Assembly (NCBI RefSeq): GCF_000013605.1
Contig: NC_007908.1
Location: 2,728,001-2,792,000, forward strand
Direction of reading: 5' to 3'
Origin: Rhodoferax ferrireducens T118
GTDB lineage: Bacteria > Pseudomonadota > Gammaproteobacteria > Burkholderiales > Burkholderiaceae_C
DNA length: 64,000 nucleotides
This document shows positions 1 through 64,000 of this stretch, piece by piece (position 1 is the stretch's first letter; each line of letters starts with the position of its first letter). Made by a program: the position numbers and the translations under genes. The notes beneath the pieces are model-generated. The model made no database searches. It was not told where the DNA came from and worked only from the letters and a program-made list of their open reading frames with translations.

Positions 1-479
1 CCTTTGGCCGGCAAGGGGTAGACGCGCAGTTTGTAATTGTTACCCTGGGTCTTCTCCAGCAGCGCAGGGTCAACTTCTGCGCGCGCCACATCCTCAAACA
101 CCTGCTGGCCCTTGACCTTTTCTACAGGCACCGCTGAACGCAATTCGCCGTCGATGTCCAGCGCAATGCCGGTCACCGTCTGGCCATCGAGCAAGGGAAA
201 CTGCAACTCGCCTTCCAACGGACGCAGGTTGGGGTTGTAGAACACCATCTCGATGCGCGTATGCGCTGCGGCCCCCAGAACTTCCGCCTGAACCAGCACG
301 CTTTCCAGGCGTACAGGCAAGCGCGCATCGGGCACAACCAGGCGTGTCGGAACGTGCAGAGGAACCGGTCGAACAGGCATAACCTGCGCCGCAACCAGGC
401 CGGAAATGAAGGTTGACGCCAGCAGCAAAGCCGCCGCAATGCTTTGCCGTGGCTTGGCCACGATGTCCCCGATAGTCAT
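1..479 (-). CDS. VIT-domain membrane/exported protein (N-terminal part only)
   Basis: The gene starts at ATG 479 and runs off the left window edge in an open frame of 159 residues. Residues 12-35 form a hydrophobic signal or anchor segment. From about residue 65 the sequence looks like a vault/inter-alpha-trypsin (VIT) domain: alternating strands, the TRIEMVFYNP start, LEGELQFPL, and the conserved VEKVKGQQVFEDV stretch followed by DPALLEKTQGNNYKLRVYPL. In known families VIT domains are usually followed by a von Willebrand A domain in cell-surface proteins; that part would lie outside the window. No function can be assigned beyond an extracytoplasmic VIT protein. Confidence 0.8.
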   Translation of the reverse strand, partial: MTIGDIVAKPRQSIAAALLLASTFISGLVAAQVMPVRPVPLHVPTRLVVPDARLPVRLESVLVQAEVLGAAAHTRIEMVFYNPNLRPLEGELQFPLLDGQTVTGIALDIDGELRSAVPVEKVKGQQVFEDVARAEVDPALLEKTQGNNYKLRVYPLPAK

Positions 480-585
480 GGTCAAGGTCCCTTGTGATGA
501 GCCGCAGTTTAAAGGCAATCCTTTGTGCCAAAACCGGCAGCCATCGCCCTGCCCACTGTGTTCGGGGCACTCGCTCGCCCGCCAG

Positions 586-2343
586 CTACATCGACAGCGA
601 CCCTTCCCGGAACTCCGTCTTGTCGAGCCAGACGTTGACCAGCACCGGCTTGCCGCTGTGCGCCAGCGCGCGGGCACGGGCCAGGGCGGCGGGCAGCTCC
701 ATCATGGTTTTCACCACGATGCCTTCGGCGCCAAAGCCGGCCGCCACCGCGTGGTAGTCGGTGCGGGCCAGCACGGTGGCCACGTCGTCATGCAGCATCT
801 TGACCTGCTCGCGGGCAATCTGGGTCCAGCCGGCGTCGTTGCCAACCAGCGCGATCACCGGGATACCGTGACGCACAAAGGTGTCGAACTCCACCAGACC
901 ATAACCACAGGCGCCGTCACCCAGGATGATCCAGACTTCGCCGCCCGGACGCGCCAGCGCGGCACCGAGTGCAAAGCCGGCCCCAACGCCCAGGGTGCCG
1001 AAAGCGCCGGGGTCGAGCCAACTGAGCGGCGTACGCGGGTGCAGCACATAGGAGGCCGTGGCCACGAAGTCGCCGCCGTCGGCCACCAGCAGGGCGTTAT
1101 CGCCCAGCTCGTTCTCCAGCGTGCGAAACAGCGCAATCGGGTTGACGAACTCACCGCTGGCCTGAGCCTGCTGGTCGATCTCCAGCTCGCGTGCGGCATC
1201 ACGTCCGCGCAGTTGCGCGACCCACGCGGCCAGGCGTGACCCGGCTGCGGTGCTGGCCGGTTGCGCCTGCGCCAGCGCCTGCAGGAACAGGCCGGCGTCG
1301 CCAATGGCGGCAATGTCGGGCTTGCGGTTCAGGCGCGCATCCTTGGCGCTGCGGTTGGCGGCGATCAGCGTGGCGCTGCGCCGCACATGTTTGCCGTAAT
1401 CGAGCCGGAAGTCGCAGGGCACGCCCGCCAGCAGCACGCAATCGGCTTCGCGCAGAGCCTGGCGACGCTGGTGGCGCATCTGCAGCGGGTGGTCGCGCCC
1501 CAGCAAGCCGCGCGCCATGCCGGACAAATAGACCGGGATACCGAGCCTGGCCACTGCCTCGGCCAGATGCTCAGCTTGTTTTGAGAGCACCAGCGCCTGA
1601 CTGCCGATCACCAGCAGCGGCCGCTCGGCCTTGGCCAGCGCTGCCAGCGCCGCCTGCAGGCGGCCATCAGGCGCGCGCGGCGGCAGCACGGGGCGCACCT
1701 GCGGCGCGCTCACCGCCGCGCTGCCATCGAACATCTTTTTAACGTGGCGATTCAGATAAAAGCGCAACAACCGGTCGGCGACGGAAGTGCCTTTGCCCGC
1801 CGCGTCGGCATACCACTGGCGAATCGAGACCTCGTCGTACAGCAGGTCAACCGGGCACTCGATGAACACCGGCCCCGGCACCCCGGCCTGCGCCACGGCA
1901 AAAGCTTCATCAACGGCGGGGCCGAGTTCAGACACGCGTTGAATCTTGATGAAGCGCTTGACATGCGGCGCCACCAGCGGGCGCTGGTCGATGTCCTGCA
2001 GGGCGCCGCGCCCCTGCAGTGCGGTGGGCGCAGCGCCACCGATGAGAATCACCGGTGACTGCGCCAACTGCGCATTTTTCAGGGCCGTGATGGTGTTGCT
2101 GATGCCTGGCCCCGCCGTGACGGCCGCGACACCTGGCAGGCCTGACAGCCTTGCCGTGGCGTCGGCGGCAAACACCGCGGTGGCTTCGTCGCGCACATCA
2201 AGGATGCGGATGCCACGCGCTTTGGAGGCACTCAGGATGGGAGAAATATGACCGCCGCAGAGCGTGAAGACACAGCGCACGCCGTGTGCCTGCAGGGCTT
2301 CGGCGACGCGGTCACCGCCGTGGCGGATGGATGTGCTTGGCAT
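586..2343 (-). CDS. ThDP-dependent enzyme, acetolactate synthase / 2-hydroxyacyl-CoA lyase-like
   Basis: A 585-residue ThDP enzyme of the acetolactate synthase fold. Three domains are recognisable: an N-terminal PYR domain with the cofactor-activating glutamate (E53 in [10 protein letters not shown]), a central transhydrogenase-like domain, and a C-terminal PP domain with the GDG...N motif (GDGACGYG near residue 475, then GNDAGW). The [13 protein letters not shown] stretch resembles the ILVBL/HACL subgroup more than biosynthetic IlvB. No small regulatory subunit lies nearby. An upstream in-frame TTG (2370) lies inside the preceding gene, so ATG 2343 is preferred; it follows that gene's stop by 17 bp. 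Coupling to an acyl-CoA ligase suggests acyl-CoA chemistry rather than branched-chain amino acid synthesis (inference). Confidence 0.85.
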
Positions 2344-2360
2344 GTTGTCGTGTTTCCCGC

Positions 2361-4040
2361 CTAAGCCCAATGAACCGGGCCGCGGCCGGTGTACCAGACC
2401 TCTACCTGGGCCGCCACCGCCGCTTCGATGCGACCGCGTTTGATTTTCATGGTCGGCGTGAGGCAGCCGTTTTCGATCGACCAGGGCTCGCGTGCCACGA
2501 CGATCATGCGCAGGTGTTCATATTCAGGCACCTGCTGGTTCACGTCCTGAAGCAACTGGCCCAGCTCGTCCTGCACTCTCGCTCGAACATTCGGGTCACC
2601 CATTTGCGGGCGCAGGCTTTCGGCCAGCACCACCATCGCATAGGCAGAAGGCTGACCGACGCCCGACACCAGCGACAGCTCGACCATCGGATGCGCATTA
2701 AGCAGGTTCTCGATCGGCGCCGGTGCCACGTACTTGCCCTTGGCCGTCTTGAACAGCTCCTTGGCGCGGCCGGTGATCTTGAGCAGCCCGTCGGCCCTCA
2801 ACTCGCCGAGGTCGCCGGTACGGAAAAAACCGTCCTCTGTGAACGACGCCGCCGTCAGCTCCGGCTGCTTGTAATAGCCGCTGAACTGCCCGGGCGACTT
2901 GATCAGGATCTCGCCTTCGTCGCTGATGCGTACCTGCACGCCGGGCATCGCCACCCCGACATAACCGGGCTCGTTGAACTTCTCGTTCGAGCCGTGCGAG
3001 AACGAATTGTCCTCGGTCATGCCGTAGCCCTCGTACAGTTTCAGGCCGAGGCGCCGGTACCAGGCGATGAGGTCGGGCGGGATCGGCGCCGACCCGCTGG
3101 CCGCATTGCGGACCTGATCCAGCCCCAGACCCTTGAGCACCTTCTTCGCGACGATGCGCCCGAGGATCGGGATGCCGAGCAATCGATCGAGCTTTTCCGG
3201 CGCCATCTTCGCGAAGACGCCCTGCTGGAACTTGAGCCACAGCCGCGGCACCGAGATGAAGACCGTCGGCCGTGCACGCTGCAGGTCCGTCAGGAAGGTG
3301 TCGAGCGCCTCGGCGAAAAAGACGTGCGCGTCACCGCCGACCAGCGTCGACGCTTCGACGCACGAGCGCTCGAAGCTGTGCGCCAGTGGCAGGTAAGACA
3401 GGAGTCGGATTTCGGTTTCCCGGCCGAGGCGCTCACGGGTGTAGTTGGAAAAACCTTCCCCCGCGCGGGTGATGGCGCCAAAGCTCACCATCGCGCCCTT
3501 GGGCTGCCCGGTCGAACCCGAGGTATAGATCAACATCGCCAACTCGTTGGCGCCGCGTTGCGGGCGGCCACCGAGCGGACCAGTTCGCGCCACGATGGCA
3601 TCCCAGGTGTCGTAGTCGGTCTGCGGCGCCAGCGGAAAGGCAATGCGTGGCAGACTGGCTGGCACGCCCGGCTTCTGCGCCTCCCAGGTGTCGAGCTTGC
3701 CCACGAACAGCAGGCTGGCACCGCTGTGCTCCAGCACGAAGTGCACGGTCTCGGCGACTTCGGTCGGGAAGATCGCCACCGTGGTGTAGCCGGCCATCCA
3801 GATCGCCAATTCGGCCATGAAGAAGTGCGCGCAATTCTTGGACAGGATGGCGACGCGTGCGCCGCGTTCCAGGCCGCGACTTTGCAGATGCGCCGCCATG
3901 CGCCGCGCCTGATCGACGGTTTGCGCCCAGGTGTAGTCCGTCACCTTCCCGCCGCCAACGGGCTGACTCAGGAAAACCTGGTCGGGGTGCGCGTCGGCGT
4001 GGTCGTAGACGTAGTCGAGGATCAGTTTTGAATCGGGCAT
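2361..4040 (-). CDS. AMP-dependent long-chain acyl-CoA synthetase family protein
   Basis: A 559-residue adenylate-forming ligase expected to activate a carboxylic acid, probably a fatty acid, to acyl-AMP and then acyl-CoA. The P-loop-like AMP motif is [11 protein letters not shown] (residues 172-182). The GYGMTE motif and [13 protein letters not shown] follow, with the C-terminal hinge and the lysine-rich [10 protein letters not shown] segment. Length and motif order match the FadD/long-chain group. An AGGA ribosome site precedes ATG 4040. It is the first gene of a leftward pair with the ThDP enzyme, 17 bp apart. Substrate is unknown; a long-chain or branched acid is a reasonable guess. Confidence 0.88.
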
Positions 4041-4146
4041 GGGGCATCCTGTTTTTTTGTTCTCGCGTCAGCGGAGCGCGTAGTGCTCCACTATGACTTG
4101 CAATGCGCACGCCGTCACACGGGTTTACCCGAGTTATCGACAAAAA

Positions 4147-4200
4147 CTGACCTCTAGCCCCCGTCTATACTCAACAAGTAGCTATTATTAATATAGCATT
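4147..4200 (-). repeat. Dispersed ~60-bp repeat, family 1, copy A
   Basis: Read on the minus strand this segment contains AATAGCTACTTGTTGAG, then the core GACGGGGGCTAGAGG. It lies in the 239-bp gap upstream of the acyl-CoA synthetase gene. The same core recurs at 23411, 25253, 33486, 39937, 55583 and 61453. Confidence 0.75.
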
Positions 4201-4279
4201 CTTACCCGTGGCATGGCGATAATCAAACCGATCCAGGCGAAGCAAACTGGCCTGTCAGCCTGGGGATCGGGGTCTCGCA

Positions 4280-6859
4280 TCAGGCTTTTGAGTCATAAAA
4301 CCTGACTGTATTGCGCCCAACTTTCTTGGCCCGGTACATGGCCGCATCGGCCCACTTGAGGATGTCGTCCTGCGGGGTTTCGTTGTCCATGAAGATCACC
4401 ACACCGATGCTGGCCGTGCAGTAATGCGTCAACAAGGTGTCGCTGCGGCTCTCGTGATGCACCGTGATCAGGTAGGGTTCAGACAGGCTGCTGCGGATTT
4501 TCTCGGCAACGGCTTGCGCCTGCGCGGTCGATAGCGCCTGATCGGTACTCAACTCACTGAGCATCACCACAAACTCGTCGCCACCGAAACGCCCGACGGT
4601 GTCGATCTCGCGCACACAATGGGTCAGGCGCCTGGCCACCTCAATCAACAACAAATCGCCCAACAGGTGCCCATGCGTGTCATTGAGTGGTTTGAAATTG
4701 TCCAGGTCCAGAATCATCAGCGCGCAATAGCAGGCACTGCGCTTGCTGGCTGCCATGGCCTGGCCCAAGCGATCGGTGAGCAGGCGACGGTTGGGCAGCA
4801 GGGTCAGCGGGTCATAGAAGGCGAGTTGACGCACCTGCTCTTCCATCTGTTTACGCTCGGTAATGTCGTGGGTGACGGCCAGCTGCATCGTCTCGGCATG
4901 GTCGAGCATGGGCACTGCATGGGTCTCCAGCCAGCGCCGGCCACCCTTGAGACCGATCACCTCGAACTGCATTTGCATCCTTGCACCCGCCAGCACACGC
5001 TGATGCAAATCCCAATAAGCAGCGCGGTATTCGGGGGCGATGAGATCAAGCACCGGGCGCCCTGCCACCTGCGCCAGCGCGTCGGCCTCGATCATCGCCA
5101 GTCCGGCCGGATTCATGTGCAGCAAGCGCCCCTGGGCATCAATAATTTTGATGCAATCGGGTTCGTTCTCGATGATGGTCTGCAAGTGCAATTCACTCGC
5201 CTTCAACTCTGCGGTCTGATCTGCCACTCGCTGCTCCAGCGTTTCGTTGACCTCCTGAATCTCATCAAACTGTGCCTTCAGCAGTTTGGACATCTCCCGG
5301 AAATTGCCAATCAGATCATTGGTCTCCTTGATCGCTGTTTCAGGCCACACAATGTCGTTGTCGCTGGCTGCAACCCTGAACGGCAAGTTGCGGGTCAATG
5401 CACCCAGAACATCGAGCGTGCCCATGATTTGGCGGCTCAGGACTTCGGCCAGTATCAACGCCGCCAGCAAAATCACAAACAACAGGGTCAGTTTGTCGCT
5501 GTAATTCTTGTAGAGCGTTTTCTGGAAAGGCGCGACCGGCTGCTCCAGGATCAATGTCCACTCGGCCAGATCACCGACGGCAGTTTGAGCAACATAAACC
5601 GATTCTTGCCAACGATCGGAGATTGAGGTATTGGCAGCCACTGAAGGCACCCACTGACTGATGCCGGCATCGAGTTGACTGAGCTGGCCTCTGCCGCGTT
5701 TAAAAGGTGTCATGACCGTTTGGTCGCTGCGATTGCTCATGATGACCTGGTTTTTTTTGTCCAGCAAGGTGTAGAGCACCGCATGACCCACCGTGCTGCT
5801 GTCAAGTTGCTCGCGTATCTGCGTCAGACTCAGTATGCCGGTCACATAGCCGCCGTATTTCCCATCCAGGAGCACGGGCGCTCGCGCCGCCACCATGGGC
5901 CTGGCGATGCCGATCCTGTCCATGATGGCCTCCGAGACCATCGGTTGAAGGGTTCGCTTGAGGTCTGGAATGAACGGTCCATCCGCGAAGTTCTTTCCAA
6001 TGGTGCTGTGCCCTAACTCATCAAGCAATGGATAGTAGGCAGTAGTTGTCGCCTGAGCGTCCATCAGCCCAAGGCGCAAAAAATTGGAATCCAACTTCTG
6101 CGCCTGCTCCAGATGAGCTTGCATCTGCTGCGGCGTCTTTACGGCCGCCGTCTCGGCCAGCTTGAGAACGGCAGATTTCCTGTTGATCACCCATGTGTTC
6201 ACATAGTGATCCAGGCGGGCGCTGTCTTGCAGCAATGAGGCCCGAATCCGGTGGTCGGTTTCAGCAAAATCAGCGCGGCTGCCAATCGCAAGCATGATCA
6301 AGCCCGGAAACACGACAAAAGCGGTCAGCAGGTTGTAGATGATCTCGCGAAATGAGGTCTGCGACGATCGAAACCCGAGCACCAACCCGGTAAAAATCAG
6401 CCGGGCCAGCAGGGCATTGGCCATGCCGTTGCTGGCCTGCTTGGTCATGAGGAAGGTAACGCTACTGAGCGGCACATGCATCACCAGGCGGTAAAAAAAG
6501 AACACCAGTGGCATGCCAACCAGCAGCCAAAACAAGGTATCGGCCAGCACCATGCCGACCCGGCGCCGCGTCATCAGAACACCAACCCACAGCGCCTCAG
6601 CGCCGAGGATGATGATGGCGTAAGGGTGGTTCCACAGAACGTAGGTGTAGCTGCCGATCAGCGCGGCAGCCAGTGTGCCCCAACCGAGCCCGAAGTATTG
6701 GAGGGCCAGCATCGCAAAGATGCTGCCGAACAGGAAATCAATATTGAGAAAAACCGGAAAACTGAAATAGTTGCCCGCCAGACCGGCAGCAACCAGAAAC
6801 ACAAACAGGAGAAGGCCGTAAGGGTGTCTGATGTTCGGGCTGATCAGGATGCTGTTCAC
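4280..6859 (-). CDS. Membrane-bound PAS-GGDEF diguanylate cyclase
   Basis: An 859-residue protein that should make cyclic-di-GMP. The first ~190 residues hold about six hydrophobic helices (a MASE-like integral sensor). A large, probably periplasmic sensing region follows to about residue 460 and ends in another membrane helix (LTLLFVILLAALILAEVL). Then come a coiled linker, a PAS domain starting near NEPDCIKIIDAQG, and a C-terminal GGDEF domain. The active-site motif RFGGDEF is intact and an RxxD inhibitory site (REID) sits five residues before it, so product inhibition is likely. No EAL domain is present. The start is GTG 6859 without a strong ribosome site. It lies 67 bp upstream of a chemoreceptor gene on the same strand. 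Confidence 0.88.
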   Translation of the reverse strand: MNSILISPNIRHPYGLLLFVFLVAAGLAGNYFSFPVFLNIDFLFGSIFAMLALQYFGLGWGTLAAALIGSYTYVLWNHPYAIIILGAEALWVGVLMTRRRVGMVLADTLFWLLVGMPLVFFFYRLVMHVPLSSVTFLMTKQASNGMANALLARLIFTGLVLGFRSSQTSFREIIYNLLTAFVVFPGLIMLAIGSRADFAETDHRIRASLLQDSARLDHYVNTWVINRKSAVLKLAETAAVKTPQQMQAHLEQAQKLDSNFLRLGLMDAQATTTAYYPLLDELGHSTIGKNFADGPFIPDLKRTLQPMVSEAIMDRIGIARPMVAARAPVLLDGKYGGYVTGILSLTQIREQLDSSTVGHAVLYTLLDKKNQVIMSNRSDQTVMTPFKRGRGQLSQLDAGISQWVPSVAANTSISDRWQESVYVAQTAVGDLAEWTLILEQPVAPFQKTLYKNYSDKLTLLFVILLAALILAEVLSRQIMGTLDVLGALTRNLPFRVAASDNDIVWPETAIKETNDLIGNFREMSKLLKAQFDEIQEVNETLEQRVADQTAELKASELHLQTIIENEPDCIKIIDAQGRLLHMNPAGLAMIEADALAQVAGRPVLDLIAPEYRAAYWDLHQRVLAGARMQMQFEVIGLKGGRRWLETHAVPMLDHAETMQLAVTHDITERKQMEEQVRQLAFYDPLTLLPNRRLLTDRLGQAMAASKRSACYCALMILDLDNFKPLNDTHGHLLGDLLLIEVARRLTHCVREIDTVGRFGGDEFVVMLSELSTDQALSTAQAQAVAEKIRSSLSEPYLITVHHESRSDTLLTHYCTASIGVVIFMDNETPQDDILKWADAAMYRAKKVGRNTVRFYDSKA

Positions 6860-6926
6860 GTTTGGCGTTGTGGTTAAAACAATGCTCCACTCAAACCAGG
6901 GTCCAGGTCACCTTCTATTTTGCCGG

Positions 6927-8666
6927 TCAGAAAGCTTCCCAATCCGCTTCACCCGCTGGGGCGTCTTTAGCGAGCGTTTTCGCCGGCGCTTTGGCGGAAT
7001 TCTTCAACGCAGCACCTGACGACGGCGCCGCCAGGGCGCGGCGCGCGACGGGCTGGCGGACACCCGGGGCAGGCTGATTCGAGCGCAGCGCTGCCGGTGG
7101 TGGTGCCCGCCGGGGCGAGTCAACGCTGACGAGCTTGAACACGGCCACCGTTTGCACCAGATCTTGCGCCTGCGACTTGAGGCTGTTGGCTGCAGCCGCC
7201 ATTTGCTCCACCAACGCGGCATTTTGCTGCGTGGACTGGTCCATCTGAGTCACCGCCTCACCCACTTGCGACACGCCCAGCGCCTGCTCGCTGCTGGCGG
7301 AGCTGATCTCGCCCATGATGTCGGTCACACGGTGAATGCTGCTCACCACCTCGGCCATGGTGACGCCGGCCTGGTCCACCAGCGTGCTGCCCTGCTCCAC
7401 CCGCTCCACACTGGCGTTGATCAATGACTTGATTTCTTTCGCTGCTTCGGCAGAACGCCCGGCCAGGCTGCGCACCTCGCTGGCCACCACCGCAAAGCCA
7501 CGCCCCTGTTCACCGGCCCGGGCGGCTTCCACCGCCGCGTTCAAAGCCAGGATATTGGTCTGGAACGCAATGCCATCAATCACACTGATGATGTCTGAGA
7601 TTTTGCGTGAGGCATCATTGATGCCCTTCATGGTGTCCACCACCTGCGCCACCACTTCGCCGCCCTTGACGGCCACCGCGCTGGCACTCAAAGCCAGTTG
7701 GTTGGCCTGGCGCGCGCTGTCGGCATTTTGTTTGACGGCGGCGCTGAGTTGCTCCATCGAAGACGCGGTTTGTTCCAGCGCGCTGGCCTGACTCTCCGTG
7801 CGGGCACTCAGATCCTGGTTACCCTGCGCAATTTCGGCGCTGGCGACCTGCAGGCCCTCGGAGCCGCGGTGAACATTGGCAACGACCCGGGCCAGGCTGG
7901 CCTGCATCAGATCCAGATGGGCCATCAGGCTGCTGGTGTCGCCTGCCTTGAGCATGTTTTCCTCGCTCAGATCACCCTGGGCCACGCGCTGTGCCAGGTT
8001 CACGGCATCCTGCGGCTCGCCCCCGAGCTGCTTGATGATGCTTCGGCTCAACAAAATACCGAACACGATGCCACCGGCGCACACCAGCAGCATGAGAACC
8101 ACGCTGATGAGGGTTGCCCGGCGGCCCGATGCCGCTGCCTGGGCCAAGACGGCGGCATTGTCGGCCTTGATCCGGGCAACCGCCTGCTCAAGCAGCTTCA
8201 AGGGCTCCCGGTCCATGTCCTGCGCCGAGTTGTCGCCACCGGCCGGATCCATATTGGCGGCCTTGAAAAATTCCAGACCCTTGCGATAGTTCTCCCCCAT
8301 TTGGGTGTGCGCCTGCGCGAACTTAGCCACCAGCGCCCGGCTTTCGCCCTCGGGTAATGCGGCCATCAGCTTCTTGGCCCGCTCTGCCACATCGCGCTCA
8401 TGCTGAACAAAACCGGCCCAATGTGTGCTCATCTTTTCAGCGTTTGAACCGCGCAGCAGGACGTTCTTCCACTCCAGTACCTGGGTCTTGAAAACCAGCG
8501 CCATATCAGCGACCTGGGCCTCGTGATTGGTGTTGGCTGTGGCGGCCACCGCATTTTCAAACGTCCCAAGCGATTGGTTCAAGCTGTAGATGCCGAACAG
8601 CGCCGCACAGAACAGAAAGAGCTGCGCCCAGGCAAACGCCAGAGGTAACTTGAGGCTTAGTTTCAT
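6927..8666 (-). CDS. Methyl-accepting chemotaxis protein
   Basis: A 579-residue chemoreceptor. It has an N-terminal membrane helix, a periplasmic four-helix-type ligand domain (about residues 30-180), a second membrane helix ([20 protein letters not shown]), a HAMP region, and a cytoplasmic signalling hairpin containing the near-invariant [20 protein letters not shown] tip. The linker near the C-terminus is rich in Pro and Ala and the protein ends in DWEAF, resembling the NWETF-type pentapeptide that tethers CheR/CheB. The open frame extends to a TTG at 8696, but ATG 8666 gives the usual [12 protein letters not shown] start. The ligand cannot be told from sequence. A second receptor of the same design lies at 40641. 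Confidence 0.92.
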
Positions 8667-8746
8667 GATGGCTTTCGTGGAAAATGACGTCTGCAATAGA
8701 AACTATAGCGTTTCAGGTTTGATGAAGGGTTGCGTTGGATCAGTAT

Positions 8747-9571
8747 TTAAATCAAGGATCGCCCCGGCATCTGGGCTGACCAGTCAATCGGGTCCTGCTG
8801 CAGCACGATGTCAATGTCCAGGCCCAGCACCTCTCCCACCGCGCCCGGAAACGTCACCGCCAGGGCATTGGCCGATAGCCCGCCCTCGCGGGCGCGCACA
8901 CGCCAGGTAGCCAGGTGAATAACCCCTGCCAGCGGTTCATAGACCTCGTCCTGGAACGGCGCGTACTGGTGCGCCAGCGCATCCACAATCGGCTGCGGAA
9001 ACTGCCACTTGCTGGCAAAACCGGCACCCACCTCGGCGTAACAAAAACCAAAAGACCGGTGCTCCAGCCTGGCACGCCGCAAATCAAGCGGGTCCACTTC
9101 GCGGTCCAGCGCCGCTACCTCGTCGGGCATGCCGATGTGCATGGCCAGTTCGCCCACTGCATGGATCAAGCCGCAGGTAAAAGCCGCCTGCGGGTTTTGC
9201 CGCACCACCCCGGCCAGTGAGCGCGACAGCTTGGCCACGTTCAGGCTGTAAGCCCAAAACTGCTGCAGGTTGATGCCCGGCACCGCCTTCAGCGAAGCTG
9301 CGGATGCCGCCTGGGCGGCCATGGCCCGCACATGCGCCAGGCCCAGGATGGCCAGCGCCTCCGACACGCTGTTGATCTTGCCCGAGAGCTTGAAAAAGCC
9401 CGCATTGGCGGTCTGCAACAAGCGCGTCGTCAGGGCCGGGTCGGTGCTGATGAGTTGGGTGATGGTCTTGAGATCGGGCTCACTGCGCCCGAGCTCGCTG
9501 AGCAAAAGCGCCACCACCTTCGGAATACTGGGCAGGACAAACTGTGAGGCCAGCAGGGTATTGAGATCCAC
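8747..9571 (-). CDS. HDOD-domain signalling protein
   Basis: A protein of about 274 residues made almost entirely of one HDOD domain, the degenerate relative of HD phosphohydrolases used in bacterial signalling. The pattern LPSIPKVVALLLSEL, then ISTDPALTTRLLQTAN and the helix SVSEALAILGLAHVRAMA is typical, and no complete HD metal site is visible. I prefer GTG 9571 (VDLNTLLASQF), which follows a GGAG at about 10 nt. The open frame reaches a start at 9661 that would add 30 poorly conserved residues. It sits downstream of tex on the same strand. HDOD proteins often work with cyclic-di-GMP or chemotaxis pathways, which fits the neighbours. Confidence 0.82.
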   Translation of the reverse strand: MDLNTLLASQFVLPSIPKVVALLLSELGRSEPDLKTITQLISTDPALTTRLLQTANAGFFKLSGKINSVSEALAILGLAHVRAMAAQAASAASLKAVPGINLQQFWAYSLNVAKLSRSLAGVVRQNPQAAFTCGLIHAVGELAMHIGMPDEVAALDREVDPLDLRRARLEHRSFGFCYAEVGAGFASKWQFPQPIVDALAHQYAPFQDEVYEPLAGVIHLATWRVRAREGGLSANALAVTFPGAVGEVLGLDIDIVLQQDPIDWSAQMPGRSLI

Positions 9572-9670
9572 GGCTACACAACTCCGTTGACAAATTCGAG
9601 GGATGGATGAGGCTGACAAAATCATTATGTCCTGAAACCTGACGTAACAGACCGCCGCCACACGCGGTGG

Positions 9671-9691
9671 GCAAGCGCTGTCCTCAACTGA

Positions 9692-9694
<3 letters not shown>
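9671..9694 (-). repeat. Partial copy of repeat family 2 at the 3' end of tex
   Basis: On the minus strand this reads TGATCAGTTGAGGACAGCGC followed by TTGC, matching part of the larger repeat at 40495 and 44606. The tex stop codon TGA is its first three bases. Confidence 0.6.
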
Positions 9695-12115
<2,421 letters not shown>

Positions 12116-12343
12116 GACTAAAAGAGGCGCCAGCCTTGCGCTGACTAAAACTGAATGAAGGGCGCGAGTTTGCCATAGGCGGAGTTGACAGTTGGCCTGT
12201 GGGGTTCGCCCTACACCTGCTGTGTCCCGACGTGGAAACCACTTTCTGGAGGGCACCGTTACCTCGTAGACTGAAATACGTCGCGTGAGCCAAATCGGGC
12301 CATCCGACGCATCCAACCAACCTTCCTCATAGGAATTATCACC

Positions 12344-13126
12344 ATGATTCACCAAACCACGTCTACCGTCTCCCAGCCTGATCGCATCAAGACGCTTTTG
12401 TCACGCGTCGGCGCACCGAACGTACCCGCCATGACCGAGGAGCTGCTGCCGTTCACCGTCAGGTTGGTGCGGGACCAAGACGACCTGAGCAAGGCGGTGC
12501 AGATCCGCCACTCGGCGTATGCCCGCCATCTGCCGGACTTCGCTGAGACGCTCAAATCAGCCGAGACCGCTGATGCCGAAAATGGCGTGGTGGTGTTGCT
12601 GGCGGAATCGAAACTGGACGGCTCACCGCTGGGCACCATGCGTATCCAGACCAACCAGTTCAAACCACTCTGTCTGGAACAGTCGGTCCAGTTGCCGGCC
12701 TGGCTCAAGAGACGACCGCTGGCAGAGGCCACCCGCTTGGGCGTGACCGACGGCAAGGGCGGGCGCCTTGTCACCACCGTGCTCTTCAAGGCCTTTTTTC
12801 AGTACTGCCAGCAAACCGGCATCGAATGGATGGTCGTCGCGGGCCGTGCGCCCGTCGATCGGATGTATGACCGGCTGATGTTCGAGGACGTATTTCCGGG
12901 CATGGGCTACATTCCCCTGGCCCACGCCGGCAACCTGCCGCACCGCGTGATGTTATTCGATGTCAATACCGCAGAGGATCGCTGGGCCCAGGCCAAACAT
13001 CCCCTGTTCGGTTTCATGTGCCACACCCATCATCCAGACATCAACCTCGGCGGCCAACGTCGGCAGAACGTCCCGCATATGGCAATGTCGGCGTTTCCGG
13101 CTCAGGGAACAGCCTTTCCGATGTAG
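12344..13126 (+). CDS. FeeM-like N-acyl amino acid synthase (GNAT-type acyltransferase)
   Basis: A 260-residue protein resembling the N-acyl amino acid synthase FeeM group, which is related to LuxI-type autoinducer synthases and to the exosortase-associated acyltransferases. Recognisable are the N-terminal VRLVRDQDDLSKAVQIRHSAYA, the basic LAEATRLGV stretch, and MVVAGRAPVDRMYDRLMFED. Such enzymes acylate an amino acid from acyl-ACP in the cytoplasm. A GGAA site lies 8 nt before ATG 12344, and the gene is divergent from tex. No dedicated acyl carrier protein or exosortase gene is visible beside it. The acyl chain and amino acid are unknown. Confidence 0.75.
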   Translation: MIHQTTSTVSQPDRIKTLLSRVGAPNVPAMTEELLPFTVRLVRDQDDLSKAVQIRHSAYARHLPDFAETLKSAETADAENGVVVLLAESKLDGSPLGTMRIQTNQFKPLCLEQSVQLPAWLKRRPLAEATRLGVTDGKGGRLVTTVLFKAFFQYCQQTGIEWMVVAGRAPVDRMYDRLMFEDVFPGMGYIPLAHAGNLPHRVMLFDVNTAEDRWAQAKHPLFGFMCHTHHPDINLGGQRRQNVPHMAMSAFPAQGTAFPM

Positions 13127-13621
13127 GCAAGCATGACCGGGCGCCCACACAACAGCACTCGGATTACCCCATCCTCCACGTGCGGGGCGGATCCGCGAGA
13201 TCCCCTTGCATCTCCCCCAAGCGTCAGCGGTGGACCACCCGATCGGGCATGTTCCATCCGGCATGTCTCCTGAACGCAACAGCCCCGACATCGACGCTTC
13301 ATGTCATTGAGCGTTCTCAATTGCATTATTGACCAGGCATGTAAATTTAACATTACAAGTAACACATCAGGTTTTTGCTGCAACTCCATGATAAATATGT
13401 TGTTTTTAAATAACACCAGTCATTGAATTCCGTTATCGTGCATTTTTAGCAGGTGTAATGTTTATTTGTCACCGCCCTTGCCGATATATGAAATAAATAT
13501 ATGGAATGCTCGACAACAAACCGAAAGGACAAAGTGCACGACTTTTTTTGGATGAGTTCTTCGCCACGGAAGGGCGCGATGGAGCGCCACCATGCCATGC
13601 TAAAGATCCCGGTCCGAAGCC
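13127..13621. other. 495-bp non-coding stretch
   Basis: No convincing gene on either strand. The right part (about 13330-13500) is markedly AT-rich compared with its surroundings and contains runs such as GATATATGAAATAAATATAT, so it probably carries the promoter region of the 7TM-GGDEF-EAL gene. I could not place a well-spaced -35/-10 pair. Confidence 0.5.
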
Positions 13622-16621
13622 GTGAACAACAAAATGCCAAAAGTATCTAAGCTCCTCGGGAAGCAAATGGACAATCTCAATCAGGGACTGGACCGGCTGC
13701 TGTACGCGCTCTCGACCTACGCACTGCCCTTCTTTATCGGATTGATGTCTTTACTGGCCCTTTTTGCCTGGAAAACGCAATACCCGGCGGCCGACCCACA
13801 ACAGCTGCAAATTCGGGTGATCAAAGAGTCAGCCGCCGTGGCGGGTCCCGCTCAGGCCCTGGCGCAGTTACGGGAGAGCTCGATCAGCCAATTCCACGAC
13901 ACCCGGCTTTCCGAGGTTCCTGTCTGGCTGACCTTTGTAGTACCCGAAGACGTTGAACACACACCCATGATGGTCGAATTTCCCTCGCGGCATGCCATGG
14001 ACATCGCCTGCTGGGATGCCAGGACGCTGAAAGCGCTTGGCACTGGCAATCACCAAGGCACGACTGGCGGCATTACCGCTATCAAGGCGGGTTTTGCGCT
14101 TGAACTCAGTCCAGCACTCAAAGACGAGCAAGTGGTATGCCGCACCAGTGCTATCGGCCCGGCCCGTCTATCCGCTCTGATTTGGCGAGCTAACAATTTA
14201 CAAACTTCCGCCCAGGAGTTTCACCGCAAGTCAGGCCTGCTGGATGGCGGGATCATCGTGCTGGCGATTTTTGTGCTGGTCACGGCTTTGATCAATCGAA
14301 ACCGCCTGTATGTCCTGTTCGCGGCTTGGCTCGTGATCAATCTGAGAATGGGGGCTCTTTCTGCCGGGTGGGATACGCAGTGGCTTGGCTACACGGTGCC
14401 CTACGACTGGTTGTTACAAGGCAGGATGATCACCATTACCCTGTACTACGTGCTGACACTGATACTGTTCACGTCACTTTTCAGAGATGATTTATTGCAC
14501 GTTGGACATGAGTGGCTCGTGCGTGTATTTCAGTGGACATGTTTTCCCTTGCTCATACTGTCAAGTTTTCTGCCATCCTCTTCGTATCTACCGCTGTTTT
14601 GGCCCGTTGTTGGCGCTGGCATTTCAATGTTGGCATACCTTCTGGTTCGCATTCTGCGAAAAACGCGTTCCCGTGTCGCAATGTGGTATGGCGCCGCCAT
14701 CAGCATCACCTTGGTCGCAAGTTTTTACGAGGTTCTTTCTGCGGCGCTAGGCATCAAAGGACTAATCGGATCGGTCAATAGCGTGACTGCCGCCTTGGTG
14801 TCAAGCCTGCTGGCCGCCTTGGCGATTGCCGAACAAATGCGGCACGAGCATGTGCAGCGCCTGGAAGTGCAGGCCAAACTGGAGCACACCTACGCGGCCA
14901 TGCCGATCGGCCTCTTCACCCTCGACCTGCGTGGCCGCTTCACGAGTGCCAACCCCGCCCTGGTCGGCATGCTGGGACCGAATGTGCTGACCGATGGCGC
15001 CAATGCCTGGCAGCAGTATTTCACCAATGGTGCCTGGACCCAGCTGCATCAAATGGTGCATAACAAAAGTGAAGATGAAATGGAAATCCAGGGCAAACCC
15101 GTGCCTGGCTACAGTGGTTCAAAATGTTTTCTCGTCAAGGCAACGCTGGCTGGCGACAAGATCGAGGGTTCATTGCAGGACGTCACCGAAAAATCCAGGG
15201 CCACCGCGGATCTGTATTTCCTGGCCGACCATGATTCACTGACCAAGGTGCTGAACCGGCGCGGTATCGCGAAAGCGTTCAACAGCGCCATTGCCAGTCT
15301 GACTGACCGTAATGCACCCGTGGCCCTGGCCTATCTTGACCTCGACCGTTTCAAGCTGATCAACGACCTGTTTGGCCACGGGGTCGGCGATGAAGTGTTG
15401 CAGCAAGTATGCGGGCGCGTGTCGGACCTGCTTTCCCGCGAACTCCAATTTGGCCGCGTTGGCGGTGATGAGTTCGTCATCGTGTTTCCCGACACGCCCA
15501 TTGCACGGGCCGCGGTCATGTGCCGCGGCATCATCGACAGCATTGACACCCTGCCCTACCATGTTGGCGAAAACGCGTTTCATGTGCGCGGCTCCATCGG
15601 ACTTATCGAGGTCAGGGCCGGCATGCAGTTCAACGACGCCATGTCCACTGCCGACCGCGCGTGTCGCCAGGCCAAGTCCGGCAGCAGTGGCGGCCTGGTG
15701 GTGTATGAAAAAAATGCCATCGCGTTCAAAAAGCATGAGGCCGAGCTCAAACTGATTGCGCTGCTTGCCACCAGTTCCGCCACCGATGGCCTGTATCTGG
15801 AAATGCAGCCCATCATGTCACTCACAAAGCCGTATGAATCGCTTAACTTTGAGGTGCTGCTGCGCATGCGCGACATCGATGGCAATGTCGTTCCCACCGA
15901 CCGGCTGATTGCTGCAGCCGAGAACAGCGGACGCATGGGCATGATTGACCGCTGGGTCTTGTCCACCACGCTGGCCTGGCTCAACACCAATTACACGCAA
16001 CTGAAGCACACGAAATTCGTCTGCATGAATTTGAGCGGTGCTTCACTGAATGATGAGAAGTTCCTGCAGGAGGTGTATGTCATGCTTGAACAAAACCTGC
16101 ATCTGGTTGGGCAACTGTGCCTTGAAATCACCGAAAGCGTGGCCTTGCACGATCTGGAAAATACCCGCCGCTTCGTCAACAAGGTGCGCGGCTACGGTGC
16201 CAAAGTGGCGCTGGACGACTTCGGCGCCGGTTACACCTCATTCTCTTACTTGAAGGAGTTCACGGCAGACCTGCTGAAAATCGATGGCAGCTTCATTGTC
16301 AACATGAACAAGCACCCAGCCAACATCGCCATTGTCGAAGCTATCGTTAACCTCGCCAAAAACCTGGGCATGAAGGTGATTGCCGAGTGGGCCGAGGACA
16401 ATGCCACGGTGCAGACCCTGACCGAGATCGGGGTTGATTATGTGCAGGGATTTGCCGTGGCACGAGCCCAGCACCCTGACAGACTGCTCAAAGCCGAGTC
16501 TTCGGCAAGCTTTATTCAGGACGAAGCGCTGGCCCAATATGTGTGCTTGATTCAAAAGTCAAACCAGATGCTGCCGCAAGTGGATATGTTTTCCGACGTG
16601 CGCGTCATCAACATGCATTGA
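13622..16621 (+). CDS. 7TMR-DISM receptor with PAS, GGDEF and EAL domains
   Basis: A 999-residue membrane receptor for cyclic-di-GMP control. One N-terminal membrane helix leads into an extracytoplasmic domain (about 60-205, 7TMR-DISMED2-like). About seven hydrophobic helices follow (205-405), then a short PAS domain (MPIGLFTLDLRGRFTSANPA), GGDEF and EAL. The cyclase motif is intact (RVGGDEF), but I see no RxxD inhibitory site at the usual distance. The phosphodiesterase signature reads EVLLRM instead of EALLRW; the other catalytic landmarks (MNLSG, LEITES, DDFGAGYTS, LLKIDGSF, AEWAED) remain. Start GTG 13622; ATG 13634 is an alternative. Activity of either domain is inferred. Confidence 0.88.
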   Translation: MNNKMPKVSKLLGKQMDNLNQGLDRLLYALSTYALPFFIGLMSLLALFAWKTQYPAADPQQLQIRVIKESAAVAGPAQALAQLRESSISQFHDTRLSEVPVWLTFVVPEDVEHTPMMVEFPSRHAMDIACWDARTLKALGTGNHQGTTGGITAIKAGFALELSPALKDEQVVCRTSAIGPARLSALIWRANNLQTSAQEFHRKSGLLDGGIIVLAIFVLVTALINRNRLYVLFAAWLVINLRMGALSAGWDTQWLGYTVPYDWLLQGRMITITLYYVLTLILFTSLFRDDLLHVGHEWLVRVFQWTCFPLLILSSFLPSSSYLPLFWPVVGAGISMLAYLLVRILRKTRSRVAMWYGAAISITLVASFYEVLSAALGIKGLIGSVNSVTAALVSSLLAALAIAEQMRHEHVQRLEVQAKLEHTYAAMPIGLFTLDLRGRFTSANPALVGMLGPNVLTDGANAWQQYFTNGAWTQLHQMVHNKSEDEMEIQGKPVPGYSGSKCFLVKATLAGDKIEGSLQDVTEKSRATADLYFLADHDSLTKVLNRRGIAKAFNSAIASLTDRNAPVALAYLDLDRFKLINDLFGHGVGDEVLQQVCGRVSDLLSRELQFGRVGGDEFVIVFPDTPIARAAVMCRGIIDSIDTLPYHVGENAFHVRGSIGLIEVRAGMQFNDAMSTADRACRQAKSGSSGGLVVYEKNAIAFKKHEAELKLIALLATSSATDGLYLEMQPIMSLTKPYESLNFEVLLRMRDIDGNVVPTDRLIAAAENSGRMGMIDRWVLSTTLAWLNTNYTQLKHTKFVCMNLSGASLNDEKFLQEVYVMLEQNLHLVGQLCLEITESVALHDLENTRRFVNKVRGYGAKVALDDFGAGYTSFSYLKEFTADLLKIDGSFIVNMNKHPANIAIVEAIVNLAKNLGMKVIAEWAEDNATVQTLTEIGVDYVQGFAVARAQHPDRLLKAESSASFIQDEALAQYVCLIQKSNQMLPQVDMFSDVRVINMH

Positions 16622-16960
16622 CCCTGACGCGCCATGAAGACCATTGCAGCCAGGGGGGCGAGGTCATGTTTGAAAACGTGCAGCGGGCAAACCCGTCGAT
16701 GACTTTGACGGCATCCCAGCGCCAATGTGACCAATTAGCACCACTTTTCGTGCTCAGCTTGTCAGCATCGCTTTCACATTCTGTAACATGATGCTATATT
16801 GATTTACAAATTGGATTTTCGGCTTTGATTCTTGGATTGAGGCGGCAATTTTGGGTTAAACAAATCTTGAGGCCAGACAAAAAATGAACTGGGCTTGCTG
16901 TTTTGGATGCCGATCGTGCGTTGACTGTCTGACAATTTATTGGCAATAACATCCGTAAAA
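16622..16960. other. 339-bp non-coding gap before the HDOD-kinase gene
   Basis: No gene seen. A possible sigma70-type pair, TTCACA at 16773 and TATATT at 16795 with 16 bp between, lies about 160 bp before the next start. The region after it is AT-rich. This promoter is only a weak suggestion. Confidence 0.3.
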
Positions 16961-19111
16961 ATGTCCCCAAATAATCAGGATATTCGCAACCGCCTGCTGG
17001 TGGCCCGGTTGCCGTCGATGCCACAGATCCTCCTCAAGTTGATCGAACTGTGTCAGGCCGACGAAGCGGGCATGGCTGAACTCGCCAAACTGATCGCCAA
17101 CGATGCGGGTATGACCGCCAAGGTGCTGAGCGTTGCCAATAGCGCCGCCTACCACCGCGGCGGCAACAAAGTGGGACTGCTTCAGGCGCTGGGCGTTCTG
17201 GGCTCAGACATGATCAAGACCCTGGTCATCAGCGAGTCGGTGTTCCAGACCTTCAGTGGATTTCCGCATTCCGGCAGCACGGATCTGCGCAGCTTCTGGA
17301 AGCACTCCTTGACCACCGCCGTCGTGGCGCGCGAGATCGCAAAAAAAATGGCCTATCCGCACGCCGAAGAAGCCTATCTGGCAGGCCTGTTGCACGATGT
17401 GGGCCGTCTGGCTTTATTGGCCGCGGCACCCAACGAATACGGCTTCAATTTTCTGGCGCAGGACGACGCAAGCCTTTGTGCCGTTGAGCAGCACACACTT
17501 CAGATTTCCCATGCTGACGCCGGGGCCTGGTTGATCGAACGCTGGAACCTGGACTCGTTCATGGCCGACAGCATCCTCTACCACCACGAGTCCACGATGC
17601 GCCTTGAGGCAGCGCATCCCCTGATTCGCATCATCCATCTTGCGCAACTGCTGAGCAACCATGACCCTGCGCTGCCCCTTTCAGCCAATGCGGGCTCGCT
17701 TTGCAAGATCAACCTGGACGACCTGTCGCTCATTTGCGATGGAGCAGCAGCCCAGGTGAAAAAGGCAGCCGAATACCTGGGCATTGACCTGTCGGGCGTA
17801 GATGACCTGGTGGCGCCGCCAGCCCGCGCGCTCGCCGCGCCGGTGGCCGATCCGGCACAGCAACGCCTGACCGAGGAGGTGCGCAACATGGCGCTGAGTG
17901 CCGAGCTCGGGCAATCGTTTGCGCGCCAAAAGGGTGACACTCAATTGCTCGACGTTGTTCGGCAAAACGCGCGCATTCTCTTCAATCTCGAAAATACGAT
18001 CATCTTCCTGATGAACGGAAGCGGTCAGGCCCTGGTGGGCGTGTCGTTCGCAGAGCAGCAACAACGACTGGCCGAATTCTCCATCGCGATGTCCGGCGGT
18101 GGCGGCATAGCCGGGTCTGCGCTTCAGAGGCGCCTGGTTTTTCTTGAACGCGACGGCACTCGGCAAGGCCTTGCAGAAGAGCAGTTAATGCGTATTTTTG
18201 ATGCCGACTGTCTGGTTTGTGTGCCTATTGCAAGCGCCTCACGCTGCCTGGGAATGATGGTGGGCGGCGTTCCCGCATGGCGAATCGCCGAATTGAAGTA
18301 CCGCGAGAAGTTTTTGCAGTCCTTTGGCGCCCAGGCGGCCACAGCGCTCGAGGCGGCGACCCGGGACCGAGGTGAAATCGATCAGCGTATCGCCAGTTTG
18401 AAGGAAGATTATCGCGAAAGCTCCCGCAGAGTGGTGCATGAGGTCAACAACCCGCTGTCGATCATCAAGAACTACCTTGGCGTACTGGACGACAAATTGA
18501 CGCGCCAGGAACCGGTGGCGGACGAGTTGCTGATTCTCAATGAAGAGATTGACCGGGTTGGCAACATCATCAACGAATTTGCCGGGGTCGCTCCGAAAAC
18601 TCAGGCCGGCGCAACTGAAATCAACCGAGTCGTCAACGATCTGGTGCGCCTGTTTCGTGAAAGCAGATTCCTGCCACCTTCGGTGCAGATCGTGGCTCGG
18701 ATGCCGGAGCAAATCGCCGAGATCAATGGCTCGGCTGACATTCTCAAGCAGATTCTGGTGAACTTGCTCAAGAATGCCGTTGAGGCGCTGCCCAGGGGCG
18801 GCCATATCGAGATCGACAACAAGGGCTGCGTCCAACGCGACGGACGCGCATTTTTCGAGTTGTGCATCAAGGACGATGGACCCGGCATTCCAGCCGAGGT
18901 ACTGGCCAAGCTGTTTTCCCCGGTTCGCAGTTCCAAGGTGGGCCAGAACCGTGGCATCGGTTTGAGTATTGTTCACAGCCTGGTCAAAAAGCTCGACGGC
19001 CTGATCAGTTGCCAAAGCACCGGGGCGGGTACGGCTTTTGAAATTCTCCTGCCAGCCCGCAATGCCGCGGCTCAGGGCGCTGCTGCGTTGTCCATCAAGG
19101 CGTTGGCATGA
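16961..19111 (+). CDS. HDOD-GAF-histidine kinase fusion
   Basis: A 716-residue soluble signalling protein. The first ~280 residues are an HDOD domain (LPSMPQILLKLIELCQ; LLHDVGRLALLA). A GAF-like region spans about 310-460. A histidine kinase core follows: phosphoacceptor helix VVHEVNNPLSIIKNYL (His in HEVNNPL), N box ILVNLLKNAVEALP, G1 box DDGPGIP and G2 box GIGLSIV. No membrane helix is present, so it senses an internal signal. ATG 16961 is preferred to the upstream TTG 16940. Its stop overlaps the ATG of the response regulator by 4 bp, so kinase and regulator are surely co-translated partners. HDOD fused to a kinase is uncommon. Confidence 0.9.
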   Translation: MSPNNQDIRNRLLVARLPSMPQILLKLIELCQADEAGMAELAKLIANDAGMTAKVLSVANSAAYHRGGNKVGLLQALGVLGSDMIKTLVISESVFQTFSGFPHSGSTDLRSFWKHSLTTAVVAREIAKKMAYPHAEEAYLAGLLHDVGRLALLAAAPNEYGFNFLAQDDASLCAVEQHTLQISHADAGAWLIERWNLDSFMADSILYHHESTMRLEAAHPLIRIIHLAQLLSNHDPALPLSANAGSLCKINLDDLSLICDGAAAQVKKAAEYLGIDLSGVDDLVAPPARALAAPVADPAQQRLTEEVRNMALSAELGQSFARQKGDTQLLDVVRQNARILFNLENTIIFLMNGSGQALVGVSFAEQQQRLAEFSIAMSGGGGIAGSALQRRLVFLERDGTRQGLAEEQLMRIFDADCLVCVPIASASRCLGMMVGGVPAWRIAELKYREKFLQSFGAQAATALEAATRDRGEIDQRIASLKEDYRESSRRVVHEVNNPLSIIKNYLGVLDDKLTRQEPVADELLILNEEIDRVGNIINEFAGVAPKTQAGATEINRVVNDLVRLFRESRFLPPSVQIVARMPEQIAEINGSADILKQILVNLLKNAVEALPRGGHIEIDNKGCVQRDGRAFFELCIKDDGPGIPAEVLAKLFSPVRSSKVGQNRGIGLSIVHSLVKKLDGLISCQSTGAGTAFEILLPARNAAAQGAAALSIKALA

Positions 19112-21315
19112 GGGCTGAAGTCGATGTCATCGCGGGTGGCGAATGGACGCCATCAGCGGTCAGTTTCGCAAGCCACGGATGGTCAGCACCCGCCCCTGCA
19201 CAATTGCCTGCGCAGGTGCTGCTGGTTGACGACGAACCGAGAATGCTCAGCAGCCTGGGCGAACTGCTCAAGGATCGGGGCTTTGTCCTGACCAGCGCAG
19301 CCAACGGCGGTGAAGCGATCCGGTATCTCGGCCAACAACCCTTTGACTTGGTGATTCTGGACCTGCGCCTGCCCGATATCAGCGGCCACGACATCATGGA
19401 TTTCATGAACTCCCAGCAAGCCGATGCCAACATCATTGTGACCAGCGGCGACCGCGGAATTGACGCAGCAATTGGTGCGCTCAAACGAGGCGCCTACGAT
19501 TACCTGCGCAAGCCCTACAGCCCGGAAGAACTGCGCAAGACGGTGGACAACGCCTTGAAGCAACGCCGCTTGCAGGCCGAAAATCGGCATATCGCCTGGC
19601 AACTTGAAAGCTCCGAAAGAAAATACCGTTATCTGGTCGACAGTTCGCCCGACATCATCTACACGCTTGATCATGAAGGCCGCTTTACCTTTGTCAACGA
19701 CCGGGTGCAGCAGTTGTTGGGTTTCAGCCGCGAGGAGCTGATTGGCGAGCACTATTCTGTGCTCATTCAAGAAGACGATGTACTGCGCGCAAATTATGTT
19801 TTCAACGAGGGACGAGGCGACTATCGCCTGTCTCGCAACGTCGAGCTGCGGCTCAAGTCCCGCCATGCCAAAGGTGAAGTGCGCACCTTCACCCATGAAT
19901 TGATGACGATTTCGTTCAACGCCAGCGACACGTCACAAGAACCTGATTCGACCCAGCAAGAACTGTTTGGCACCTACGGCGTAGCCCGTGACATTACCGA
20001 TCGCAAGCGGGCTGACGAACTGATTACCTATCAGGCCTACCACGACATCCTGACGGATCTGCCCAACCGGGTGCTGTTCAAAGACCGCTTGGGCCTGGCG
20101 GTGCTGCAGGCCAAGCGAAATGACGCCAGTCTGGCCCTGATGTTTATCGATCTTGATCGCTTCAAGCTGGTTAACGACACACTGGGTCACGTCATAGGCG
20201 ACAAGTTGCTGCAACAAGCGGCCATTCGCCTCAAAGCCTGCCTGCGCAGTGGCGACACACTGGCGCGGCTGGGGGGGGATGAGTTTACGGCGGTCTTGCC
20301 AGAGTTGAGTGATCGACAAGACGCTGTGCTGATCGCAGAAAAGTTTCTGGAATGTCTGCGCCAGCCGTTCCAGCTCGCCGGACAGTCGGTCCACATCTCC
20401 GCCAGCATCGGTATCGCCATTTATCCTGGCGACGGTGAATCGACCGATGAACTGATCAGAAACTCCGATATCGCGATGTACCACATGAAGGCCGAGGGCA
20501 AGAACGGCCACTCGTTTTTCGACCGTTCAATGCTGGATGCGTCCTGCCAGAAGATTGAGCTAGAACACAGTCTGCGACTGGCACTGGAACGGGGCGAGCT
20601 GGAGATGTACTACCAGCCCCAAGTGGATGTCAGGACACAAAAAATTGTGGGGGCCGAGGCGCTGATGCGCTGGAACCATCCTGAACGCGGATTCCTGGGT
20701 GCCGGCGATTTCTTGCCGTTTGCCGAGGAAAATGGTTTGATTATTCCCATCACCGACTGGATGCTGGAGGCCATCTGCCTCGACCTGCTGGACTGGAATG
20801 CGGCCGGCGGCGAGCCGGTGCGGCTGTCACTCAATCTTTCTCCCCAATACCTTGATCGCGGAGACTTCTTTGACAAGCTCAAGAATGCGCTGACCCTGCA
20901 CCATATCAACGCGTCCCAGATTGAGGTCGAAGTGACCGAAAACATTTGTATCCACAATCCGCAGACGGCCATTGAACAACTCAACAAGCTCTGTCAACTC
21001 GGGGTCAGCGTGGCCATCGACGACTTCGGAACCGGCTATTCCTCCTTATCCTATTTACATCGATTCCCGATTCATACCATCAAGATCGATCGTTCGTTTG
21101 TGATGAAAATTCAGAACGACAATTCGCAATGTCCGGTGGTGCTCGCCATCATCTCGATCGCGAAAGGCTTGAGTCTGAACCTGGTCGCGGAGGGTGTTGA
21201 GACCCAGGTTCAGGAACGCTATCTGGAGCGTTCCGGCTGTAACACGATGCAGGGCTACCTGTATCACAAGCCCTTGTCGCAGAAGAAAATGCTTGCATTG
21301 CTGCGCGTGGCCTGA
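19108..21315 (+). CDS. Response regulator with REC, PAS, GGDEF and EAL domains
   Basis: A 735-residue response regulator that should adjust cyclic-di-GMP. The receiver domain (about 34-150) has the acidic pair in VDDEP, the phosphoacceptor Asp in VILDLRLPD and the Lys in RKPYSPEE. A PAS domain follows (DSSPDIIYTLDHEGRFTFVN), then GGDEF with LGGDEF and an RSGD inhibitory site five residues before it, then an EAL domain with EALMRW, LNLSPQ, VTENI, DDFGTGYSSLSY, IKIDRSF and VAEGVE. All key residues of both catalytic domains appear intact. Its translation is coupled by ATGA overlap to the HDOD-GAF-histidine kinase, the likely phosphodonor. Confidence 0.93.
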   Translation: MRAEVDVIAGGEWTPSAVSFASHGWSAPAPAQLPAQVLLVDDEPRMLSSLGELLKDRGFVLTSAANGGEAIRYLGQQPFDLVILDLRLPDISGHDIMDFMNSQQADANIIVTSGDRGIDAAIGALKRGAYDYLRKPYSPEELRKTVDNALKQRRLQAENRHIAWQLESSERKYRYLVDSSPDIIYTLDHEGRFTFVNDRVQQLLGFSREELIGEHYSVLIQEDDVLRANYVFNEGRGDYRLSRNVELRLKSRHAKGEVRTFTHELMTISFNASDTSQEPDSTQQELFGTYGVARDITDRKRADELITYQAYHDILTDLPNRVLFKDRLGLAVLQAKRNDASLALMFIDLDRFKLVNDTLGHVIGDKLLQQAAIRLKACLRSGDTLARLGGDEFTAVLPELSDRQDAVLIAEKFLECLRQPFQLAGQSVHISASIGIAIYPGDGESTDELIRNSDIAMYHMKAEGKNGHSFFDRSMLDASCQKIELEHSLRLALERGELEMYYQPQVDVRTQKIVGAEALMRWNHPERGFLGAGDFLPFAEENGLIIPITDWMLEAICLDLLDWNAAGGEPVRLSLNLSPQYLDRGDFFDKLKNALTLHHINASQIEVEVTENICIHNPQTAIEQLNKLCQLGVSVAIDDFGTGYSSLSYLHRFPIHTIKIDRSFVMKIQNDNSQCPVVLAIISIAKGLSLNLVAEGVETQVQERYLERSGCNTMQGYLYHKPLSQKKMLALLRVA

Positions 21316-21758
21316 CTGCTCCGGGTTGACGACGCCAGGGGCCAGCAACGTCTCCCGCAATCTTGGTGACGAAACTCATTGGACTTGGGTTTTACCGGGT
21401 TGGAATTTTTTAAACGTTCTTTTTCCCCCACTCACTCCCCCGCCCCTCTCCCGCCCCGCCGGGCGAAAGAGGGGCGCCTCATTTGGCCGCGTCTATTAAG
21501 GTGGGAAATAAGCGCTCGACTGCGCGCTGGCCTCAAAGTAGCGGCAACACGGCAACGAGGCGCTCAAAGCAAATTGCTGTCTCAACGCCAATCGGCCCGT
21601 GTACTTCCTGCCTTAAAAGAGTTGGCCCAATGTGGCTGTTAGCTCCCCTTTCCGCCCCGGCGGGGGTGGAGAGGGGTTGGGGGAGAGGGGGGGGAAATAC
21701 AACGTTCAAAAAACAAAAACGCTGCCAAACACCAGATCAATGAATCGAGCCGTGTGCA
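21316..21758. other. 443-bp intergenic stretch holding an inverted-repeat element
   Basis: No supported gene. Most of it is the imperfect inverted-repeat structure described at 21406-21713. The remainder shows no clear feature. Confidence 0.5.
21406..21713. repeat. MITE-like element with ~70-bp imperfect inverted ends
   Basis: The left arm (about 21406-21479) reads TTTTTTAAACGTTC, then C-rich runs, then CCCCGCCGGGCG. The right arm (about 21641-21713), read in reverse complement, gives TTTTTTGAACGTT, similar C-rich runs, then CCCCGCCGGGGCGG. About 160 bp lies between them without a convincing gene. The layout suggests a non-autonomous mobile element or a pair of opposed repeats. No target-site duplication is evident. 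It separates the convergent response regulator and SDR genes. Confidence 0.6.
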
Positions 21759-22661
21759 CTACGCCCGCAAGGCTTGCTTCAATTCCAGCCCCAGTTCCGG
21801 CTTGAGCGCAAAGGGATCGGTGGGGTTGCGCCCCAGCATGATGTCTTCCAGCCGGGTCTGCACCGAGGCCAGCGCTTTGGGGTGGCTGTAGATGTAGAAC
21901 TGCCGGGTGGCCACGGCGTCGAACACTTTTTGCGCCACATCGGCAGCACTGACCTTGCCCGAGCCCACCGCCTTGTCGCTCATGGCCTGCCCGATCAGCT
22001 GGCTGCGCGTCGGTTTGACGGTGGCTGCGTCCACCGGGCGGTTGCGATGGCTCTGGCTGATGCCGGTCGGCACAAAAAACGGGCACAACACCGAGGCGCT
22101 GATCTGATCCGTGACCAAGGCCAGGTCCTGGTACAGCGTCTCGCTCATGCTCACCACCGCGTGCTTGCTGGCGTTGTAGATGCCCATATTGGGTGCATTG
22201 AGCAAACCGGCCATGCTGGCGGTGTTGACGATATGGCCGCGGTAGGCCGGGTCTTTTTTGGCGGCGTCCAGCATCAACGGCGTGAACACGCGCAAGCCGT
22301 GGGCGACGCCCATCAGGTTGACGCCCAGCACCCATTCCCAGTCGGCCGCGCTGTTCTCCCAGATCAGCCCACCGGCGCCGACGCCGGCGTTGTTAAAGAC
22401 CAGATGCGGCGCGCCAAAACGCGCTTGCACCGCCCGGCCCAAGGCTTCGACTTGGGCTGCTTGGGCAACGTCAAGCTGAAATGCCAGCACCGGCGCGCCC
22501 AGTGCCTGCATCTCGGCGCTGGCTCGGTCAAGGGCGTCTTGCTGCACATCGGCCAGCACCAGGTTCATGCCCAGCCGGGCGCCAATGCGGGCGCATTCCA
22601 GACCAAAGCCGGAACCCGCGCCGGTGAGAACGGCGGTCTTGTTTTTGAAATCAGTGATCAC
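21759..22661 (-). CDS. SDR family NAD(P)-dependent oxidoreductase
   Basis: A short-chain dehydrogenase of about 300 residues. It has the glycine-rich cofactor motif (TGAGSGFG), NNAGVG, the catalytic Ser region (NTASMAG) and the YNASKHA catalytic Tyr/Lys motif. The C-terminal part resembles SDRs that act on acyl or hydroxyacyl substrates. The frame is open to a TTG at 22673; GTG 22661, which gives VITDFKNKTAVLTGAG, fits the family better. It lies downstream of the ElaA-type acetyltransferase on the same strand, separated by 50 bp. Substrate not identifiable. Confidence 0.88.
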   Translation of the reverse strand: MITDFKNKTAVLTGAGSGFGLECARIGARLGMNLVLADVQQDALDRASAEMQALGAPVLAFQLDVAQAAQVEALGRAVQARFGAPHLVFNNAGVGAGGLIWENSAADWEWVLGVNLMGVAHGLRVFTPLMLDAAKKDPAYRGHIVNTASMAGLLNAPNMGIYNASKHAVVSMSETLYQDLALVTDQISASVLCPFFVPTGISQSHRNRPVDAATVKPTRSQLIGQAMSDKAVGSGKVSAADVAQKVFDAVATRQFYIYSHPKALASVQTRLEDIMLGRNPTDPFALKPELGLELKQALRA

Positions 22662-22711
22662 AAAGCATCTCAAAAAAAATAAGGATTGGGTTGATCGGGG
22701 TCAAGGCAACA

Positions 22712-23206
22712 TCAAGGCGTTCGCAGCATTTCCAGATGCGCAATGCCGTCTTCGATATAAGGCCGGCCCTGGTCGACAAAACCATGGCCAGCGTAAAAAC
22801 CGGCCAGCTGCGCCTGGGCGCCAATGCGGATCGGCTGCGCGCCCCACTGCGTGCAGACCGCCGTGACAGCCCGGTCCATCAGCGCGTGCCCAAGCCCGAG
22901 CCCGCGAACGCCCGGTGCCGTCAGCACCCGGCCAATGCTGGCCTCGGCAAACTTGACACCCGGGGGAAAGCAGCGCGCATAGGCCAGCAGCGCCTGCTGC
23001 GGCTGGGCAACGGACCCGGCGCTGGACTGGGCCGCAAAGCCGAGCAAGTGCATGGCTTGGGCGTCAGCCCCGTCCAGGTCCTGAAAGACACAATTTTGTT
23101 CCACCACGAACACCGCGCTGCGCAAGCGCAGCAGCGCATACAACTCGGTGACGCTCAGGTTGGCAAAGGTCGACCATTGCCAGTGCAGCGCGACCTGCTG
23201 GCTCAT
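22712..23206 (-). CDS. GNAT acetyltransferase, ElaA family
   Basis: A 164-residue GNAT protein of the ElaA type. The start pattern ELYALLRLRSAVFVVEQNC is characteristic of that family. The acetyl-CoA binding loop is VRGLGLGHALM, and the C-terminal GFYAGHGFVDQGRPYIEDGI matches the family end. Length matches ElaA (about 150). The ATG overlaps the stop of the upstream GST-like gene by 4 bp, so the two are translationally coupled. The substrate of the family is not established. Confidence 0.88.
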   Translation of the reverse strand: MSQQVALHWQWSTFANLSVTELYALLRLRSAVFVVEQNCVFQDLDGADAQAMHLLGFAAQSSAGSVAQPQQALLAYARCFPPGVKFAEASIGRVLTAPGVRGLGLGHALMDRAVTAVCTQWGAQPIRIGAQAQLAGFYAGHGFVDQGRPYIEDGIAHLEMLRTP

Positions 23207-24144
23207 GTGGGCAACACCGCCTTGAGCACGTAGCCGATGCGTGGAAAGTGCACCTGCACCGTGCCCGCGCGTGCATCAACCCGGCGCAGGCTGTAGTGGG
23301 TGCGGGTGGCGGCAATCAGCTCGCCCTCGGTGACATCGGTGCCAAAGCTTTCCGCCGCCACCGTGACACGGCTGCCCAGAGGAATGCCGTGTTCATCCTC
23401 AAATGTGGAGTCTTTTATTGCTGTAGCCCCCGTCGATGCTGAACATAACGCTATTGATTCTGCAGCAGAATACTTTTCCATGCGGCCGTGTCCAAGCGCT
23501 GCCATTCGGTCCATCCAGGCCAGAACAAAGGGGGTGGCGTCCAGAATGCCCGCCATCACCGGCACCACCTGGCGCGTGAACCACAAGGGATGGTAGGCGG
23601 CAAAGTCGGCCACGCAAGGCGCGTCGCCGAGCAAAAAATCCTGGCCATGGAGCATGTTCGCGATGCGCCGCAAGTAGGACTTGTAGGCGGCGCTGGCGTC
23701 ACCCGGGCGCAGGCGGGTCATGCCCGCGCTCATCGCAGCCCGGTCCGCGCCAAAGGCCTTGGCCGCCTCGGGCGGCACGCCCTCAAACAGAGCCGCCGCC
23801 CCTTTGGGTTGCAGGTTGTAAGCCATCGCCGCCCAGAACAGGGTGCTGTCGGCCCATTGCGCCAGCACGCGCGCCAGCCCCTTGTGCTGCGCCGGGTACA
23901 GGCTTGGCTCGGCTTGCAGGTGTTCGAGCACGTCACAGATCAGCGCGCTGTCGCAGTAGACGTCCGAGCCGATCTGCAAAAACGGCGTCTTGCGGTAACC
24001 GCCGGTGAGCGCCAGCACGTCCGGTTTGGGCATGATGGACGGGATGACGACCGACTTCCAGGCCAGTTGTTTGTAGCCCAGCACGAGCCGGATTTTTTCT
24101 GAAAACGGCGAGGTGGGATAGTGGTGAAGAATGATGTCTGTCAT
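23203..24144 (-). CDS. Glutathione S-transferase family protein with C-terminal extension
   Basis: A 313-residue protein. Residues 1-80 form the thioredoxin-like GST N-domain (LHHYPTSPFSEKIRLVLGYK; GGYRKTPFLQIGSDVYCDS), and residues 95-215 an all-helical C-domain. About 100 further residues follow, longer than ordinary GSTs (about 220). The junction between the GST fold and this extension (about residues 228-248) is encoded by a copy of dispersed repeat family 1 read in frame, giving ESIALCSASTGATAIKD. The extension looks beta-rich (GSRVTVAAESFGTDVTEGEL). A GGAGG site lies 7 nt before ATG 24144. The substrate is unknown. Confidence 0.83.
   Translation of the reverse strand: MTDIILHHYPTSPFSEKIRLVLGYKQLAWKSVVIPSIMPKPDVLALTGGYRKTPFLQIGSDVYCDSALICDVLEHLQAEPSLYPAQHKGLARVLAQWADSTLFWAAMAYNLQPKGAAALFEGVPPEAAKAFGADRAAMSAGMTRLRPGDASAAYKSYLRRIANMLHGQDFLLGDAPCVADFAAYHPLWFTRQVVPVMAGILDATPFVLAWMDRMAALGHGRMEKYSAAESIALCSASTGATAIKDSTFEDEHGIPLGSRVTVAAESFGTDVTEGELIAATRTHYSLRRVDARAGTVQVHFPRIGYVLKAVLPT
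23411..23460 (-). repeat. Dispersed repeat family 1, copy B, inside a coding sequence
   Basis: On the minus strand it contains AATCAATAGCG, then CATCGACGGGGGCTACAGC. It is read in frame within the GST-like gene and produces the hinge between the GST fold and the C-terminal extension. Confidence 0.7.
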
Positions 24145-24163
24145 GGTGGAACCTCCGGTTGTT

Positions 24164-24214
24164 CAGTCGGGGACAGAGCTTGCCCGCTGCGGGTGGCTAC
24201 GGTCTGTCCGGCAA
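24164..24214 (+). repeat. Repeat family 2, single copy
   Basis: The unit begins GGGACAGAGCTTGC and ends GGCTACGGTCTGTCC; the ends GGACAGA and TCTGTCC can pair as a hairpin. It lies in the 74-bp gap between the GST-like and CurA-like genes. It matches the multi-copy blocks at 40495 and 44606. Confidence 0.7.
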
Positions 24215-24218
24215 GGTT

Positions 24219-25235
24219 TCAGGCTAATTTGACCAGTTGCTTGCCAAAATTTTTGCCTTTGAGCAAGCCCAAAAACGCCTCGGGAGCCGCTTCCAGGCCT
24301 TGCGCAATCGACTCTCTGGGTTTGAGCTTGCCGGTGGCCACCAGCGTGCCCAGCTCTTTGAGCGCCTCGGGCCACACCTCCATGTGTTCGCTGACGATGA
24401 AGCCTTGCACCTTGAGCCGGTTGGTCAGAATCAGTGCCGGATGGCTCAAAGGCAGTGGCGCGCCGTCGTAGCCGGCAATCATGCCGCAGACCGCGATACG
24501 GCCAAAGGCGTTCATGCACAGCAGCACGGCGTCGAGCACCATGCCGCCGACGTTTTCGAAATAGCCATCCACACCATCCGGGCAGGCGTCCTTGAGGGCT
24601 TTGGACAGCGAGGCCGCATCGTGGTGCAGTTTGTAATCGATGCAAACGTCAAAGCCCAGTTCATCCACGGCGTACCTGCATTTTTCGGGGCCGCCGGCAA
24701 TACCGACGGTGCGGCAGCCACGCGCTTTGCTCAAGGCCGCAAACGCACTGCCCACGGCGCCCGTGGCGGCGCTCACCACCATGGTTTCGCCCGCTTTCGG
24801 CTCGATAATTTTGACCAGGCCATACCAGGCCGTGACGCCCGGCATGCCGACCGCGCCAAGGTAGGCGCTCAGCGGAATGAGGGTGGTATCGACCTTGCGC
24901 AGCGCGCCCAACTGGTTGGCGTCGACCACGCTGTACTGCTGCCAGCCGCCCATGCCCACCACCTTGTCGCCAACGGCAAATTTCGGGTTTCTGGATTCCA
25001 CCACCTCGCCCACCGTGCCGCCGCCCATCACTTCATTCAAGGCTTGCGGCGCGGTGTAGCTTTTCGCATCGTTCATGCGGCCTCGCATGTAGGGGTCCAG
25101 ACTCAGGAAGTGATGCCTCACCAGCACCTGGCCGTCCTGCAGCGCGGGGGTCTCACTGACGATCAGCTTGAAGTTGCTGGCAAGCGCCTCGCCGCTGGGG
25201 CGGCTGACGAGATGGATTTGCTGGTTCGTTGGCAT
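24219..25235 (-). CDS. NADP-dependent alkenal/curcumin reductase-like MDR oxidoreductase
   Basis: A 338-residue medium-chain reductase of the CurA/leukotriene-B4-dehydrogenase subgroup, which reduces alpha,beta-unsaturated ketones and aldehydes with NADPH. Seen are the early FLSLDPYMRGRM motif typical of this subgroup, GGGTVGEVVESRNPKFAVGD, the cofactor loop AATGAVGSAFAALSKARGC, and YFENVGG. The zinc-binding cysteines of alcohol dehydrogenases are absent, as expected. AGGAGA lies 6 nt before ATG 25235. It is transcribed leftwards after the thioesterase gene, with a dispersed repeat between them. Confidence 0.9.
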   Translation of the reverse strand: MPTNQQIHLVSRPSGEALASNFKLIVSETPALQDGQVLVRHHFLSLDPYMRGRMNDAKSYTAPQALNEVMGGGTVGEVVESRNPKFAVGDKVVGMGGWQQYSVVDANQLGALRKVDTTLIPLSAYLGAVGMPGVTAWYGLVKIIEPKAGETMVVSAATGAVGSAFAALSKARGCRTVGIAGGPEKCRYAVDELGFDVCIDYKLHHDAASLSKALKDACPDGVDGYFENVGGMVLDAVLLCMNAFGRIAVCGMIAGYDGAPLPLSHPALILTNRLKVQGFIVSEHMEVWPEALKELGTLVATGKLKPRESIAQGLEAAPEAFLGLLKGKNFGKQLVKLA

Positions 25236-25252
25236 ACGCTTCTCCTACTGAA

Positions 25253-25322
25253 ATTACTATTAATTATGTAGCTGCTTACGCAGTATCGACGGGGGGCTGG
25301 AGCCCAATCTGTTATAAATTTG
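25253..25322 (+). repeat. Dispersed repeat family 1, copy C
   Basis: It contains ATTATGTAGCTGCTTACGC followed by GTATCGACGGGGGGCTGGAG and ends GTTATAAATTTG. It lies between the CurA-like and thioesterase genes and stops just before the thioesterase stop codon. Confidence 0.75.
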
Positions 25323-25332
25323 AAACGAGATA

Positions 25333-25773
25333 TCAATCGGTGGCAATGACGCCGGCCGGCGCGTTCAAGCCATGCGCGCTCTTCGGCCCGGTGGGCAGGC
25401 GGCGCACAAATTTGAACGTGCCAGTGGCATGAGCGCACGCCCGGCCCTGTTCGTCAAACACCGTGCCTTCGGTGAAGGCCATGGTGGCGGTGCGGTGCAT
25501 CAAGTGGCCTTTGGCAGTGAGCGCCCCAACCGCCGGTTGCATGAAGCTGGTTTTCATCTCGATGGTGACGGCGCCCATGTCCTGCTGCACGCTGCGCGCC
25601 GCCACCGCCATGGTCACATCCAGCAAGGTCATCAAGGCGCCGCCGTGGGTGACGTTGAACGAATTCAGATGCTCCGGACGCGGCGTGTAGCGCAGCTCGG
25701 ACAAGCCGCCCTCATACAGCCGCAGCTCAAAACCCAGCAGCTCGACAAAGGGAATGGCAACGCCGAAGTTCAT
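25333..25773 (-). CDS. PaaI-type hotdog thioesterase
   Basis: A 146-residue hotdog-fold protein, the usual length for PaaI/YdiI-type acyl-CoA thioesterases. Signature features are SFNVTHGGALMTLLDVTMA, with the HGG motif and the acidic residue of the following helix, and the central-strand sequence AVTIEMKTSFMQPA. The open frame continues upstream to 25866 inside the neighbouring SDR, so ATG 25773, 2 bp after the SDR stop, is taken as start. Tight spacing shows an operon with the SDR. It likely hydrolyses an acyl-CoA; the substrate is not identifiable. Confidence 0.88.
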   Translation of the reverse strand: MNFGVAIPFVELLGFELRLYEGGLSELRYTPRPEHLNSFNVTHGGALMTLLDVTMAVAARSVQQDMGAVTIEMKTSFMQPAVGALTAKGHLMHRTATMAFTEGTVFDEQGRACAHATGTFKFVRRLPTGPKSAHGLNAPAGVIATD

Positions 25774-25775
25774 GT

Positions 25776-26567
25776 CTAGCCGCCGATGAGCACGCTGACG
25801 CCGCCGTCCACCGCCAGCCACTGGCCGGTGATGTGCTTGCCCGCATCGCTGGCAAACAGCACACACAAGCCTTTCAGGTCTTCATCGTCGCCCAGGCGTC
25901 TCAAAGGCGCACCGGCCGCCAGTTTTTCCTCACCCAGGGCAGCCAGCGTACCGGCGGTCATCTTGCTCGGGAAAAACCCAGGGCAGATGGCGTTGACGTT
26001 GATGTTGTATTTGCCCCATTCGGCCGCCAGCGCGCGGGTGAAGTTGATCACGGCCCCCTTGGAGGTGTTGTAGGCAATGGTGGTCATCTCGGGCGGATTG
26101 CCGCCCAGCCCGGCGATCGAGGCCACGTTGATGATGCGTCCCGAGCGGCGCGCAATCATGCTCTTTTTGGCGATCACCTGGCTCAAGATAAAGTAACCGC
26201 GTACGTTGAGGTTCATCACCTTGTCCCAGGCCTCAATCGGATGATCTTCGGCAGGTGCGCCCCACGCCGCGCCCGCGTTGTTGACCAAAATGTCCACATC
26301 GCCCATGCGCTGCAGCGTCTCGTCCGCCAAACGGTGAATATCGGCCTCTTTGGCGCAATCGGCCGCGATCCAGCGGGCGTCAATGCCCGCAGCCTGCAAC
26401 TCGGCGGTGGCCTGCTCCAGCTCATCGGCCTTGCGCGCGCTGAGCATGATGCGCGCACCGGCCTCGCCCAGCGCATGCGCCATTTGCAGCCCCAAACCGC
26501 GGGAGCCGCCAGTGACCAGGGCGGTCTTGCCTTTGATGTCGAAAAGTTGATGGATGGTACGGGTCAT
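25776..26567 (-). CDS. SDR family oxidoreductase (3-oxoacyl reductase-like)
   Basis: A 263-residue short-chain dehydrogenase with TGGSRGLG, NNAGAAWG, the catalytic Ser in INVASIAG, YNTSKGAV and the C-terminal ICPGFFPSKMT and GQWLAVDGG. This set is typical of the FabG/gluconate-dehydrogenase-like branch. ATG 26567 has a strong GGAG site 7 nt upstream, so the longer frame to 26618 is rejected. It is the first gene of a leftward pair with the thioesterase, which suggests a step in acyl-CoA metabolism. Confidence 0.9.
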   Translation of the reverse strand: MTRTIHQLFDIKGKTALVTGGSRGLGLQMAHALGEAGARIMLSARKADELEQATAELQAAGIDARWIAADCAKEADIHRLADETLQRMGDVDILVNNAGAAWGAPAEDHPIEAWDKVMNLNVRGYFILSQVIAKKSMIARRSGRIINVASIAGLGGNPPEMTTIAYNTSKGAVINFTRALAAEWGKYNINVNAICPGFFPSKMTAGTLAALGEEKLAAGAPLRRLGDDEDLKGLCVLFASDAGKHITGQWLAVDGGVSVLIGG

Positions 26568-26755
26568 GTGGGTCTCCTGTTTATTGTCATTGAGTCGCAT
26601 CGCGCTTGGCCGACGCACGCTAAAAAGCCATTTTGCAGGAATTTACCCGGTTGCCCCATGAATGCTGTCGCTCGGGCGATAGCGCGGCTGGCTGCGGCGC
26701 CACTGTGCAATGATAGGGGCACGTTGACTGTCTCTGTGCCTGTGAGGATGCTGCC

Positions 26756-27778
26756 ATGACCCCCTTCAAAAATCTGCCAAGCCATGGCCGCTCCGGAACG
26801 CCACGCCGACTGTTTCTTGGGCTGATGGCTGCCGTTGCACTGCTTCCGGCCGCCTCCATGGCGCAGGGACAAAAAGTTTTTCGCGTTGGCGTAACCCAAA
26901 TCGTGTCGCATGCCGCGCTGGATGCCGACGAAAAAGGCTTCGAAGTGGGCCTGGCCAGTGCCGGTTTCAAGGAAGGGGTGAACGTGATGTACCTCCGCCG
27001 CAACGCCCAGGGCGATCTGGCCGCCGCCGACACCATTGCCCGCGAATTTGCGTCCGAGAGAGTGGACCTGATCCACGCCATTGCCACACCCACGGCCCAG
27101 GCGGTGATGCGCACTGGCACCCGCATTCCGGTGGTCTTTTCGTCTGTGACGGACCCGGTGCTGGCAGACATCGTGCCCAGCAACAGTGCAGCGGGCCAAA
27201 AAACCGGTACACACGTCACTGGCGTGAGTGACCTGTGGCCGGTGCGGCTGCAGTTCGAGACCTATGCGCGGGCTGTTCCGCGGGCAAAAACCTGGGGCAC
27301 CATCTACAACCCCAAAGAAAACAATTCGCTGTCTCACATCCAGGTCATGAGAGAGACCGCCCAAAATCTGGGTCTCACCCTGGTGGAAGCGACCGTGGAC
27401 AGCAGCGAGGAAGTCGGGTCGGCGGCGGCCTGGCTGGCTGGCAAGGTTCAGGCCATCACGGTCACCTCGGACAACACCACGATGGCCAACCTGGAAGCCA
27501 TTGCCCGTGTGTGCGATCAGCACAAGATTGCCCTTTTTGCAGGCGACATCGACAGCGTGGCGCGCGGCGCCGTCATGGCCTATGGCCCCGACTATTTTCT
27601 GGTCGGCTACTCGGCCGGAAGAAAGGCGGCTCTGGTCCTCAAAGGCATCAGGCCCGGCGACGTGCCATGGGGTCCGGTGGAAATATTCAGCCTGGTCATC
27701 AACACCCGCGCGGCCAGGGCCCAGGGTGTCACGATACCGCCCGAGTTAATAGCCAGGGCTGACAAAGTCCTCAACTGA
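26756..27778 (+). CDS. ABC-type substrate-binding protein (PF04392 type), orphan
   Basis: A 340-residue exported binding protein with a signal peptide (hydrophobic LFLGLMAAVALLPAASMAQG). The mature part has the two-lobed layout of the ABC_sub_bind family: VFRVGVTQIVSHAALDADEKG, IHAIATPTAQAVM, VFSSVTDPVLADIV, WGTIYNPKENNS, AITVTSDNTTMANLE. A GAGG site precedes ATG 26756. No permease or ATPase gene adjoins it. The next gene, 16 bp downstream, is a membrane diguanylate cyclase, so the binding protein may act as that enzyme's ligand sensor rather than in uptake (inference). Confidence 0.87.
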   Translation: MTPFKNLPSHGRSGTPRRLFLGLMAAVALLPAASMAQGQKVFRVGVTQIVSHAALDADEKGFEVGLASAGFKEGVNVMYLRRNAQGDLAAADTIAREFASERVDLIHAIATPTAQAVMRTGTRIPVVFSSVTDPVLADIVPSNSAAGQKTGTHVTGVSDLWPVRLQFETYARAVPRAKTWGTIYNPKENNSLSHIQVMRETAQNLGLTLVEATVDSSEEVGSAAAWLAGKVQAITVTSDNTTMANLEAIARVCDQHKIALFAGDIDSVARGAVMAYGPDYFLVGYSAGRKAALVLKGIRPGDVPWGPVEIFSLVINTRAARAQGVTIPPELIARADKVLN

Positions 27779-27794
27779 CCCCCCGGAGACAAGC

Positions 27795-29063
27795 ATGCGT
27801 TTTCTCGGCAGCCTCCACATTGCGGTGGCCATCTTGTTACTCTCCATCGGGGTCGGGCTGTACGCTGATCTCAAGAGCGAGCAGATGCACGGGCAAAGCC
27901 TGCGGATACAGACCGGACTGGAGCGTATGGTCCGACTGAACCAGTCGCTAACCAGTGTGATGGCCACGGCTGTGATCGAGAAGAACAGCCTGCGTGCGGC
28001 CAGCTACAACTCGCTGCACACGAAGCTGGAGGCCACCATGCAGGAGGTCCAGGCGCTGACACAGCACATGACACTGGCGGGTGAAATCCTGGCACTGCGT
28101 GACGAGCAGCGTGCCTTGCGTGCACAGGAGAGTCAGGTTTTTGTGCACATACGGGACGAGCAATGGGACGCCGCCTACAAGGTCCTGTTGGGCGGGGATT
28201 ACGTCATGGCGCTGAAGATTTATGAAATCAACAGTGAATCGGCCGTCGGCGCCCTGACCATTGAGCTGTCCAATACCGCCCGGCGACAAGACCTGCTGCG
28301 CCAGGCAACGCTGATGCTGCGCCTGGCGGCGGCAGCGCTGCTGCTGTGGACGGGGTGGCGCTATTCCCGCCGTCTACAGGCCGAATTGGCCGAGCAGGTG
28401 CGCTTGCGTGGGGAGGTCACTGCGGCCAATGAGGCGTTGGAAGAGAAGGTCCGGCTGCGTACCGCCGAGTTACAGGCCGCCAACAGCCAGTTGGAAACCC
28501 TGAGCACCACCGATGGGCTGACCGGCCTGGCCAACCGCCGCCGTTTTGACAAGTATTGGGCCGAGGAATGGCAGCGCGCACTGCGCCAGGCGACGCCGCT
28601 GGCGGTGATCATGATGGATGTGGACCACTTCAAGACCTATAACGACCACTACGGGCACCAGCAGGGAGACGAGTGCCTGCGGCGCGTGGGCGAGGTGCTG
28701 CGGGCCACGGTCAGACGCGCAGGTGAACTGGCGGCACGTTATGGCGGTGAAGAATTTGTGGTGGTCATGCCAGGTGCTTCGTTGGCGCAGGCGCAAGAAA
28801 CCGCTGAGTCGATCCTGGCCGCCATTCGTGCCGAGCAGATGCCCCATGCCAGTTCACCGGTCGCCAGCGTGGTGACGATCAGCCTGGGCGTGGCAGCAGG
28901 CACCCCCGGCCCGGCCGGTGACCGTGCGCGCATGCTGAACGAAGCCGATGTGGCTCTGTATGACGCCAAGCACCAGGGCCGCAACCGCGTGGTTCCATCT
29001 TTGCCAGGACTGACCCAGCCGAACGTTACAAACGCCATCAGCAATACCGTCACGCTGCTTTAA
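27795..29063 (+). CDS. Membrane diguanylate cyclase (GGDEF)
   Basis: A 422-residue protein with an N-terminal membrane helix (LHIAVAILLLSIGVGLYA), a helical periplasmic region (about 30-170), a second membrane helix (LMLRLAAAALLLWTGW), a coiled coil (EALEEKVRLRTAELQAANSQ) and a C-terminal GGDEF domain. The active-site motif is GGEEF, an accepted functional variant. Five residues before it the inhibitory-site position reads RAGE rather than RxxD, so feedback inhibition may be weak. GGAG precedes ATG 27795. It is the second gene of an operon with the orphan binding protein. Confidence 0.9.
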   Translation: MRFLGSLHIAVAILLLSIGVGLYADLKSEQMHGQSLRIQTGLERMVRLNQSLTSVMATAVIEKNSLRAASYNSLHTKLEATMQEVQALTQHMTLAGEILALRDEQRALRAQESQVFVHIRDEQWDAAYKVLLGGDYVMALKIYEINSESAVGALTIELSNTARRQDLLRQATLMLRLAAAALLLWTGWRYSRRLQAELAEQVRLRGEVTAANEALEEKVRLRTAELQAANSQLETLSTTDGLTGLANRRRFDKYWAEEWQRALRQATPLAVIMMDVDHFKTYNDHYGHQQGDECLRRVGEVLRATVRRAGELAARYGGEEFVVVMPGASLAQAQETAESILAAIRAEQMPHASSPVASVVTISLGVAAGTPGPAGDRARMLNEADVALYDAKHQGRNRVVPSLPGLTQPNVTNAISNTVTLL

Positions 29064-29132
29064 GCCAGCACCGAGCCCATTCTCGATCCAGAGAATTTGT
29101 AGGTGACGCCTCCAACTGGCTTTTAACCATCC

Positions 29133-29744
29133 TCAGATTTTGGGGAAGCGTATGCGACTGATCATCAATGAGCCAGAGAGCGCAAACAACAAGACCATTG
29201 GGTGCAATATGAAACCAGCCATTGCGACCTGTCCCAACCAAAGTGACTTGCCCAGAGCACCTTGCATGGCCGCAACAAACATCAACAGCACCAGTATCAG
29301 TGACGTTGGGATGGGCGTTCCCTCGAAGTATTTCACTTTGTCTTGTCCTTGTGAAAGCGCTTCGGCCGTCACGTTGTAGCGCGCCAGGCGCGATACGCCA
29401 CACGCAACAAAATAGGTCAGAACAATGCGGTCGTACAAACCCTGCATGCCGCAACCATACGCAATCAGGGCCGGGGCTACGCCAAAAGAGATGATGTCAG
29501 CGAGTGAATCAAGCTCACGCCCCATAGGCGACGTTTTCTGTCGCCACCGCGCAATCCGTCCATCCATCACGTCAAATACCATAGCGGCCAACACCAGCCC
29601 ACAGGCAAAGTAGATATGGATGACATCACTCGTTTGCAGGTAGGTCATCATGGAAAATAGGGCGCCCGTGCCACATATGGCATTGCCTAGCGTAAACCAA
29701 TCGGCCAGATGAAACTCCCGAATCATCGAAAAAGTCTTTGTCAT
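29133..29744 (-). CDS. pssA: CDP-alcohol phosphatidyltransferase, phosphatidylserine synthase-like
   Basis: A 203-residue membrane enzyme expected to transfer a phosphatidyl group from CDP-diacylglycerol to an alcohol, most likely serine. The family signature is present in full: DVMDGRIAR, then eight residues, G, three residues, D, three residues, D (ending GRELDSLAD). Several hydrophobic helices surround it, and YFEGTPIPTS resembles phosphatidylserine synthases. ATG 29744 follows GAGGA; the upstream open frame to 29819 is rejected. It is convergent with the diguanylate cyclase gene. Serine as acceptor is an inference. Confidence 0.83.
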   Translation of the reverse strand: MTKTFSMIREFHLADWFTLGNAICGTGALFSMMTYLQTSDVIHIYFACGLVLAAMVFDVMDGRIARWRQKTSPMGRELDSLADIISFGVAPALIAYGCGMQGLYDRIVLTYFVACGVSRLARYNVTAEALSQGQDKVKYFEGTPIPTSLILVLLMFVAAMQGALGKSLWLGQVAMAGFILHPMVLLFALSGSLMISRIRFPKI

Positions 29745-29830
29745 AGTGCGTGTCCTCACGGCAAGCAGGTTACTCCACTTTTTTGAAAATTTGCAATGCC
29801 TAAAACGCTGCGCTGGCATACTCTAAACCC

Positions 29831-32509
29831 GTGACAGACGCAACTCCCTCCCCACTTGCAGCCCCGGCGCCCGACAGGCCCGACGCCCAGGCCATGGCGC
29901 TGGCGTCAGTGGCGGCGGCTGGCCATTTCGACGAACTGCGCGGCGCCACTGCCTCCCGTGCTGGCCCAGCCAACGCCGAGGCGGCGGATTCAAACGCTGA
30001 TGGAGGCCCGCTGGCGCCGGCGTGGACTCGGTTCTTTGAGCATTTGGCCGACAAGACCGCGCTTGACCTGAACCAGCGCGCCGCCAGTCTGGCGCGCCAG
30101 GTCCGCGACAACGGCGTCACCTGCAACGTCTATGCCGACGAAGACGGACTGCAGCGCCCCTGTTCGCTGGACTTGTTTCCGCTGATCATTGAGCCCGCCA
30201 GCTGGCAGCAGATTGAGTCTGGCGTACTGCAACGCGTGCGGCTGCTGGAGCGGATCATGGCCGACATCTACGGGCCGCAGCAGTTGCTGATGAAGGGCTG
30301 GTTGCCACCCGCGCTGGTGCAAGGGCACCCTGGCTACCTGCGTGCCATGCATGGCGTCAAGCCGGTCGGCGGCATGCATTTGCACGTTGCGGCCTTCGAC
30401 CTGGGGCGCGGTCCGGATGGCAACTGGTGGCTGGTGGGCCAGCATTGTCAGGCGCCATCGGGTTTGGGCAATCTGCTGGAAAACCGGCTGGCGGTTGCAA
30501 GCCAATTTCCCGAGGCCTTTCAGGCCCTGCACGTGCAAGGTCTGGCCGGCACTTACCGCGCCCTGATGGACAACCTGAAAACGAGGTGCCCGACCGGGGC
30601 GGACGCGCACCTCGCGTTGCTCACCCCCGGCCCTTACAACGAAACCTATTTTGAACAAGCCTGCCTGGCGCGTTACCTGGGCTTGAGCCTGGTGGAAGGC
30701 AGCGACTTGGTCGTGCGCGACGAGCGGCTCTACCTCAAGACCCTCCAAGGCCTGGTGCCGGTGCATGGCCTGTTGACACGGCTTGACGACGAGTACCTGG
30801 ATCCGCTGGAGCTGCGCGCTGACTCCGCCCTGGGTGTGCCGGGCTTGTTGCAGGCCATCCGCGCAGGCCATGTGCTGGTGGCCAATGCGCCAGGCTCGGC
30901 TTTTCTGGAGTCGCCCGCCCTGCTCGGCTTTTTGCCCGCCTTGTCACGCCATTTGCTGGGCGAAGAGCTGCAATTGGCCGCTCTGCCGAGCTGGTGGTGC
31001 GGTGAACGCTCGGCCCTGGAAGATGCCCTGCCCCGGTTGCGTAACAGCGTCATCAAAGCCACCTACCCCGGCTCGCCCGTCCACAACAGTTTTGATGCCG
31101 TGCTGGGCCGCTGCCTGTCAGCGCGCGAACTCGACGAATGGGCCGGGCGTATCGCGCGTCAAAGTGAGGAGCACACCATCCAGGCTTACCTGCCCTTATC
31201 ACAGATGCCCACCTGGCAGCCAGCAGCGCCAGCCACCAGCGCGAGCGCAGCGGGCACGGGCGGTGGGTCTGCGGGTCAGTTGCTGCCACGCTCGGCCATG
31301 CTGCGGGTATTTATGGTCTCAAGCGGCTTGCACTCCTGGCGCGTAGTGCCGGGCGGACTGGCGCGCGTGGCAGGTAGCACGGCAGAGCTTGCCACCATGC
31401 AGCGCGTCGGCCGCAGCGCCGACGTCTGGGCACTGACCTGCGGCGAAGTTGACCAGACGACGCTGTTGCAGCCGGACATGACAGCGGCTTCGGTGGCGCA
31501 GCCCAAACGACTGGTCACCAGCCGCGCAGCAGAAAATCTTTATTGGCTGGGCCGCTACACCGAGCGCACTGAAAACGCGCTGCGTCTGGCCCGCCTGACG
31601 CTGGAATGCCTCAACGGCGAGGCGCAGTCGCCGCCGGCCTTGCTGGCGTGGCTTGGCAGCATGGCGCTGGCCAACACGCTGGTGCTGCCGGGTGTGCCGT
31701 CGCCGGCCCAGGCGCGCCGCGACTTTGAGCGTTCGCTGATCGCCAGTCTGGGCAGCAACGACGGCGCGACCAGTGTTGGTTATTACCTGCGGGCCCTGAA
31801 AATGGCCGCCTCCAGCGTGCGCGAACAGTTGTCGCCAGCGCATTGGCGCGTCATTGTCCGGGCCGAAGAAGAGCTGTTTGCAGGCTGCGCTGAGCACACC
31901 AGCAGCGGCGACTATTCGTCGCAGGCGGCCCTGCAACTGCTGAAAAAAACCAGTGACCACATGGCCGCCATCACCGGCGCCCAGACGGATCGCATGACGC
32001 GCGACGACGGCTGGCGCTTGCTGAGCATGGGTCGGGATATTGAGCGTCTGGGGTTTTTGGCGGGTACCCTGGCGCGCGGCTTTGAAACCGGCAGTGTCCA
32101 TACCCAAGCGGGCTTTGAAGCCATGATGGCGCTGCTTGACTGCACCACCACCTTTCATGCCCGGTACCCGCAAAGCCGTGACATTGCCGCCCTGCTTGAC
32201 TTGCTGGTGCTTGACCCCGACAACCCGCGTTCCTTGGCTCAGGTGGCACGCGCGTTGCGCGGGTGTCTGTCCCAGCTGGCCGACGGCGCGCCCGGTCAAC
32301 TCGGCGCCTTGTTATTGCGCGTGCCCGACCCGCGGACGTGGGACCTGGCGCACCTGTGCGAAACCCGGCCATCGGGTTCAAACGGGTACTTTTTTGCGCT
32401 GAACGATTTGCTGCTGCAGTGCTCGGGGGCGGCCGTTGATGTATCGAATGCCATCAACAGCAGCTATTTCACGCATTCGGGAGAAATCAACGGGAGCGTG
32501 GGCCCATGA
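29831..32509 (+). CDS. Circularly permuted ATP-grasp / alpha-E fusion protein
   Basis: An 892-residue fusion. The N-terminal ~500 residues are a circularly permuted ATP-grasp domain (FPLIIEPASWQQIESGVLQR, LLERIMADIYGPQ, GPYNETYFEQACLARYLG). The C-terminal ~330 residues are an alpha-E domain (AAENLYWLGRYTERTENALR; DGWRLLSMGRDIERL). In many bacteria these are two genes; here they are one, followed by a transglutaminase gene. Such clusters have been proposed to make or break peptide-like bonds, but no substrate is known. The start is GTG 29831. The stop overlaps the ATG of the transglutaminase gene by 4 bp. The acidic and Ala-rich first 50 residues are poorly conserved. Confidence 0.87.
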   Translation: MTDATPSPLAAPAPDRPDAQAMALASVAAAGHFDELRGATASRAGPANAEAADSNADGGPLAPAWTRFFEHLADKTALDLNQRAASLARQVRDNGVTCNVYADEDGLQRPCSLDLFPLIIEPASWQQIESGVLQRVRLLERIMADIYGPQQLLMKGWLPPALVQGHPGYLRAMHGVKPVGGMHLHVAAFDLGRGPDGNWWLVGQHCQAPSGLGNLLENRLAVASQFPEAFQALHVQGLAGTYRALMDNLKTRCPTGADAHLALLTPGPYNETYFEQACLARYLGLSLVEGSDLVVRDERLYLKTLQGLVPVHGLLTRLDDEYLDPLELRADSALGVPGLLQAIRAGHVLVANAPGSAFLESPALLGFLPALSRHLLGEELQLAALPSWWCGERSALEDALPRLRNSVIKATYPGSPVHNSFDAVLGRCLSARELDEWAGRIARQSEEHTIQAYLPLSQMPTWQPAAPATSASAAGTGGGSAGQLLPRSAMLRVFMVSSGLHSWRVVPGGLARVAGSTAELATMQRVGRSADVWALTCGEVDQTTLLQPDMTAASVAQPKRLVTSRAAENLYWLGRYTERTENALRLARLTLECLNGEAQSPPALLAWLGSMALANTLVLPGVPSPAQARRDFERSLIASLGSNDGATSVGYYLRALKMAASSVREQLSPAHWRVIVRAEEELFAGCAEHTSSGDYSSQAALQLLKKTSDHMAAITGAQTDRMTRDDGWRLLSMGRDIERLGFLAGTLARGFETGSVHTQAGFEAMMALLDCTTTFHARYPQSRDIAALLDLLVLDPDNPRSLAQVARALRGCLSQLADGAPGQLGALLLRVPDPRTWDLAHLCETRPSGSNGYFFALNDLLLQCSGAAVDVSNAINSSYFTHSGEINGSVGP

Positions 32510-33498
32510 AACTGAGCGTCACCCACGAAACCCGCTATGACTACGCGCCTGCGGTAGGAACCGCGCAGCACATGGCCTACCTGCAACCCCTGAATACGCG
32601 TTCGCAGCGGCTTCTGGAACACACGCTGCAGATCGACCCGATACCGGCCAAAATCAGCCGGACACAAGACGTATTTGGCAACACCCGTTGTTATTTCTCA
32701 CTGCAGACACCGCACACGACCCTCACGGTGGTGGCACACAGCGTGGTCGAGACGATCGATTCTTCGCCACCTGCAAGCAGCATCAGTTGGGAGCAAACCC
32801 GGGAACTGTTTCGGTATCGCTCGGGAGGGCGCTTTGACGCCGCGACAGAATTTGTATTTGCTTCACCCTTTGTGCCCCGACACAGCGAATTTGCTGCCTA
32901 CGCGCGGCCCAGTTTCGCCACCGGTAGCTGCGTATTGACCGCAGCGCGGGACTTGATGCAGCGCATTCACAGCGACTTTGCCTACGAGAGCCAGAGCACC
33001 CAGGTCAACACCCCGGCGATAGAGGCGCTGGCGCAGCGCAAAGGGGTATGCCAGGATTTTGCCCACATCATGATTGCCTGCCTGCGGGCCATGGGGCTCG
33101 CTGCACGTTATGTCAGCGGCTATTTGCTGACCCAGCCTGCGCCGGGCACGGTCAAACTCAAAGGCAGTGACGCATCCCACGCCTGGGTGTCGGTGTATGT
33201 GCCGGATCTGCCCGAGGGTGCGCGCTGGTTCGATCTGGACCCCACCAACAACCGCAGTGGTTGGCACTCCCCCGGCGCAGACTATGTCACGCTGGCCCTG
33301 GGACGCGATTTCTCGGACGTGTCGCCGATTCGCGGCGTCATCCACGGCGGTGCCAACCATACGCTGTCTGTCGGTGTCACCGTGGAATCTGTCGCCAGCG
33401 ACGATCAGGCTAACCAGGCAACTGGCCAGACCCAAAAACAGGAACAAACTCAATTGCAGGGCCAGCAGCAATCACCAAGCCATGATGCTACAAATTAG
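32506..33498 (+). CDS. Transglutaminase-like protein
   Basis: A 330-residue protein with an N-terminal bacterial transglutaminase-associated beta domain (LSVTHETRYDYAPAV) and a transglutaminase core. The catalytic triad is visible: Cys in RKGVCQDFAH, His in DASHAWVSV, Asp in FDLDPTNN. Start ATG 32506 overlaps the ATP-grasp/alpha-E stop, confirming coupling. After the core lies a Gln/Thr-rich tail of about 35 residues, and the last codons and the stop are supplied by dispersed repeat copy D. It has no signal peptide, so it should act in the cytoplasm together with its partner. Confidence 0.9.
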   Translation: MKLSVTHETRYDYAPAVGTAQHMAYLQPLNTRSQRLLEHTLQIDPIPAKISRTQDVFGNTRCYFSLQTPHTTLTVVAHSVVETIDSSPPASSISWEQTRELFRYRSGGRFDAATEFVFASPFVPRHSEFAAYARPSFATGSCVLTAARDLMQRIHSDFAYESQSTQVNTPAIEALAQRKGVCQDFAHIMIACLRAMGLAARYVSGYLLTQPAPGTVKLKGSDASHAWVSVYVPDLPEGARWFDLDPTNNRSGWHSPGADYVTLALGRDFSDVSPIRGVIHGGANHTLSVGVTVESVASDDQANQATGQTQKQEQTQLQGQQQSPSHDATN

Positions 33499-33541
33499 AT
33501 AGCATAACGCGCTTTATATTTGGGGGCTAAAGGTCTATTTA
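33486..33541 (+). repeat. Dispersed repeat family 1, copy D
   Basis: It contains GCTACAAATTAGATAGC and TTTGGGGGCTAAAGG. It begins inside the last codons of the transglutaminase gene and provides its stop. It lies on the left side of the E1/cytochrome operon, in the same orientation as copy E at the right side. Confidence 0.65.
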
Positions 33542-33589
33542 GTCACCAAGCCTGGGTAGTCCCGACCCCCATTCAGCGGCGCCACCGAT

Positions 33590-34534
33590 TCAGCCGCGGC
33601 CGGAGACGAGCACCGGTTTGAGATCACGGATGAAGAATTCCGTCAGACCCGCGCGGCTGAGGTGATCGGTATCGAAATAGAGGCTCGGCTCGCTCGTCTT
33701 CGCCGAGAAGTCGTAAAAAAGCACGTCACGCGCAGCAAGTAAACGCGAGAGCGCATCATCGAAGCCCGCCTCCTCGGGAAGCTGGCGGTAAAACTGGGGC
33801 GGCACCGGCATCTTGATGACGACCACAGTGACACCCTCCTTGCGGGCCAAGGCAATGAGCGCTGAGAATTCCTCGAAATATCGGGACAGGGCTGCGGACG
33901 AGACCTTGTCTGGGTACAGGTAGTCGATGCGCTTTTTCACAGCCGAGGATGAGGGCCGATAGGCGCGCTCGAACTGGGCTTCACCTTCCCAGACATCGCG
34001 CTGGAAGCGCTCCCGATTGTTGATCTTCGAGAAGCCGCTGACGTAGTCAAGCACGGCACGCGCATCCACCCCTTCATGGCGGGCGTAATCCCAGAGGCGC
34101 CGGGCGATGGCCGGTTCGAATGGCGTGCGCCGCAGGAGCTTGGCGTCGCCGAAGCGGTCCTCGTTCCATGTGCGCGAGTAGAACGCGAATGAATCGACGA
34201 CATAGAGCAGATGGCGCGCGCGATGCGAACGCAGGAAATGCTCGAACACAAAGCGGTTGTAGAGCGGCCCGGCGCCGGGCGCGGCCAGGTTCAGTATCCT
34301 GAGCTGCGTCTCGCGCTCCATCTGCGCATTGAAGTCGGCGAAATCGAGCGGCATGGCGTGCGAGGCGCCGAGTATCACCCAGTCAACCGTGCTGTCCTGC
34401 GTGGTCGCAATCTTGAAGAATGGGTTGCTGCGTCCGGTGCGAAGCATGAGCTGCTCGGCGGCGTAATAAACGCCGGCGTAGAGCGCGAGGCCGATCGCGA
34501 TGAAGATGAGTGCGGATCTTCCCAGGCGTTTCAT
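33590..34534 (-). CDS. SGNH-like protein paired with MBOAT acyltransferase
   Basis: A 314-residue protein with one N-terminal membrane helix (LIFIAIGLALYAGVYYA) and a probably periplasmic domain. VILGASHAM looks like the block I nucleophile region of an SGNH/DUF1574-like fold, and FDTDHLSRAG like the block V Asp/His pair. Proteins of this kind often accompany MBOAT O-acyltransferases (as AlgJ/AlgX with AlgI) and complete acyl transfer onto a polymer or lipid. It starts 3 bp after the MBOAT stop and is the last gene of the seven-gene operon. The acceptor is unknown. Confidence 0.72.
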   Translation of the reverse strand: MKRLGRSALIFIAIGLALYAGVYYAAEQLMLRTGRSNPFFKIATTQDSTVDWVILGASHAMPLDFADFNAQMERETQLRILNLAAPGAGPLYNRFVFEHFLRSHRARHLLYVVDSFAFYSRTWNEDRFGDAKLLRRTPFEPAIARRLWDYARHEGVDARAVLDYVSGFSKINNRERFQRDVWEGEAQFERAYRPSSSAVKKRIDYLYPDKVSSAALSRYFEEFSALIALARKEGVTVVVIKMPVPPQFYRQLPEEAGFDDALSRLLAARDVLFYDFSAKTSEPSLYFDTDHLSRAGLTEFFIRDLKPVLVSGRG

Positions 34535-34537
34535 GTG

Positions 34538-36010
34538 TCAGAACTGCATGTAGATGAACTCGCGCGCCTGCCACCGGCCGAGGATCAGCAGGACAAAGAT
34601 GGCGAGATACCAGAGGCCCCAGCGCACCACCACCGGCGCCGCAGCCAGCCTCTGAAAAATCGACCGGCGCTCGTCAACGATCTCGACGCTGATCAGGAAC
34701 GCGATCAACGCGAAGGCCGTGTAATGATCCGCAGTGAAGGGAAATCTCGGCAGCAAAGACGGGATATTGGTGAGGTTCAGGCCGATTTTCTTGAGGATCA
34801 GCCACGCATCGCCAAGCGTTCGGGCACGGAAGAACACCCAGGTGATCGCGATCAGGTGGAAGGTCAGCAGCACGCGCAGCGCGAGCAGCGGCACGCTTTG
34901 GCTGATGCGCGGCAGCCATGCACCGACGCGGCGCCAGAATGGGCGTGTGGCCAGGCCGGCCCATTGGTAGCTGCCGTTGAGCGCGCCCCACACGAGGAAG
35001 GTCCAGCCGACGCCGTAACCGAGTCCCGCGTGCCACAGGCCGCTGGCGATAAACACCAGCATCAGGTTCAGGTACTGGCGCACCGGGCCGGTTCGGCTGC
35101 CGCCGAGCGGGATGTACAGGTAGTCACGGAACCACCGGCCGAGCGAAATGTGCCAGCGTTCGCCCCAGAACTCGGCCGTGCTTTTGGCCAGATAGGGCCG
35201 GCGAAAATTCTCCATCAGCTGCAGCCCGAACAGCAGCGAGACGCCGATCGCGATGTCGGTGTAGCCCGAGAAGTCGCAGTAGATCTGGAAGGCAAAAAAA
35301 TAGACGCTGATCAATAGGTCGATTGGCGAGGCGAAGGCCGCGATGCCGAAGCTCTTGTCAACCATAGGCGCGAGGTTGTCGGCGATCACGACCTTCTTGA
35401 TAAGGCCCCAGCCAATCAACTGCAAGCCGAGCACCAGCCGTTCGGGATCGGCGCGCAGGCCGGCCGACAACTGCGGCAGAAAGGTCGTGGCGCGTTCAAT
35501 GGGGCCGGCAAGAATTTTGGGGAACCACGCGAGGTACAGCGCGACATGGCCGGCGCTGTGCTGCCCGGGAAGGCGCCGGGCATACGTGTCAACAAGGTAG
35601 CTGACCGCCGAAAAGGCATAGAACGAATAGCCGACCGGCGTCGTGATGGCGAGCCGCGGCAGCGAGATGGCGGAGTCGCCGCCAAAAGACTGGCCGGCAA
35701 GCCGTTCCAACTCGCCAGCGGCGAAGTCGTAGAACTTGAAGGCAACGAGCGAGCCAACGACCACGACAAGGCCTGCGCCCAGAAGCAGGCGCCGCAAACG
35801 TTCGCCCGTCGTGTGCGCCAGCCCCACGCCGCAGCCCCAGACCAAGAGCGTGAGTGCGCCCAGGTAAACGAGGTTGAACGGTTGCAAGGCCCCGTAGAAG
35901 CCGTAACTTGCGAGCAACAGCCAAATCCAGCGCTTGCCCGGGGGCAGCAGCGCGAACAGCATCAGCGCAAGCGGGAGGAAGACGAAGAATTCGAGCGAGG
36001 TGAACAGCAT
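34538..36010 (-). CDS. MBOAT family membrane O-acyltransferase
   Basis: A 490-residue multi-spanning protein of the AlgI/DltB-type MBOAT family, which moves acyl groups across the membrane to an extracytoplasmic acceptor. Signatures: FPKILAGPIERATTFLPQL, CDFSGYTDIAIG, FWGERWHISLGRWFRDYLYI and the catalytic His region SGLWHAGLGYG. About ten hydrophobic helices are visible, matching the family length of 460-520. It lies 32 bp after the second cytochrome gene and 3 bp before the SGNH-like gene. The association with an exported E1-type enzyme is unusual. Confidence 0.92.
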   Translation of the reverse strand: MLFTSLEFFVFLPLALMLFALLPPGKRWIWLLLASYGFYGALQPFNLVYLGALTLLVWGCGVGLAHTTGERLRRLLLGAGLVVVVGSLVAFKFYDFAAGELERLAGQSFGGDSAISLPRLAITTPVGYSFYAFSAVSYLVDTYARRLPGQHSAGHVALYLAWFPKILAGPIERATTFLPQLSAGLRADPERLVLGLQLIGWGLIKKVVIADNLAPMVDKSFGIAAFASPIDLLISVYFFAFQIYCDFSGYTDIAIGVSLLFGLQLMENFRRPYLAKSTAEFWGERWHISLGRWFRDYLYIPLGGSRTGPVRQYLNLMLVFIASGLWHAGLGYGVGWTFLVWGALNGSYQWAGLATRPFWRRVGAWLPRISQSVPLLALRVLLTFHLIAITWVFFRARTLGDAWLILKKIGLNLTNIPSLLPRFPFTADHYTAFALIAFLISVEIVDERRSIFQRLAAAPVVVRWGLWYLAIFVLLILGRWQAREFIYMQF

Positions 36011-36042
36011 GTGTCACACCTGCGGCGTCCACCGTCGCACAG

Positions 36043-36660
36043 CTAGTAAGTCGCGCCGCCAGCGCGCAACTCCTCTGGCACCTCATCGATCGGAATCGCG
36101 GCGTTCAGAATCAGGTAGCTTGCGAGCGCTTCGCGCTGCTCGCGTGTCAACTTGATCTGGATGTGGCTTGGCTTGTTCATCGAACCCAGCCAGGCATCCT
36201 TGCTGCGCTTTTGCGTGATCACGACCGTGACGATATGGCAGCTCTGGCAATACTCAAGCGTGAAGTCGCGCCCGTCCAGCGGCAGCAGCTTCTCCCAATT
36301 CGCCTGAGCGGGATTCGCAGGAATCTTGGCCGTAGGCAACGGCATGTTGAACGACAGGTAGTCGGCAAGCGTGAGCAACTCCTTCTCGTTCAGGCCTTGC
36401 AGTCCTGTGATCGCCTTGCTATGGTCCTGCAAGTAGCTTCGCCACTCTTCGCGCGTGTGTTTTGCGCTCAGCAGTGCCTTCACTTCACCGGCCGGCGGGC
36501 GGCTCGCAAAGACCTTGGCCAGAAGTGTCCTGCCACCCAAGGGAATGAAGTCGAACACATCGGCTGCCTGGGCCTGCAGGGGTGCGAGAAGCAGCACGGT
36601 GAGCCAAGGCAGGACAGCGCGCGCAAATAGACGAAGAATTTTCATGGCAGTCTCTGACAT
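36043..36660 (-). CDS. Exported monohaem c-type cytochrome, paralogue B
   Basis: A 205-residue protein with a signal peptide (LPWLTVLLLAPLQAQA) and a single haem-binding CQSCH (C138, C141, H142). It shares its layout with the neighbouring cytochrome: P-x-GGR-x-LL early, NMPL, L-P-x-DGRD just before the haem motif, then TQKR, and a second asparagine/proline-containing helix at the end. The two are clearly tandem duplicates. ATG 36660 has GGAG 8 nt upstream; the longer TTG start is rejected. Maturation needs the cytochrome c assembly system, so the haem sits in the periplasm. I infer that it passes electrons from the exported E1 enzyme of this operon. Confidence 0.83.
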   Translation of the reverse strand: MSETAMKILRLFARAVLPWLTVLLLAPLQAQAADVFDFIPLGGRTLLAKVFASRPPAGEVKALLSAKHTREEWRSYLQDHSKAITGLQGLNEKELLTLADYLSFNMPLPTAKIPANPAQANWEKLLPLDGRDFTLEYCQSCHIVTVVITQKRSKDAWLGSMNKPSHIQIKLTREQREALASYLILNAAIPIDEVPEELRAGGATY

Positions 36661-36674
36661 GTCTAGGACTCCGA

Positions 36675-37232
36675 TCAAAACCGCAAATCCTGCGGCACGT
36701 CCTCGATCTTCATCGGCATGTTGAGAGCCGAGTAGCGTGCGAACTCCTCACGCTCCTGCGGGTTCATATTCAACTCGCGATGGAAAGGCGACAGGAACAT
36801 GTTGCGCCAACCTTGGGCATTGCGTTTCTGCGTCAAGTGGCTCGCGAACAGCGAGTGGCAGGATTGGCACCCGTTCCACGCGAGGTCACGTCCATCCGGC
36901 GGCAGCGCGGAGGCCAAGTTGTCGCGCTTCAAAGCGTCATCGGACAGCGGCATGTTGACGGCGAGATAGGCGGCCAGCGTCGCGAGCTCGCGCTCGGTCA
37001 ACGCCTTCTTGCGCGCAGCGACGAAATCGAGCCATTGCGGCTCAGTGCGGCGTGCCTGCGCAATCGCGCGCAGCTCGACCTGGTCGGGAGGAGCGCCAAG
37101 TAGATCAAGCAACAGTGCCCTGCCGCCTTTGGGCATGAAAGCATTGTCTTCCCCCGCTGCCTGCACGAATGCGGACACGGCCATGGCGAGAACGACCAGG
37201 AACAGCCGCCCCCCGTTTGCCACTGTGCTCAT
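36675..37232 (-). CDS. Exported monohaem c-type cytochrome, paralogue A
   Basis: A 185-residue protein with a signal peptide (LFLVVLAMAVSAFVQAAG) and one CQSCH haem motif (C122, C125, H126). The sequence is a paralogue of the protein at 36043: MPKGGRALLLDLLG, NMPLSDD, LPPDGRDLAWNG, THLTQKR-type segment after the haem, and a terminal NMPMKIEDVPQDLRF. A methionine in the final NMPM could be the distal haem ligand (inference). Its ATG overlaps the stop of the zinc-ribbon gene by 4 bp. The family is not one I can name; it is not a standard class I cytochrome c by length. Confidence 0.83.
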   Translation of the reverse strand: MSTVANGGRLFLVVLAMAVSAFVQAAGEDNAFMPKGGRALLLDLLGAPPDQVELRAIAQARRTEPQWLDFVAARKKALTERELATLAAYLAVNMPLSDDALKRDNLASALPPDGRDLAWNGCQSCHSLFASHLTQKRNAQGWRNMFLSPFHRELNMNPQEREEFARYSALNMPMKIEDVPQDLRF

Positions 37233-37519
37233 GGCCCGCTCTTGGCCGCGGCCCGGTCGCCGAACGAGAAAACAGGCACGTTCAACGCCGTTCGCGCCTT
37301 TTCCGCCGGAAAACCTTCGCCGCGGAGCAAGTCAAGGCCGACGACCGTTGTATCGTCATAGAACTGCTCGGCGCATGCCCCGCAGACGAGCGCGGGAATA
37401 TCCTCCACGACCACCAGCCGGTCGTCCTGCCAGAACGCGGAGCGCACGTGACTGATGCTCACGTTGACGCTGCCGCAGTTCGCGCAGGTGAGGGACGGCT
37501 TCTGTTGAAGCGAATCCAT
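37229..37519 (-). CDS. YgiT-type zinc-ribbon protein
   Basis: A 96-residue protein with two CxxC knuckles, CANCG near the N-terminus and CGACAEQFYDD about 35 residues later, separated by a beta-rich stretch ending VEDIPALVC. This is the YgiT-type zinc finger also found at the N-terminus of MqsA-like antitoxins. No helix-turn-helix domain follows and no toxin gene adjoins, so it is probably not an antitoxin. ATG 37519 overlaps the E1 beta stop by one base (TGATG), and its stop overlaps the next ATG, so it is translated together with the enzyme and cytochromes. It may help assembly or act as a small metal protein (inference). Confidence 0.78.
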   Translation of the reverse strand: MDSLQQKPSLTCANCGSVNVSISHVRSAFWQDDRLVVVEDIPALVCGACAEQFYDDTTVVGLDLLRGEGFPAEKARTALNVPVFSFGDRAAAKSGP

Positions 37520-38490
37520 CAACCGACCAACTTTTTCGCTGCGGCGATGATGTGGTCTGCGTTGGGCCGCATCCACAAAAACATCTCTGGCGCAGCCGGC
37601 GGCGGGGCGTCGGGGAACGCAATGCGCTTGAAGCGCGCGCCATCCACATTTTCAGCACAACGAGCAATCACTTCGGCGCCCGGGCAGAGCGTGTAATACG
37701 ACTGATCGACCGTCAGCAACCGTTTGGTTTTCTGCACCGACTTCACCAGTGTCTCGGTATCCATCGGCTTGAGGCAGCGCAGGTCGATCGTCTCGACCTT
37801 CATACCCTGCTTCTGCAGCAAGTCGGCTGCCTTGAGTACTTCGGGCATGCCGCCGCCGGAACCGACGATCGAGATGTCGCTTCCGATCGTGCGAACGGCG
37901 GCCTTGTCGAGCGGCGTCGTGTACTGCTCATTGGGCACCTCTTCCATCAATTCGCGCAGCCCGGCCGGATACAGGTAGCAGACCGGATTGGGATCGCGGA
38001 TCGCCGAGGCCATCATGCCTTTCGCATCGGTAGGCGTGGACGGAACGACGGTCTTGACGCCGGGGATGTGCGCGTAATAGGTGTCGATCTCGTAGTCCGA
38101 ATGCTGGCCTGCGAAACCCGGCGTCTGTCCTGTCATCTCCAGGAGAAACACGATAGGCATTGACGCCATCCCCCCGGTCATGGAACGCAGCTTGCCGGCG
38201 TGGTTCTGAATGACCTGGAAGCACATGCAGTTTCCCTGGTAGGGAATATAGGTCACCGCCTTGGAACCGGCGAGACCCGCGCCCAAGACGCATGAGGCCA
38301 TCCAGTTCTCGTCGATCCCGGTGTTCACCACGCGTTTGCGCCCGAACTCCTTCTCGAGATTGATCACCGGCATGCCGGGCGTGGAGGCCACCGGCGGCGT
38401 CAACTCGTAAATCCAGATCATGTTCTTGTCCTGGCGCATTTCATACTGCACCGCCTCAAGGACTGCATACATCCAACTCTTGCGTGCCAT
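37519..38490 (-). CDS. ThDP-dependent dehydrogenase E1 beta-type subunit
   Basis: A 323-residue transketolase-like subunit resembling the beta chain of pyruvate/acetoin dehydrogenase E1. The N-terminal pyrimidine-binding domain keeps a glutamate (E61 in NTGIDE) at the place of the usual TPISE motif. The C-terminal domain has IVGSGGGMPEVLKAADLL and RCLKPMDTETLVKSV. The middle part (GNCMCFQVIQNHAGKLRSM) departs from normal E1 beta sequences. GGAGAA lies 4 nt before ATG 38490. It has no signal peptide although its partner does, so it would have to be exported as a folded complex with E1 alpha through Tat (inference). No E2/E3 gene is present. Confidence 0.87.
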   Translation of the reverse strand: MARKSWMYAVLEAVQYEMRQDKNMIWIYELTPPVASTPGMPVINLEKEFGRKRVVNTGIDENWMASCVLGAGLAGSKAVTYIPYQGNCMCFQVIQNHAGKLRSMTGGMASMPIVFLLEMTGQTPGFAGQHSDYEIDTYYAHIPGVKTVVPSTPTDAKGMMASAIRDPNPVCYLYPAGLRELMEEVPNEQYTTPLDKAAVRTIGSDISIVGSGGGMPEVLKAADLLQKQGMKVETIDLRCLKPMDTETLVKSVQKTKRLLTVDQSYYTLCPGAEVIARCAENVDGARFKRIAFPDAPPPAAPEMFLWMRPNADHIIAAAKKLVG

Positions 38491-38500
38491 GGTCTTCTCC

Positions 38501-39724
38501 TTAGCCAAACTGCCGAGCGGGTACGACACCCTCGACAAATACGTTTTTAAGACCATCCTCAGGCTTGCAGAACGGCTGCTTGTCCGCCCAAGCGAAGGCA
38601 TCAATCGCCTCCTTCTTCGCGGCGGCTTCGATCTCATCTGCCCGGGCGCGCGTCAGCACGCCCCAGTTGACGAGGATGTTGCGGCAGATGTCAACCGGAT
38701 CGCGCTGCATCCAGGCGCGCACCTCGCGTTCCGGACGGAACGAGGAGATCGCCAGCGGGTCGTAACCAAACGCACCGAGCTGACCGGCCTCCGCGCCGGG
38801 GGCACCCCAGTGGTTGTAGTAGCGGTAGGTCTTGGCCTCGATCAGGGTCGGCCCATCGCCGGCACGGGCGCGATCCACCGCGGTTTTCATGACGTTGTAG
38901 ACCTGGAACACGTCCTGCCCATCCACGACCACACCGGGTATGCGGTAGGTCCGGGCGGCATCGGCGATGTCCTTCATCGGGCAGGAGTACGAGTAGTGCG
39001 CGTACTGGTGGTACAGGTTGTTCTCCAGCACGTAGATGAACGGCAGCTTCAAGAGGGCGGCATTGTTCAAGGCGCTGTGGAAGTGCGGCGTCGCGTAAGT
39101 GCCGTCGCCGCCGAAAACCACCGCCACCTGCTTGCTGTCGCGTGCGCGGAAGGCGAAGGCGGAACCGGTCGCGATCACATGGCCGGGGCCGATCATGCCG
39201 TCGGCGCCGATGAAGCCGCAGGACTTGTCCGAGAGATGCATCTCACCGCCGTAACCCCCGTTGAGGCCGGTGGCACGGAAGTCGTTTTCGGCGGCCATCT
39301 TCTTCATGTCCACGCCTTTGGCAATGGCATGGCCGGTCGGACGATGGGTGCTGTACACGAGGTCGAGCTGGTCGAACGGGCCCTTGTTGTTCAGCGCCGC
39401 GCAGACGCCGGTGGCGACCGCCTCCTGGCCGGCATAGAAGTGGTTGTAGCCCCGGTATTTGGGGTCGGTAATCATCTTGTCGACCATGGTTCGCTCATGC
39501 CATCGGATGCGGACAATGGTGTTGAACATTTCGGTCAACTTGTCGGCGGGCAGATCCTTCGCCCAAAAGCCGATTTCGCCATTGGCCCAGGCGCTCTTGC
39601 TCATGAACGACACGGCCGCACCTGCGCCAGCCACGCCTTTGAGAAATGTCCGCCGGCTTGCGGTCGGTAGCCAAGCACTACCTGCCGTCTCTTGCGATAC
39701 CTCGCTGGATTCAAGTTCAAACAT
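38501..39724 (-). CDS. Tat-exported ThDP-dependent dehydrogenase E1 alpha-type subunit
   Basis: A 407-residue E1 alpha homologue with a clear twin-arginine signal: SRRTFLKG at residues 23-30, a hydrophobic Gly/Ala stretch, and a likely AWA cleavage site at 45-47. The mature part begins like soluble E1 alpha (LPADKLTEMFNTIVRIRWHE), has the STHRPTGH loop, and carries the full ThDP/Mg motif GDG (206-208) to NN (235-236). Ordinary E1 alpha proteins are cytoplasmic. Tat exports folded, cofactor-loaded proteins, which suits a ThDP enzyme. GGAGAG precedes ATG 39724. It is the first gene of a seven-gene operon with cytochromes, and the substrate is unknown. Confidence 0.88.
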   Translation of the reverse strand: MFELESSEVSQETAGSAWLPTASRRTFLKGVAGAGAAVSFMSKSAWANGEIGFWAKDLPADKLTEMFNTIVRIRWHERTMVDKMITDPKYRGYNHFYAGQEAVATGVCAALNNKGPFDQLDLVYSTHRPTGHAIAKGVDMKKMAAENDFRATGLNGGYGGEMHLSDKSCGFIGADGMIGPGHVIATGSAFAFRARDSKQVAVVFGGDGTYATPHFHSALNNAALLKLPFIYVLENNLYHQYAHYSYSCPMKDIADAARTYRIPGVVVDGQDVFQVYNVMKTAVDRARAGDGPTLIEAKTYRYYNHWGAPGAEAGQLGAFGYDPLAISSFRPEREVRAWMQRDPVDICRNILVNWGVLTRARADEIEAAAKKEAIDAFAWADKQPFCKPEDGLKNVFVEGVVPARQFG

Positions 39725-39936
39725 GGAAACTCTCCAATCATTACGCGAGTTAACCGCGTGAAACAACTTTAGGCTTCTGCCCCGGCTGCTGCTTGATATT
39801 TCTCAACGCTGTTCTGAACTGTGCAGACGCCCTCTCTTTGCCTGACCTGCAATAGCCGAATTGCCAGATTCGGGGTCAGTCGCAAGGCCAGCGTCAGTCA
39901 CAATGCCAAGGGCACATTTAAAAAATGTCCTTGAAA

Positions 39937-39993
39937 TACTATAAATTCGATAGCTTCTTATACAGGCGTGTAAGGGGCTAGAGGCCAATTTCA
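39937..39993 (+). repeat. Dispersed repeat family 1, copy E
   Basis: It contains ACTATAAATTCGATAGCTTC, then GTGTAAGGGGCTAGAGGCC. It lies in the 294-bp divergent gap between the E1 operon and the RidA gene, in direct orientation to copy D on the other side of the operon. Confidence 0.7.
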
Positions 39994-40018
39994 TTCATAA
40001 ACTCACAAAGGAAGCGCT

Positions 40019-40474
40019 ATGAGCATTTACGCCAAACTCACCCAACTCAGCATCACCCTGCCGCCCGTCGCCGCACCCGCCGCGGCTTATGTGCCGTTTG
40101 TGAAAACTGGCAAGCTGGTTTTCTTGAGCGGTCACCTTGCCAAGAAAGACGGCAAAGTGTGGGTCGGCCAATTCGGCAAAAACATCAGCACCGAAGACGG
40201 CAAAGCCGCCGCCCGCGCCATCGCCATTGATCTGATAGGCACCTTGCATGCGGCGGTCGGTGACCTGAACCGCATCAAGCGCATTGTCAAGCTCATGTCG
40301 CTGGTCAACTCCACCGGTGACTTTACCGAGCAGCATCTGGTGACCAATGGCGCCAGTGAACTATTTGGCGAGATCTTTGGCGACAAAGGTGCGCACGCCC
40401 GCAGCGCTTTTGGCGTGGCCCAAATCCCGCTGGGTGCTTGCGTGGAAATTGAACTGATTGCTGAAGTGGAGTGA
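40019..40474 (+). CDS. RidA family protein (YjgF/YER057c/UK114)
   Basis: A 151-residue RidA-superfamily protein. The family pattern is visible in AAYVPFVKTGKLVFLSGHL, the central FGKNISTEDGKAAARAIAID, and the C-terminal ARSAFGVAQIPLGACVEIE with the conserved Arg that binds substrate carboxylates. RidA proteins hydrolyse reactive enamine/imine intermediates from PLP enzymes; whether this subgroup does so is not certain because it is longer than RidA proper (about 128 residues). AGGAA lies 6 nt before ATG 40019. It appears to be a single-gene unit. Confidence 0.88.
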   Translation: MSIYAKLTQLSITLPPVAAPAAAYVPFVKTGKLVFLSGHLAKKDGKVWVGQFGKNISTEDGKAAARAIAIDLIGTLHAAVGDLNRIKRIVKLMSLVNSTGDFTEQHLVTNGASELFGEIFGDKGAHARSAFGVAQIPLGACVEIELIAEVE

Positions 40475-40494
40475 TCTAAAAGAAGTCTTGAAGG

Positions 40495-40640
40495 GTTGGA
40501 GACAGAGCTTGCGGACATCCGATGATCAGTTGAGGACAGAGCTTGCTCACTCCGTGTAACTACGGTCTGTCCCGCAAATTCTAAAATGTTGAGGACAGAG
40601 CTTGCTCACTTTGTGTAGCTACGGTCTGTCCCGCAATATC
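40495..40640 (+). repeat. Repeat family 2, compound block (three units)
   Basis: A partial unit (GGAGACAGAGCTTGCGGACA) is followed by two units that each begin TTGAGGACAGAGCTTGCTCA and end CTACGGTCTGTCCCGCAA. The unit ends form a GGACAGA/TCTGTCC hairpin. The block abuts the stop codon of the chemoreceptor gene at 40641. Confidence 0.8.
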
Positions 40641-42410
40641 TCAGAAGGTCTCCCAATCTGCATCGGCGGGTTGGGTAGGCGCTTGGGCCGGTTTTTTGCC
40701 TGCTGACAAGGCAAGTGATTTTCGGGCTGGCACAGCGGCACGGGTACGGCCCAGAGCGGCGCTGGCAGGCTGGGGTTTGGCCGGCGGCTGCGGCCGTTTG
40801 TAGGGGAGCGACTCGGCACGCGGCGTAATGTCCCGGGTCGGGCGCGACTGCACGGTCACCACGGAGCCGCTGATCTTGAACACCGACACCGCTTGTGCCA
40901 ATTGGCTGGCTTGCTCGCGCAGGCTCTCGGCGGCAGCGGCACTCTCTTCGACCAAGGCGGCATTTTGCTGCGTCATCTGGTCCAGGTTGCCAATGGCCTG
41001 ATTAACATGGGCAATGCCCGTGCTTTGTTCGCTGGAGGCGGCCGTGATCTCGCCAATGACATCGGCCACCTTGCGCACCGACTGCACAATGTCGCTCATG
41101 GTCGTGCCCGCGTCCGACACCAGCTTGGTACCCGAGGCCACCTTATCGACTGAGGTGCCAATCAAGGTCTTGATTTCTTTGGCGGCCTCGGCGCTACGCT
41201 GCGCCAGGCTGCGCACTTCGCTCGCAACCACGGCAAAGCCGCGCCCCTGTTCACCGGCCCGCGCCGCTTCCACCGCCGCATTGAGCGCCAGAATATTGGT
41301 CTGAAACGCAATGCCGTCGATGACACCAATGATGTCGGCGATCTTCTTGCTGCTGACATTGATCTCTTCCATTGTGGAGACCACTTGCTGGACCACCGCG
41401 CCGCCCTTCTCGGCCACCGAGGACGCATTGGCGGCCAGCACGCTGGCCTGGCGTGCGTTGTCGGCACTTTGCTGCACGTTCGTGGTCAACTGGTCCATGC
41501 TGGAAGCGGTAGATTGCAGGTTGCTTGACGTTTGCTCGGTACGCTGAGCCAAATCATTGTTGCCGGTGGCAATCTCGGTACTGGCCGTCGCAATGCTATC
41601 GGTGCTTTGGCGCACCTGGTGCACCATGCGTCCGAGCGACTCATTCATGGCGGCCAACGACTTCAAAAGTTCGCCAAACTCGTCACCGCGCGAGGTGTCA
41701 ATCTGCATGCTGAGATCGCCTTTCGCGATGCTGGACGCCAGCTCATTGGCCTGAACCAGCGGCTGACGGATCGAGCGGATCAGCCTGCCCGCGCCAATCA
41801 AAATACCAACAAAAAGCAACACAAAAAACGCGGCCAAAATCCGCGCAATTGAGGCACGGGACTGTGAAGCTTCTTCCAGAAAGGTGGCCATTGCCTTTTC
41901 TTCCATATCCACTAGCTCACGCAGTGTCGCCAGGTAGGCCGTCACAACAGGGGTGTACTGCTCTTTTACTGTCGCGAGTGCCTCTTCACTGTTGCCATCT
42001 GTTTTGAGCTTCAAGGCCTTGCCCCGGGCATCACTCATGAGCTTGCGAGCGCCGGAAATTTTTTGCATCTGGGCCAGTTCGTCCTTGCCCAGCGGCATCG
42101 CTTCGAGGCTTTTCTGAACCACAGAAATCTTCGCCGAAGTTGCAGCAATTGCCGTCGCAAGCGCCGCTTCAACACCGGGGTCATAAGCGGTGATCAGCGC
42201 CATCGTGCGTATTGAATTGGTCTCTGTCAGGCCCGCCCAGGCGGTGACGGACTTGACTCGCGTGTTGAGCTGGCTCTGCTTGGCATCCGAATCCGCCTGA
42301 AGGCTGGCCAGCTTGAAAGCGGAGAAGCCAATCAGCATGGCCAAGGCAGCAATGATGACACCCACACCGAGCCACAGTTTGGTGGCAACTCGCAGATTGT
42401 TAAAGCTCAT
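40641..42410 (-). CDS. Methyl-accepting chemotaxis protein
   Basis: A 589-residue chemoreceptor starting [17 protein letters not shown], with a first membrane helix, a four-helix-bundle type periplasmic domain (about 30-190), a second membrane helix ([18 protein letters not shown]), HAMP and a cytoplasmic signalling hairpin containing [20 protein letters not shown]. The C-terminus is a basic, Pro/Ala-rich linker ending in DWETF, nearly identical to the NWETF adaptation-enzyme docking peptide. It resembles the receptor at 6927 in its cytoplasmic half and differs in the ligand domain. No che genes are close by. Confidence 0.93.
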
Positions 42411-42503
42411 GATTTTTCTCGGAAGATGGTTTTTTCATTGTATTCAGGGTACACAACGAAACCGGACTGCCTGAGAGCCCTTATAGCTAGGGAAATCCCT
42501 TGT

Positions 42504-42989
42504 TCAGCAGTCCGTCACAAGCTTGACGGCTTGATCTGAGACGGCCCGCAACTGATCTGAGCTCACCCTCAATGGCGCGATCTCGGCCAGTGGCACCAGC
42601 ACGAACGCGCGCGCCATCATCCGGGGATGGGGAATAACGAGGGTGGGACTGTCCATGCTGGCCTCCCCATACAGCAGGATGTCCAGGTCCAGGGTGCGCG
42701 AGGCATTCCGGTATGGGCGCTCGCGGCCGGCAGCCTGTTCCAGTTGCTGCAATTCAAGCAGCAGCTCCAGCGGGTGCAAGCCGGTGGCCACTTCAACGAC
42801 GGCATTGATGTAATCCGGCCCCATGGCCTCTACGGGTGCCGTGCGGTACAGCGAAGAACGCCGCACCAGCGTCGTCGCTGGCAACGCAGCGATGACGCGC
42901 ATGGCCCGCAGCACCGCAGCACGGGCGTCACCCAGATTGGCGCCGAGCGCTATGTAAGCGGTGATCGGGTCGCGCACCAAACCGCTCAA
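42504..42989 (-). CDS. folK: 2-amino-4-hydroxy-6-hydroxymethyldihydropteridine pyrophosphokinase
   Basis: A 161-residue HPPK of the folate pathway. It transfers pyrophosphate from ATP to 6-hydroxymethyl-7,8-dihydropterin. Family motifs are present: YIALGANLGD at the start, SSLYRTAPV, the RTLDLDILLYG signature with the two metal-binding aspartates, and IPHPRMMARAFVLVPLAEI. Length matches E. coli FolK (159). Its ATG overlaps the pcnB stop by 4 bp, the common arrangement in betaproteobacteria. Confidence 0.95.
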   Translation of the reverse strand: MSGLVRDPITAYIALGANLGDARAAVLRAMRVIAALPATTLVRRSSLYRTAPVEAMGPDYINAVVEVATGLHPLELLLELQQLEQAAGRERPYRNASRTLDLDILLYGEASMDSPTLVIPHPRMMARAFVLVPLAEIAPLRVSSDQLRAVSDQAVKLVTDC

Positions 42990-44593
42990 ACGCCGGCGTC
43001 CGACGTCGGTTCGCCACCCTCCCTGGGGCCATTGCTGCGCCGGCGCCGGCGCCTTTTTTTGGGTGCATCCACTCCAGTGGCCGGCTCGCCTGGCGCAAAA
43101 GCGGGCAATGAATCCGGTCGCGTGTGATCCGCATCGGCTGCGGGGGTGGCCTCGCGTACCACCGACCCCGCATCGCGTGTCGCAGGTGCCTTGTGCACGC
43201 GCGGCGCCCGCTGGCGCTGCTGTTGCTGCTGTTCTTCACGCACCTGATCCACCATGTCCTGGCGCAGGTTGTCATCGGCCAGGCTGAACTCCTGCCACCA
43301 GTCGGCCAGTACCTCGTCGATCTCGCCGGTTTCAGCACGCAGCCGCATGAAGTCAAAAGCAGCGCGAAAGCGCGCCTGCTCGACCAGACCGAAGGGCGCA
43401 CTGCCCACGCGCTTCTCAAAACGGGGCTGCATCATCCAGATTTCACGCATGTCACCGCCAAGCTTGCCGCGGCCCGACACATCGCCAATATGGGAATTGA
43501 ACACGTCTTCGATCGCATCCTGCAGCGCCGGATGGGCATGCTGGCGTTCATTGATGCGTTTGGCCCAGCCGTCGCGCACATCGGCCCACAGGACGCAGGC
43601 CAGCAGGAAACTGGCCACCACCGGCTTGCCTTCGCTCACGCGGCGGTCGGTGTCTCGCAAGGCGGCCTTGACGAAGGCTTGCTCAGCGCGCTGCACCACC
43701 ACATCAAGCAACGGATAAATGCCGCGCGCCATACCGAGTGCTTTGAGCTGCTCGATCGAGGCCAATGCATGGCCGGTTTGCAGCAACTTGAGCATCTCGT
43801 CAAACAAACGGCTCTGCGGCACCTCGGCCAGCAGCTCTTGCGACTTGATCAGCGGTGCCGCCGTTTTGGCTTCGAGCTTGAAGCCCAAGCCGCTGAGTTT
43901 GGCGGCAAAACGCACGGCACGGATGATGCGCACCGGGTCTTCGCGGTAGCGCGTCGCCGGGTCGCCAATCATGCGGATCACCCGGTCTTTCGAATCTTTG
44001 ATGCCATGGTGGTAATCAACCACAATTTGCGTTTCGGGGTCGTAGTACATGGCGTTGATGGTGAAGTCGCGCCGCACCGCGTCTTCCTCCTGCGGGCCCC
44101 AGACGTTGTCGCGCAGCACACGGCCGCTGGAGTCGACCGCGTGTTTCATCCCGGCCAACTCGCTTTTGCTGGTTTTCTCGTTACCCGCCACCTGTTCGGC
44201 GGCCGCATTGTCCATGTAGGCGCGGAAAGTGGAAACCTCAATCACCTCATGTTCGCGGCCACGTCCATACACCACGTGCACGATACGAAAGCGCCGCCCA
44301 ATGATGAAAGCACGCCGAAACAGACCCTTGACCTGCTCCGGGGTGGCATTGGTCGCCACATCAAAGTCTTTAGGTGCCAGGCCGACCATCAGGTCGCGCA
44401 CGGCGCCACCAACGACATAGGCCTCGAACCCTGCATTTTTAAGGGTGCGCACCACGTTGAGCGCGCGCTCATCGACCAGTTTCGGATCGATACCGTGCAC
44501 CGCCGCCCCCACCTCTTCGCGCTTGCCAAATTGAGGTTTTTTGCTTTTGGTTGACGTTTTGCCTAATAACCGGTCAATAAATTTTTTAATCAT
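42986..44593 (-). CDS. pcnB: Poly(A) polymerase I
   Basis: A 535-residue nucleotidyltransferase that adds 3' poly(A) tails to RNA and so promotes RNA decay. The polymerase head motif VVGGAVRDLMVGLAPKDFDV is present, with IGRRFRIVHV and RRDFTINAMYYD following, then the helical RNA-binding and neck domains. The C-terminus is very basic (KKRRRRRRSNG), as in E. coli PcnB. It starts MIKKFIDRLLGK at 44593. It is followed by folK in an overlapping operon, and a repeat family 2 block lies just upstream. Confidence 0.95.
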   Translation of the reverse strand: MIKKFIDRLLGKTSTKSKKPQFGKREEVGAAVHGIDPKLVDERALNVVRTLKNAGFEAYVVGGAVRDLMVGLAPKDFDVATNATPEQVKGLFRRAFIIGRRFRIVHVVYGRGREHEVIEVSTFRAYMDNAAAEQVAGNEKTSKSELAGMKHAVDSSGRVLRDNVWGPQEEDAVRRDFTINAMYYDPETQIVVDYHHGIKDSKDRVIRMIGDPATRYREDPVRIIRAVRFAAKLSGLGFKLEAKTAAPLIKSQELLAEVPQSRLFDEMLKLLQTGHALASIEQLKALGMARGIYPLLDVVVQRAEQAFVKAALRDTDRRVSEGKPVVASFLLACVLWADVRDGWAKRINERQHAHPALQDAIEDVFNSHIGDVSGRGKLGGDMREIWMMQPRFEKRVGSAPFGLVEQARFRAAFDFMRLRAETGEIDEVLADWWQEFSLADDNLRQDMVDQVREEQQQQQRQRAPRVHKAPATRDAGSVVREATPAADADHTRPDSLPAFAPGEPATGVDAPKKRRRRRRSNGPREGGEPTSDAGV

Positions 44594-44605
44594 ATTTTTA
44601 ATATT

Positions 44606-44728
44606 TTGTGGGACAGACCGCAGCTACAAATCGATCATTTTGCGGGAAAGACCGCAGTTACACGCAGGGAACAAGCTCTGTCCTCAACTAATCATCAGAT
44701 GTCCGCCAGCTCTGTCCTCAACATTTTG
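44606..44728 (-). repeat. Repeat family 2, compound block in inverted orientation
   Basis: Read on the minus strand this block matches the one at 40495: GTTGAGGACAGAGC, a GGACATCTGATGAT linker, TTGAGGACAGAGCTTG, then GCGGTCTTTCCCGCAA and GCGGTCTGTCCC. It lies between the HAD phosphatase gene and pcnB. Together with the 40495 block it encloses the chemoreceptor, folK and pcnB genes in inverted orientation. Confidence 0.75.
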
Positions 44729-44739
44729 TTGGCATCTCT

Positions 44740-45414
44740 TCAAAACAAATCAAGTATGCGCCATCCACGCTCGCTGGCCAGGGCCCGCAAAGGCGCCTCC
44801 GGGTTGGTGGCCACAGGGTGCGTAACGCGCTCCAGCAGGCTCAGATCGTTCATGGAGTCACTGTAAAAAGTAGTCTCCACATCGGCCCAATCCAGCTGGC
44901 GGCTGGCCAGCCACTGCGTCACACGCGTGATTTTTCCTTCCCGGAACGAGGGCACGCCGACTATTTCGCCCGTGATCCAGCCGCTACCCCCAGGCGCCGT
45001 GTCGCGCTCCAGTTCAACCGCAATCAATTGATCGACGCCGAAGGCCTGCGCAATCGGGCGTGTCACAAAATCATTGGTGGCAGTGACGATCAGCACCTCA
45101 TCGCCCGCCTGCTGGTGTTGGCGCACCAGTGCCACTGCCTGCTCCTTGATGACGGGGTCCACCACAGTCTTCATGAACTGAACATGCGCCGCTTGTGCAT
45201 GAATCGGCCCCTGCTGACGCAGCGCCGCGGTGGCAAAGCGCACGTACTCATGGATGTCAAGCGTGCCAGCCTGGTAATGGGCGAAAAATTCATCGTTGCG
45301 CTGGTTGAACTCCAGCGGGTCGGTCCAGCCGATGGTGCTGGTAAAAACGCCCCATGCGTAATCAGAATCAATCGGCAACAAGGTGTGGTCAAGGTCAAAA
45401 AGGGTCAATTTCAT
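44740..45414 (-). CDS. HAD-IB family phosphatase (SerB-like)
   Basis: A 224-residue HAD hydrolase of subfamily IB. The nucleophile motif is LFDLDHTLLP near the N-terminus, the Ser/Thr motif lies in VLIVTATNDF, and the C-terminal acidic motif is YSDSMNDLSLLE. An all-helical cap lies between. These enzymes dephosphorylate small metabolites such as phosphoserine or related monophosphates; the exact substrate is unclear. It lies 14 bp downstream of hda and is probably co-transcribed with it, an arrangement common in this bacterial group. Confidence 0.9.
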   Translation of the reverse strand: MKLTLFDLDHTLLPIDSDYAWGVFTSTIGWTDPLEFNQRNDEFFAHYQAGTLDIHEYVRFATAALRQQGPIHAQAAHVQFMKTVVDPVIKEQAVALVRQHQQAGDEVLIVTATNDFVTRPIAQAFGVDQLIAVELERDTAPGGSGWITGEIVGVPSFREGKITRVTQWLASRQLDWADVETTFYSDSMNDLSLLERVTHPVATNPEAPLRALASERGWRILDLF

Positions 45415-45428
45415 GGGTCGATTGTCAA

Positions 45429-46115
45429 TTACGTGTTGTCCATCATGGATTTGATCAGGGGAATGGTAATCGCCCGTTTGGTCTGCAGGGCGTAGCCGTC
45501 AATCAGGTTCAGCAACTCCATCAGATTGCCCAAGTCACGGCTGAAGCGTGTCAACATGAAGTCCATCACTTCGTCACTCAAAAACAGCCCGCGCGCATCG
45601 GCCGCCTGGCGTAAAACGGCGCGCCGCTCTGGCTCACTGAGCAGTTGCAGCTGAAACACATGGCCCCAACCGAGCCGGGTGCGCAGGTCGTCACGCAATT
45701 TCAGGTCAGCCGGCGGCAACTCACCGGCCGCCAGCACGCCGCGCTGCCACGTTTGGGCATTGATGAACCAGTTAAACGCCGCCTGCTGCTGCACCACGTT
45801 GTAAAAATGCACGTCGTCCATCAGCACCGCCGCCCAACGCTCATCGAATTCCGGCGGCTGCTGCACGCTGGCGTCGAGCCAGCCCACACTGGCGCCCTGC
45901 TCGCGAAAAGCCTCCTGTACCGCCTTGAGCAAATGCGTTTTGCCGCTGCCAGCACTGCCAAAGAAGTAAGTCGGCACGGGTGAACGCGCCGCTGCATTGG
46001 CACCGCCTGCAACCCAGATTTGCAGATGGCGCAGAGCCGCCTCATTCGGGCCAGCAAAAAAGCTGCTCAACGTGGGGCCGGTCGCCAAGCCAATATCCAG
46101 GGCAATTTGTTTCAT
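45429..46115 (-). CDS. hda: DnaA regulatory inactivator Hda
   Basis: A 228-residue AAA+ protein homologous to DnaA domain III without its DNA-binding domain. Hda, with the DNA-loaded sliding clamp, stimulates ATP hydrolysis by DnaA and limits re-initiation. The Walker A is [11 protein letters not shown] and the Walker [11 protein letters not shown]. The N-terminus [16 protein letters not shown] carries the short clamp-binding-type motif expected of Hda (QIALDI). Length matches the family. It is divergent from purM, as in related genomes. Confidence 0.93.
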
Positions 46116-46283
46116 AAGTGTGCGCAGACGGCCCTTTTTGGAGTGGAAGTAAATTGCATCTGGCGGACTGAATACATACCCTTAAAATCTGGTCAAATTC
46201 TATCGGGCTCCAGGCTCGCGCTTTTTTCCAACCCACGACCTGCTTGCACGCGCCCTGCCAGCGCATTTTTCATGGCATTTTTC

Positions 46284-47333
46284 ATGACCCAAAAAAACGC
46301 TTCCTCTGCTTCCCCTCTTTCCTACAAAGACGCCGGCGTTGACATTGACGCAGGCGACGCCCTGATTGAGCGCATCAAACCCCTGGCCAAAAAGACCATG
46401 CGCGAAGGCGTGCTGGCGGGTATTGGCGGCTTTGGCGCGCTGTTTGAAGTGCCCAAACGCTACAAAGAGCCGGTGCTGGTGAGCGGCACCGACGGTGTCG
46501 GCACCAAGCTCAAGCTGGCGTTTGAATGGAATATGCACGATACGGTCGGCATCGATCTGGTCGCCATGAGCGTCAACGACGTGCTGGTGCAAGGGGCCGA
46601 GCCCTTGTTTTTCCTGGACTACTTTGCCTGCGGCAAGCTTGATGTGGACACCGCCGCCGCCGTGGTGGGCGGCGTTGCCAAGGGCTGCGAGCTGTCTGGC
46701 TGTGCGCTGATTGGCGGCGAAACCGCTGAAATGCCCGGCATGTACCCGCCGGGTGAATACGACTTGGCCGGTTTCTGTGTCGGCGCAGTCGAAAAGTCAA
46801 AAATCCTGACCGGCGTAGCTATCAAGCCCGGCGATGTGGTCATGGGCCTGGCCAGCAGCGGCGTGCATTCCAATGGCTTCAGCCTGGTGCGCAAGTGCAT
46901 CGAGCGCGCGGGTGCCAATGCCCCGGCCACGCTGGATGGCAAACCGTTCAAACAAGCGCTGATGGAACCCACCCGCCTGTATGTCAAAAACGTGCTGGCC
47001 GCGCTGGCTGCCCACCCCATCAAGGCACTGGCTCACATCACCGGGGGCGGCTTGCTGGAAAACATCCCCCGCGTGCTGCCCGAGGGCACTGCCGCGCACT
47101 TGACGAAGGGCAGCTGGCCGCAAACCGAGCTGTTTGCCTGGCTGCAAAAAACGGCTGGCATTGACGACTTTGAGATGAATCGCACGTTCAATAACGGCAT
47201 TGGCATGGTGGTGGTGATTGACGCGTCACAAGCCGCCGCCTGTGCGGCCACACTGCGCGCTGCAGGTGAAGCCGTGTATGTCATTGGTGTGATTGCCGCG
47301 CGTGGCGACGATGCGGCGGTACTGGTGCGCTAA
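46284..47333 (+). CDS. purM: Phosphoribosylformylglycinamidine cyclo-ligase
   Basis: A 349-residue PurM (AIR synthetase), which closes the imidazole ring in purine biosynthesis. It begins with [20 protein letters not shown], then [15 protein letters not shown], the nucleotide-binding [20 protein letters not shown] and [15 protein letters not shown]. The frame is open upstream to 46020 inside the divergent hda region, so that extension is rejected. ATG 46272 or 46284 are possible; 46284 gives a protein close to the E. coli length (345). Neither has a strong ribosome site. Confidence 0.95.
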
Positions 47334-47356
47334 CGTTAGTCTGACCCGAGCGCTGG

Positions 47357-48538
47357 ATGACCGCCTCGCTGCGCAAAATTCCCGCCAGCATCTGGGCGCT
47401 GGGCTTTGTCAGCCTGCTGATGGATGTTTCCAGTGAGCTGATCCACAGCCTGCTGCCGGTCTTTATGGTGACCACGCTGGGCATCAGCATGTTTGTGGTC
47501 GGGCTGATTGAAGGCGCTGCCGAGGCGACGGCGCTGATCATCAAGGTGTTTTCCGGCGCTTTGAGCGATTACTGGGGCAAGCGCAAGCCGCTGGCGGTGC
47601 TGGGCTACGGCCTGGGGGCTTTTTCCAAGCCGCTGTTTGCCCTGGCCACGTCCGGTGGCTGGATCATCACCGCCCGATTGGCTGACCGCGTCGGCAAAGG
47701 CATTCGCGGTGCGCCGCGTGACGCTCTGGTGGCCGATATTGCGCCACCCGAGTTGCGCGGCGCCGCCTTTGGCTTGCGCCAGTCGCTTGACACCGTGGGG
47801 GCATTTTTGGGCCCCACATTGGCAGTCGCCTTCATGCTGCTGTGGAACGACAACTTTCGCGCCGTGTTCTGGGTGGCGACCGTGCCCGCCTTCATGTGTG
47901 TGGCGCTGCTGGTGTGGGGCGTCAAGGAGCCTGATCAACCCATCACGACCAAGCGCAGCAACCCGATCAGCCGCGCCAACCTGGCCCGCCTGAGCCCTGC
48001 TTACTGGTGGGTGGTGGGCGTGGGCGCAATATTCACGCTGGCGCGGTTCAGCGAGGCTTTTCTGGTGCTGCGCGCGCAGCAAGGCGGCCTGGCGCTGGCC
48101 TGGACGCCGCTGGTGCTAATCGGCATGAACTTCGTCTACGCGTCTTGCGCCTACCCGTTTGGCAAGCTGGCCGACAAAGTGCGCCACACTTCCTTGTTAG
48201 GCTGGGGGCTGCTGCTGTTGATAGGCGCTGACTCTCTACTGGCTTACAGCAACAGCGGCGTGGTGTTCTGGGCTGGCGTGGCGTTGTGGGGCTTGCACAT
48301 GGCCATGACGCAAGGCCTGCTGGCGGCGATGGTGGCAGACACTGCACCGACGGATTTACGCGGCACCGGCTACGGATTTTTCAACCTGCTCAGCGGCGTG
48401 GCGATGTTGATCGCCAGTGGGCTGGCGGGCTGGTTGTGGCAGGGCTGGGGCGCGTCGTTCACCTTTGTGGCCGGCATCGGCTTTGCGGCGCTGGCGTTGC
48501 TGCTGCTGGTGCTGCAGCCGCGCGGCTTGGCGCGTTAA
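47357..48538 (+). CDS. Major facilitator superfamily transporter
   Basis: A 393-residue membrane transporter with about twelve hydrophobic helices. The MFS loop 2-3 motif is seen as GALSDYWGKRKPLAVLGYG, and DRVGKGIRGAPRDALVAD marks the subgroup that also includes permeases near purM and fosmidomycin-resistance-like proteins. The substrate is unknown. It begins 23 bp after purM, probably in the same operon. Its stop marks the left limit of the integron cassette region. Confidence 0.9.
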   Translation: MTASLRKIPASIWALGFVSLLMDVSSELIHSLLPVFMVTTLGISMFVVGLIEGAAEATALIIKVFSGALSDYWGKRKPLAVLGYGLGAFSKPLFALATSGGWIITARLADRVGKGIRGAPRDALVADIAPPELRGAAFGLRQSLDTVGAFLGPTLAVAFMLLWNDNFRAVFWVATVPAFMCVALLVWGVKEPDQPITTKRSNPISRANLARLSPAYWWVVGVGAIFTLARFSEAFLVLRAQQGGLALAWTPLVLIGMNFVYASCAYPFGKLADKVRHTSLLGWGLLLLIGADSLLAYSNSGVVFWAGVALWGLHMAMTQGLLAAMVADTAPTDLRGTGYGFFNLLSGVAMLIASGLAGWLWQGWGASFTFVAGIGFAALALLLLVLQPRGLAR

Positions 48539-48555
48539 CGTCGAAGGCCACCGGA

Positions 48556-48619
48556 ACGCAACACGCGCCGCAAAGCGCCAACCTGATGTCGGATGTCCGT
48601 GTGGGCCGAAATGTTGTGT
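48556..48619 (-). other. Possible degenerate terminal attC site
   Basis: The outer boxes ACGCAAC (48556) and GTTGTGT (48613) are complementary at six of seven positions and lie at the expected place, after the stop of the leftmost cassette gene. Internal pairing is weak, unlike the other four sites. It may be a decayed attC or chance. Confidence 0.3.
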
Positions 48620-48629
48620 CGCATTGCTG

Positions 48630-49148
48630 CTACCTAGTGAATTCCTTTTGCACTGCCGGCAGATGAAGCTGCTCAAACCTCCACAATCCAGCAGCCGCGT
48701 ACAAACCCGGATCGGCACACTGCAACACCCTCCGTGTCCCGTCGGGTCGAACGACCAACAACGATGCTTCTGATTCAGGAATGTTGCTGTTGCCATAGGC
48801 GCTCAGTACGTAGGAAAAGTCATCAATTGAGAACTGCACGAGAGCAACTACCCACCGGCCGCCTTTGTCGGTCGTATACCGGAAGTGCCGGACGGGGGAT
48901 GTCTTTGCCGGCGGGAAAACGAGTTCTGTCGCCCCAATTCTTCCGAAGCGATACTGTATCCATGCCGGTGCAAGACGGTCGTCATTTGTCTTCGGAGCGC
49001 AGAACGAGAGCACTTTGTCGCCAATACGGCACGTGAAGAGAACTTCTTCATCCGCGACGCAATGGCTCGGCGTTGGCGGCGCGGCCGCAGCTGCAGCTGC
49101 AGAAGCTAGAGCGAGCAATCCAATGGCGAATAGGCGCATCTTCTTCAT
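48630..49148 (-). CDS. Secreted hypothetical protein in integron cassette
   Basis: A protein of about 172 residues with a signal peptide (MRLFAIGLLALASAAAAAAA). The mature part has paired cysteines (SHCVADEEVLFTCRIGDKVLSFC), YRFGRIGATELVFP and a WRFEQLHLPAV end. I do not recognise the family; similar small exported proteins of unknown function occur in integron cassettes. ATG 49148 (MKKMRLF) is likely; ATG 49139 is an alternative. It is the leftmost, hence oldest, cassette gene of the array and points away from the integrase remnant, like the others. Confidence 0.7.
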   Translation of the reverse strand: MKKMRLFAIGLLALASAAAAAAAPPTPSHCVADEEVLFTCRIGDKVLSFCAPKTNDDRLAPAWIQYRFGRIGATELVFPPAKTSPVRHFRYTTDKGGRWVVALVQFSIDDFSYVLSAYGNSNIPESEASLLVVRPDGTRRVLQCADPGLYAAAGLWRFEQLHLPAVQKEFTR

Positions 49149-49151
49149 GTG

Positions 49152-49208
49152 GCATAACGTTTCGATCACCGGCGGCTGTATGCCGTCCGGTGGATTGGAT
49201 GGTTATGC
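49152..49208 (-). other. attC recombination site 4
   Basis: Outer boxes GCATAAC (49152-49158) and GTTATGC (49202-49208) are perfectly complementary, with a central stem CACCGGCGG/CCGTCCGGTGG-like pairing. The site is 57 bp, the shortest of the array. The DUF3788 stop codon lies inside the right box, as is usual for cassette genes. Confidence 0.8.
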
Positions 49209-49655
49209 GTGCTTTGCATTTATTGGCCGCCGTTTCACCGTCAGTAGCAGCATGACATCCTTTACTACTCTGTCGGTGTCAATTACGAGCAGCAGCCATT
49301 TTCCATCATGATAGGTTGTGGCTTGGTCGTATTCCTTTTGGGTCTTCTTTGCCAGGCCATTCTTAATTGCTTCAACTTTTGCCCGCTCTTCTGTTCCAAA
49401 AACTATTAGTAGCGCAAAGCGATTCTTCTCCGGGATCAACGTACAGAATGACTTATTCTTCTTGTATCTCAGGGACCAGCCGTGTTTCTTCCCGCCATAG
49501 AGCCACTCGGGCGTAAAAACGCTCGGGTAGCTCTGCTCTATCGACTGCGTGATTAATTTCCAGTATTTGTAAGCATCCTTGCCAACCCAGTCGGCAACTG
49601 CAGAATCAGCTGGCGGGTTTCCGGGTCCTGTCATGCGACTCGTTAATTCGTTCAT
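49203..49655 (-). CDS. DUF3788 family protein in integron cassette
   Basis: A 150-residue protein resembling DUF3788: DAYKYWKLITQSIEQSYPS, WLYGGKKHGWSLRYKKNKS, FCTLIPEKNRFALLIVFG, and a C-terminal DGKWLLLVID segment. No catalytic motif or export signal is apparent and the biochemical role of the family is unknown. Start ATG 49655. It is flanked by attC sites 3 and 4 and its stop lies in the attC box. The base composition here is lower in GC than the neighbouring housekeeping genes, consistent with foreign origin. Confidence 0.78.
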   Translation of the reverse strand: MNELTSRMTGPGNPPADSAVADWVGKDAYKYWKLITQSIEQSYPSVFTPEWLYGGKKHGWSLRYKKNKSFCTLIPEKNRFALLIVFGTEERAKVEAIKNGLAKKTQKEYDQATTYHDGKWLLLVIDTDRVVKDVMLLLTVKRRPINAKHA

Positions 49656-49665
49656 TTATTCCCCC

Positions 49666-49737
49666 GCATAACGTAGAGCTAACGGGCAGAACAAAAGCGT
49701 AGCTTTTGGGCTGTCCCTGTTGAGCGCGGTGTTAGGC
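49666..49737 (-). other. attC recombination site 3
   Basis: Boxes GCATAAC (49666-49672) and GTTAGGC (49731-49737) bracket a palindromic centre with AAAAGCGTAGCTTTTGGG. The site is 72 bp, between the DUF3788 and DUF559-type cassettes. Confidence 0.85.
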
Positions 49738-49769
49738 GGTCGACGCAAATACCGTTGTAGCAGTTGACC

Positions 49770-50720
49770 TCATAACTCATAAGTCTTAAGTCCCATTGAT
49801 GCGCCAATTGGGTACCAAACATCCTGCCAGCGAACGTGGGCCAAATCAGTCCCTACAAATGCGGTCTCATCATTGCCTTTTCTGAGAAGTTTGCCACCAG
49901 AAAGGTACTTGAAGGCATGTTCGCCCAACTGCTCTTCACTAAAATCTTCGGGCAAAACGGACCGTAATGGATCGACATATACAGGGTCATCAGCAACTAG
50001 GTAGAAGTCATCAAACAAGTGAGAAAAACTCACCATGTGTTCCCCAAGCTCTATCGTGTACCACTCATCCGGAACGATATTAATTCTGACTTCACCCTTC
50101 TCGTATTCTTTTATCGTTCCCTCCAAGGGACCAACCTCCTCTTGCTCCTCTGGAGGGAGGAACACAAATGCCGTAATGAAGGATTTTTCCTGGAGCCACT
50201 CAACGGCGTGGGGGATAAATGCTTCCAGGGACGGGAATTCCAACGATTTGTTCGGATGCAGTTCTCTGTAGAAGCTGAGTGCTTTTGACATCTGACGGAC
50301 CAGAAATTGGTAATCGATATACATGACACGATACTTTGAAGGTGCCCGTTGCATGCGTTCTTTGTAGATTTGTCGTACTTCTGCGACACAATCCGCAGGG
50401 CTATTATTTATCTCCCTGCCTCTGAATCTGATCACTGTGTAGCCAGCCCTTGTTAGGTACCTCTGCCTCACCGCGTCCTTTTCAAGCTGCTCTTTGGTTG
50501 AATGGTACTCATGCCCATCCAACTCAATAATTAAGTGAGCGTCTTTCAAGATGAAATCGACACGGTAACGACTGTGTTTTTCAGGGTCTCCAAACCAATG
50601 TTCCTTTTCGATTAGCCCGGCCATGTTGTCAAGAGCATTGCTGAATTGTTCTTCAATAAATGACTGCCCTCGATCCCTATACCAACCGGGTGATGTCTCT
50701 GGCTTTCCTGGATATTTCAT
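49770..50720 (-). CDS. DUF559/Vsr-like nuclease-domain protein in integron cassette
   Basis: A 316-residue protein. Residues about 40-125 form a DUF559-type restriction-endonuclease-like domain: RYRVDFILKDAHLIIELDG, HEYHSTKEQ, QRYLTRAGYTVIRFRGREI. The Asp in VDFIL and the Glu in IIELDG fit a PD-(D/E)xK core. The remaining ~190 residues are a domain I do not recognise (WLQEKSFITAFVFLPPEEQ; HMVSFSHLFDDFYLV). Role unknown; such nuclease folds occur in repair and in defence. Start ATG 50720, leftward, between attC sites 2 and 3. The gene is AT-richer than the chromosome around it. Confidence 0.78.
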   Translation of the reverse strand: MKYPGKPETSPGWYRDRGQSFIEEQFSNALDNMAGLIEKEHWFGDPEKHSRYRVDFILKDAHLIIELDGHEYHSTKEQLEKDAVRQRYLTRAGYTVIRFRGREINNSPADCVAEVRQIYKERMQRAPSKYRVMYIDYQFLVRQMSKALSFYRELHPNKSLEFPSLEAFIPHAVEWLQEKSFITAFVFLPPEEQEEVGPLEGTIKEYEKGEVRINIVPDEWYTIELGEHMVSFSHLFDDFYLVADDPVYVDPLRSVLPEDFSEEQLGEHAFKYLSGGKLLRKGNDETAFVGTDLAHVRWQDVWYPIGASMGLKTYEL

Positions 50721-50745
50721 AGCGTCCTTTGAGATTTATTCTTAA

Positions 50746-50835
50746 GCCTAACGTCGGACGTAACCGGCGTCCAATGGATTGGAGCGCCGCAGGCGCGGAC
50801 GCTCTTGGGCGTCCGCGTTGACGGACCTGTTAGGC
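50746..50835 (-). other. attC recombination site 2
   Basis: Boxes GCCTAAC (50746-50752) and GTTAGGC (50829-50835) are perfectly complementary. The interior holds the long palindrome GCGCGGACGC...GCGTCCGCG. The site is 90 bp. The AbiV-type gene stop (50830-50832) lies in the right box. Confidence 0.9.
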
Positions 50836-51516
50836 CTGTGTTGGCGCCGCGTAGGGTCCAAGGAAGTCTTCAACACTCTCGGCAGTTGCATCGGACAGGC
50901 CTCGCAAGTTCATTTCATGAAACCAAGCAGCTACTGCCTGCTTTTGGGCTTCCGTCGGTGCGTCTTTCACCGGAAGTAGGTACTTCCGCCATAACTGCAC
51001 CTCTTCGTCTGTGACAGTCTTGCCTCTGCCCAAGATTTGGGCTATCTTGAGCAAATAGGGAGCAAGCCCCGCTACGTCTACTTCATCAGGCGATGACCAT
51101 TTCGCGTTGTTGAAGCAGTCAGTGTAGATGCAGAGCTGCTTCATTTGGTCTAGGACGTCCGGGTGGTCTGAAGTTGGATCAACCAAGGGTTTGAGCTGGT
51201 CCAGGTTTCTGGCACCGTTCCGCACCATCTCTCCGAAAATCCAAAGCACATTCTTTTTTTTGTGGCTGCGATAGGCCTTCCAGATCGTCTGTAGTTCCTT
51301 CAGGTCCGTTGCCAGGGCCATCTGACGGAGCAGCGAGACCTTGCCGGACTCCTCAATACTCAGAATGGAGAGCGCGACGGCCGACGGAATTCGACCTTGC
51401 TGATACAAGACATCGGCGTCCTCTGCCAACCGCGCAGCGTTCCGAAGTGCGCGATTCATCCCCTCCGCAACTTGCGCGGAAGTAAGCTCATTCCGGTACT
51501 GGGGGAGGCGAGACAT
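50830..51516 (-). CDS. AbiV-type abortive infection protein in integron cassette
   Basis: A 228-residue mostly helical protein resembling the AbiV family of phage abortive-infection proteins. Characteristic features are an N-terminal helix with ALRNAARLAEDADVLYQQGR, then AVALSILSIEESGKVSLLRQ, followed by KAYRSHKKKN. Family members are thought to contain a HEPN-like fold and to stop translation in phage-infected cells (established for lactococcal AbiV). No signal or membrane segment. Start ATG 51516, leftward, bounded by attC sites 1 and 2. As a single-gene cassette it would provide phage defence as a movable unit. Function here is inferred by similarity only. Confidence 0.75.
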   Translation of the reverse strand: MSRLPQYRNELTSAQVAEGMNRALRNAARLAEDADVLYQQGRIPSAVALSILSIEESGKVSLLRQMALATDLKELQTIWKAYRSHKKKNVLWIFGEMVRNGARNLDQLKPLVDPTSDHPDVLDQMKQLCIYTDCFNNAKWSSPDEVDVAGLAPYLLKIAQILGRGKTVTDEEVQLWRKYLLPVKDAPTEAQKQAVAAWFHEMNLRGLSDATAESVEDFLGPYAAPTQA

Positions 51517-51529
51517 TCTCTCTGCTCAG

Positions 51530-51595
51530 GCCCAACGTAGAGGTAACCGGCCTGCGCGGCTTTTCGCGCAGGTCCGGTTGACCGCCATGTTAGGC
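51530..51595 (-). other. attC recombination site 1
   Basis: Boxes GCCCAAC (51530-51536) and GTTAGGC (51589-51595), with internal arms GTAACCGG and CCGGTTGAC and a central CTGCGCGG/CGCGCAG hairpin. The site is 66 bp and separates the AbiV and methyltransferase cassettes. Confidence 0.9.
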
Positions 51596-51636
51596 CAAGG
51601 CGAAAATGCAGTGCACAAGCCACTCGTCATCGCGCT

Positions 51637-52383
51637 TCACCGCGGCATCAGCGCGAACACACCCCAGCCCAGGTATTCACGCGTGTAAGCGGCGTAACGC
51701 TCGGGTTCCGAGGTCAGTTTGGCTCGAACATCTTTCGCCAACTCGTCGTCGGGATTGGCTTCAAGCCATCGGCGCATGGTGAGCCACTTGGCCGCCTCGT
51801 ATCTGTCCCATCCGTCCTGGTCAGCCAGGACCATTTCAACGACGTCGTAGCCAAGCTGGCCGAAAGATGCGAGAAGTTTTGGAAGCATGAGAAAGTCGGA
51901 GATCGAGTTGGCAAGACACCCCTTGGCAACATCTTCCGTCGGCGGTAACTGCCGCCAGTAGGGCTCGCCGACGACGATGATCCCCCCGGTGCGCAGGCTC
52001 CGCGCCAGAAGCGCGATAGTGCCGGCGACTCCCCCGGCGATCCAGGTGGCACCGACACAGGCTGCAACATCGACCTTCTCGTCAGAGACGTAGCCCGCAG
52101 CATCGCCATGGATGAACTTGACTTGATCGGCGACGCCGAGTTCTTCAGCACGGAGTTTCGCTTGCTCTGTGAACAACTGGCTCATGTCGATGCCGGTGCC
52201 GATAACGCCGTGATCGCGTGCCCAGGTGCACAGCATCTCCCCTGAACCACTGCCGAGGTCGAGCACTCGGGCCCCCGATTCCAGACGCAGCGCCGTGCCG
52301 AGCGTGGCGAGCTTTTCGGGCGTGATCGGGTCGTGGATGCGGTGAGCACTTTCAGTAATGTTGAATATTCGTGGGATGTCCAT
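51637..52383 (-). CDS. SAM-dependent class I methyltransferase in integron cassette
   Basis: A 248-residue methyltransferase with the SAM-binding glycine-rich motif ARVLDLGSGSGEMLCTWA, the acidic residue at the end of strand 2 (GTGIDMS) and VKFIHGDAAGY. The layout matches small-molecule class I methyltransferases; the target is not evident. Start ATG 52383. It is the cassette nearest the attI/integrase end, so by the usual order it is the last one inserted and would be best expressed from an integron promoter. Its GC content is higher than that of the other cassettes. Confidence 0.87.
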   Translation of the reverse strand: MDIPRIFNITESAHRIHDPITPEKLATLGTALRLESGARVLDLGSGSGEMLCTWARDHGVIGTGIDMSQLFTEQAKLRAEELGVADQVKFIHGDAAGYVSDEKVDVAACVGATWIAGGVAGTIALLARSLRTGGIIVVGEPYWRQLPPTEDVAKGCLANSISDFLMLPKLLASFGQLGYDVVEMVLADQDGWDRYEAAKWLTMRRWLEANPDDELAKDVRAKLTSEPERYAAYTREYLGWGVFALMPR

Positions 52384-52424
52384 GGTGGAAAACTTCCTTA
52401 CGGGTGTAAATGGATTCGGTCAGG

Positions 52425-52431
52425 GCCTAAC
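52425..52431 (-). other. First-cassette junction (attI-side core box)
   Basis: GCCTAAC on the plus strand is GTTAGGC on the cassette strand, the expected core box at which the first cassette joins attI. The rest of attI would lie to the right but is cut by the IS110 fragment. Confidence 0.55.
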
Positions 52432-52479
52432 GAATGAATGGGGCTTTCCCGTCCCGAGCTAGCCGCGCATTTGCGGCGA

Positions 52480-52938
52480 CCGGCAACAAAGTGCCAAGAT
52501 GGGAAGTGCAATTACTCATCAACTCATTCGCGAAGGGGAAGTTCATGACTATCGTAACGGTTGGAATCGATCTGGCAAAGAACGTCTTTGCCGTGCATGG
52601 TGTCGATGCTACAGGCAAACCTGTGCTGATACGACCCAGTTTGGCGCGCACCCGACTCGCCAAGCTGATGGTGTCTCTGCCGCCCTGTCTGATCGGAATG
52701 GAAGCTTGCTCGGGTGCCCACCACTGGGCAAGACTGTTTGCGACCTACGGTCACACCGTGCGCCTGATGGCACCCAAGTTTGTCACACCGTACCGTCTTT
52801 CAGGCAAACGTGGCAAGAACGATGCAGCCGATGCGGCCGCCATCTGCGAAGCTGTCACCCGGCCCAACATGCGCTTTGTGTCCGTCAAGAGCGCATCGAG
52901 CAGCAGTCCCGTCTGTTCGTGCACCGAGCGCGCCAGGG
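52480..52938 (+). mobile_element. IS110-family insertion sequence fragment
   Basis: The segment encodes the first ~130 residues of an IS110-type DEDD transposase, starting at ATG 52544 (IVTVGIDLAKNVFAVHGVD; LIGMEACSGAHHWAR; TPYRLSGKRGKNDAADAAAI). Near 52886 two extra bases shift the frame: IEQQSRLFVHRARQGY continues in another frame until about 52938. The remaining two thirds of a normal ~340-residue transposase are absent. Left boundary approximate. The element replaced the 5' part of the integron integrase. Confidence 0.75.
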
Positions 52939-53063
52939 CTACGGTGCAGGAGTTGCTGGGCCACAGCGACGCAAGCACCACCATGATTTCCACGCATGTA
53001 CCGAAGGTCGCAGCGGGTGGTCTGGCCAGCCCGCTGGATTTGCGGAGTGGCATGGCGGCCTGA
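52544..53063 (+). pseudogene. Chimeric ORF: IS110 transposase N-terminus joined to integron integrase tail
   Basis: One open frame of 173 codons. Codons 1-117 read as an IS110 transposase N-terminal part with its catalytic-fold residues (GIDLAK; KNDAADA). After a frameshifted stretch of about 14 codons, the last 40 codons read TVQELLGHSDASTTMIS, then THVPKVAAGGLASPLD, which is the C-terminal end of an IntI-type tyrosine recombinase. The nucleophilic tyrosine expected in TTMIYTH is serine (TCC). Orientation fits a standard integron: integrase rightwards, cassettes leftwards. Neither half can be functional. GGAA precedes the ATG, so the chimera might still be translated. Confidence 0.8.
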
Positions 53064-53190
53064 GCGCATCATCAGTCAGCGGCCTTGGTCTCGACATAAT
53101 GTCTTGATTTGATTGATACTTGTCCTTCATAAACTGGCCTTACGCGCATAAAACGTGCACCATAGAGCTTTTCAACTCACATATGAATCC

Positions 53191-53757
53191 ATGAAAACAT
53201 GTCTCATTTTGATTGACGCGCAAGAGTCGTTCCGCCAGCGCCCGTACTTCACGGCGACCGATCTGCCCGCCTACCTCAACGCACAAAACGCGCTGATTGA
53301 CGGCTGTGTGGCGCGCGGCCTGCCGATCGTGCGTGTCTTTCACGTCGACGGCCCCAAGACCGCCAGCAACCCGTTTGCGCTCGAATCCGGCTTTGTGCAG
53401 CCGCTGGCCGAACTGCACCCGTTTGAGGCCGCCGCCACCTTTCACAAGAGCCGCCACAGCGCGCTGGTGGGCACGGGATTGGACGTGTGGCTGACGCAGA
53501 ACGGTATTCAAAGGCTGATCATCAGCGGCATCCGCACCGAGCAATGCTGTGAGACCACCACCCGCCATGCCTCGGATCTGGGCTGGACGGTGGATTTTTG
53601 CCTGGATGCCACGCTGACTTGGGACATGCAACAACTTGATGGCGCCACCCTGAGTGCGGTCGACATCAAGGCGCGCACCGCCACCGTGTTGAAAGACCGC
53701 TTTGCCACCATTTGCAGCGTCGCGCAGGCGCTGGAACGGGCTACAGGAGCGGCATGA
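53191..53757 (+). CDS. Isochorismatase-family cysteine hydrolase
   Basis: A 188-residue cysteine hydrolase of the isochorismatase/nicotinamidase superfamily. The catalytic Asp is in LILIDAQESF, the Lys in ATFHKSRHSAL, and the Cys in GIRTEQCCETTTRHASDLG. Such proteins hydrolyse amides or vinyl ethers. ATG 53191 is used; the GTG at 53155 would add 12 unlikely residues. Its stop overlaps the ATG of the DJ-1-type gene by 4 bp, so it begins an operon of four small genes. The substrate is unknown. Confidence 0.88.
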   Translation: MKTCLILIDAQESFRQRPYFTATDLPAYLNAQNALIDGCVARGLPIVRVFHVDGPKTASNPFALESGFVQPLAELHPFEAAATFHKSRHSALVGTGLDVWLTQNGIQRLIISGIRTEQCCETTTRHASDLGWTVDFCLDATLTWDMQQLDGATLSAVDIKARTATVLKDRFATICSVAQALERATGAA

Positions 53758-54371
53758 GTCAGCGCCCGCCTGTGTCGGTCTGCATCCTGGTGTTTGATGC
53801 GGTCGAGGTACTGGACTTTGCCGGGCCTTATGAGGTGTTCACCACGGCCAGCCGGATGCATGGCAAGCGCAACCCGGGCGCGGCGGCCCTGTTTGACGTG
53901 GCCTGCGTGTCGCGTGATGGTCAGCCGATTCAGGCGCGTGCCGGGCTGCGTGTGCTGCCCGAACACAGCTTTGCCGACCACCCGCGCTGCGATCTGCTGC
54001 TGGTGCCCGGCGGCGTGGTGGACGCTGCCATGGCCTGCCCGCAAACGCTGGCGTGGATCGCCCGCACGGCGGCCCAGGCGCAGATCACGGCATCGGTGTG
54101 CACCGGCGCGTTTTTGCTGGCGGCCAGTGGTGTGGTGCGCACCGGGCGCGTCACCACCCACTGGGAAGACAGCAGCGATTTGCAGCAGCGCTTCCCTGCC
54201 CTGACCGTCTGCGACGACCCGCGCTGGATTGACAACGGCCAGGTCGTCACCTCGGCTGGCATCAGTGCGGGCATCGACATGTGCCTGCACCTGGTGGCTC
54301 GGCTGGGCGGGCTTGAATTGGCCCAGTTGACCGCACGGCAGATGGATTACCACGGCTCGTTTGAGGATTAA
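53754..54371 (+). CDS. DJ-1/PfpI family protein
   Basis: A 205-residue DJ-1/PfpI-superfamily protein, of the amidotransferase-like part of GlxA proteins, without a DNA-binding domain. Landmarks are VCILVFDAVEVLDFAGPYEVF, DLLLVPGG, the nucleophile elbow SVCTGAFLLAASGV and TTHWED. It is close to isonitrile-hydratase-like proteins. It starts at ATG 53754, overlapping the isochorismatase stop. A second DJ-1 protein with an AraC domain lies two genes downstream, so the two may be a duplicated enzyme/regulator pair. Confidence 0.87.
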   Translation: MSQRPPVSVCILVFDAVEVLDFAGPYEVFTTASRMHGKRNPGAAALFDVACVSRDGQPIQARAGLRVLPEHSFADHPRCDLLLVPGGVVDAAMACPQTLAWIARTAAQAQITASVCTGAFLLAASGVVRTGRVTTHWEDSSDLQQRFPALTVCDDPRWIDNGQVVTSAGISAGIDMCLHLVARLGGLELAQLTARQMDYHGSFED

Positions 54372-54373
54372 AA

Positions 54374-54601
54374 ATGAACCACACCTTGTTTGGACACCCG
54401 GAGTCGGGTCACTCCTACAAAGTCAAACTGACGCTGCAAGTGGCGCAGATTCCCCACCATTACCAGGTCATCGACATCGGTTTGCCGCACTTGCGCTTTA
54501 CCCGTCGTTTTGATGCCCGGAGCTACCCCGAAGACTCGCTGGTCTGGTTTGAGCGTCCCTATGACGCCGACACCTTGCTGGCACAGCCCACGCGCGCATG
54601 A
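54374..54601 (+). CDS. Short GST N-domain-like protein
   Basis: A 75-residue protein whose sequence matches the first half of a glutathione S-transferase thioredoxin fold: LFGHPESGHSYKVKLTLQVA with the usual Ser/Tyr region, then HHYQVIDIGLP. After about residue 55 the similarity fades and the helical C-domain is missing. GAGGA lies 5 nt before ATG 54374, and the end overlaps the GlxA-type start, so it looks translated. It may be a truncated relic or a small single-domain protein. Confidence 0.62.
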   Translation: MNHTLFGHPESGHSYKVKLTLQVAQIPHHYQVIDIGLPHLRFTRRFDARSYPEDSLVWFERPYDADTLLAQPTRA

Positions 54602-55590
54602 TGAGCTTGGTGCAGTCAGCGCCGATTCAGGTCTTGTTTGCCCTGCTGCCCGACAGCCTGGCGCTGGATTGGGCTGGGCCGGCCGAGGCTTTGCGCATCG
54701 CCAATCAAGCGTTGCAGATTCAGGGCCAGCCGCCACGCTTTGTGTTGCGCTTTGTCGGCCCCGGCAGCGAGACGGTCAGCTCGGTGGGGCTCAAACTCAG
54801 CGGTCTTGCGGCGCTGCCTGACACGCTGCCAGCGCCGGCTTGGGTGGTGCTGGTTGGCCAGCCAGGCGCCACCATTTCCGTGCAAACCGAGGCTGCTCAA
54901 GCACTGCTGCACTGGCTGCGCGGCCTGCGGCTGCAAACCCACCGGCTGGAGCTGATGACGGTGTGCGCCGGCGCGGTGCTGGCGGCTCATGCGGGTTTGC
55001 TGGCTGGGCGGCATGTGACCACGCACCACCACCATTTGGCTGAATTGCGCTCGGTGGAGCCCGACTGCCAGGTGGTGGAGAACCGGGTCTTTGTGGAAGA
55101 CGCACCGGTGTACAGCAGCGCGGGCGTGACCACCGGCGTGGACCTGACCTTGCACCGCATTGCCCAGCTGTGTGGCGAACCCATCGCCGCGCAGGTGGCG
55201 CAAGCCATGGTGGTAGCCCTGCGGCGCGGCCCGCAGGACCCGGAGCTGTCACCGTTTCTGGCTTACCGCAACCACCTGCACCCGGCCCTGCACCGCGTGC
55301 AGGACGCCGTCAGCAGCCAGCCCGCTGCCGAGTGGCACCTGGCCAGCATGGCGATGGTGGCCTGTACCTCACCCCGGCACTTGACGCGCTTGTTTATGGA
55401 GCATGCCGGCATTGCGCCGCTGCAGTACCTGCGCCGCATTCGCTTGGCCCTGGCGCAGACGGCGCTGCAGTCCGGCCGCAACGTCACGCAAGCGGCCGCT
55501 TTGGCGGGCTTCAGTTCGGACACGCAACTGCGCCGCGCCTGGCACCAACTGGGCGAAGCCGGCACCCCGTCGAATCCAAAGTCACTATAA
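54598..55590 (+). CDS. GlxA-type transcriptional regulator (DJ-1/PfpI plus AraC HTH)
   Basis: A 330-residue regulator. Residues 1-190 are a DJ-1/PfpI-like domain (VLFALLPDSLALDWAGPAEA; TVCAGAVLAAHAGLL; YSSAGVTTGVDLTLH). Residues 215-325 are an AraC helix-turn-helix domain (LASMAMVACTSPRHLTRLFM; NVTQAAALAGFSSDTQLRRA). It probably controls this operon in response to a small ligand (inference). Start ATG 54598. The last codons and stop fall in dispersed repeat copy F, and the next gene is convergent. Confidence 0.88.
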   Translation: MMSLVQSAPIQVLFALLPDSLALDWAGPAEALRIANQALQIQGQPPRFVLRFVGPGSETVSSVGLKLSGLAALPDTLPAPAWVVLVGQPGATISVQTEAAQALLHWLRGLRLQTHRLELMTVCAGAVLAAHAGLLAGRHVTTHHHHLAELRSVEPDCQVVENRVFVEDAPVYSSAGVTTGVDLTLHRIAQLCGEPIAAQVAQAMVVALRRGPQDPELSPFLAYRNHLHPALHRVQDAVSSQPAAEWHLASMAMVACTSPRHLTRLFMEHAGIAPLQYLRRIRLALAQTALQSGRNVTQAAALAGFSSDTQLRRAWHQLGEAGTPSNPKSL

Positions 55591-55650
55591 AGATAATAGT
55601 TAATAGCGCTTTATTGACGGGGGCTACAGCCCTATTTGTTATAAATTTTT
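55583..55650 (+). repeat. Dispersed repeat family 1, copy F
   Basis: It contains AGTTAATAGCGCTTTATTG, then GACGGGGGCTACAGCCC and GTTATAAATTTTT. The TAA stop of the GlxA-type gene (55588-55590) and the TAG stop of the convergent peptidase gene (55632-55634) both lie inside it. Confidence 0.8.
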
Positions 55651-56585
55651 GCCTGCAAGGCCAAATACGCTGGCAGGCGCTCACCACCCAAGGCCACCGC
55701 GCGCGCGATCGCTTGACTGGCCTCCTGGCGACGATCGAGCTCCAGCAGCACTTGCGCCAGATTGTTCCAGCCGTCGGCAAAATCGGGGTGCTTGAGAACC
55801 GCCTGGCGGTAGGCCTTGGCCGCTGCGTCACGCTGGCCCAACGCATAAGCGGTGTTGCCCGCGCCCAGCAAGGCCGCACGGTCGTCCGGCCAGCGTTGCA
55901 GTGCGGCCGCAAAAGCTTGCTGCGCGCCGCGTGCATCCGTGCGTTCCAGCGTGGCCGCTGCGGCGCTGTAAGCCTGGGGCTCGGCGGTGGCGGGCAGTTG
56001 CCCGGGCTTGAGCGCCAGCATGGCCCAGTACTGCCCGCGCGCCCAGGTGCGCTCAAAGGCAAACATTGAAATCTCCATGCGCGCCGTGCGCCCGGAATGC
56101 AGCAGCAGCACATGGCGTTCGCGGTCAAAGCCCATCACCACGGCGTAGTGCCACACCGGGTAGATTGAGAACGCCAAATTCTGGAACACCAGCACCGGGT
56201 GGCCTGCCGCCACTTCGCGCAGTATGTCTTCCACCCTCGGCTTCAACGGATAAGCCAGCAAGCCCTGCCGACGCGTGGCGGCCAGCATTTCGGGCTGCAA
56301 CGAGCCTTTGCGACCCGGCAGGTAAACCTGATCCACAAGCGCATCCGGCGTCACATCGACGCCCGCAGCAGTGGCCACCATCGCCAGCGCGGCAGGACCA
56401 CATTCATAGTCTTCTTGCGGAAAAAACGGAACATCGGCAAGTTCTACCTGTGCGGGAAGTTCAGTTGGCCAGCGTGCATCCAGCATCGCCACCTGCGGTG
56501 TGGCGCAGCCACCCAGAAGCAGCACCGCGCAAACAAAAACCCCCGTCAAGACGGGGGCTCGCAGACCAATGAGTTGCTTGATCAT
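55632..56585 (-). CDS. PA2778-type lipoprotein cysteine peptidase with TPR
   Basis: A 317-residue lipoprotein: hydrophobic leader ending in the lipobox LLGGCATP. The next ~170 residues are a papain-like peptidase C39-type domain with the catalytic Cys in YECGPAALAMVA and His in PVWHYAVVMGF. The C-terminal ~100 residues form TPR-like helices (AALLGAGNTAYALGQRDAA; HPDFADGWNNLAQVLLELDR). The set matches PA2778-type proteins of Pseudomonas. Its ATG overlaps the stop of the upstream small gene by 4 bp. An intrinsic-terminator sequence lies within codons 9-18. The last residues are encoded by repeat copy F. Substrate unknown. Confidence 0.87.
   Translation of the reverse strand: MIKQLIGLRAPVLTGVFVCAVLLLGGCATPQVAMLDARWPTELPAQVELADVPFFPQEDYECGPAALAMVATAAGVDVTPDALVDQVYLPGRKGSLQPEMLAATRRQGLLAYPLKPRVEDILREVAAGHPVLVFQNLAFSIYPVWHYAVVMGFDRERHVLLLHSGRTARMEISMFAFERTWARGQYWAMLALKPGQLPATAEPQAYSAAAATLERTDARGAQQAFAAALQRWPDDRAALLGAGNTAYALGQRDAAAKAYRQAVLKHPDFADGWNNLAQVLLELDRRQEASQAIARAVALGGERLPAYLALQAKIYNK
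56531..56557 (-). terminator. Intrinsic terminator inside the peptidase coding sequence
   Basis: On the minus strand CCCCCGTC-TT-GACGGGGG forms a perfect 8-bp GC-rich stem followed directly by TTTTTGTTT. It lies just inside the start of the PA2778-type gene, after the end of the PA2779-type gene, in the transcribed direction. Confidence 0.7.
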
Positions 56586-56971
56586 CGAACCGATCGTGTG
56601 AACGGAAACACCTTGGTCAGGCCCATGATGTCGGTCACCAGCAACACGATGAACACGGTGAACAAAATGCCCAACACATCGCCGCCGGCCGGGGCCTGCT
56701 CAATGCGGCCGGCCAGTTGCGCCACTTCACTGTCCGACATGGCCGCGACCCGCTCAGCCGCTGCCTGCGGGCTGACGCCCTGGCCCAAGATGGCCTGGCG
56801 CACGTCATCACGCGCCAGAAAGCGGTTCACGGTGTCGCGGCTGGTGCTTGCCTGCGCGGGCGCTGTGATTTCTTCGGTGGCCACGATGCGGGCTTGGGCA
56901 GCGAGGGGAAAGCCCGCGGCGGTGATGCAGACGATCAGGCAAGTGGAGACGATTTGTTTAAAGCTTTTCAT
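56582..56971 (-). CDS. PA2779-type small membrane protein
   Basis: A 129-residue exported or membrane protein with an N-terminal signal segment (FKQIVSTCLIVCITAAGFPLAAQA), a central helical region (RDDVRQAILGQGVSPQAAAE) and a C-terminal membrane helix (VLGILFTVFIVLLVTDIMGL). This is the PA2779 family, which regularly precedes a PA2778-type peptidase. AGAGA precedes ATG 56971; the longer open frame to 57055 is rejected. Function unknown; it may be substrate or anchor of the peptidase (inference). Confidence 0.83.
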   Translation of the reverse strand: MKSFKQIVSTCLIVCITAAGFPLAAQARIVATEEITAPAQASTSRDTVNRFLARDDVRQAILGQGVSPQAAAERVAAMSDSEVAQLAGRIEQAPAGGDVLGILFTVFIVLLVTDIMGLTKVFPFTRSVR

Positions 56972-57083
56972 GGATTTCTCTCTTGGGTTATGAGGAGGCG
57001 CGGTCTCTGCCGAAACTGCGCTTCGTCTTTCATATTTGACCCAGGCCGGCTGCAAAAGTCAAAATCCATTACAACCTGAAACA

Positions 57084-57935
57084 TCAGTTGATGGCGCGCC
57101 GCAACTCGGCCACACGCATGGCGATGGCGGACATGTCGTGCCCCTTTTCGGCGTTGCCCAGATAGGTTTCCAGGTCTTCCAGCGCCCTTCCCGCATGGCC
57201 CAGCTCGGCATGGGCCAGGCCGCGATCCCGGTACTCGTCCCAGGCCTGCGGCAGCAGCACAATCAGCCGATCCTGCACCGCAATCAGGCGCAGCCAATCT
57301 TCCTGGCCGGTGTGGATTTCTTTCAGGTTACGCAACATCCGGGCAATGATGTCGCGCGGCGGGGTAGCCTGCAAATACAGGCCCAGCGGCACTTCGAACT
57401 CATCCATCAAGCCACTGCGTCGCCGGAAAGGTTCCAGCCGCTCGGCCAGCGCCTCGCGGGTCAGCGACTGGCCGTCCAGCGGGTCCATCACGACCTGGCC
57501 TTCGGGCAGATTCACCTTGACCATGAAGTGGCCCGGAAATCCGACGCCCCGCGCTGCCAGCCCCAAGCCTTGCGCCAACTCCAGCCACAGCACAGCCAGC
57601 GAGATCGGAATGCCGCGGCGGGTGTGCAGAATCACACTCACAAAGCTGTTGTCCGGGTCATAGTAATGATTGACGTTGCCGGCAAAGCCCAAATCCCGGT
57701 AAAAAAACTGATGCAGGACGCGCAGCTTTTGCAAGGGGCCGGCATCGGCCGCAAGGCGATGCTTGAGCCGTGCCAGGAGTTGATCAACTTCACCCAGCAC
57801 TTGTTGCACGTCCAGTTCAGGGTATTCGTCCTGCGCCAGGCAGGCAGCCGCCTCCAGCAGGGCAAAGTCGGCATCGCTGTGCACCACCGATGCAAAGTAC
57901 TCCAGCGGGGTGGGCACAGCCAAAGATAAAGTCAT
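57084..57935 (-). CDS. SirB1 family protein (transglutaminase-like, TPR)
   Basis: A 283-residue protein of the SirB1/YchA family. The transglutaminase-like part carries NVNHYYDPDNSFVSVILHTR, RRGIPISLAVLWLELAQGLG and GFPGHFMVKV. C-terminal helices have a TPR character (VLLPQAWDEYRDRGLAHAEL). The family is of unknown biochemical role. GGAGG lies 5 nt before ATG 57935. It is the last of a leftward run with the MscS and deacetylase-like genes, 20 bp after MscS. Confidence 0.9.
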   Translation of the reverse strand: MTLSLAVPTPLEYFASVVHSDADFALLEAAACLAQDEYPELDVQQVLGEVDQLLARLKHRLAADAGPLQKLRVLHQFFYRDLGFAGNVNHYYDPDNSFVSVILHTRRGIPISLAVLWLELAQGLGLAARGVGFPGHFMVKVNLPEGQVVMDPLDGQSLTREALAERLEPFRRRSGLMDEFEVPLGLYLQATPPRDIIARMLRNLKEIHTGQEDWLRLIAVQDRLIVLLPQAWDEYRDRGLAHAELGHAGRALEDLETYLGNAEKGHDMSAIAMRVAELRRAIN

Positions 57936-57955
57936 GCGAACCTCCTTGGTCAAAA

Positions 57956-59239
57956 TTATGAAGCCGGATTCGCCGCCACGTCGCGCGTGTGCACAACCCG
58001 CTGCGGATAGGGAATCTCGATCCGGTTGTCACGCAATGCCTTAAGTATGGCCAGGTTGATCAAGGACTTCAAGTTGTCACTGCCGTTCTCGGGGTCGGCG
58101 ATCCAGAACCCCACCTTGAACTCCAGCCCGTCGGCACCAAACGCTGCCAGGTTGACCGAAGGCGCCGGCTCGCGCAACACACGCTCCTGGTTCACGGCAG
58201 CCTCTTTCAACAAGTGCATCACCTGGTCCACATCGCTGTCATAAGCGACCGAGACCACAGTATGAAGCCAGACCCGTGAATCCGCCAGCGACAGGTTCTC
58301 GACCCGGGTGGTGATCAGCAACTCGTTGGGAACAATCGACTCCCGCCCGGCGAGTGAACGAATGACGGTGTAGCGGGCGTTGATTTGCATCACAATGCCC
58401 TCAAAATTATCCACCCGGACGTTGTCGCCAATCCGCATGCTGCGTTCGGCCAGGATGACAAAGCCGCTGACATAGTTGGCCGCCAGCTTTTGCAGGCCAA
58501 AACCCACCCCCACGCCAATGGCACCACCCAGCACCGACAGCGCGGTCAGGTCAATACCCACCGCCGACAGCGCCATCAACAGGCCGACAAACATCAACAA
58601 GGCCCGCGTGGCGTTGCTCGCCGCCTTGCGCAGCGACAACTCGCCACCGGTGGCCGAGCGCAGCAAACGGGTCTCAATCGCGGCGGAAATCCACAAAGTG
58701 AATATCAGCACGGCCCCCGCGGTCAAGCCCCCCTCGATCAGGGTGCGTACCGACATCCTGGCGCCCCCCATCTTCCAGGTGATCTGGTCGAGTTGTTCCA
58801 GCAGCAGCGGCAGCAGGCCACTGACCCACAACACCATGGCCAGCCACGCCAGCCATGAAATGCTGCGCTCCAGCAGACGCACCAGCGGCGTCTCACTGAA
58901 GGCGGCGTGCAGCACCTTGACCCCCAGGCGGATGACCAGCAGGGCAATCAGGACCGGCAGCGCAATTTTGAAAACGGCCAGCGGCACCCGGCCCAGCAGC
59001 AAGGCTCTGGCCGCGTAGGCCAGACACAGCAGCAGCAGCGGAAACAGCACCCCGTCCACGATGCGTCGGCCAAACATGATGGAACTCGTCAGGTTCGAGC
59101 CCAGCGTCCGGCGCAACAGCACGGCCAGCACCCACGCGGCAAGGCCGCACAAGGCCAGTGCGCCGAGTTCGATCAGCGCGGCCGTTTGGGTCAGCGCCGC
59201 AACCCAGTCGTCCAGATCGGTGCCATGGAAATCAAACAT
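57956..59239 (-). CDS. MscS-type mechanosensitive channel
   Basis: A 427-residue inner-membrane channel of the MscS family. Several N-terminal membrane helices precede the pore-lining and beta region: LSVLGGAIGVGVGFGLQKLA, NYVSGFVILAERSMRIGDNV and QINARYTVIRSLAGRESIVPN. A cytoplasmic vestibule domain follows. It is larger than E. coli MscS (286) because of extra N-terminal helices. ATG 59239 overlaps the end of the deacetylase-like gene by 8 bp; the alternative start at 59269 lies deeper inside that gene. Confidence 0.92.
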   Translation of the reverse strand: MFDFHGTDLDDWVAALTQTAALIELGALALCGLAAWVLAVLLRRTLGSNLTSSIMFGRRIVDGVLFPLLLLCLAYAARALLLGRVPLAVFKIALPVLIALLVIRLGVKVLHAAFSETPLVRLLERSISWLAWLAMVLWVSGLLPLLLEQLDQITWKMGGARMSVRTLIEGGLTAGAVLIFTLWISAAIETRLLRSATGGELSLRKAASNATRALLMFVGLLMALSAVGIDLTALSVLGGAIGVGVGFGLQKLAANYVSGFVILAERSMRIGDNVRVDNFEGIVMQINARYTVIRSLAGRESIVPNELLITTRVENLSLADSRVWLHTVVSVAYDSDVDQVMHLLKEAAVNQERVLREPAPSVNLAAFGADGLEFKVGFWIADPENGSDNLKSLINLAILKALRDNRIEIPYPQRVVHTRDVAANPAS

Positions 59240-60179
59240 CGGCCAGCACCCGAATATGTCCCTCCACACTGCGACCGAGCGCGCTCAAGGAATAGCCACC
59301 TTCCAGACACGACACAATGCGTCCCTTGCCGTGGCGCCGCGCCACGTCTTTGATGCGATGCGTGATCCAGATGTAGTCCTGCTCGACCAGGCCCAACTGG
59401 CCCATGTCGTCCTCCCGGTGCGAGTCGAAGCCGGCGCTGATGAAAATCATCTCGGGCCGGAAAGCCTCCAGCCGCGGCATCCAGGCGCTTTCGATCAGCT
59501 CCCTGATCTCCATGCCCTTGGTGTAGGCCGGTACCGGCAGATTGACCAGGTTGGCAGCACTGGAGTGAACGTGATCGAGCGGATAAAACGGATACTGGTA
59601 AAAGCTCACCATCAAAATACGCTTGTCGCCCGCCACGATGTCTTCGGTGCCGTTGCCGTGGTGCACATCAAAATCAACAATGGCGACCCGCTTCAAGCCA
59701 TGGCGCTCGAGCGCGTACTTGGCGGCCAGCGCCACGTTGTTGAAAAAGCAGAAGCCCATGGCCTGGTCGCGGCAAGCATGGTGGCCGGGCGGGCGAATGG
59801 CGCAAAACGCGTTTTCAAAGTCGCCCGCAATCACCGCGTCGGTAGCGGCCAAGGCCGCGCCGGCCGCGTGCAGGGCGGCGTCCCAGGTGTAGACGTTGAT
59901 GGAGGTGTCGGGGTCCACCTGGGCATAGGGCGGGCCACCGGCCAGAATGTCTTCTTTCAGCACATCGCTCAAGCCGCGCAGTGCCGCCACATGCGTGCGG
60001 CTGTGCGCCAGCTCGATGTCGGTCAGCGACGCCGCAGGCGCCTCGCGCCGCTCCAGCGCCAGCCCCAGGCCGGTGATCAACAGCCGGTCTTCGATGGCAT
60101 CAAGCCGCTCCGGGCACTCGGGGTGGCCCGGCCCCATTTCATGTTTGCGGCAATCGGGATGGGTGTAATAGCCGGTCAT
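59232..60179 (-). CDS. Histone deacetylase family (class II-like) amidohydrolase
   Basis: A protein of about 315 residues of the arginase/deacetylase fold. Zinc-binding and catalytic motifs are intact: PPGHHA, VDFDVHHGNGTEDI and ISAGFDSHREDD, with the C-terminal CLEGGYSLSAL. Bacterial members deacetylate small molecules such as acetylpolyamines or acetoin-related compounds; the substrate here is unknown. GTG 60185 or ATG 60179 could be the start; ATG is used. It is divergent from the MoxR operon and overlaps the MscS gene downstream. Confidence 0.92.
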   Translation of the reverse strand: MTGYYTHPDCRKHEMGPGHPECPERLDAIEDRLLITGLGLALERREAPAASLTDIELAHSRTHVAALRGLSDVLKEDILAGGPPYAQVDPDTSINVYTWDAALHAAGAALAATDAVIAGDFENAFCAIRPPGHHACRDQAMGFCFFNNVALAAKYALERHGLKRVAIVDFDVHHGNGTEDIVAGDKRILMVSFYQYPFYPLDHVHSSAANLVNLPVPAYTKGMEIRELIESAWMPRLEAFRPEMIFISAGFDSHREDDMGQLGLVEQDYIWITHRIKDVARRHGKGRIVSCLEGGYSLSALGRSVEGHIRVLADV

Positions 60180-60227
60180 TGTCACGGTGAGCGCCTGCCT
60201 CTCGAATTATTTTGGTAACGTCGTGCT

Positions 60228-61148
<921 letters not shown>

Positions 61149-61161
61149 ACGCCTTGATCCG

Positions 61162-62154
61162 ATGCCTGCCGCACCGTCATGGCCCCACCCGCTGCTGCAC
61201 CCGGCGGCGCATGTGCGCGCGCAATTCCAGCGCTGGTGGCAGGCCCGGCTGCCGCTGACCGACAGCGTCACCCTGACCCAGCGCAACGTCTACATCTTGC
61301 CGACGCGCCCCGGCCTCATGCTGGGCGTCACGCTGCTGGTGCTGCTGGTGGCATCGATCAACTACCAGCTCAACCTGGGCTACCTGCTGACCTTCTTGCT
61401 GGCGGGCTGCAGCCTGGTTGCCATGCACGTGTGCCACGCGACCTTGCGCGGACTTACTATGCATTTGATAGCTACTGACGCAGTATTTACGGGGGCTACA
61501 GCCATTATTGGCATAAATCTTGAAAACCGGCGCCCGAGCACCCGATTTGGGATTGGGCTGGCGCTGCTGGGCTCAAGCCACTGGAGCTGGACCGATGTGC
61601 CCGCGCAAGCGAACGCCACGGTGCATGTGGCTTTCAAACCAGAGCGACGCGGCCTGCACCGCGTGCCCGCGCTGACGGCGGAGACCCGCTTTCCACTGGG
61701 CACCTTTCGGGTCTGGACGGTCTGGCGGCCCGCCGCCCAGGTGCTGGTGTATCCGGCCCCCGAAGCCCATGCGCCAGCCTTGCCGCTGGGTGAACCCCGC
61801 GCGGGCGACGCCGCCGCGGCGCCCGGACCCGCTAACGGTGACTACGATGGCATCCGCGCCTACCGCCGCGGCGACCCGCTCAAACTCGTGGTCTGGAAAA
61901 AGGCCGCAAAGGCCGATGAGTTGGTCAGCCGCGACACGCAGCAGGTGCAGCGCCATGAACTGTGGCTGGAGCCGCACAAGACCGGCCTGCCCCAGCTGGA
62001 GCCGCAGTTGTCGCGCCTGTGCGCCTGGGTGCTGCAGGCCGAACAGCAGGGGCTCGATTACGGCTTGCGCCTAGCTGGCCTGGACATCAAGCCGGCCCAC
62101 GGTGAGGCGCAAAAACGCCGCTGCCTGCAAGCGCTGGCGCTGTGCGGAGCTTGA
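61162..62154 (+). CDS. DUF58 domain membrane protein
   Basis: A 330-residue protein with two N-terminal membrane helices (GLMLGVTLLVLLVASINYQL; LLTFLLAGCSLVAM), a beta-rich stretch, and the C-terminal DUF58 motif (YDGIRAYRRGDPLKLVVWKK), a VWA-like domain. Residues about 95-120 (MHLIATDAVFTGATAIIG) are encoded by a copy of dispersed repeat family 1, read in frame without a break. The open frame extends upstream into moxR; ATG 61162 is chosen. Partner of MoxR and of the downstream transglutaminase. Confidence 0.9.
   Translation: MPAAPSWPHPLLHPAAHVRAQFQRWWQARLPLTDSVTLTQRNVYILPTRPGLMLGVTLLVLLVASINYQLNLGYLLTFLLAGCSLVAMHVCHATLRGLTMHLIATDAVFTGATAIIGINLENRRPSTRFGIGLALLGSSHWSWTDVPAQANATVHVAFKPERRGLHRVPALTAETRFPLGTFRVWTVWRPAAQVLVYPAPEAHAPALPLGEPRAGDAAAAPGPANGDYDGIRAYRRGDPLKLVVWKKAAKADELVSRDTQQVQRHELWLEPHKTGLPQLEPQLSRLCAWVLQAEQQGLDYGLRLAGLDIKPAHGEAQKRRCLQALALCGA
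61453..61525 (+). repeat. Dispersed repeat family 1, copy G, inside a coding sequence
   Basis: It contains ACTATGCATTTGATAGCTAC, then TTTACGGGGGCTACAGCC and GGCATAAATCTTG. The entire copy is translated as part of the DUF58 protein. Confidence 0.8.
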
Positions 62155-62164
62155 GGCTACCGCC

Positions 62165-64000
62165 ATGTTGAACCTGCTGCATCATCTGCGCCAGCTGCCG
62201 CGCGACAGCCGCGACACCCTGTTCCTGCTGGGGGTGATCGCCTGGGTGGTGTTGCCGCAGGTGAGCCATTTGCCCTTGTGGTGCAGTCTGCTCAGCGGCG
62301 CGGTCATGCTGTGGCGCGGCTGGCTCGCCGTCACGCTGCGGCCGTTGCCCGCGCGCTGGTGGCTCTGGTTGCTGCTGGTACTGACCGTGGGCGCCACGCT
62401 GTTCACCCACAAGACCCTGCTCGGACGCGATGCCGGCCTGACCCTGATCGTGGTGCTGCTGGCCTTGAAGACGCTGGAGCTGCGCGCCCGCCGTGATGCC
62501 TTCGTGGTGTTTTTTCTGAGCTTCTTCATGATGCTGAGCAACTTTTTCTTCTCGCAGTCGCTCTTGACCGCCGGCGCCATGCTGATCGCGCTGCTGGGCC
62601 TGTTGACCGCCCTGGTCAATGCCCATATGCCGGTGGGCAAGCCGCCCTTGCTGCAGGCGGCCCGCATCGCGGGCTCGATGACCCTATTGGGCGCGCCCAT
62701 CATGGTGCTGTTGTTCTTGCTGTTTCCGCGTCTGGCGCCGCTGTGGGGTGTGCCCAGCGACGCCATGAGCGGGCGCAGCGGCTTGTCGGCCACGATGCAG
62801 GTCGGCACCATCGCCAGCCTGGCCCTCGATGACAGCATTGCCATGCGCATCCGCTTCGAGGGCGCGCCACCACGTCAGTCGGACCTTTATTTTCGCGGGC
62901 CGGTGCTCTCCAGCTTTGACGGGCGCAGCTGGCAGCCGCTGCGCTCAGGGCTGCCAGCCCGCATGAGGCCGCTCCCCAATCTGCAGGTGCAGGGCGCACC
63001 GATCAACTACCAGGTGACGCTGGAACCCAATCAGCGCCCCTGGTTGCTGCTGCTGGACGCCACGCCCAACGCGCCCCTGCTGACGGGCTTCGAGGCCCGC
63101 ATGACACCCGAGCTGCAATGGCTGGTGGAGCGCCCGATCACCGACCTGCTGCGCTACACGGCCCGCAGCTACCCCGACTTCAGCCACGGCCCGTTGCGCC
63201 CGGTGGCGGGTCTGCAGGACTACCTGGAATTGCCCTTTGGTTTCAACCCGCGCACGCTGCAACTGGCCGCCGAGCTGCGGCGCGACCCGCGTTATGCCGC
63301 GGACGACGGGACGCAACTGATCGCAGCCGTGCTGGAGCGCCTGCGCAGCGGCGGCTACGTCTACACACTGGACCCCGGCGCGTACGGCCGCGACAGCGCC
63401 GACGAGTTCTGGTTTGACCGCAAAGAGGGATTTTGCGAACACATCGCGTCCAGCTTCGTCATCCTGCTGCGCGCGCTCAAGCTGCCCGCGCGCGTCGTCA
63501 CCGGCTACCAGGGTGGCGAACAAAATCCCGTCGACGGCTTCTGGACCGTGCGCCAGAGCGACGCCCACGCCTGGGCCGAAGTCTGGCTGAACGGGCGCGG
63601 CTGGGTGCGCGTGGACCCCACTGCGGCCGTGGCGCCGGGCCGGGTGGGCAGCTTGCAACGCTTGCAGGCGCCGCGTGGCGTCATCACCGAGGCCTTGCTC
63701 GGCAACGTCAACCCGGCGCTGGCCCTGAACCTGCGCGCCGTGTGGGACGCCGTCAACAACCGCTGGAACCAGTCGGTGCTGAACTACACGCAGCGCAAGC
63801 AGCTCAACCTGCTCAAAAACCTGGGCTTTGAGTCGCCGAGCTGGGAAGACCTGATCTACCTGCTGATCGGCATCGTGGTGCTGGCCAGCCTGGGCGGCGC
63901 GGCCTGGACCCTGTGGGATCGCTTGCGCCAGGACCCGTGGCTGCGGCTGCTGGCGCAAGCAGCCAAGCGGCTGCAAAAAGCAGGCGTCCAACTGGCCCCG
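62165..64000 (+). CDS. TgpA-type transglutaminase membrane protein (3' part outside window)
   Basis: 612 codons are visible from ATG 62165 to the window edge, and the frame is still open. The N-terminal ~190 residues hold about five to six membrane helices (DUF3488-type; AFVVFFLSFFMMLSNFFFSQ). A periplasmic region follows with a transglutaminase core near residues 415-485: Cys in KEGFCEHIASSF, His in SDAHAWAEV, Asp in VRVDPTAA. A further membrane helix comes close to the edge (LIYLLIGIVVLASLGGAAWT). The layout matches TgpA, described in Pseudomonas as an essential periplasmic transglutaminase. Last gene of the MoxR-DUF58 operon seen here. Confidence 0.92.
   Translation, partial: MLNLLHHLRQLPRDSRDTLFLLGVIAWVVLPQVSHLPLWCSLLSGAVMLWRGWLAVTLRPLPARWWLWLLLVLTVGATLFTHKTLLGRDAGLTLIVVLLALKTLELRARRDAFVVFFLSFFMMLSNFFFSQSLLTAGAMLIALLGLLTALVNAHMPVGKPPLLQAARIAGSMTLLGAPIMVLLFLLFPRLAPLWGVPSDAMSGRSGLSATMQVGTIASLALDDSIAMRIRFEGAPPRQSDLYFRGPVLSSFDGRSWQPLRSGLPARMRPLPNLQVQGAPINYQVTLEPNQRPWLLLLDATPNAPLLTGFEARMTPELQWLVERPITDLLRYTARSYPDFSHGPLRPVAGLQDYLELPFGFNPRTLQLAAELRRDPRYAADDGTQLIAAVLERLRSGGYVYTLDPGAYGRDSADEFWFDRKEGFCEHIASSFVILLRALKLPARVVTGYQGGEQNPVDGFWTVRQSDAHAWAEVWLNGRGWVRVDPTAAVAPGRVGSLQRLQAPRGVITEALLGNVNPALALNLRAVWDAVNNRWNQSVLNYTQRKQLNLLKNLGFESPSWEDLIYLLIGIVVLASLGGAAWTLWDRLRQDPWLRLLAQAAKRLQKAGVQLAP

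Follow-up and report, generated by a model that had tools for sequence, protein, structure and literature searches.

The window, a 64,000-nucleotide stretch of the Rhodoferax ferrireducens T118 genome, carries on its minus strand an operon of seven genes (33590..39724) in the order E1 alpha, E1 beta, YgiT-type zinc finger, cyt1, cyt2, MBOAT and SGNH. A sequence-only reading of this DNA had described the seven genes with their order and spacings and had remarked that E2 and E3 are missing, and both statements hold: all seven ORFs lie on the minus strand at the coordinates given for each below, and neither an E2 nor an E3 is among them. Successive genes are separated by 10 bp (E1 alpha and E1 beta), a 1-bp overlap (E1 beta and the zinc finger), a 4-bp overlap (the zinc finger and cyt1), 14 bp (cyt1 and cyt2 with the cyt2 start at 36660; 29 bp with a start at 36645), 32 bp (cyt2 and MBOAT) and 3 bp (MBOAT and SGNH). 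An FNR-type box (39793-39806) lies just beyond this range and forms part of the unit.

The leading gene, E1 alpha (38501..39724, minus strand), encodes a ThDP-dependent dehydrogenase alpha subunit (PF00676, 3.7e-54) that starts at the ATG at 39724 with GGAGAG ahead of it and conserves the ThDP motif GDG...ENN and the loop His. Residues 1-47 (39584..39724, minus strand) read as a Tat signal peptide with SRRTFLKGVAGAGAAVSF and AWA (TIGR01409). The Tat score is marginal, at 17.2 bits against an NCBIfam TIGR01409 cut-off of 16.7 and at 18.7 against 22.7, below the cut-off, in Pfam. However, RRx[FL][LM] was found in 51/51 relatives having an N-terminus, accompanied by a hydrophobic stretch and usually AxA, and A45 and A47 are nearly invariant in the 16 aligned rows (loci L018, L057 and L062 are without the E1 alpha N-terminus and were omitted from the Tat and upstream counts). 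The export signal claimed earlier for E1 alpha is thus borne out by its relatives, and we predict that the subunit is exported by Tat. Moreover, residues 306-326 (WGAPGAEAGQLGAFGYDPLAI; 38747..38809, minus strand) include, in the alignment, a further 16 residues following the YRYYNH loop, which are absent from the ordinary E1 alphas compared and whose columns are mostly invariant among relatives.

A cytoplasmic E1, with its Tat-like N-terminus unused and its lipoyl E2 encoded elsewhere, would agree with a window protein that barely passes the NCBIfam cut-off and falls under the Pfam one, but we regard it as highly improbable in view of the motif and hydrophobic stretch of the 51 relatives, the conserved extra residues and the lipoyl partners of other E1 genes. 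The genome holds 16 PF00364 matches, the nearest of which is ~215 kb from the operon and beside another E1. Four of them are biotin carboxylases and two (L081 and L082, weak matches with hydrophobic N-termini) are HlyD-type adaptors by Pfam; inspection by eye revealed no signal-like N-terminus in the remaining ten, and no exported lipoyl E2 was found among the PF00364 matches. Each of the four other true E1 genes in the genome adjoins a lipoyl partner of its own, with a match within ~1.5 kb, and among the comparison E1 loci an annotated lipoyl protein or E2 adjoins in 6/7, the seventh having only an unnamed small protein. The suggestion that a lipoyl E2 elsewhere in the genome might serve this E1, which the sequence-only reading had named as a possible objection to its own proposal, found no support: none lies within ~215 kb, and none with a signal peptide was found.

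E1 beta (37519..38490, minus strand) is composed of transketolase-type pyrimidine and C-terminal domains (PF02779, 2.5e-15; PF02780, 1.1e-26) and conserves the motifs NTGIDE and QHS as well as its protein start. It has no signal peptide, and none of the eight N-termini compared held a Tat motif; we propose that it leaves as a Tat hitchhiker. The third gene (37229..37519, minus strand) encodes a YgiT-type zinc finger of 96 aa (TIGR03831, 41.3 bits against a cut-off of 20.2) in which C12, C15, C46 and C49 are invariant among 16 aligned members. No hydrophobic segment or signal was seen in it, its profile gave no convincing PDB sequence match, and the protein is possibly an assembly factor. A role as an MqsA/YgiT antitoxin was rejected: the protein is a zinc finger only, with no helix-turn-helix match and no toxin adjoining, its neighbours being E1 beta and cyt1.

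The next two genes encode c-type cytochromes with N-terminal signals. The first, cyt1 (36675..37232, minus strand), has CQSCH at 36855-36869 and invariant H151 and M156; the second, cyt2 (36043..36660, minus strand), has CQSCH at 36235-36249, an invariant H166, no Met conserved beyond CXXCH and a tail RAGGA[ST]Y, and its start may instead be at 36645, in line with the conservation of M6. Both have diverged so far that they miss the cut-offs of the Pfam cytochrome families, and their assignment follows from CQxCH, conserved among relatives, and from the N-terminal hydrophobic segment present in both window cytochromes. In the model of cyt2 (pLDDT 92.5), residues 128-196 match a class I cytochrome c fold and residues 41-105 a haem-less cytochrome-like domain; among the VIA-align matches listed for cyt2, no convincing family other than cytochrome c appeared. 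The earlier description of two monohaem cytochromes stands insofar as each has a single haem motif and needs amending insofar as each consists of two cytochrome-c-like domains with the motif in the second only, a layout taken for cyt2 from the model and fold match and for cyt1 from its similarity to cyt2. The deep cyt2 alignment omits L018 because its match was cyt1, and likewise one of 50 cyt2 ends is uncounted.

The two cytochromes are dedicated to the operon, as had been proposed, being present solely as this pair in 25/25 genomes searched (in two of the 25 there is a stop inside the cyt1 match). These observations bear on the alternative that the exported enzyme cleaves or forms acyloins by non-oxidative ThDP chemistry, next to cytochromes that serve a separate electron pathway. 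Carboligation is carried out by ThDP enzymes of related fold, and the tie between E1 and the cytochromes is drawn from sequences; we nevertheless find this alternative very doubtful, as the cytochromes are found nowhere else in the 25 genomes, come after E1 and the zinc finger wherever the locus is complete and track E1 in evolutionary distance. In 41 loci, the pairwise distances of E1 correlated with those of the cytochromes at r 0.78-0.79, with those of MBOAT at r 0.69-0.71 and with those of SGNH at r 0.60-0.63, values that are confounded by common phylogeny and among which the gap between cytochromes and MBOAT is small.

The last two genes encode an MBOAT membrane acyltransferase of the DltB/AlgI class (34538..36010, minus strand; PF03062, 5e-24; DltB 6bug, 6.8e-19), whose WH motif is conserved among relatives, and a membrane-anchored SGNH/DltD-like protein (33590..34534, minus strand) with a single hydrophobic N-terminal segment. 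The latter has Ser58 and Asp288-x-x-His291 (S58, D288, D290 and H291 are invariant in 31 members), and its matches to PF07611 (3.6e-6) and PF04914 (3.2e-4) are both slightly below cut-off; no PDB sequence match to its profile was convincing. The residues of an MBOAT/SGNH acyl-transfer pair are present, with the SGNH assignment made from weak Pfam matches and residues only. The DltB/DltD and AlgI/AlgJ pairs likewise join a DltB-class MBOAT to a membrane-anchored SGNH protein. The pair described here differs in its link to cytochromes and a ThDP enzyme, and genes for alginate, teichoic acid or peptidoglycan are absent from the cassette. One could suppose that the purpose of the system is an activated acyl group made outside the cell, SGNH, partnered by MBOAT, moving the acyl group of acyl-ThDP to a polymer at the surface or to a small molecule, and the disposal of electrons through cytochromes being secondary. 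The presence of both genes in all 45 complete loci, distances that covary most with each other (r 0.86), the conserved residues and the resemblance to DltB/DltD speak for it, but known MBOAT/SGNH systems draw their acyl group from the cytoplasm and therefore do not need an outside source, and polysaccharide genes, like those for teichoic acid, are missing from the cassette; on balance we judge it unlikely. Quite unlikely, too, is a PDH-like reaction divided between the two sides of the membrane, in which E1 sits outside, the cytochromes do the work of E3 and of lipoate's redox half, and SGNH and MBOAT stand in for E2: they would detach the acyl group of acyl-ThDP and deliver it to an acceptor at the surface, or even to a carrier in the cytoplasm by way of the MBOAT channel. 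If this is true, the enzyme would be the first known ThDP enzyme of a respiratory chain to act outside the cytoplasm, and its genes would have spread as a microoxic cassette.

The complete set of seven genes, in the same order and on one strand, was found in 45/54 other loci of Alpha- and Betaproteobacteria, the other 9/54 being interrupted by contig ends, and E1 alpha identity across the 54 loci was 69-93%. The gene order is thus kept well beyond this genome, so that the objection that it might not be conserved anywhere else falls away. The 54 loci are the 56 found minus L063 and L064, which belong to other E1 families, and come by accession prefix from 51 assemblies (L017, L056 and L062 share one, as do L026 and L028). 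One gene in two pieces (L046, L052 and L055) and a half SGNH before a contig end (L020) were scored as present, and start codons of relatives were picked by script, so that single cases may be off. L096, at first sight an extra case, is the same DNA as L030 and was excluded from the counts, and L097 has a cytochrome, SorB-like by resemblance only, without the other six operon proteins.

When compared by blastn with region L094 of a same-genus genome (G511), homology stops at 33386 and restarts at 39922, with only 83 bp between in L094 (10299 to 10383), where no operon proteins were found. This empty orthologous site marks the operon together with its FNR-type box (33387..39921, no strand assigned: seven genes and their own promoter region) as an inserted cassette, judging from the nucleotide alignment. 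E1 alpha forms a separate clade in the tree, which gave it no firm place relative to the other E1 families. No close E1 alpha was found in plasmid records, all 345 being <60% and the best among the 60 rows listed 41%. The negative genome searches, whose profile recovered 25/25 known positives, were limited to the best-ranking candidates of each genome (8, up to 21, or 16 by search), so the rarity of the cassette is approximate. Outside the seven genes, rough ORF clustering found no neighbour common to >10/54 loci; the loci inspected had Usp, a ribonucleotide reductase barrel domain, nitroreductase or PHB synthase around the cassette, and Crp/Fnr regulators lie near it in seven, four of them with a CxxCx7C...C pattern.

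The box TTGAGAAATATCAA (39793..39806, minus strand) begins 82 bp before the E1 alpha ATG and has one mismatch to TTGAY-N4-RTCAA, which we take to be the FNR/FixK/Anr consensus; a search for this consensus in PMC8139620 did not turn it up. Boxes with <=1 mismatch lie upstream of E1 alpha in 40/52 cases against 129/1600 control windows (Fisher 2e-31), exact ones in 23/52, with the box centre at a median of 90 bp ahead of the start codon. The remaining 12/52 have no box at one mismatch; L009, L011 and L012, close relatives that belong to these 12, show two. Flanks are also enriched in such boxes, and the neighbourhood therefore accounts for part of the signal; upstream motifs of the sigma-54, CRP and sigma-H-like kinds were no more frequent than expected by chance. 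These boxes suggest that the operon is under an FNR/FixK/Anr-type regulator. The cbb3 subunit FixO was found in 25/25 genomes against 2/14 control genomes, a weak association since cbb3 is common in these bacterial groups, and NirS showed no clear link with the cassette in 24 genomes (some match in 17/24, a full-length D1 domain in 8/24). The box, along with the stress-type neighbourhood of Usp and nitroreductase in several loci, would also suit a cassette that works at the cell surface at low oxygen to detoxify or scavenge a reactive carbonyl, for instance glyoxylate, methylglyoxal or a 2-oxo acid that has been excreted, rather than one for respiration; two dedicated cytochromes suggest recovery of electrons, however, and we consider this decidedly improbable.

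It seems to us probable, though by no means certain, that the operon is a horizontally spread cassette whose ThDP enzyme, controlled by oxygen limitation and exported by Tat, oxidises a small 2-oxo acid or acyloin and hands the electrons on to c-type cytochromes; we infer the substrate, the electron transfer and the roles of the MBOAT/SGNH pair and the zinc finger. An FNR/FixK/Anr-type regulator would turn the operon on at low oxygen, and E1 alpha and E1 beta would fold with ThDP in the cytoplasm and leave together by Tat through the E1 alpha signal. In the periplasm the enzyme would attack an acetoin- or pyruvate-like compound, although no substrate could be read from the sequence. Because the enzyme has no lipoyl E2, the hydroxyalkyl-ThDP intermediate would pass its two electrons, one at a time, to the two dedicated cytochromes, which may feed the cytochrome c pool and then a cbb3 oxidase or a different oxidant of cytochrome c. 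MBOAT and SGNH may handle the acyl product or an acyl modification needed at the membrane.

Among known systems, the acetoin dehydrogenase E1 (AcoAB) shares with the operon E1 the heterotetrameric ThDP E1 fold and the active-site motif THRxxGH. By this one motif, E1 alpha groups with acetoin-type rows against those of PDH type, where TYR is found; the motif is shared by further non-PDH rows, e.g. Nitratireductor and Sphingobium. Identity to the Thermus, Paracoccus and Enterococcus rows is 34-41%. AcoAB is cytoplasmic and works with a lipoyl E2 and E3, without a Tat signal and without the extra residues of 306-326. Its name, acetoin:2,6-dichlorophenolindophenol oxidoreductase, comes from an artificial-acceptor assay, according to the work quoted in a later article (Oppermann 1991, cited in PMC4008487). 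The heterotetrameric PDHc has the same E1 alpha/beta domains and catalytic residues; unlike it, and unlike any 2-oxoacid or acetoin dehydrogenase complex with lipoyl E2/E3 and a signal-free E1, the operon has an export signal and cytochromes instead, and its TIGR03182 score of 223.8 falls short of the cut-off of 393.85. A degraded PDH operon was rejected, as all seven genes are conserved and the catalytic residues retained. PoxB needs no lipoate to send the electrons of hydroxyethyl-ThDP into the respiratory chain; it is a single-chain flavoprotein of a different ThDP family at the inner membrane face, whereas the operon has a two-subunit E1alpha-beta and haem c, with no flavin domain found by Pfam. 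A PoxB-type enzyme was rejected, since the sole domain in common, among Pfam hits with E up to 1, was PF02775 (TPP_enzyme_C), and no N-terminal or central POX domain appeared. Quinohaemoprotein amine dehydrogenase (alpha subunit) and SorAB sulfite dehydrogenase, whose catalytic cofactors are quinone or molybdenum and not ThDP, resemble it in the cytochrome part only.

No earlier case of an E1-type ThDP enzyme outside the cytoplasm came to our notice, and we found no description of the seven-gene system in the literature searched. If the proposed function is true, ThDP oxidation of 2-oxo acids and acyloins would not be limited to the cytoplasm or to lipoyl, flavin and iron-sulfur acceptors, and bacteria would oxidise such compounds beyond the inner membrane, directly into the cytochrome c branch at low oxygen. 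The cassette is an unnamed seven-gene module with two cytochrome families unrecognised by Pfam, and its E1 family is labelled pyruvate or acetoin dehydrogenase by annotation sources, labels that mislead metabolic reconstructions.

In this study, we show that the seven-gene operon of Rhodoferax ferrireducens T118, which may encode a Tat-exported ThDP enzyme that gives electrons to c-type cytochromes, is kept as one unit in other proteobacteria. Checking of the reading frames placed seven open reading frames on the - strand where the sequence-only reading had put them and with the intergenic spacings it gave, and domain searches backed its gene identities, namely E1 alpha (38501-39724), E1 beta (37519-38490), a YgiT-type zinc finger (37229-37519), an MBOAT protein (34538-36010) and an SGNH/DltD-like protein (33590-34534). 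Between the zinc finger and MBOAT genes lie cyt1 (36675-37232) and cyt2 (36043-36660, or 36645), which both fall under the Pfam cytochrome cut-offs but have a hydrophobic N-terminus and one CQSCH motif apiece; cyt2 is predicted to be without a Met ligand.

The gene order, whose conservation bears on whether these genes form one system, recurs elsewhere. A pattern scan for E1 alpha relatives in 84,980 species, each represented by a single genome, yielded 56 loci, of which 54 are true relatives (69-93% identity in E1 alpha), found in Betaproteobacteria and Alphaproteobacteria including Ramlibacter lithotrophicus, Chelativorans, Devosia, Bradyrhizobiaceae and many Rhodobacterales. The complete set stands in one order and on one strand in 45 of the 54 loci; in the remaining nine a contig end falls within the operon, so that no true gene absence was observed. 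Beyond these seven, a rough clustering of ORFs gave no gene common to over 10 of the 54 loci. In three of the relatives' loci (L046, L052, L055) one operon gene each is in two pieces (MBOAT, SGNH, cyt1), reflecting either sequencing errors or early decay.

Few genomes carry the cassette, and its distribution is patchy. With a cyt2 profile, T118 was the sole match among 398 genomes of its phylum and 150 of its family, while in the family of Roseovarius 6/198 genomes matched, five with the cytochrome pair, all among the relatives already collected, and one with a weak SorB-like match. In all 25 operon-bearing genomes searched, the pair occurs at a single place and nowhere else (cyt1 being in two pieces in one of them). 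A SorB-like cytochrome in genome G601 (locus L097, 7901-8089) is weakly similar to the second domain of cyt2, and the 16 kb examined there contain no match to E1; cytochromes of its kind are a possible source family of cyt1 and cyt2.

The Tat signal that had been read on E1 alpha is borne out by its relatives, since RRx[FL][LM] is found in 51/51 of those with the N-terminus present, after which come a hydrophobic stretch and, in most cases, AxA. No signal peptide was seen on E1 beta in the window protein or in the eight relatives viewed. The Tat route would fit a ThDP-loaded enzyme, because ThDP binding requires a folded protein. The ThDP motif of E1 alpha reads GDG...ENN, while NTGIDE and QHS are present in E1 beta; we take all three motifs to have their usual E1 roles. 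A tree built from 23 sequences groups the E1 alpha family as a single clade (100/100) with a long stem of 3.26 changes per column, and does not fix its position among other E1s. Alignment with other E1 alphas sets the family apart by the Tat extension, six additional residues ahead of the YSTHRP motif, an altered ENNLYHQYAHYS segment, and 16 additional residues within 306-326, after the YRYYNH loop. In ordinary E1s such a loop sits at the entrance to the active-site channel that serves the lipoyl domain. The THR motif is as in acetoin-type and some other rows, whereas PDH-type rows have TYR instead.

E2, described as missing from the operon, is indeed absent from the cassette. Among seven comparison E1 loci from plasmid records, an annotated lipoyl protein or E2 adjoins in six; in the seventh, labelled acoA, the adjoining gene encodes only an unnamed small protein. 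Of the 16 PF00364 matches in the T118 genome, four are biotin carboxylases and two are HlyD-type adaptors whose N-termini are hydrophobic; by eye, none of the other ten has a signal-like N-terminus, and a PF00364 match lies close to each of the four other true E1 genes. An unrelated E1 adjoining a quinoprotein was seen in the Sphingobium sp. RAC03 plasmid pBSY17_1 (L083, 5010-9277), as a run of E1 alpha, E1 beta, a 79-aa biotin/lipoyl protein and a PQQ-dependent dehydrogenase.

In the simplest reading, the hydroxyalkyl-ThDP intermediate would pass its electrons directly to haem c, with small acyloins or 2-oxo acids as candidate substrates. E1 components reduce artificial acceptors, ferricyanide assays of E1 exist, and the acetoin enzyme reportedly carries its name from artificial-acceptor reduction (Oppermann 1991, as listed in PMC4008487). 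A bolder reading would have SGNH and MBOAT substitute for E2. No description of such a system was found in the open-licence literature searched by title and abstract start.

The MBOAT protein is of the DltB class with a conserved WH motif, and the SGNH protein has a single N-terminal hydrophobic segment and, over 31 members, invariant Ser58 and Asp288-x-x-His291. Across 41 loci, evolutionary distances of these two co-vary most strongly with each other (r 0.86), as do those of E1 and the cytochromes among themselves (r 0.78-0.86), compared with r 0.69-0.72 for E1 or cytochromes against MBOAT and 0.58-0.63 against SGNH, which hints at two sub-modules, phylogeny being a confounder. All four cysteines of the zinc finger are conserved in the alignment, and our guess is that this protein acts in assembly prior to export.

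Upstream of E1 alpha in the window lies an FNR-type box, TTGAGAAATATCAA (39793-39806), for which we take TTGAY-N4-RTCAA as the consensus. This box is found upstream of E1 alpha in 23/52 regions exactly and in 40/52 with at most one mismatch, its centre at a median of 90 bp ahead of the start codon, against 0.2/52 in shuffled upstream regions. A stricter control drew 1600 windows (350 bp each) from non-operon parts of the same loci; 52 of these had an exact box and 129 a box with no more than one mismatch (Fisher p = 5e-19 and 2e-31, respectively, p values that are only indicative because the loci are related). Counting against the FNR reading, 12/52 regions have no box at one mismatch; L009, L011 and L012, although close relatives, are among these, with two mismatches. 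In Accumulibacter, aceE, which encodes a different E1, is reported to have an FNR motif in its upstream region (PMC6446978).

It seems that several cassette copies sit in a larger oxygen-limitation region, judging from their box-rich flanks and the gene content of these flanks. Exact boxes occur in the flanks of the relatives' loci (L009-L062) at 0.105/kb, far above the ~0.004 expected by chance with equal base frequencies. Among the loci examined, Crp/Fnr regulators are encoded in the flanks of seven, four with the pattern CxxCx7C...C, presumably the mark of oxygen-sensing FnrL; other flank products are universal stress proteins, PRPP synthetase, nitroreductase, a ribonucleotide reductase barrel domain, PHB synthase and nucleoside phosphorylase, in a scan of 30 proteins picked from clusters and eight loci rather than a count over all loci. 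The cbb3 subunit FixO was found in 25/25 operon genomes searched versus 2/14 control genomes, cbb3 oxidase being common in the operon-bearing groups, and full-length NirS in 8/24 genomes.

In G511, a genome of the same genus, no operon proteins were found. Pfam identifies the operon's neighbours in the window as a transglutaminase-like and a RidA-type (YjgF/L-PSP) gene, and in G511 these two stand side by side. Homology between the two genomes stops at 33386 and restarts at 39922 of the window, with 83 bp between the aligned blocks in G511 versus 6535 bp in the window. The acquired segment comprises the operon together with the box upstream of it. One comparison alone cannot tell gain in the window's lineage from loss in G511, and we favor gain because the operon is rare in the family (1/150). 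At the boundary where homology restarts there is an inverted repeat (39907-39919 / 39923-39933, CAAGGACATTT ... AAATGTGCCCTTG), which could be an insertion trace or a terminator. On the other side, a circularly permuted ATP-grasp/Alpha-E protein and the transglutaminase-like protein are encoded with a 4-bp overlap (29831-33498); this pair marks the insertion site, since in G511 it directly adjoins the RidA-type gene.
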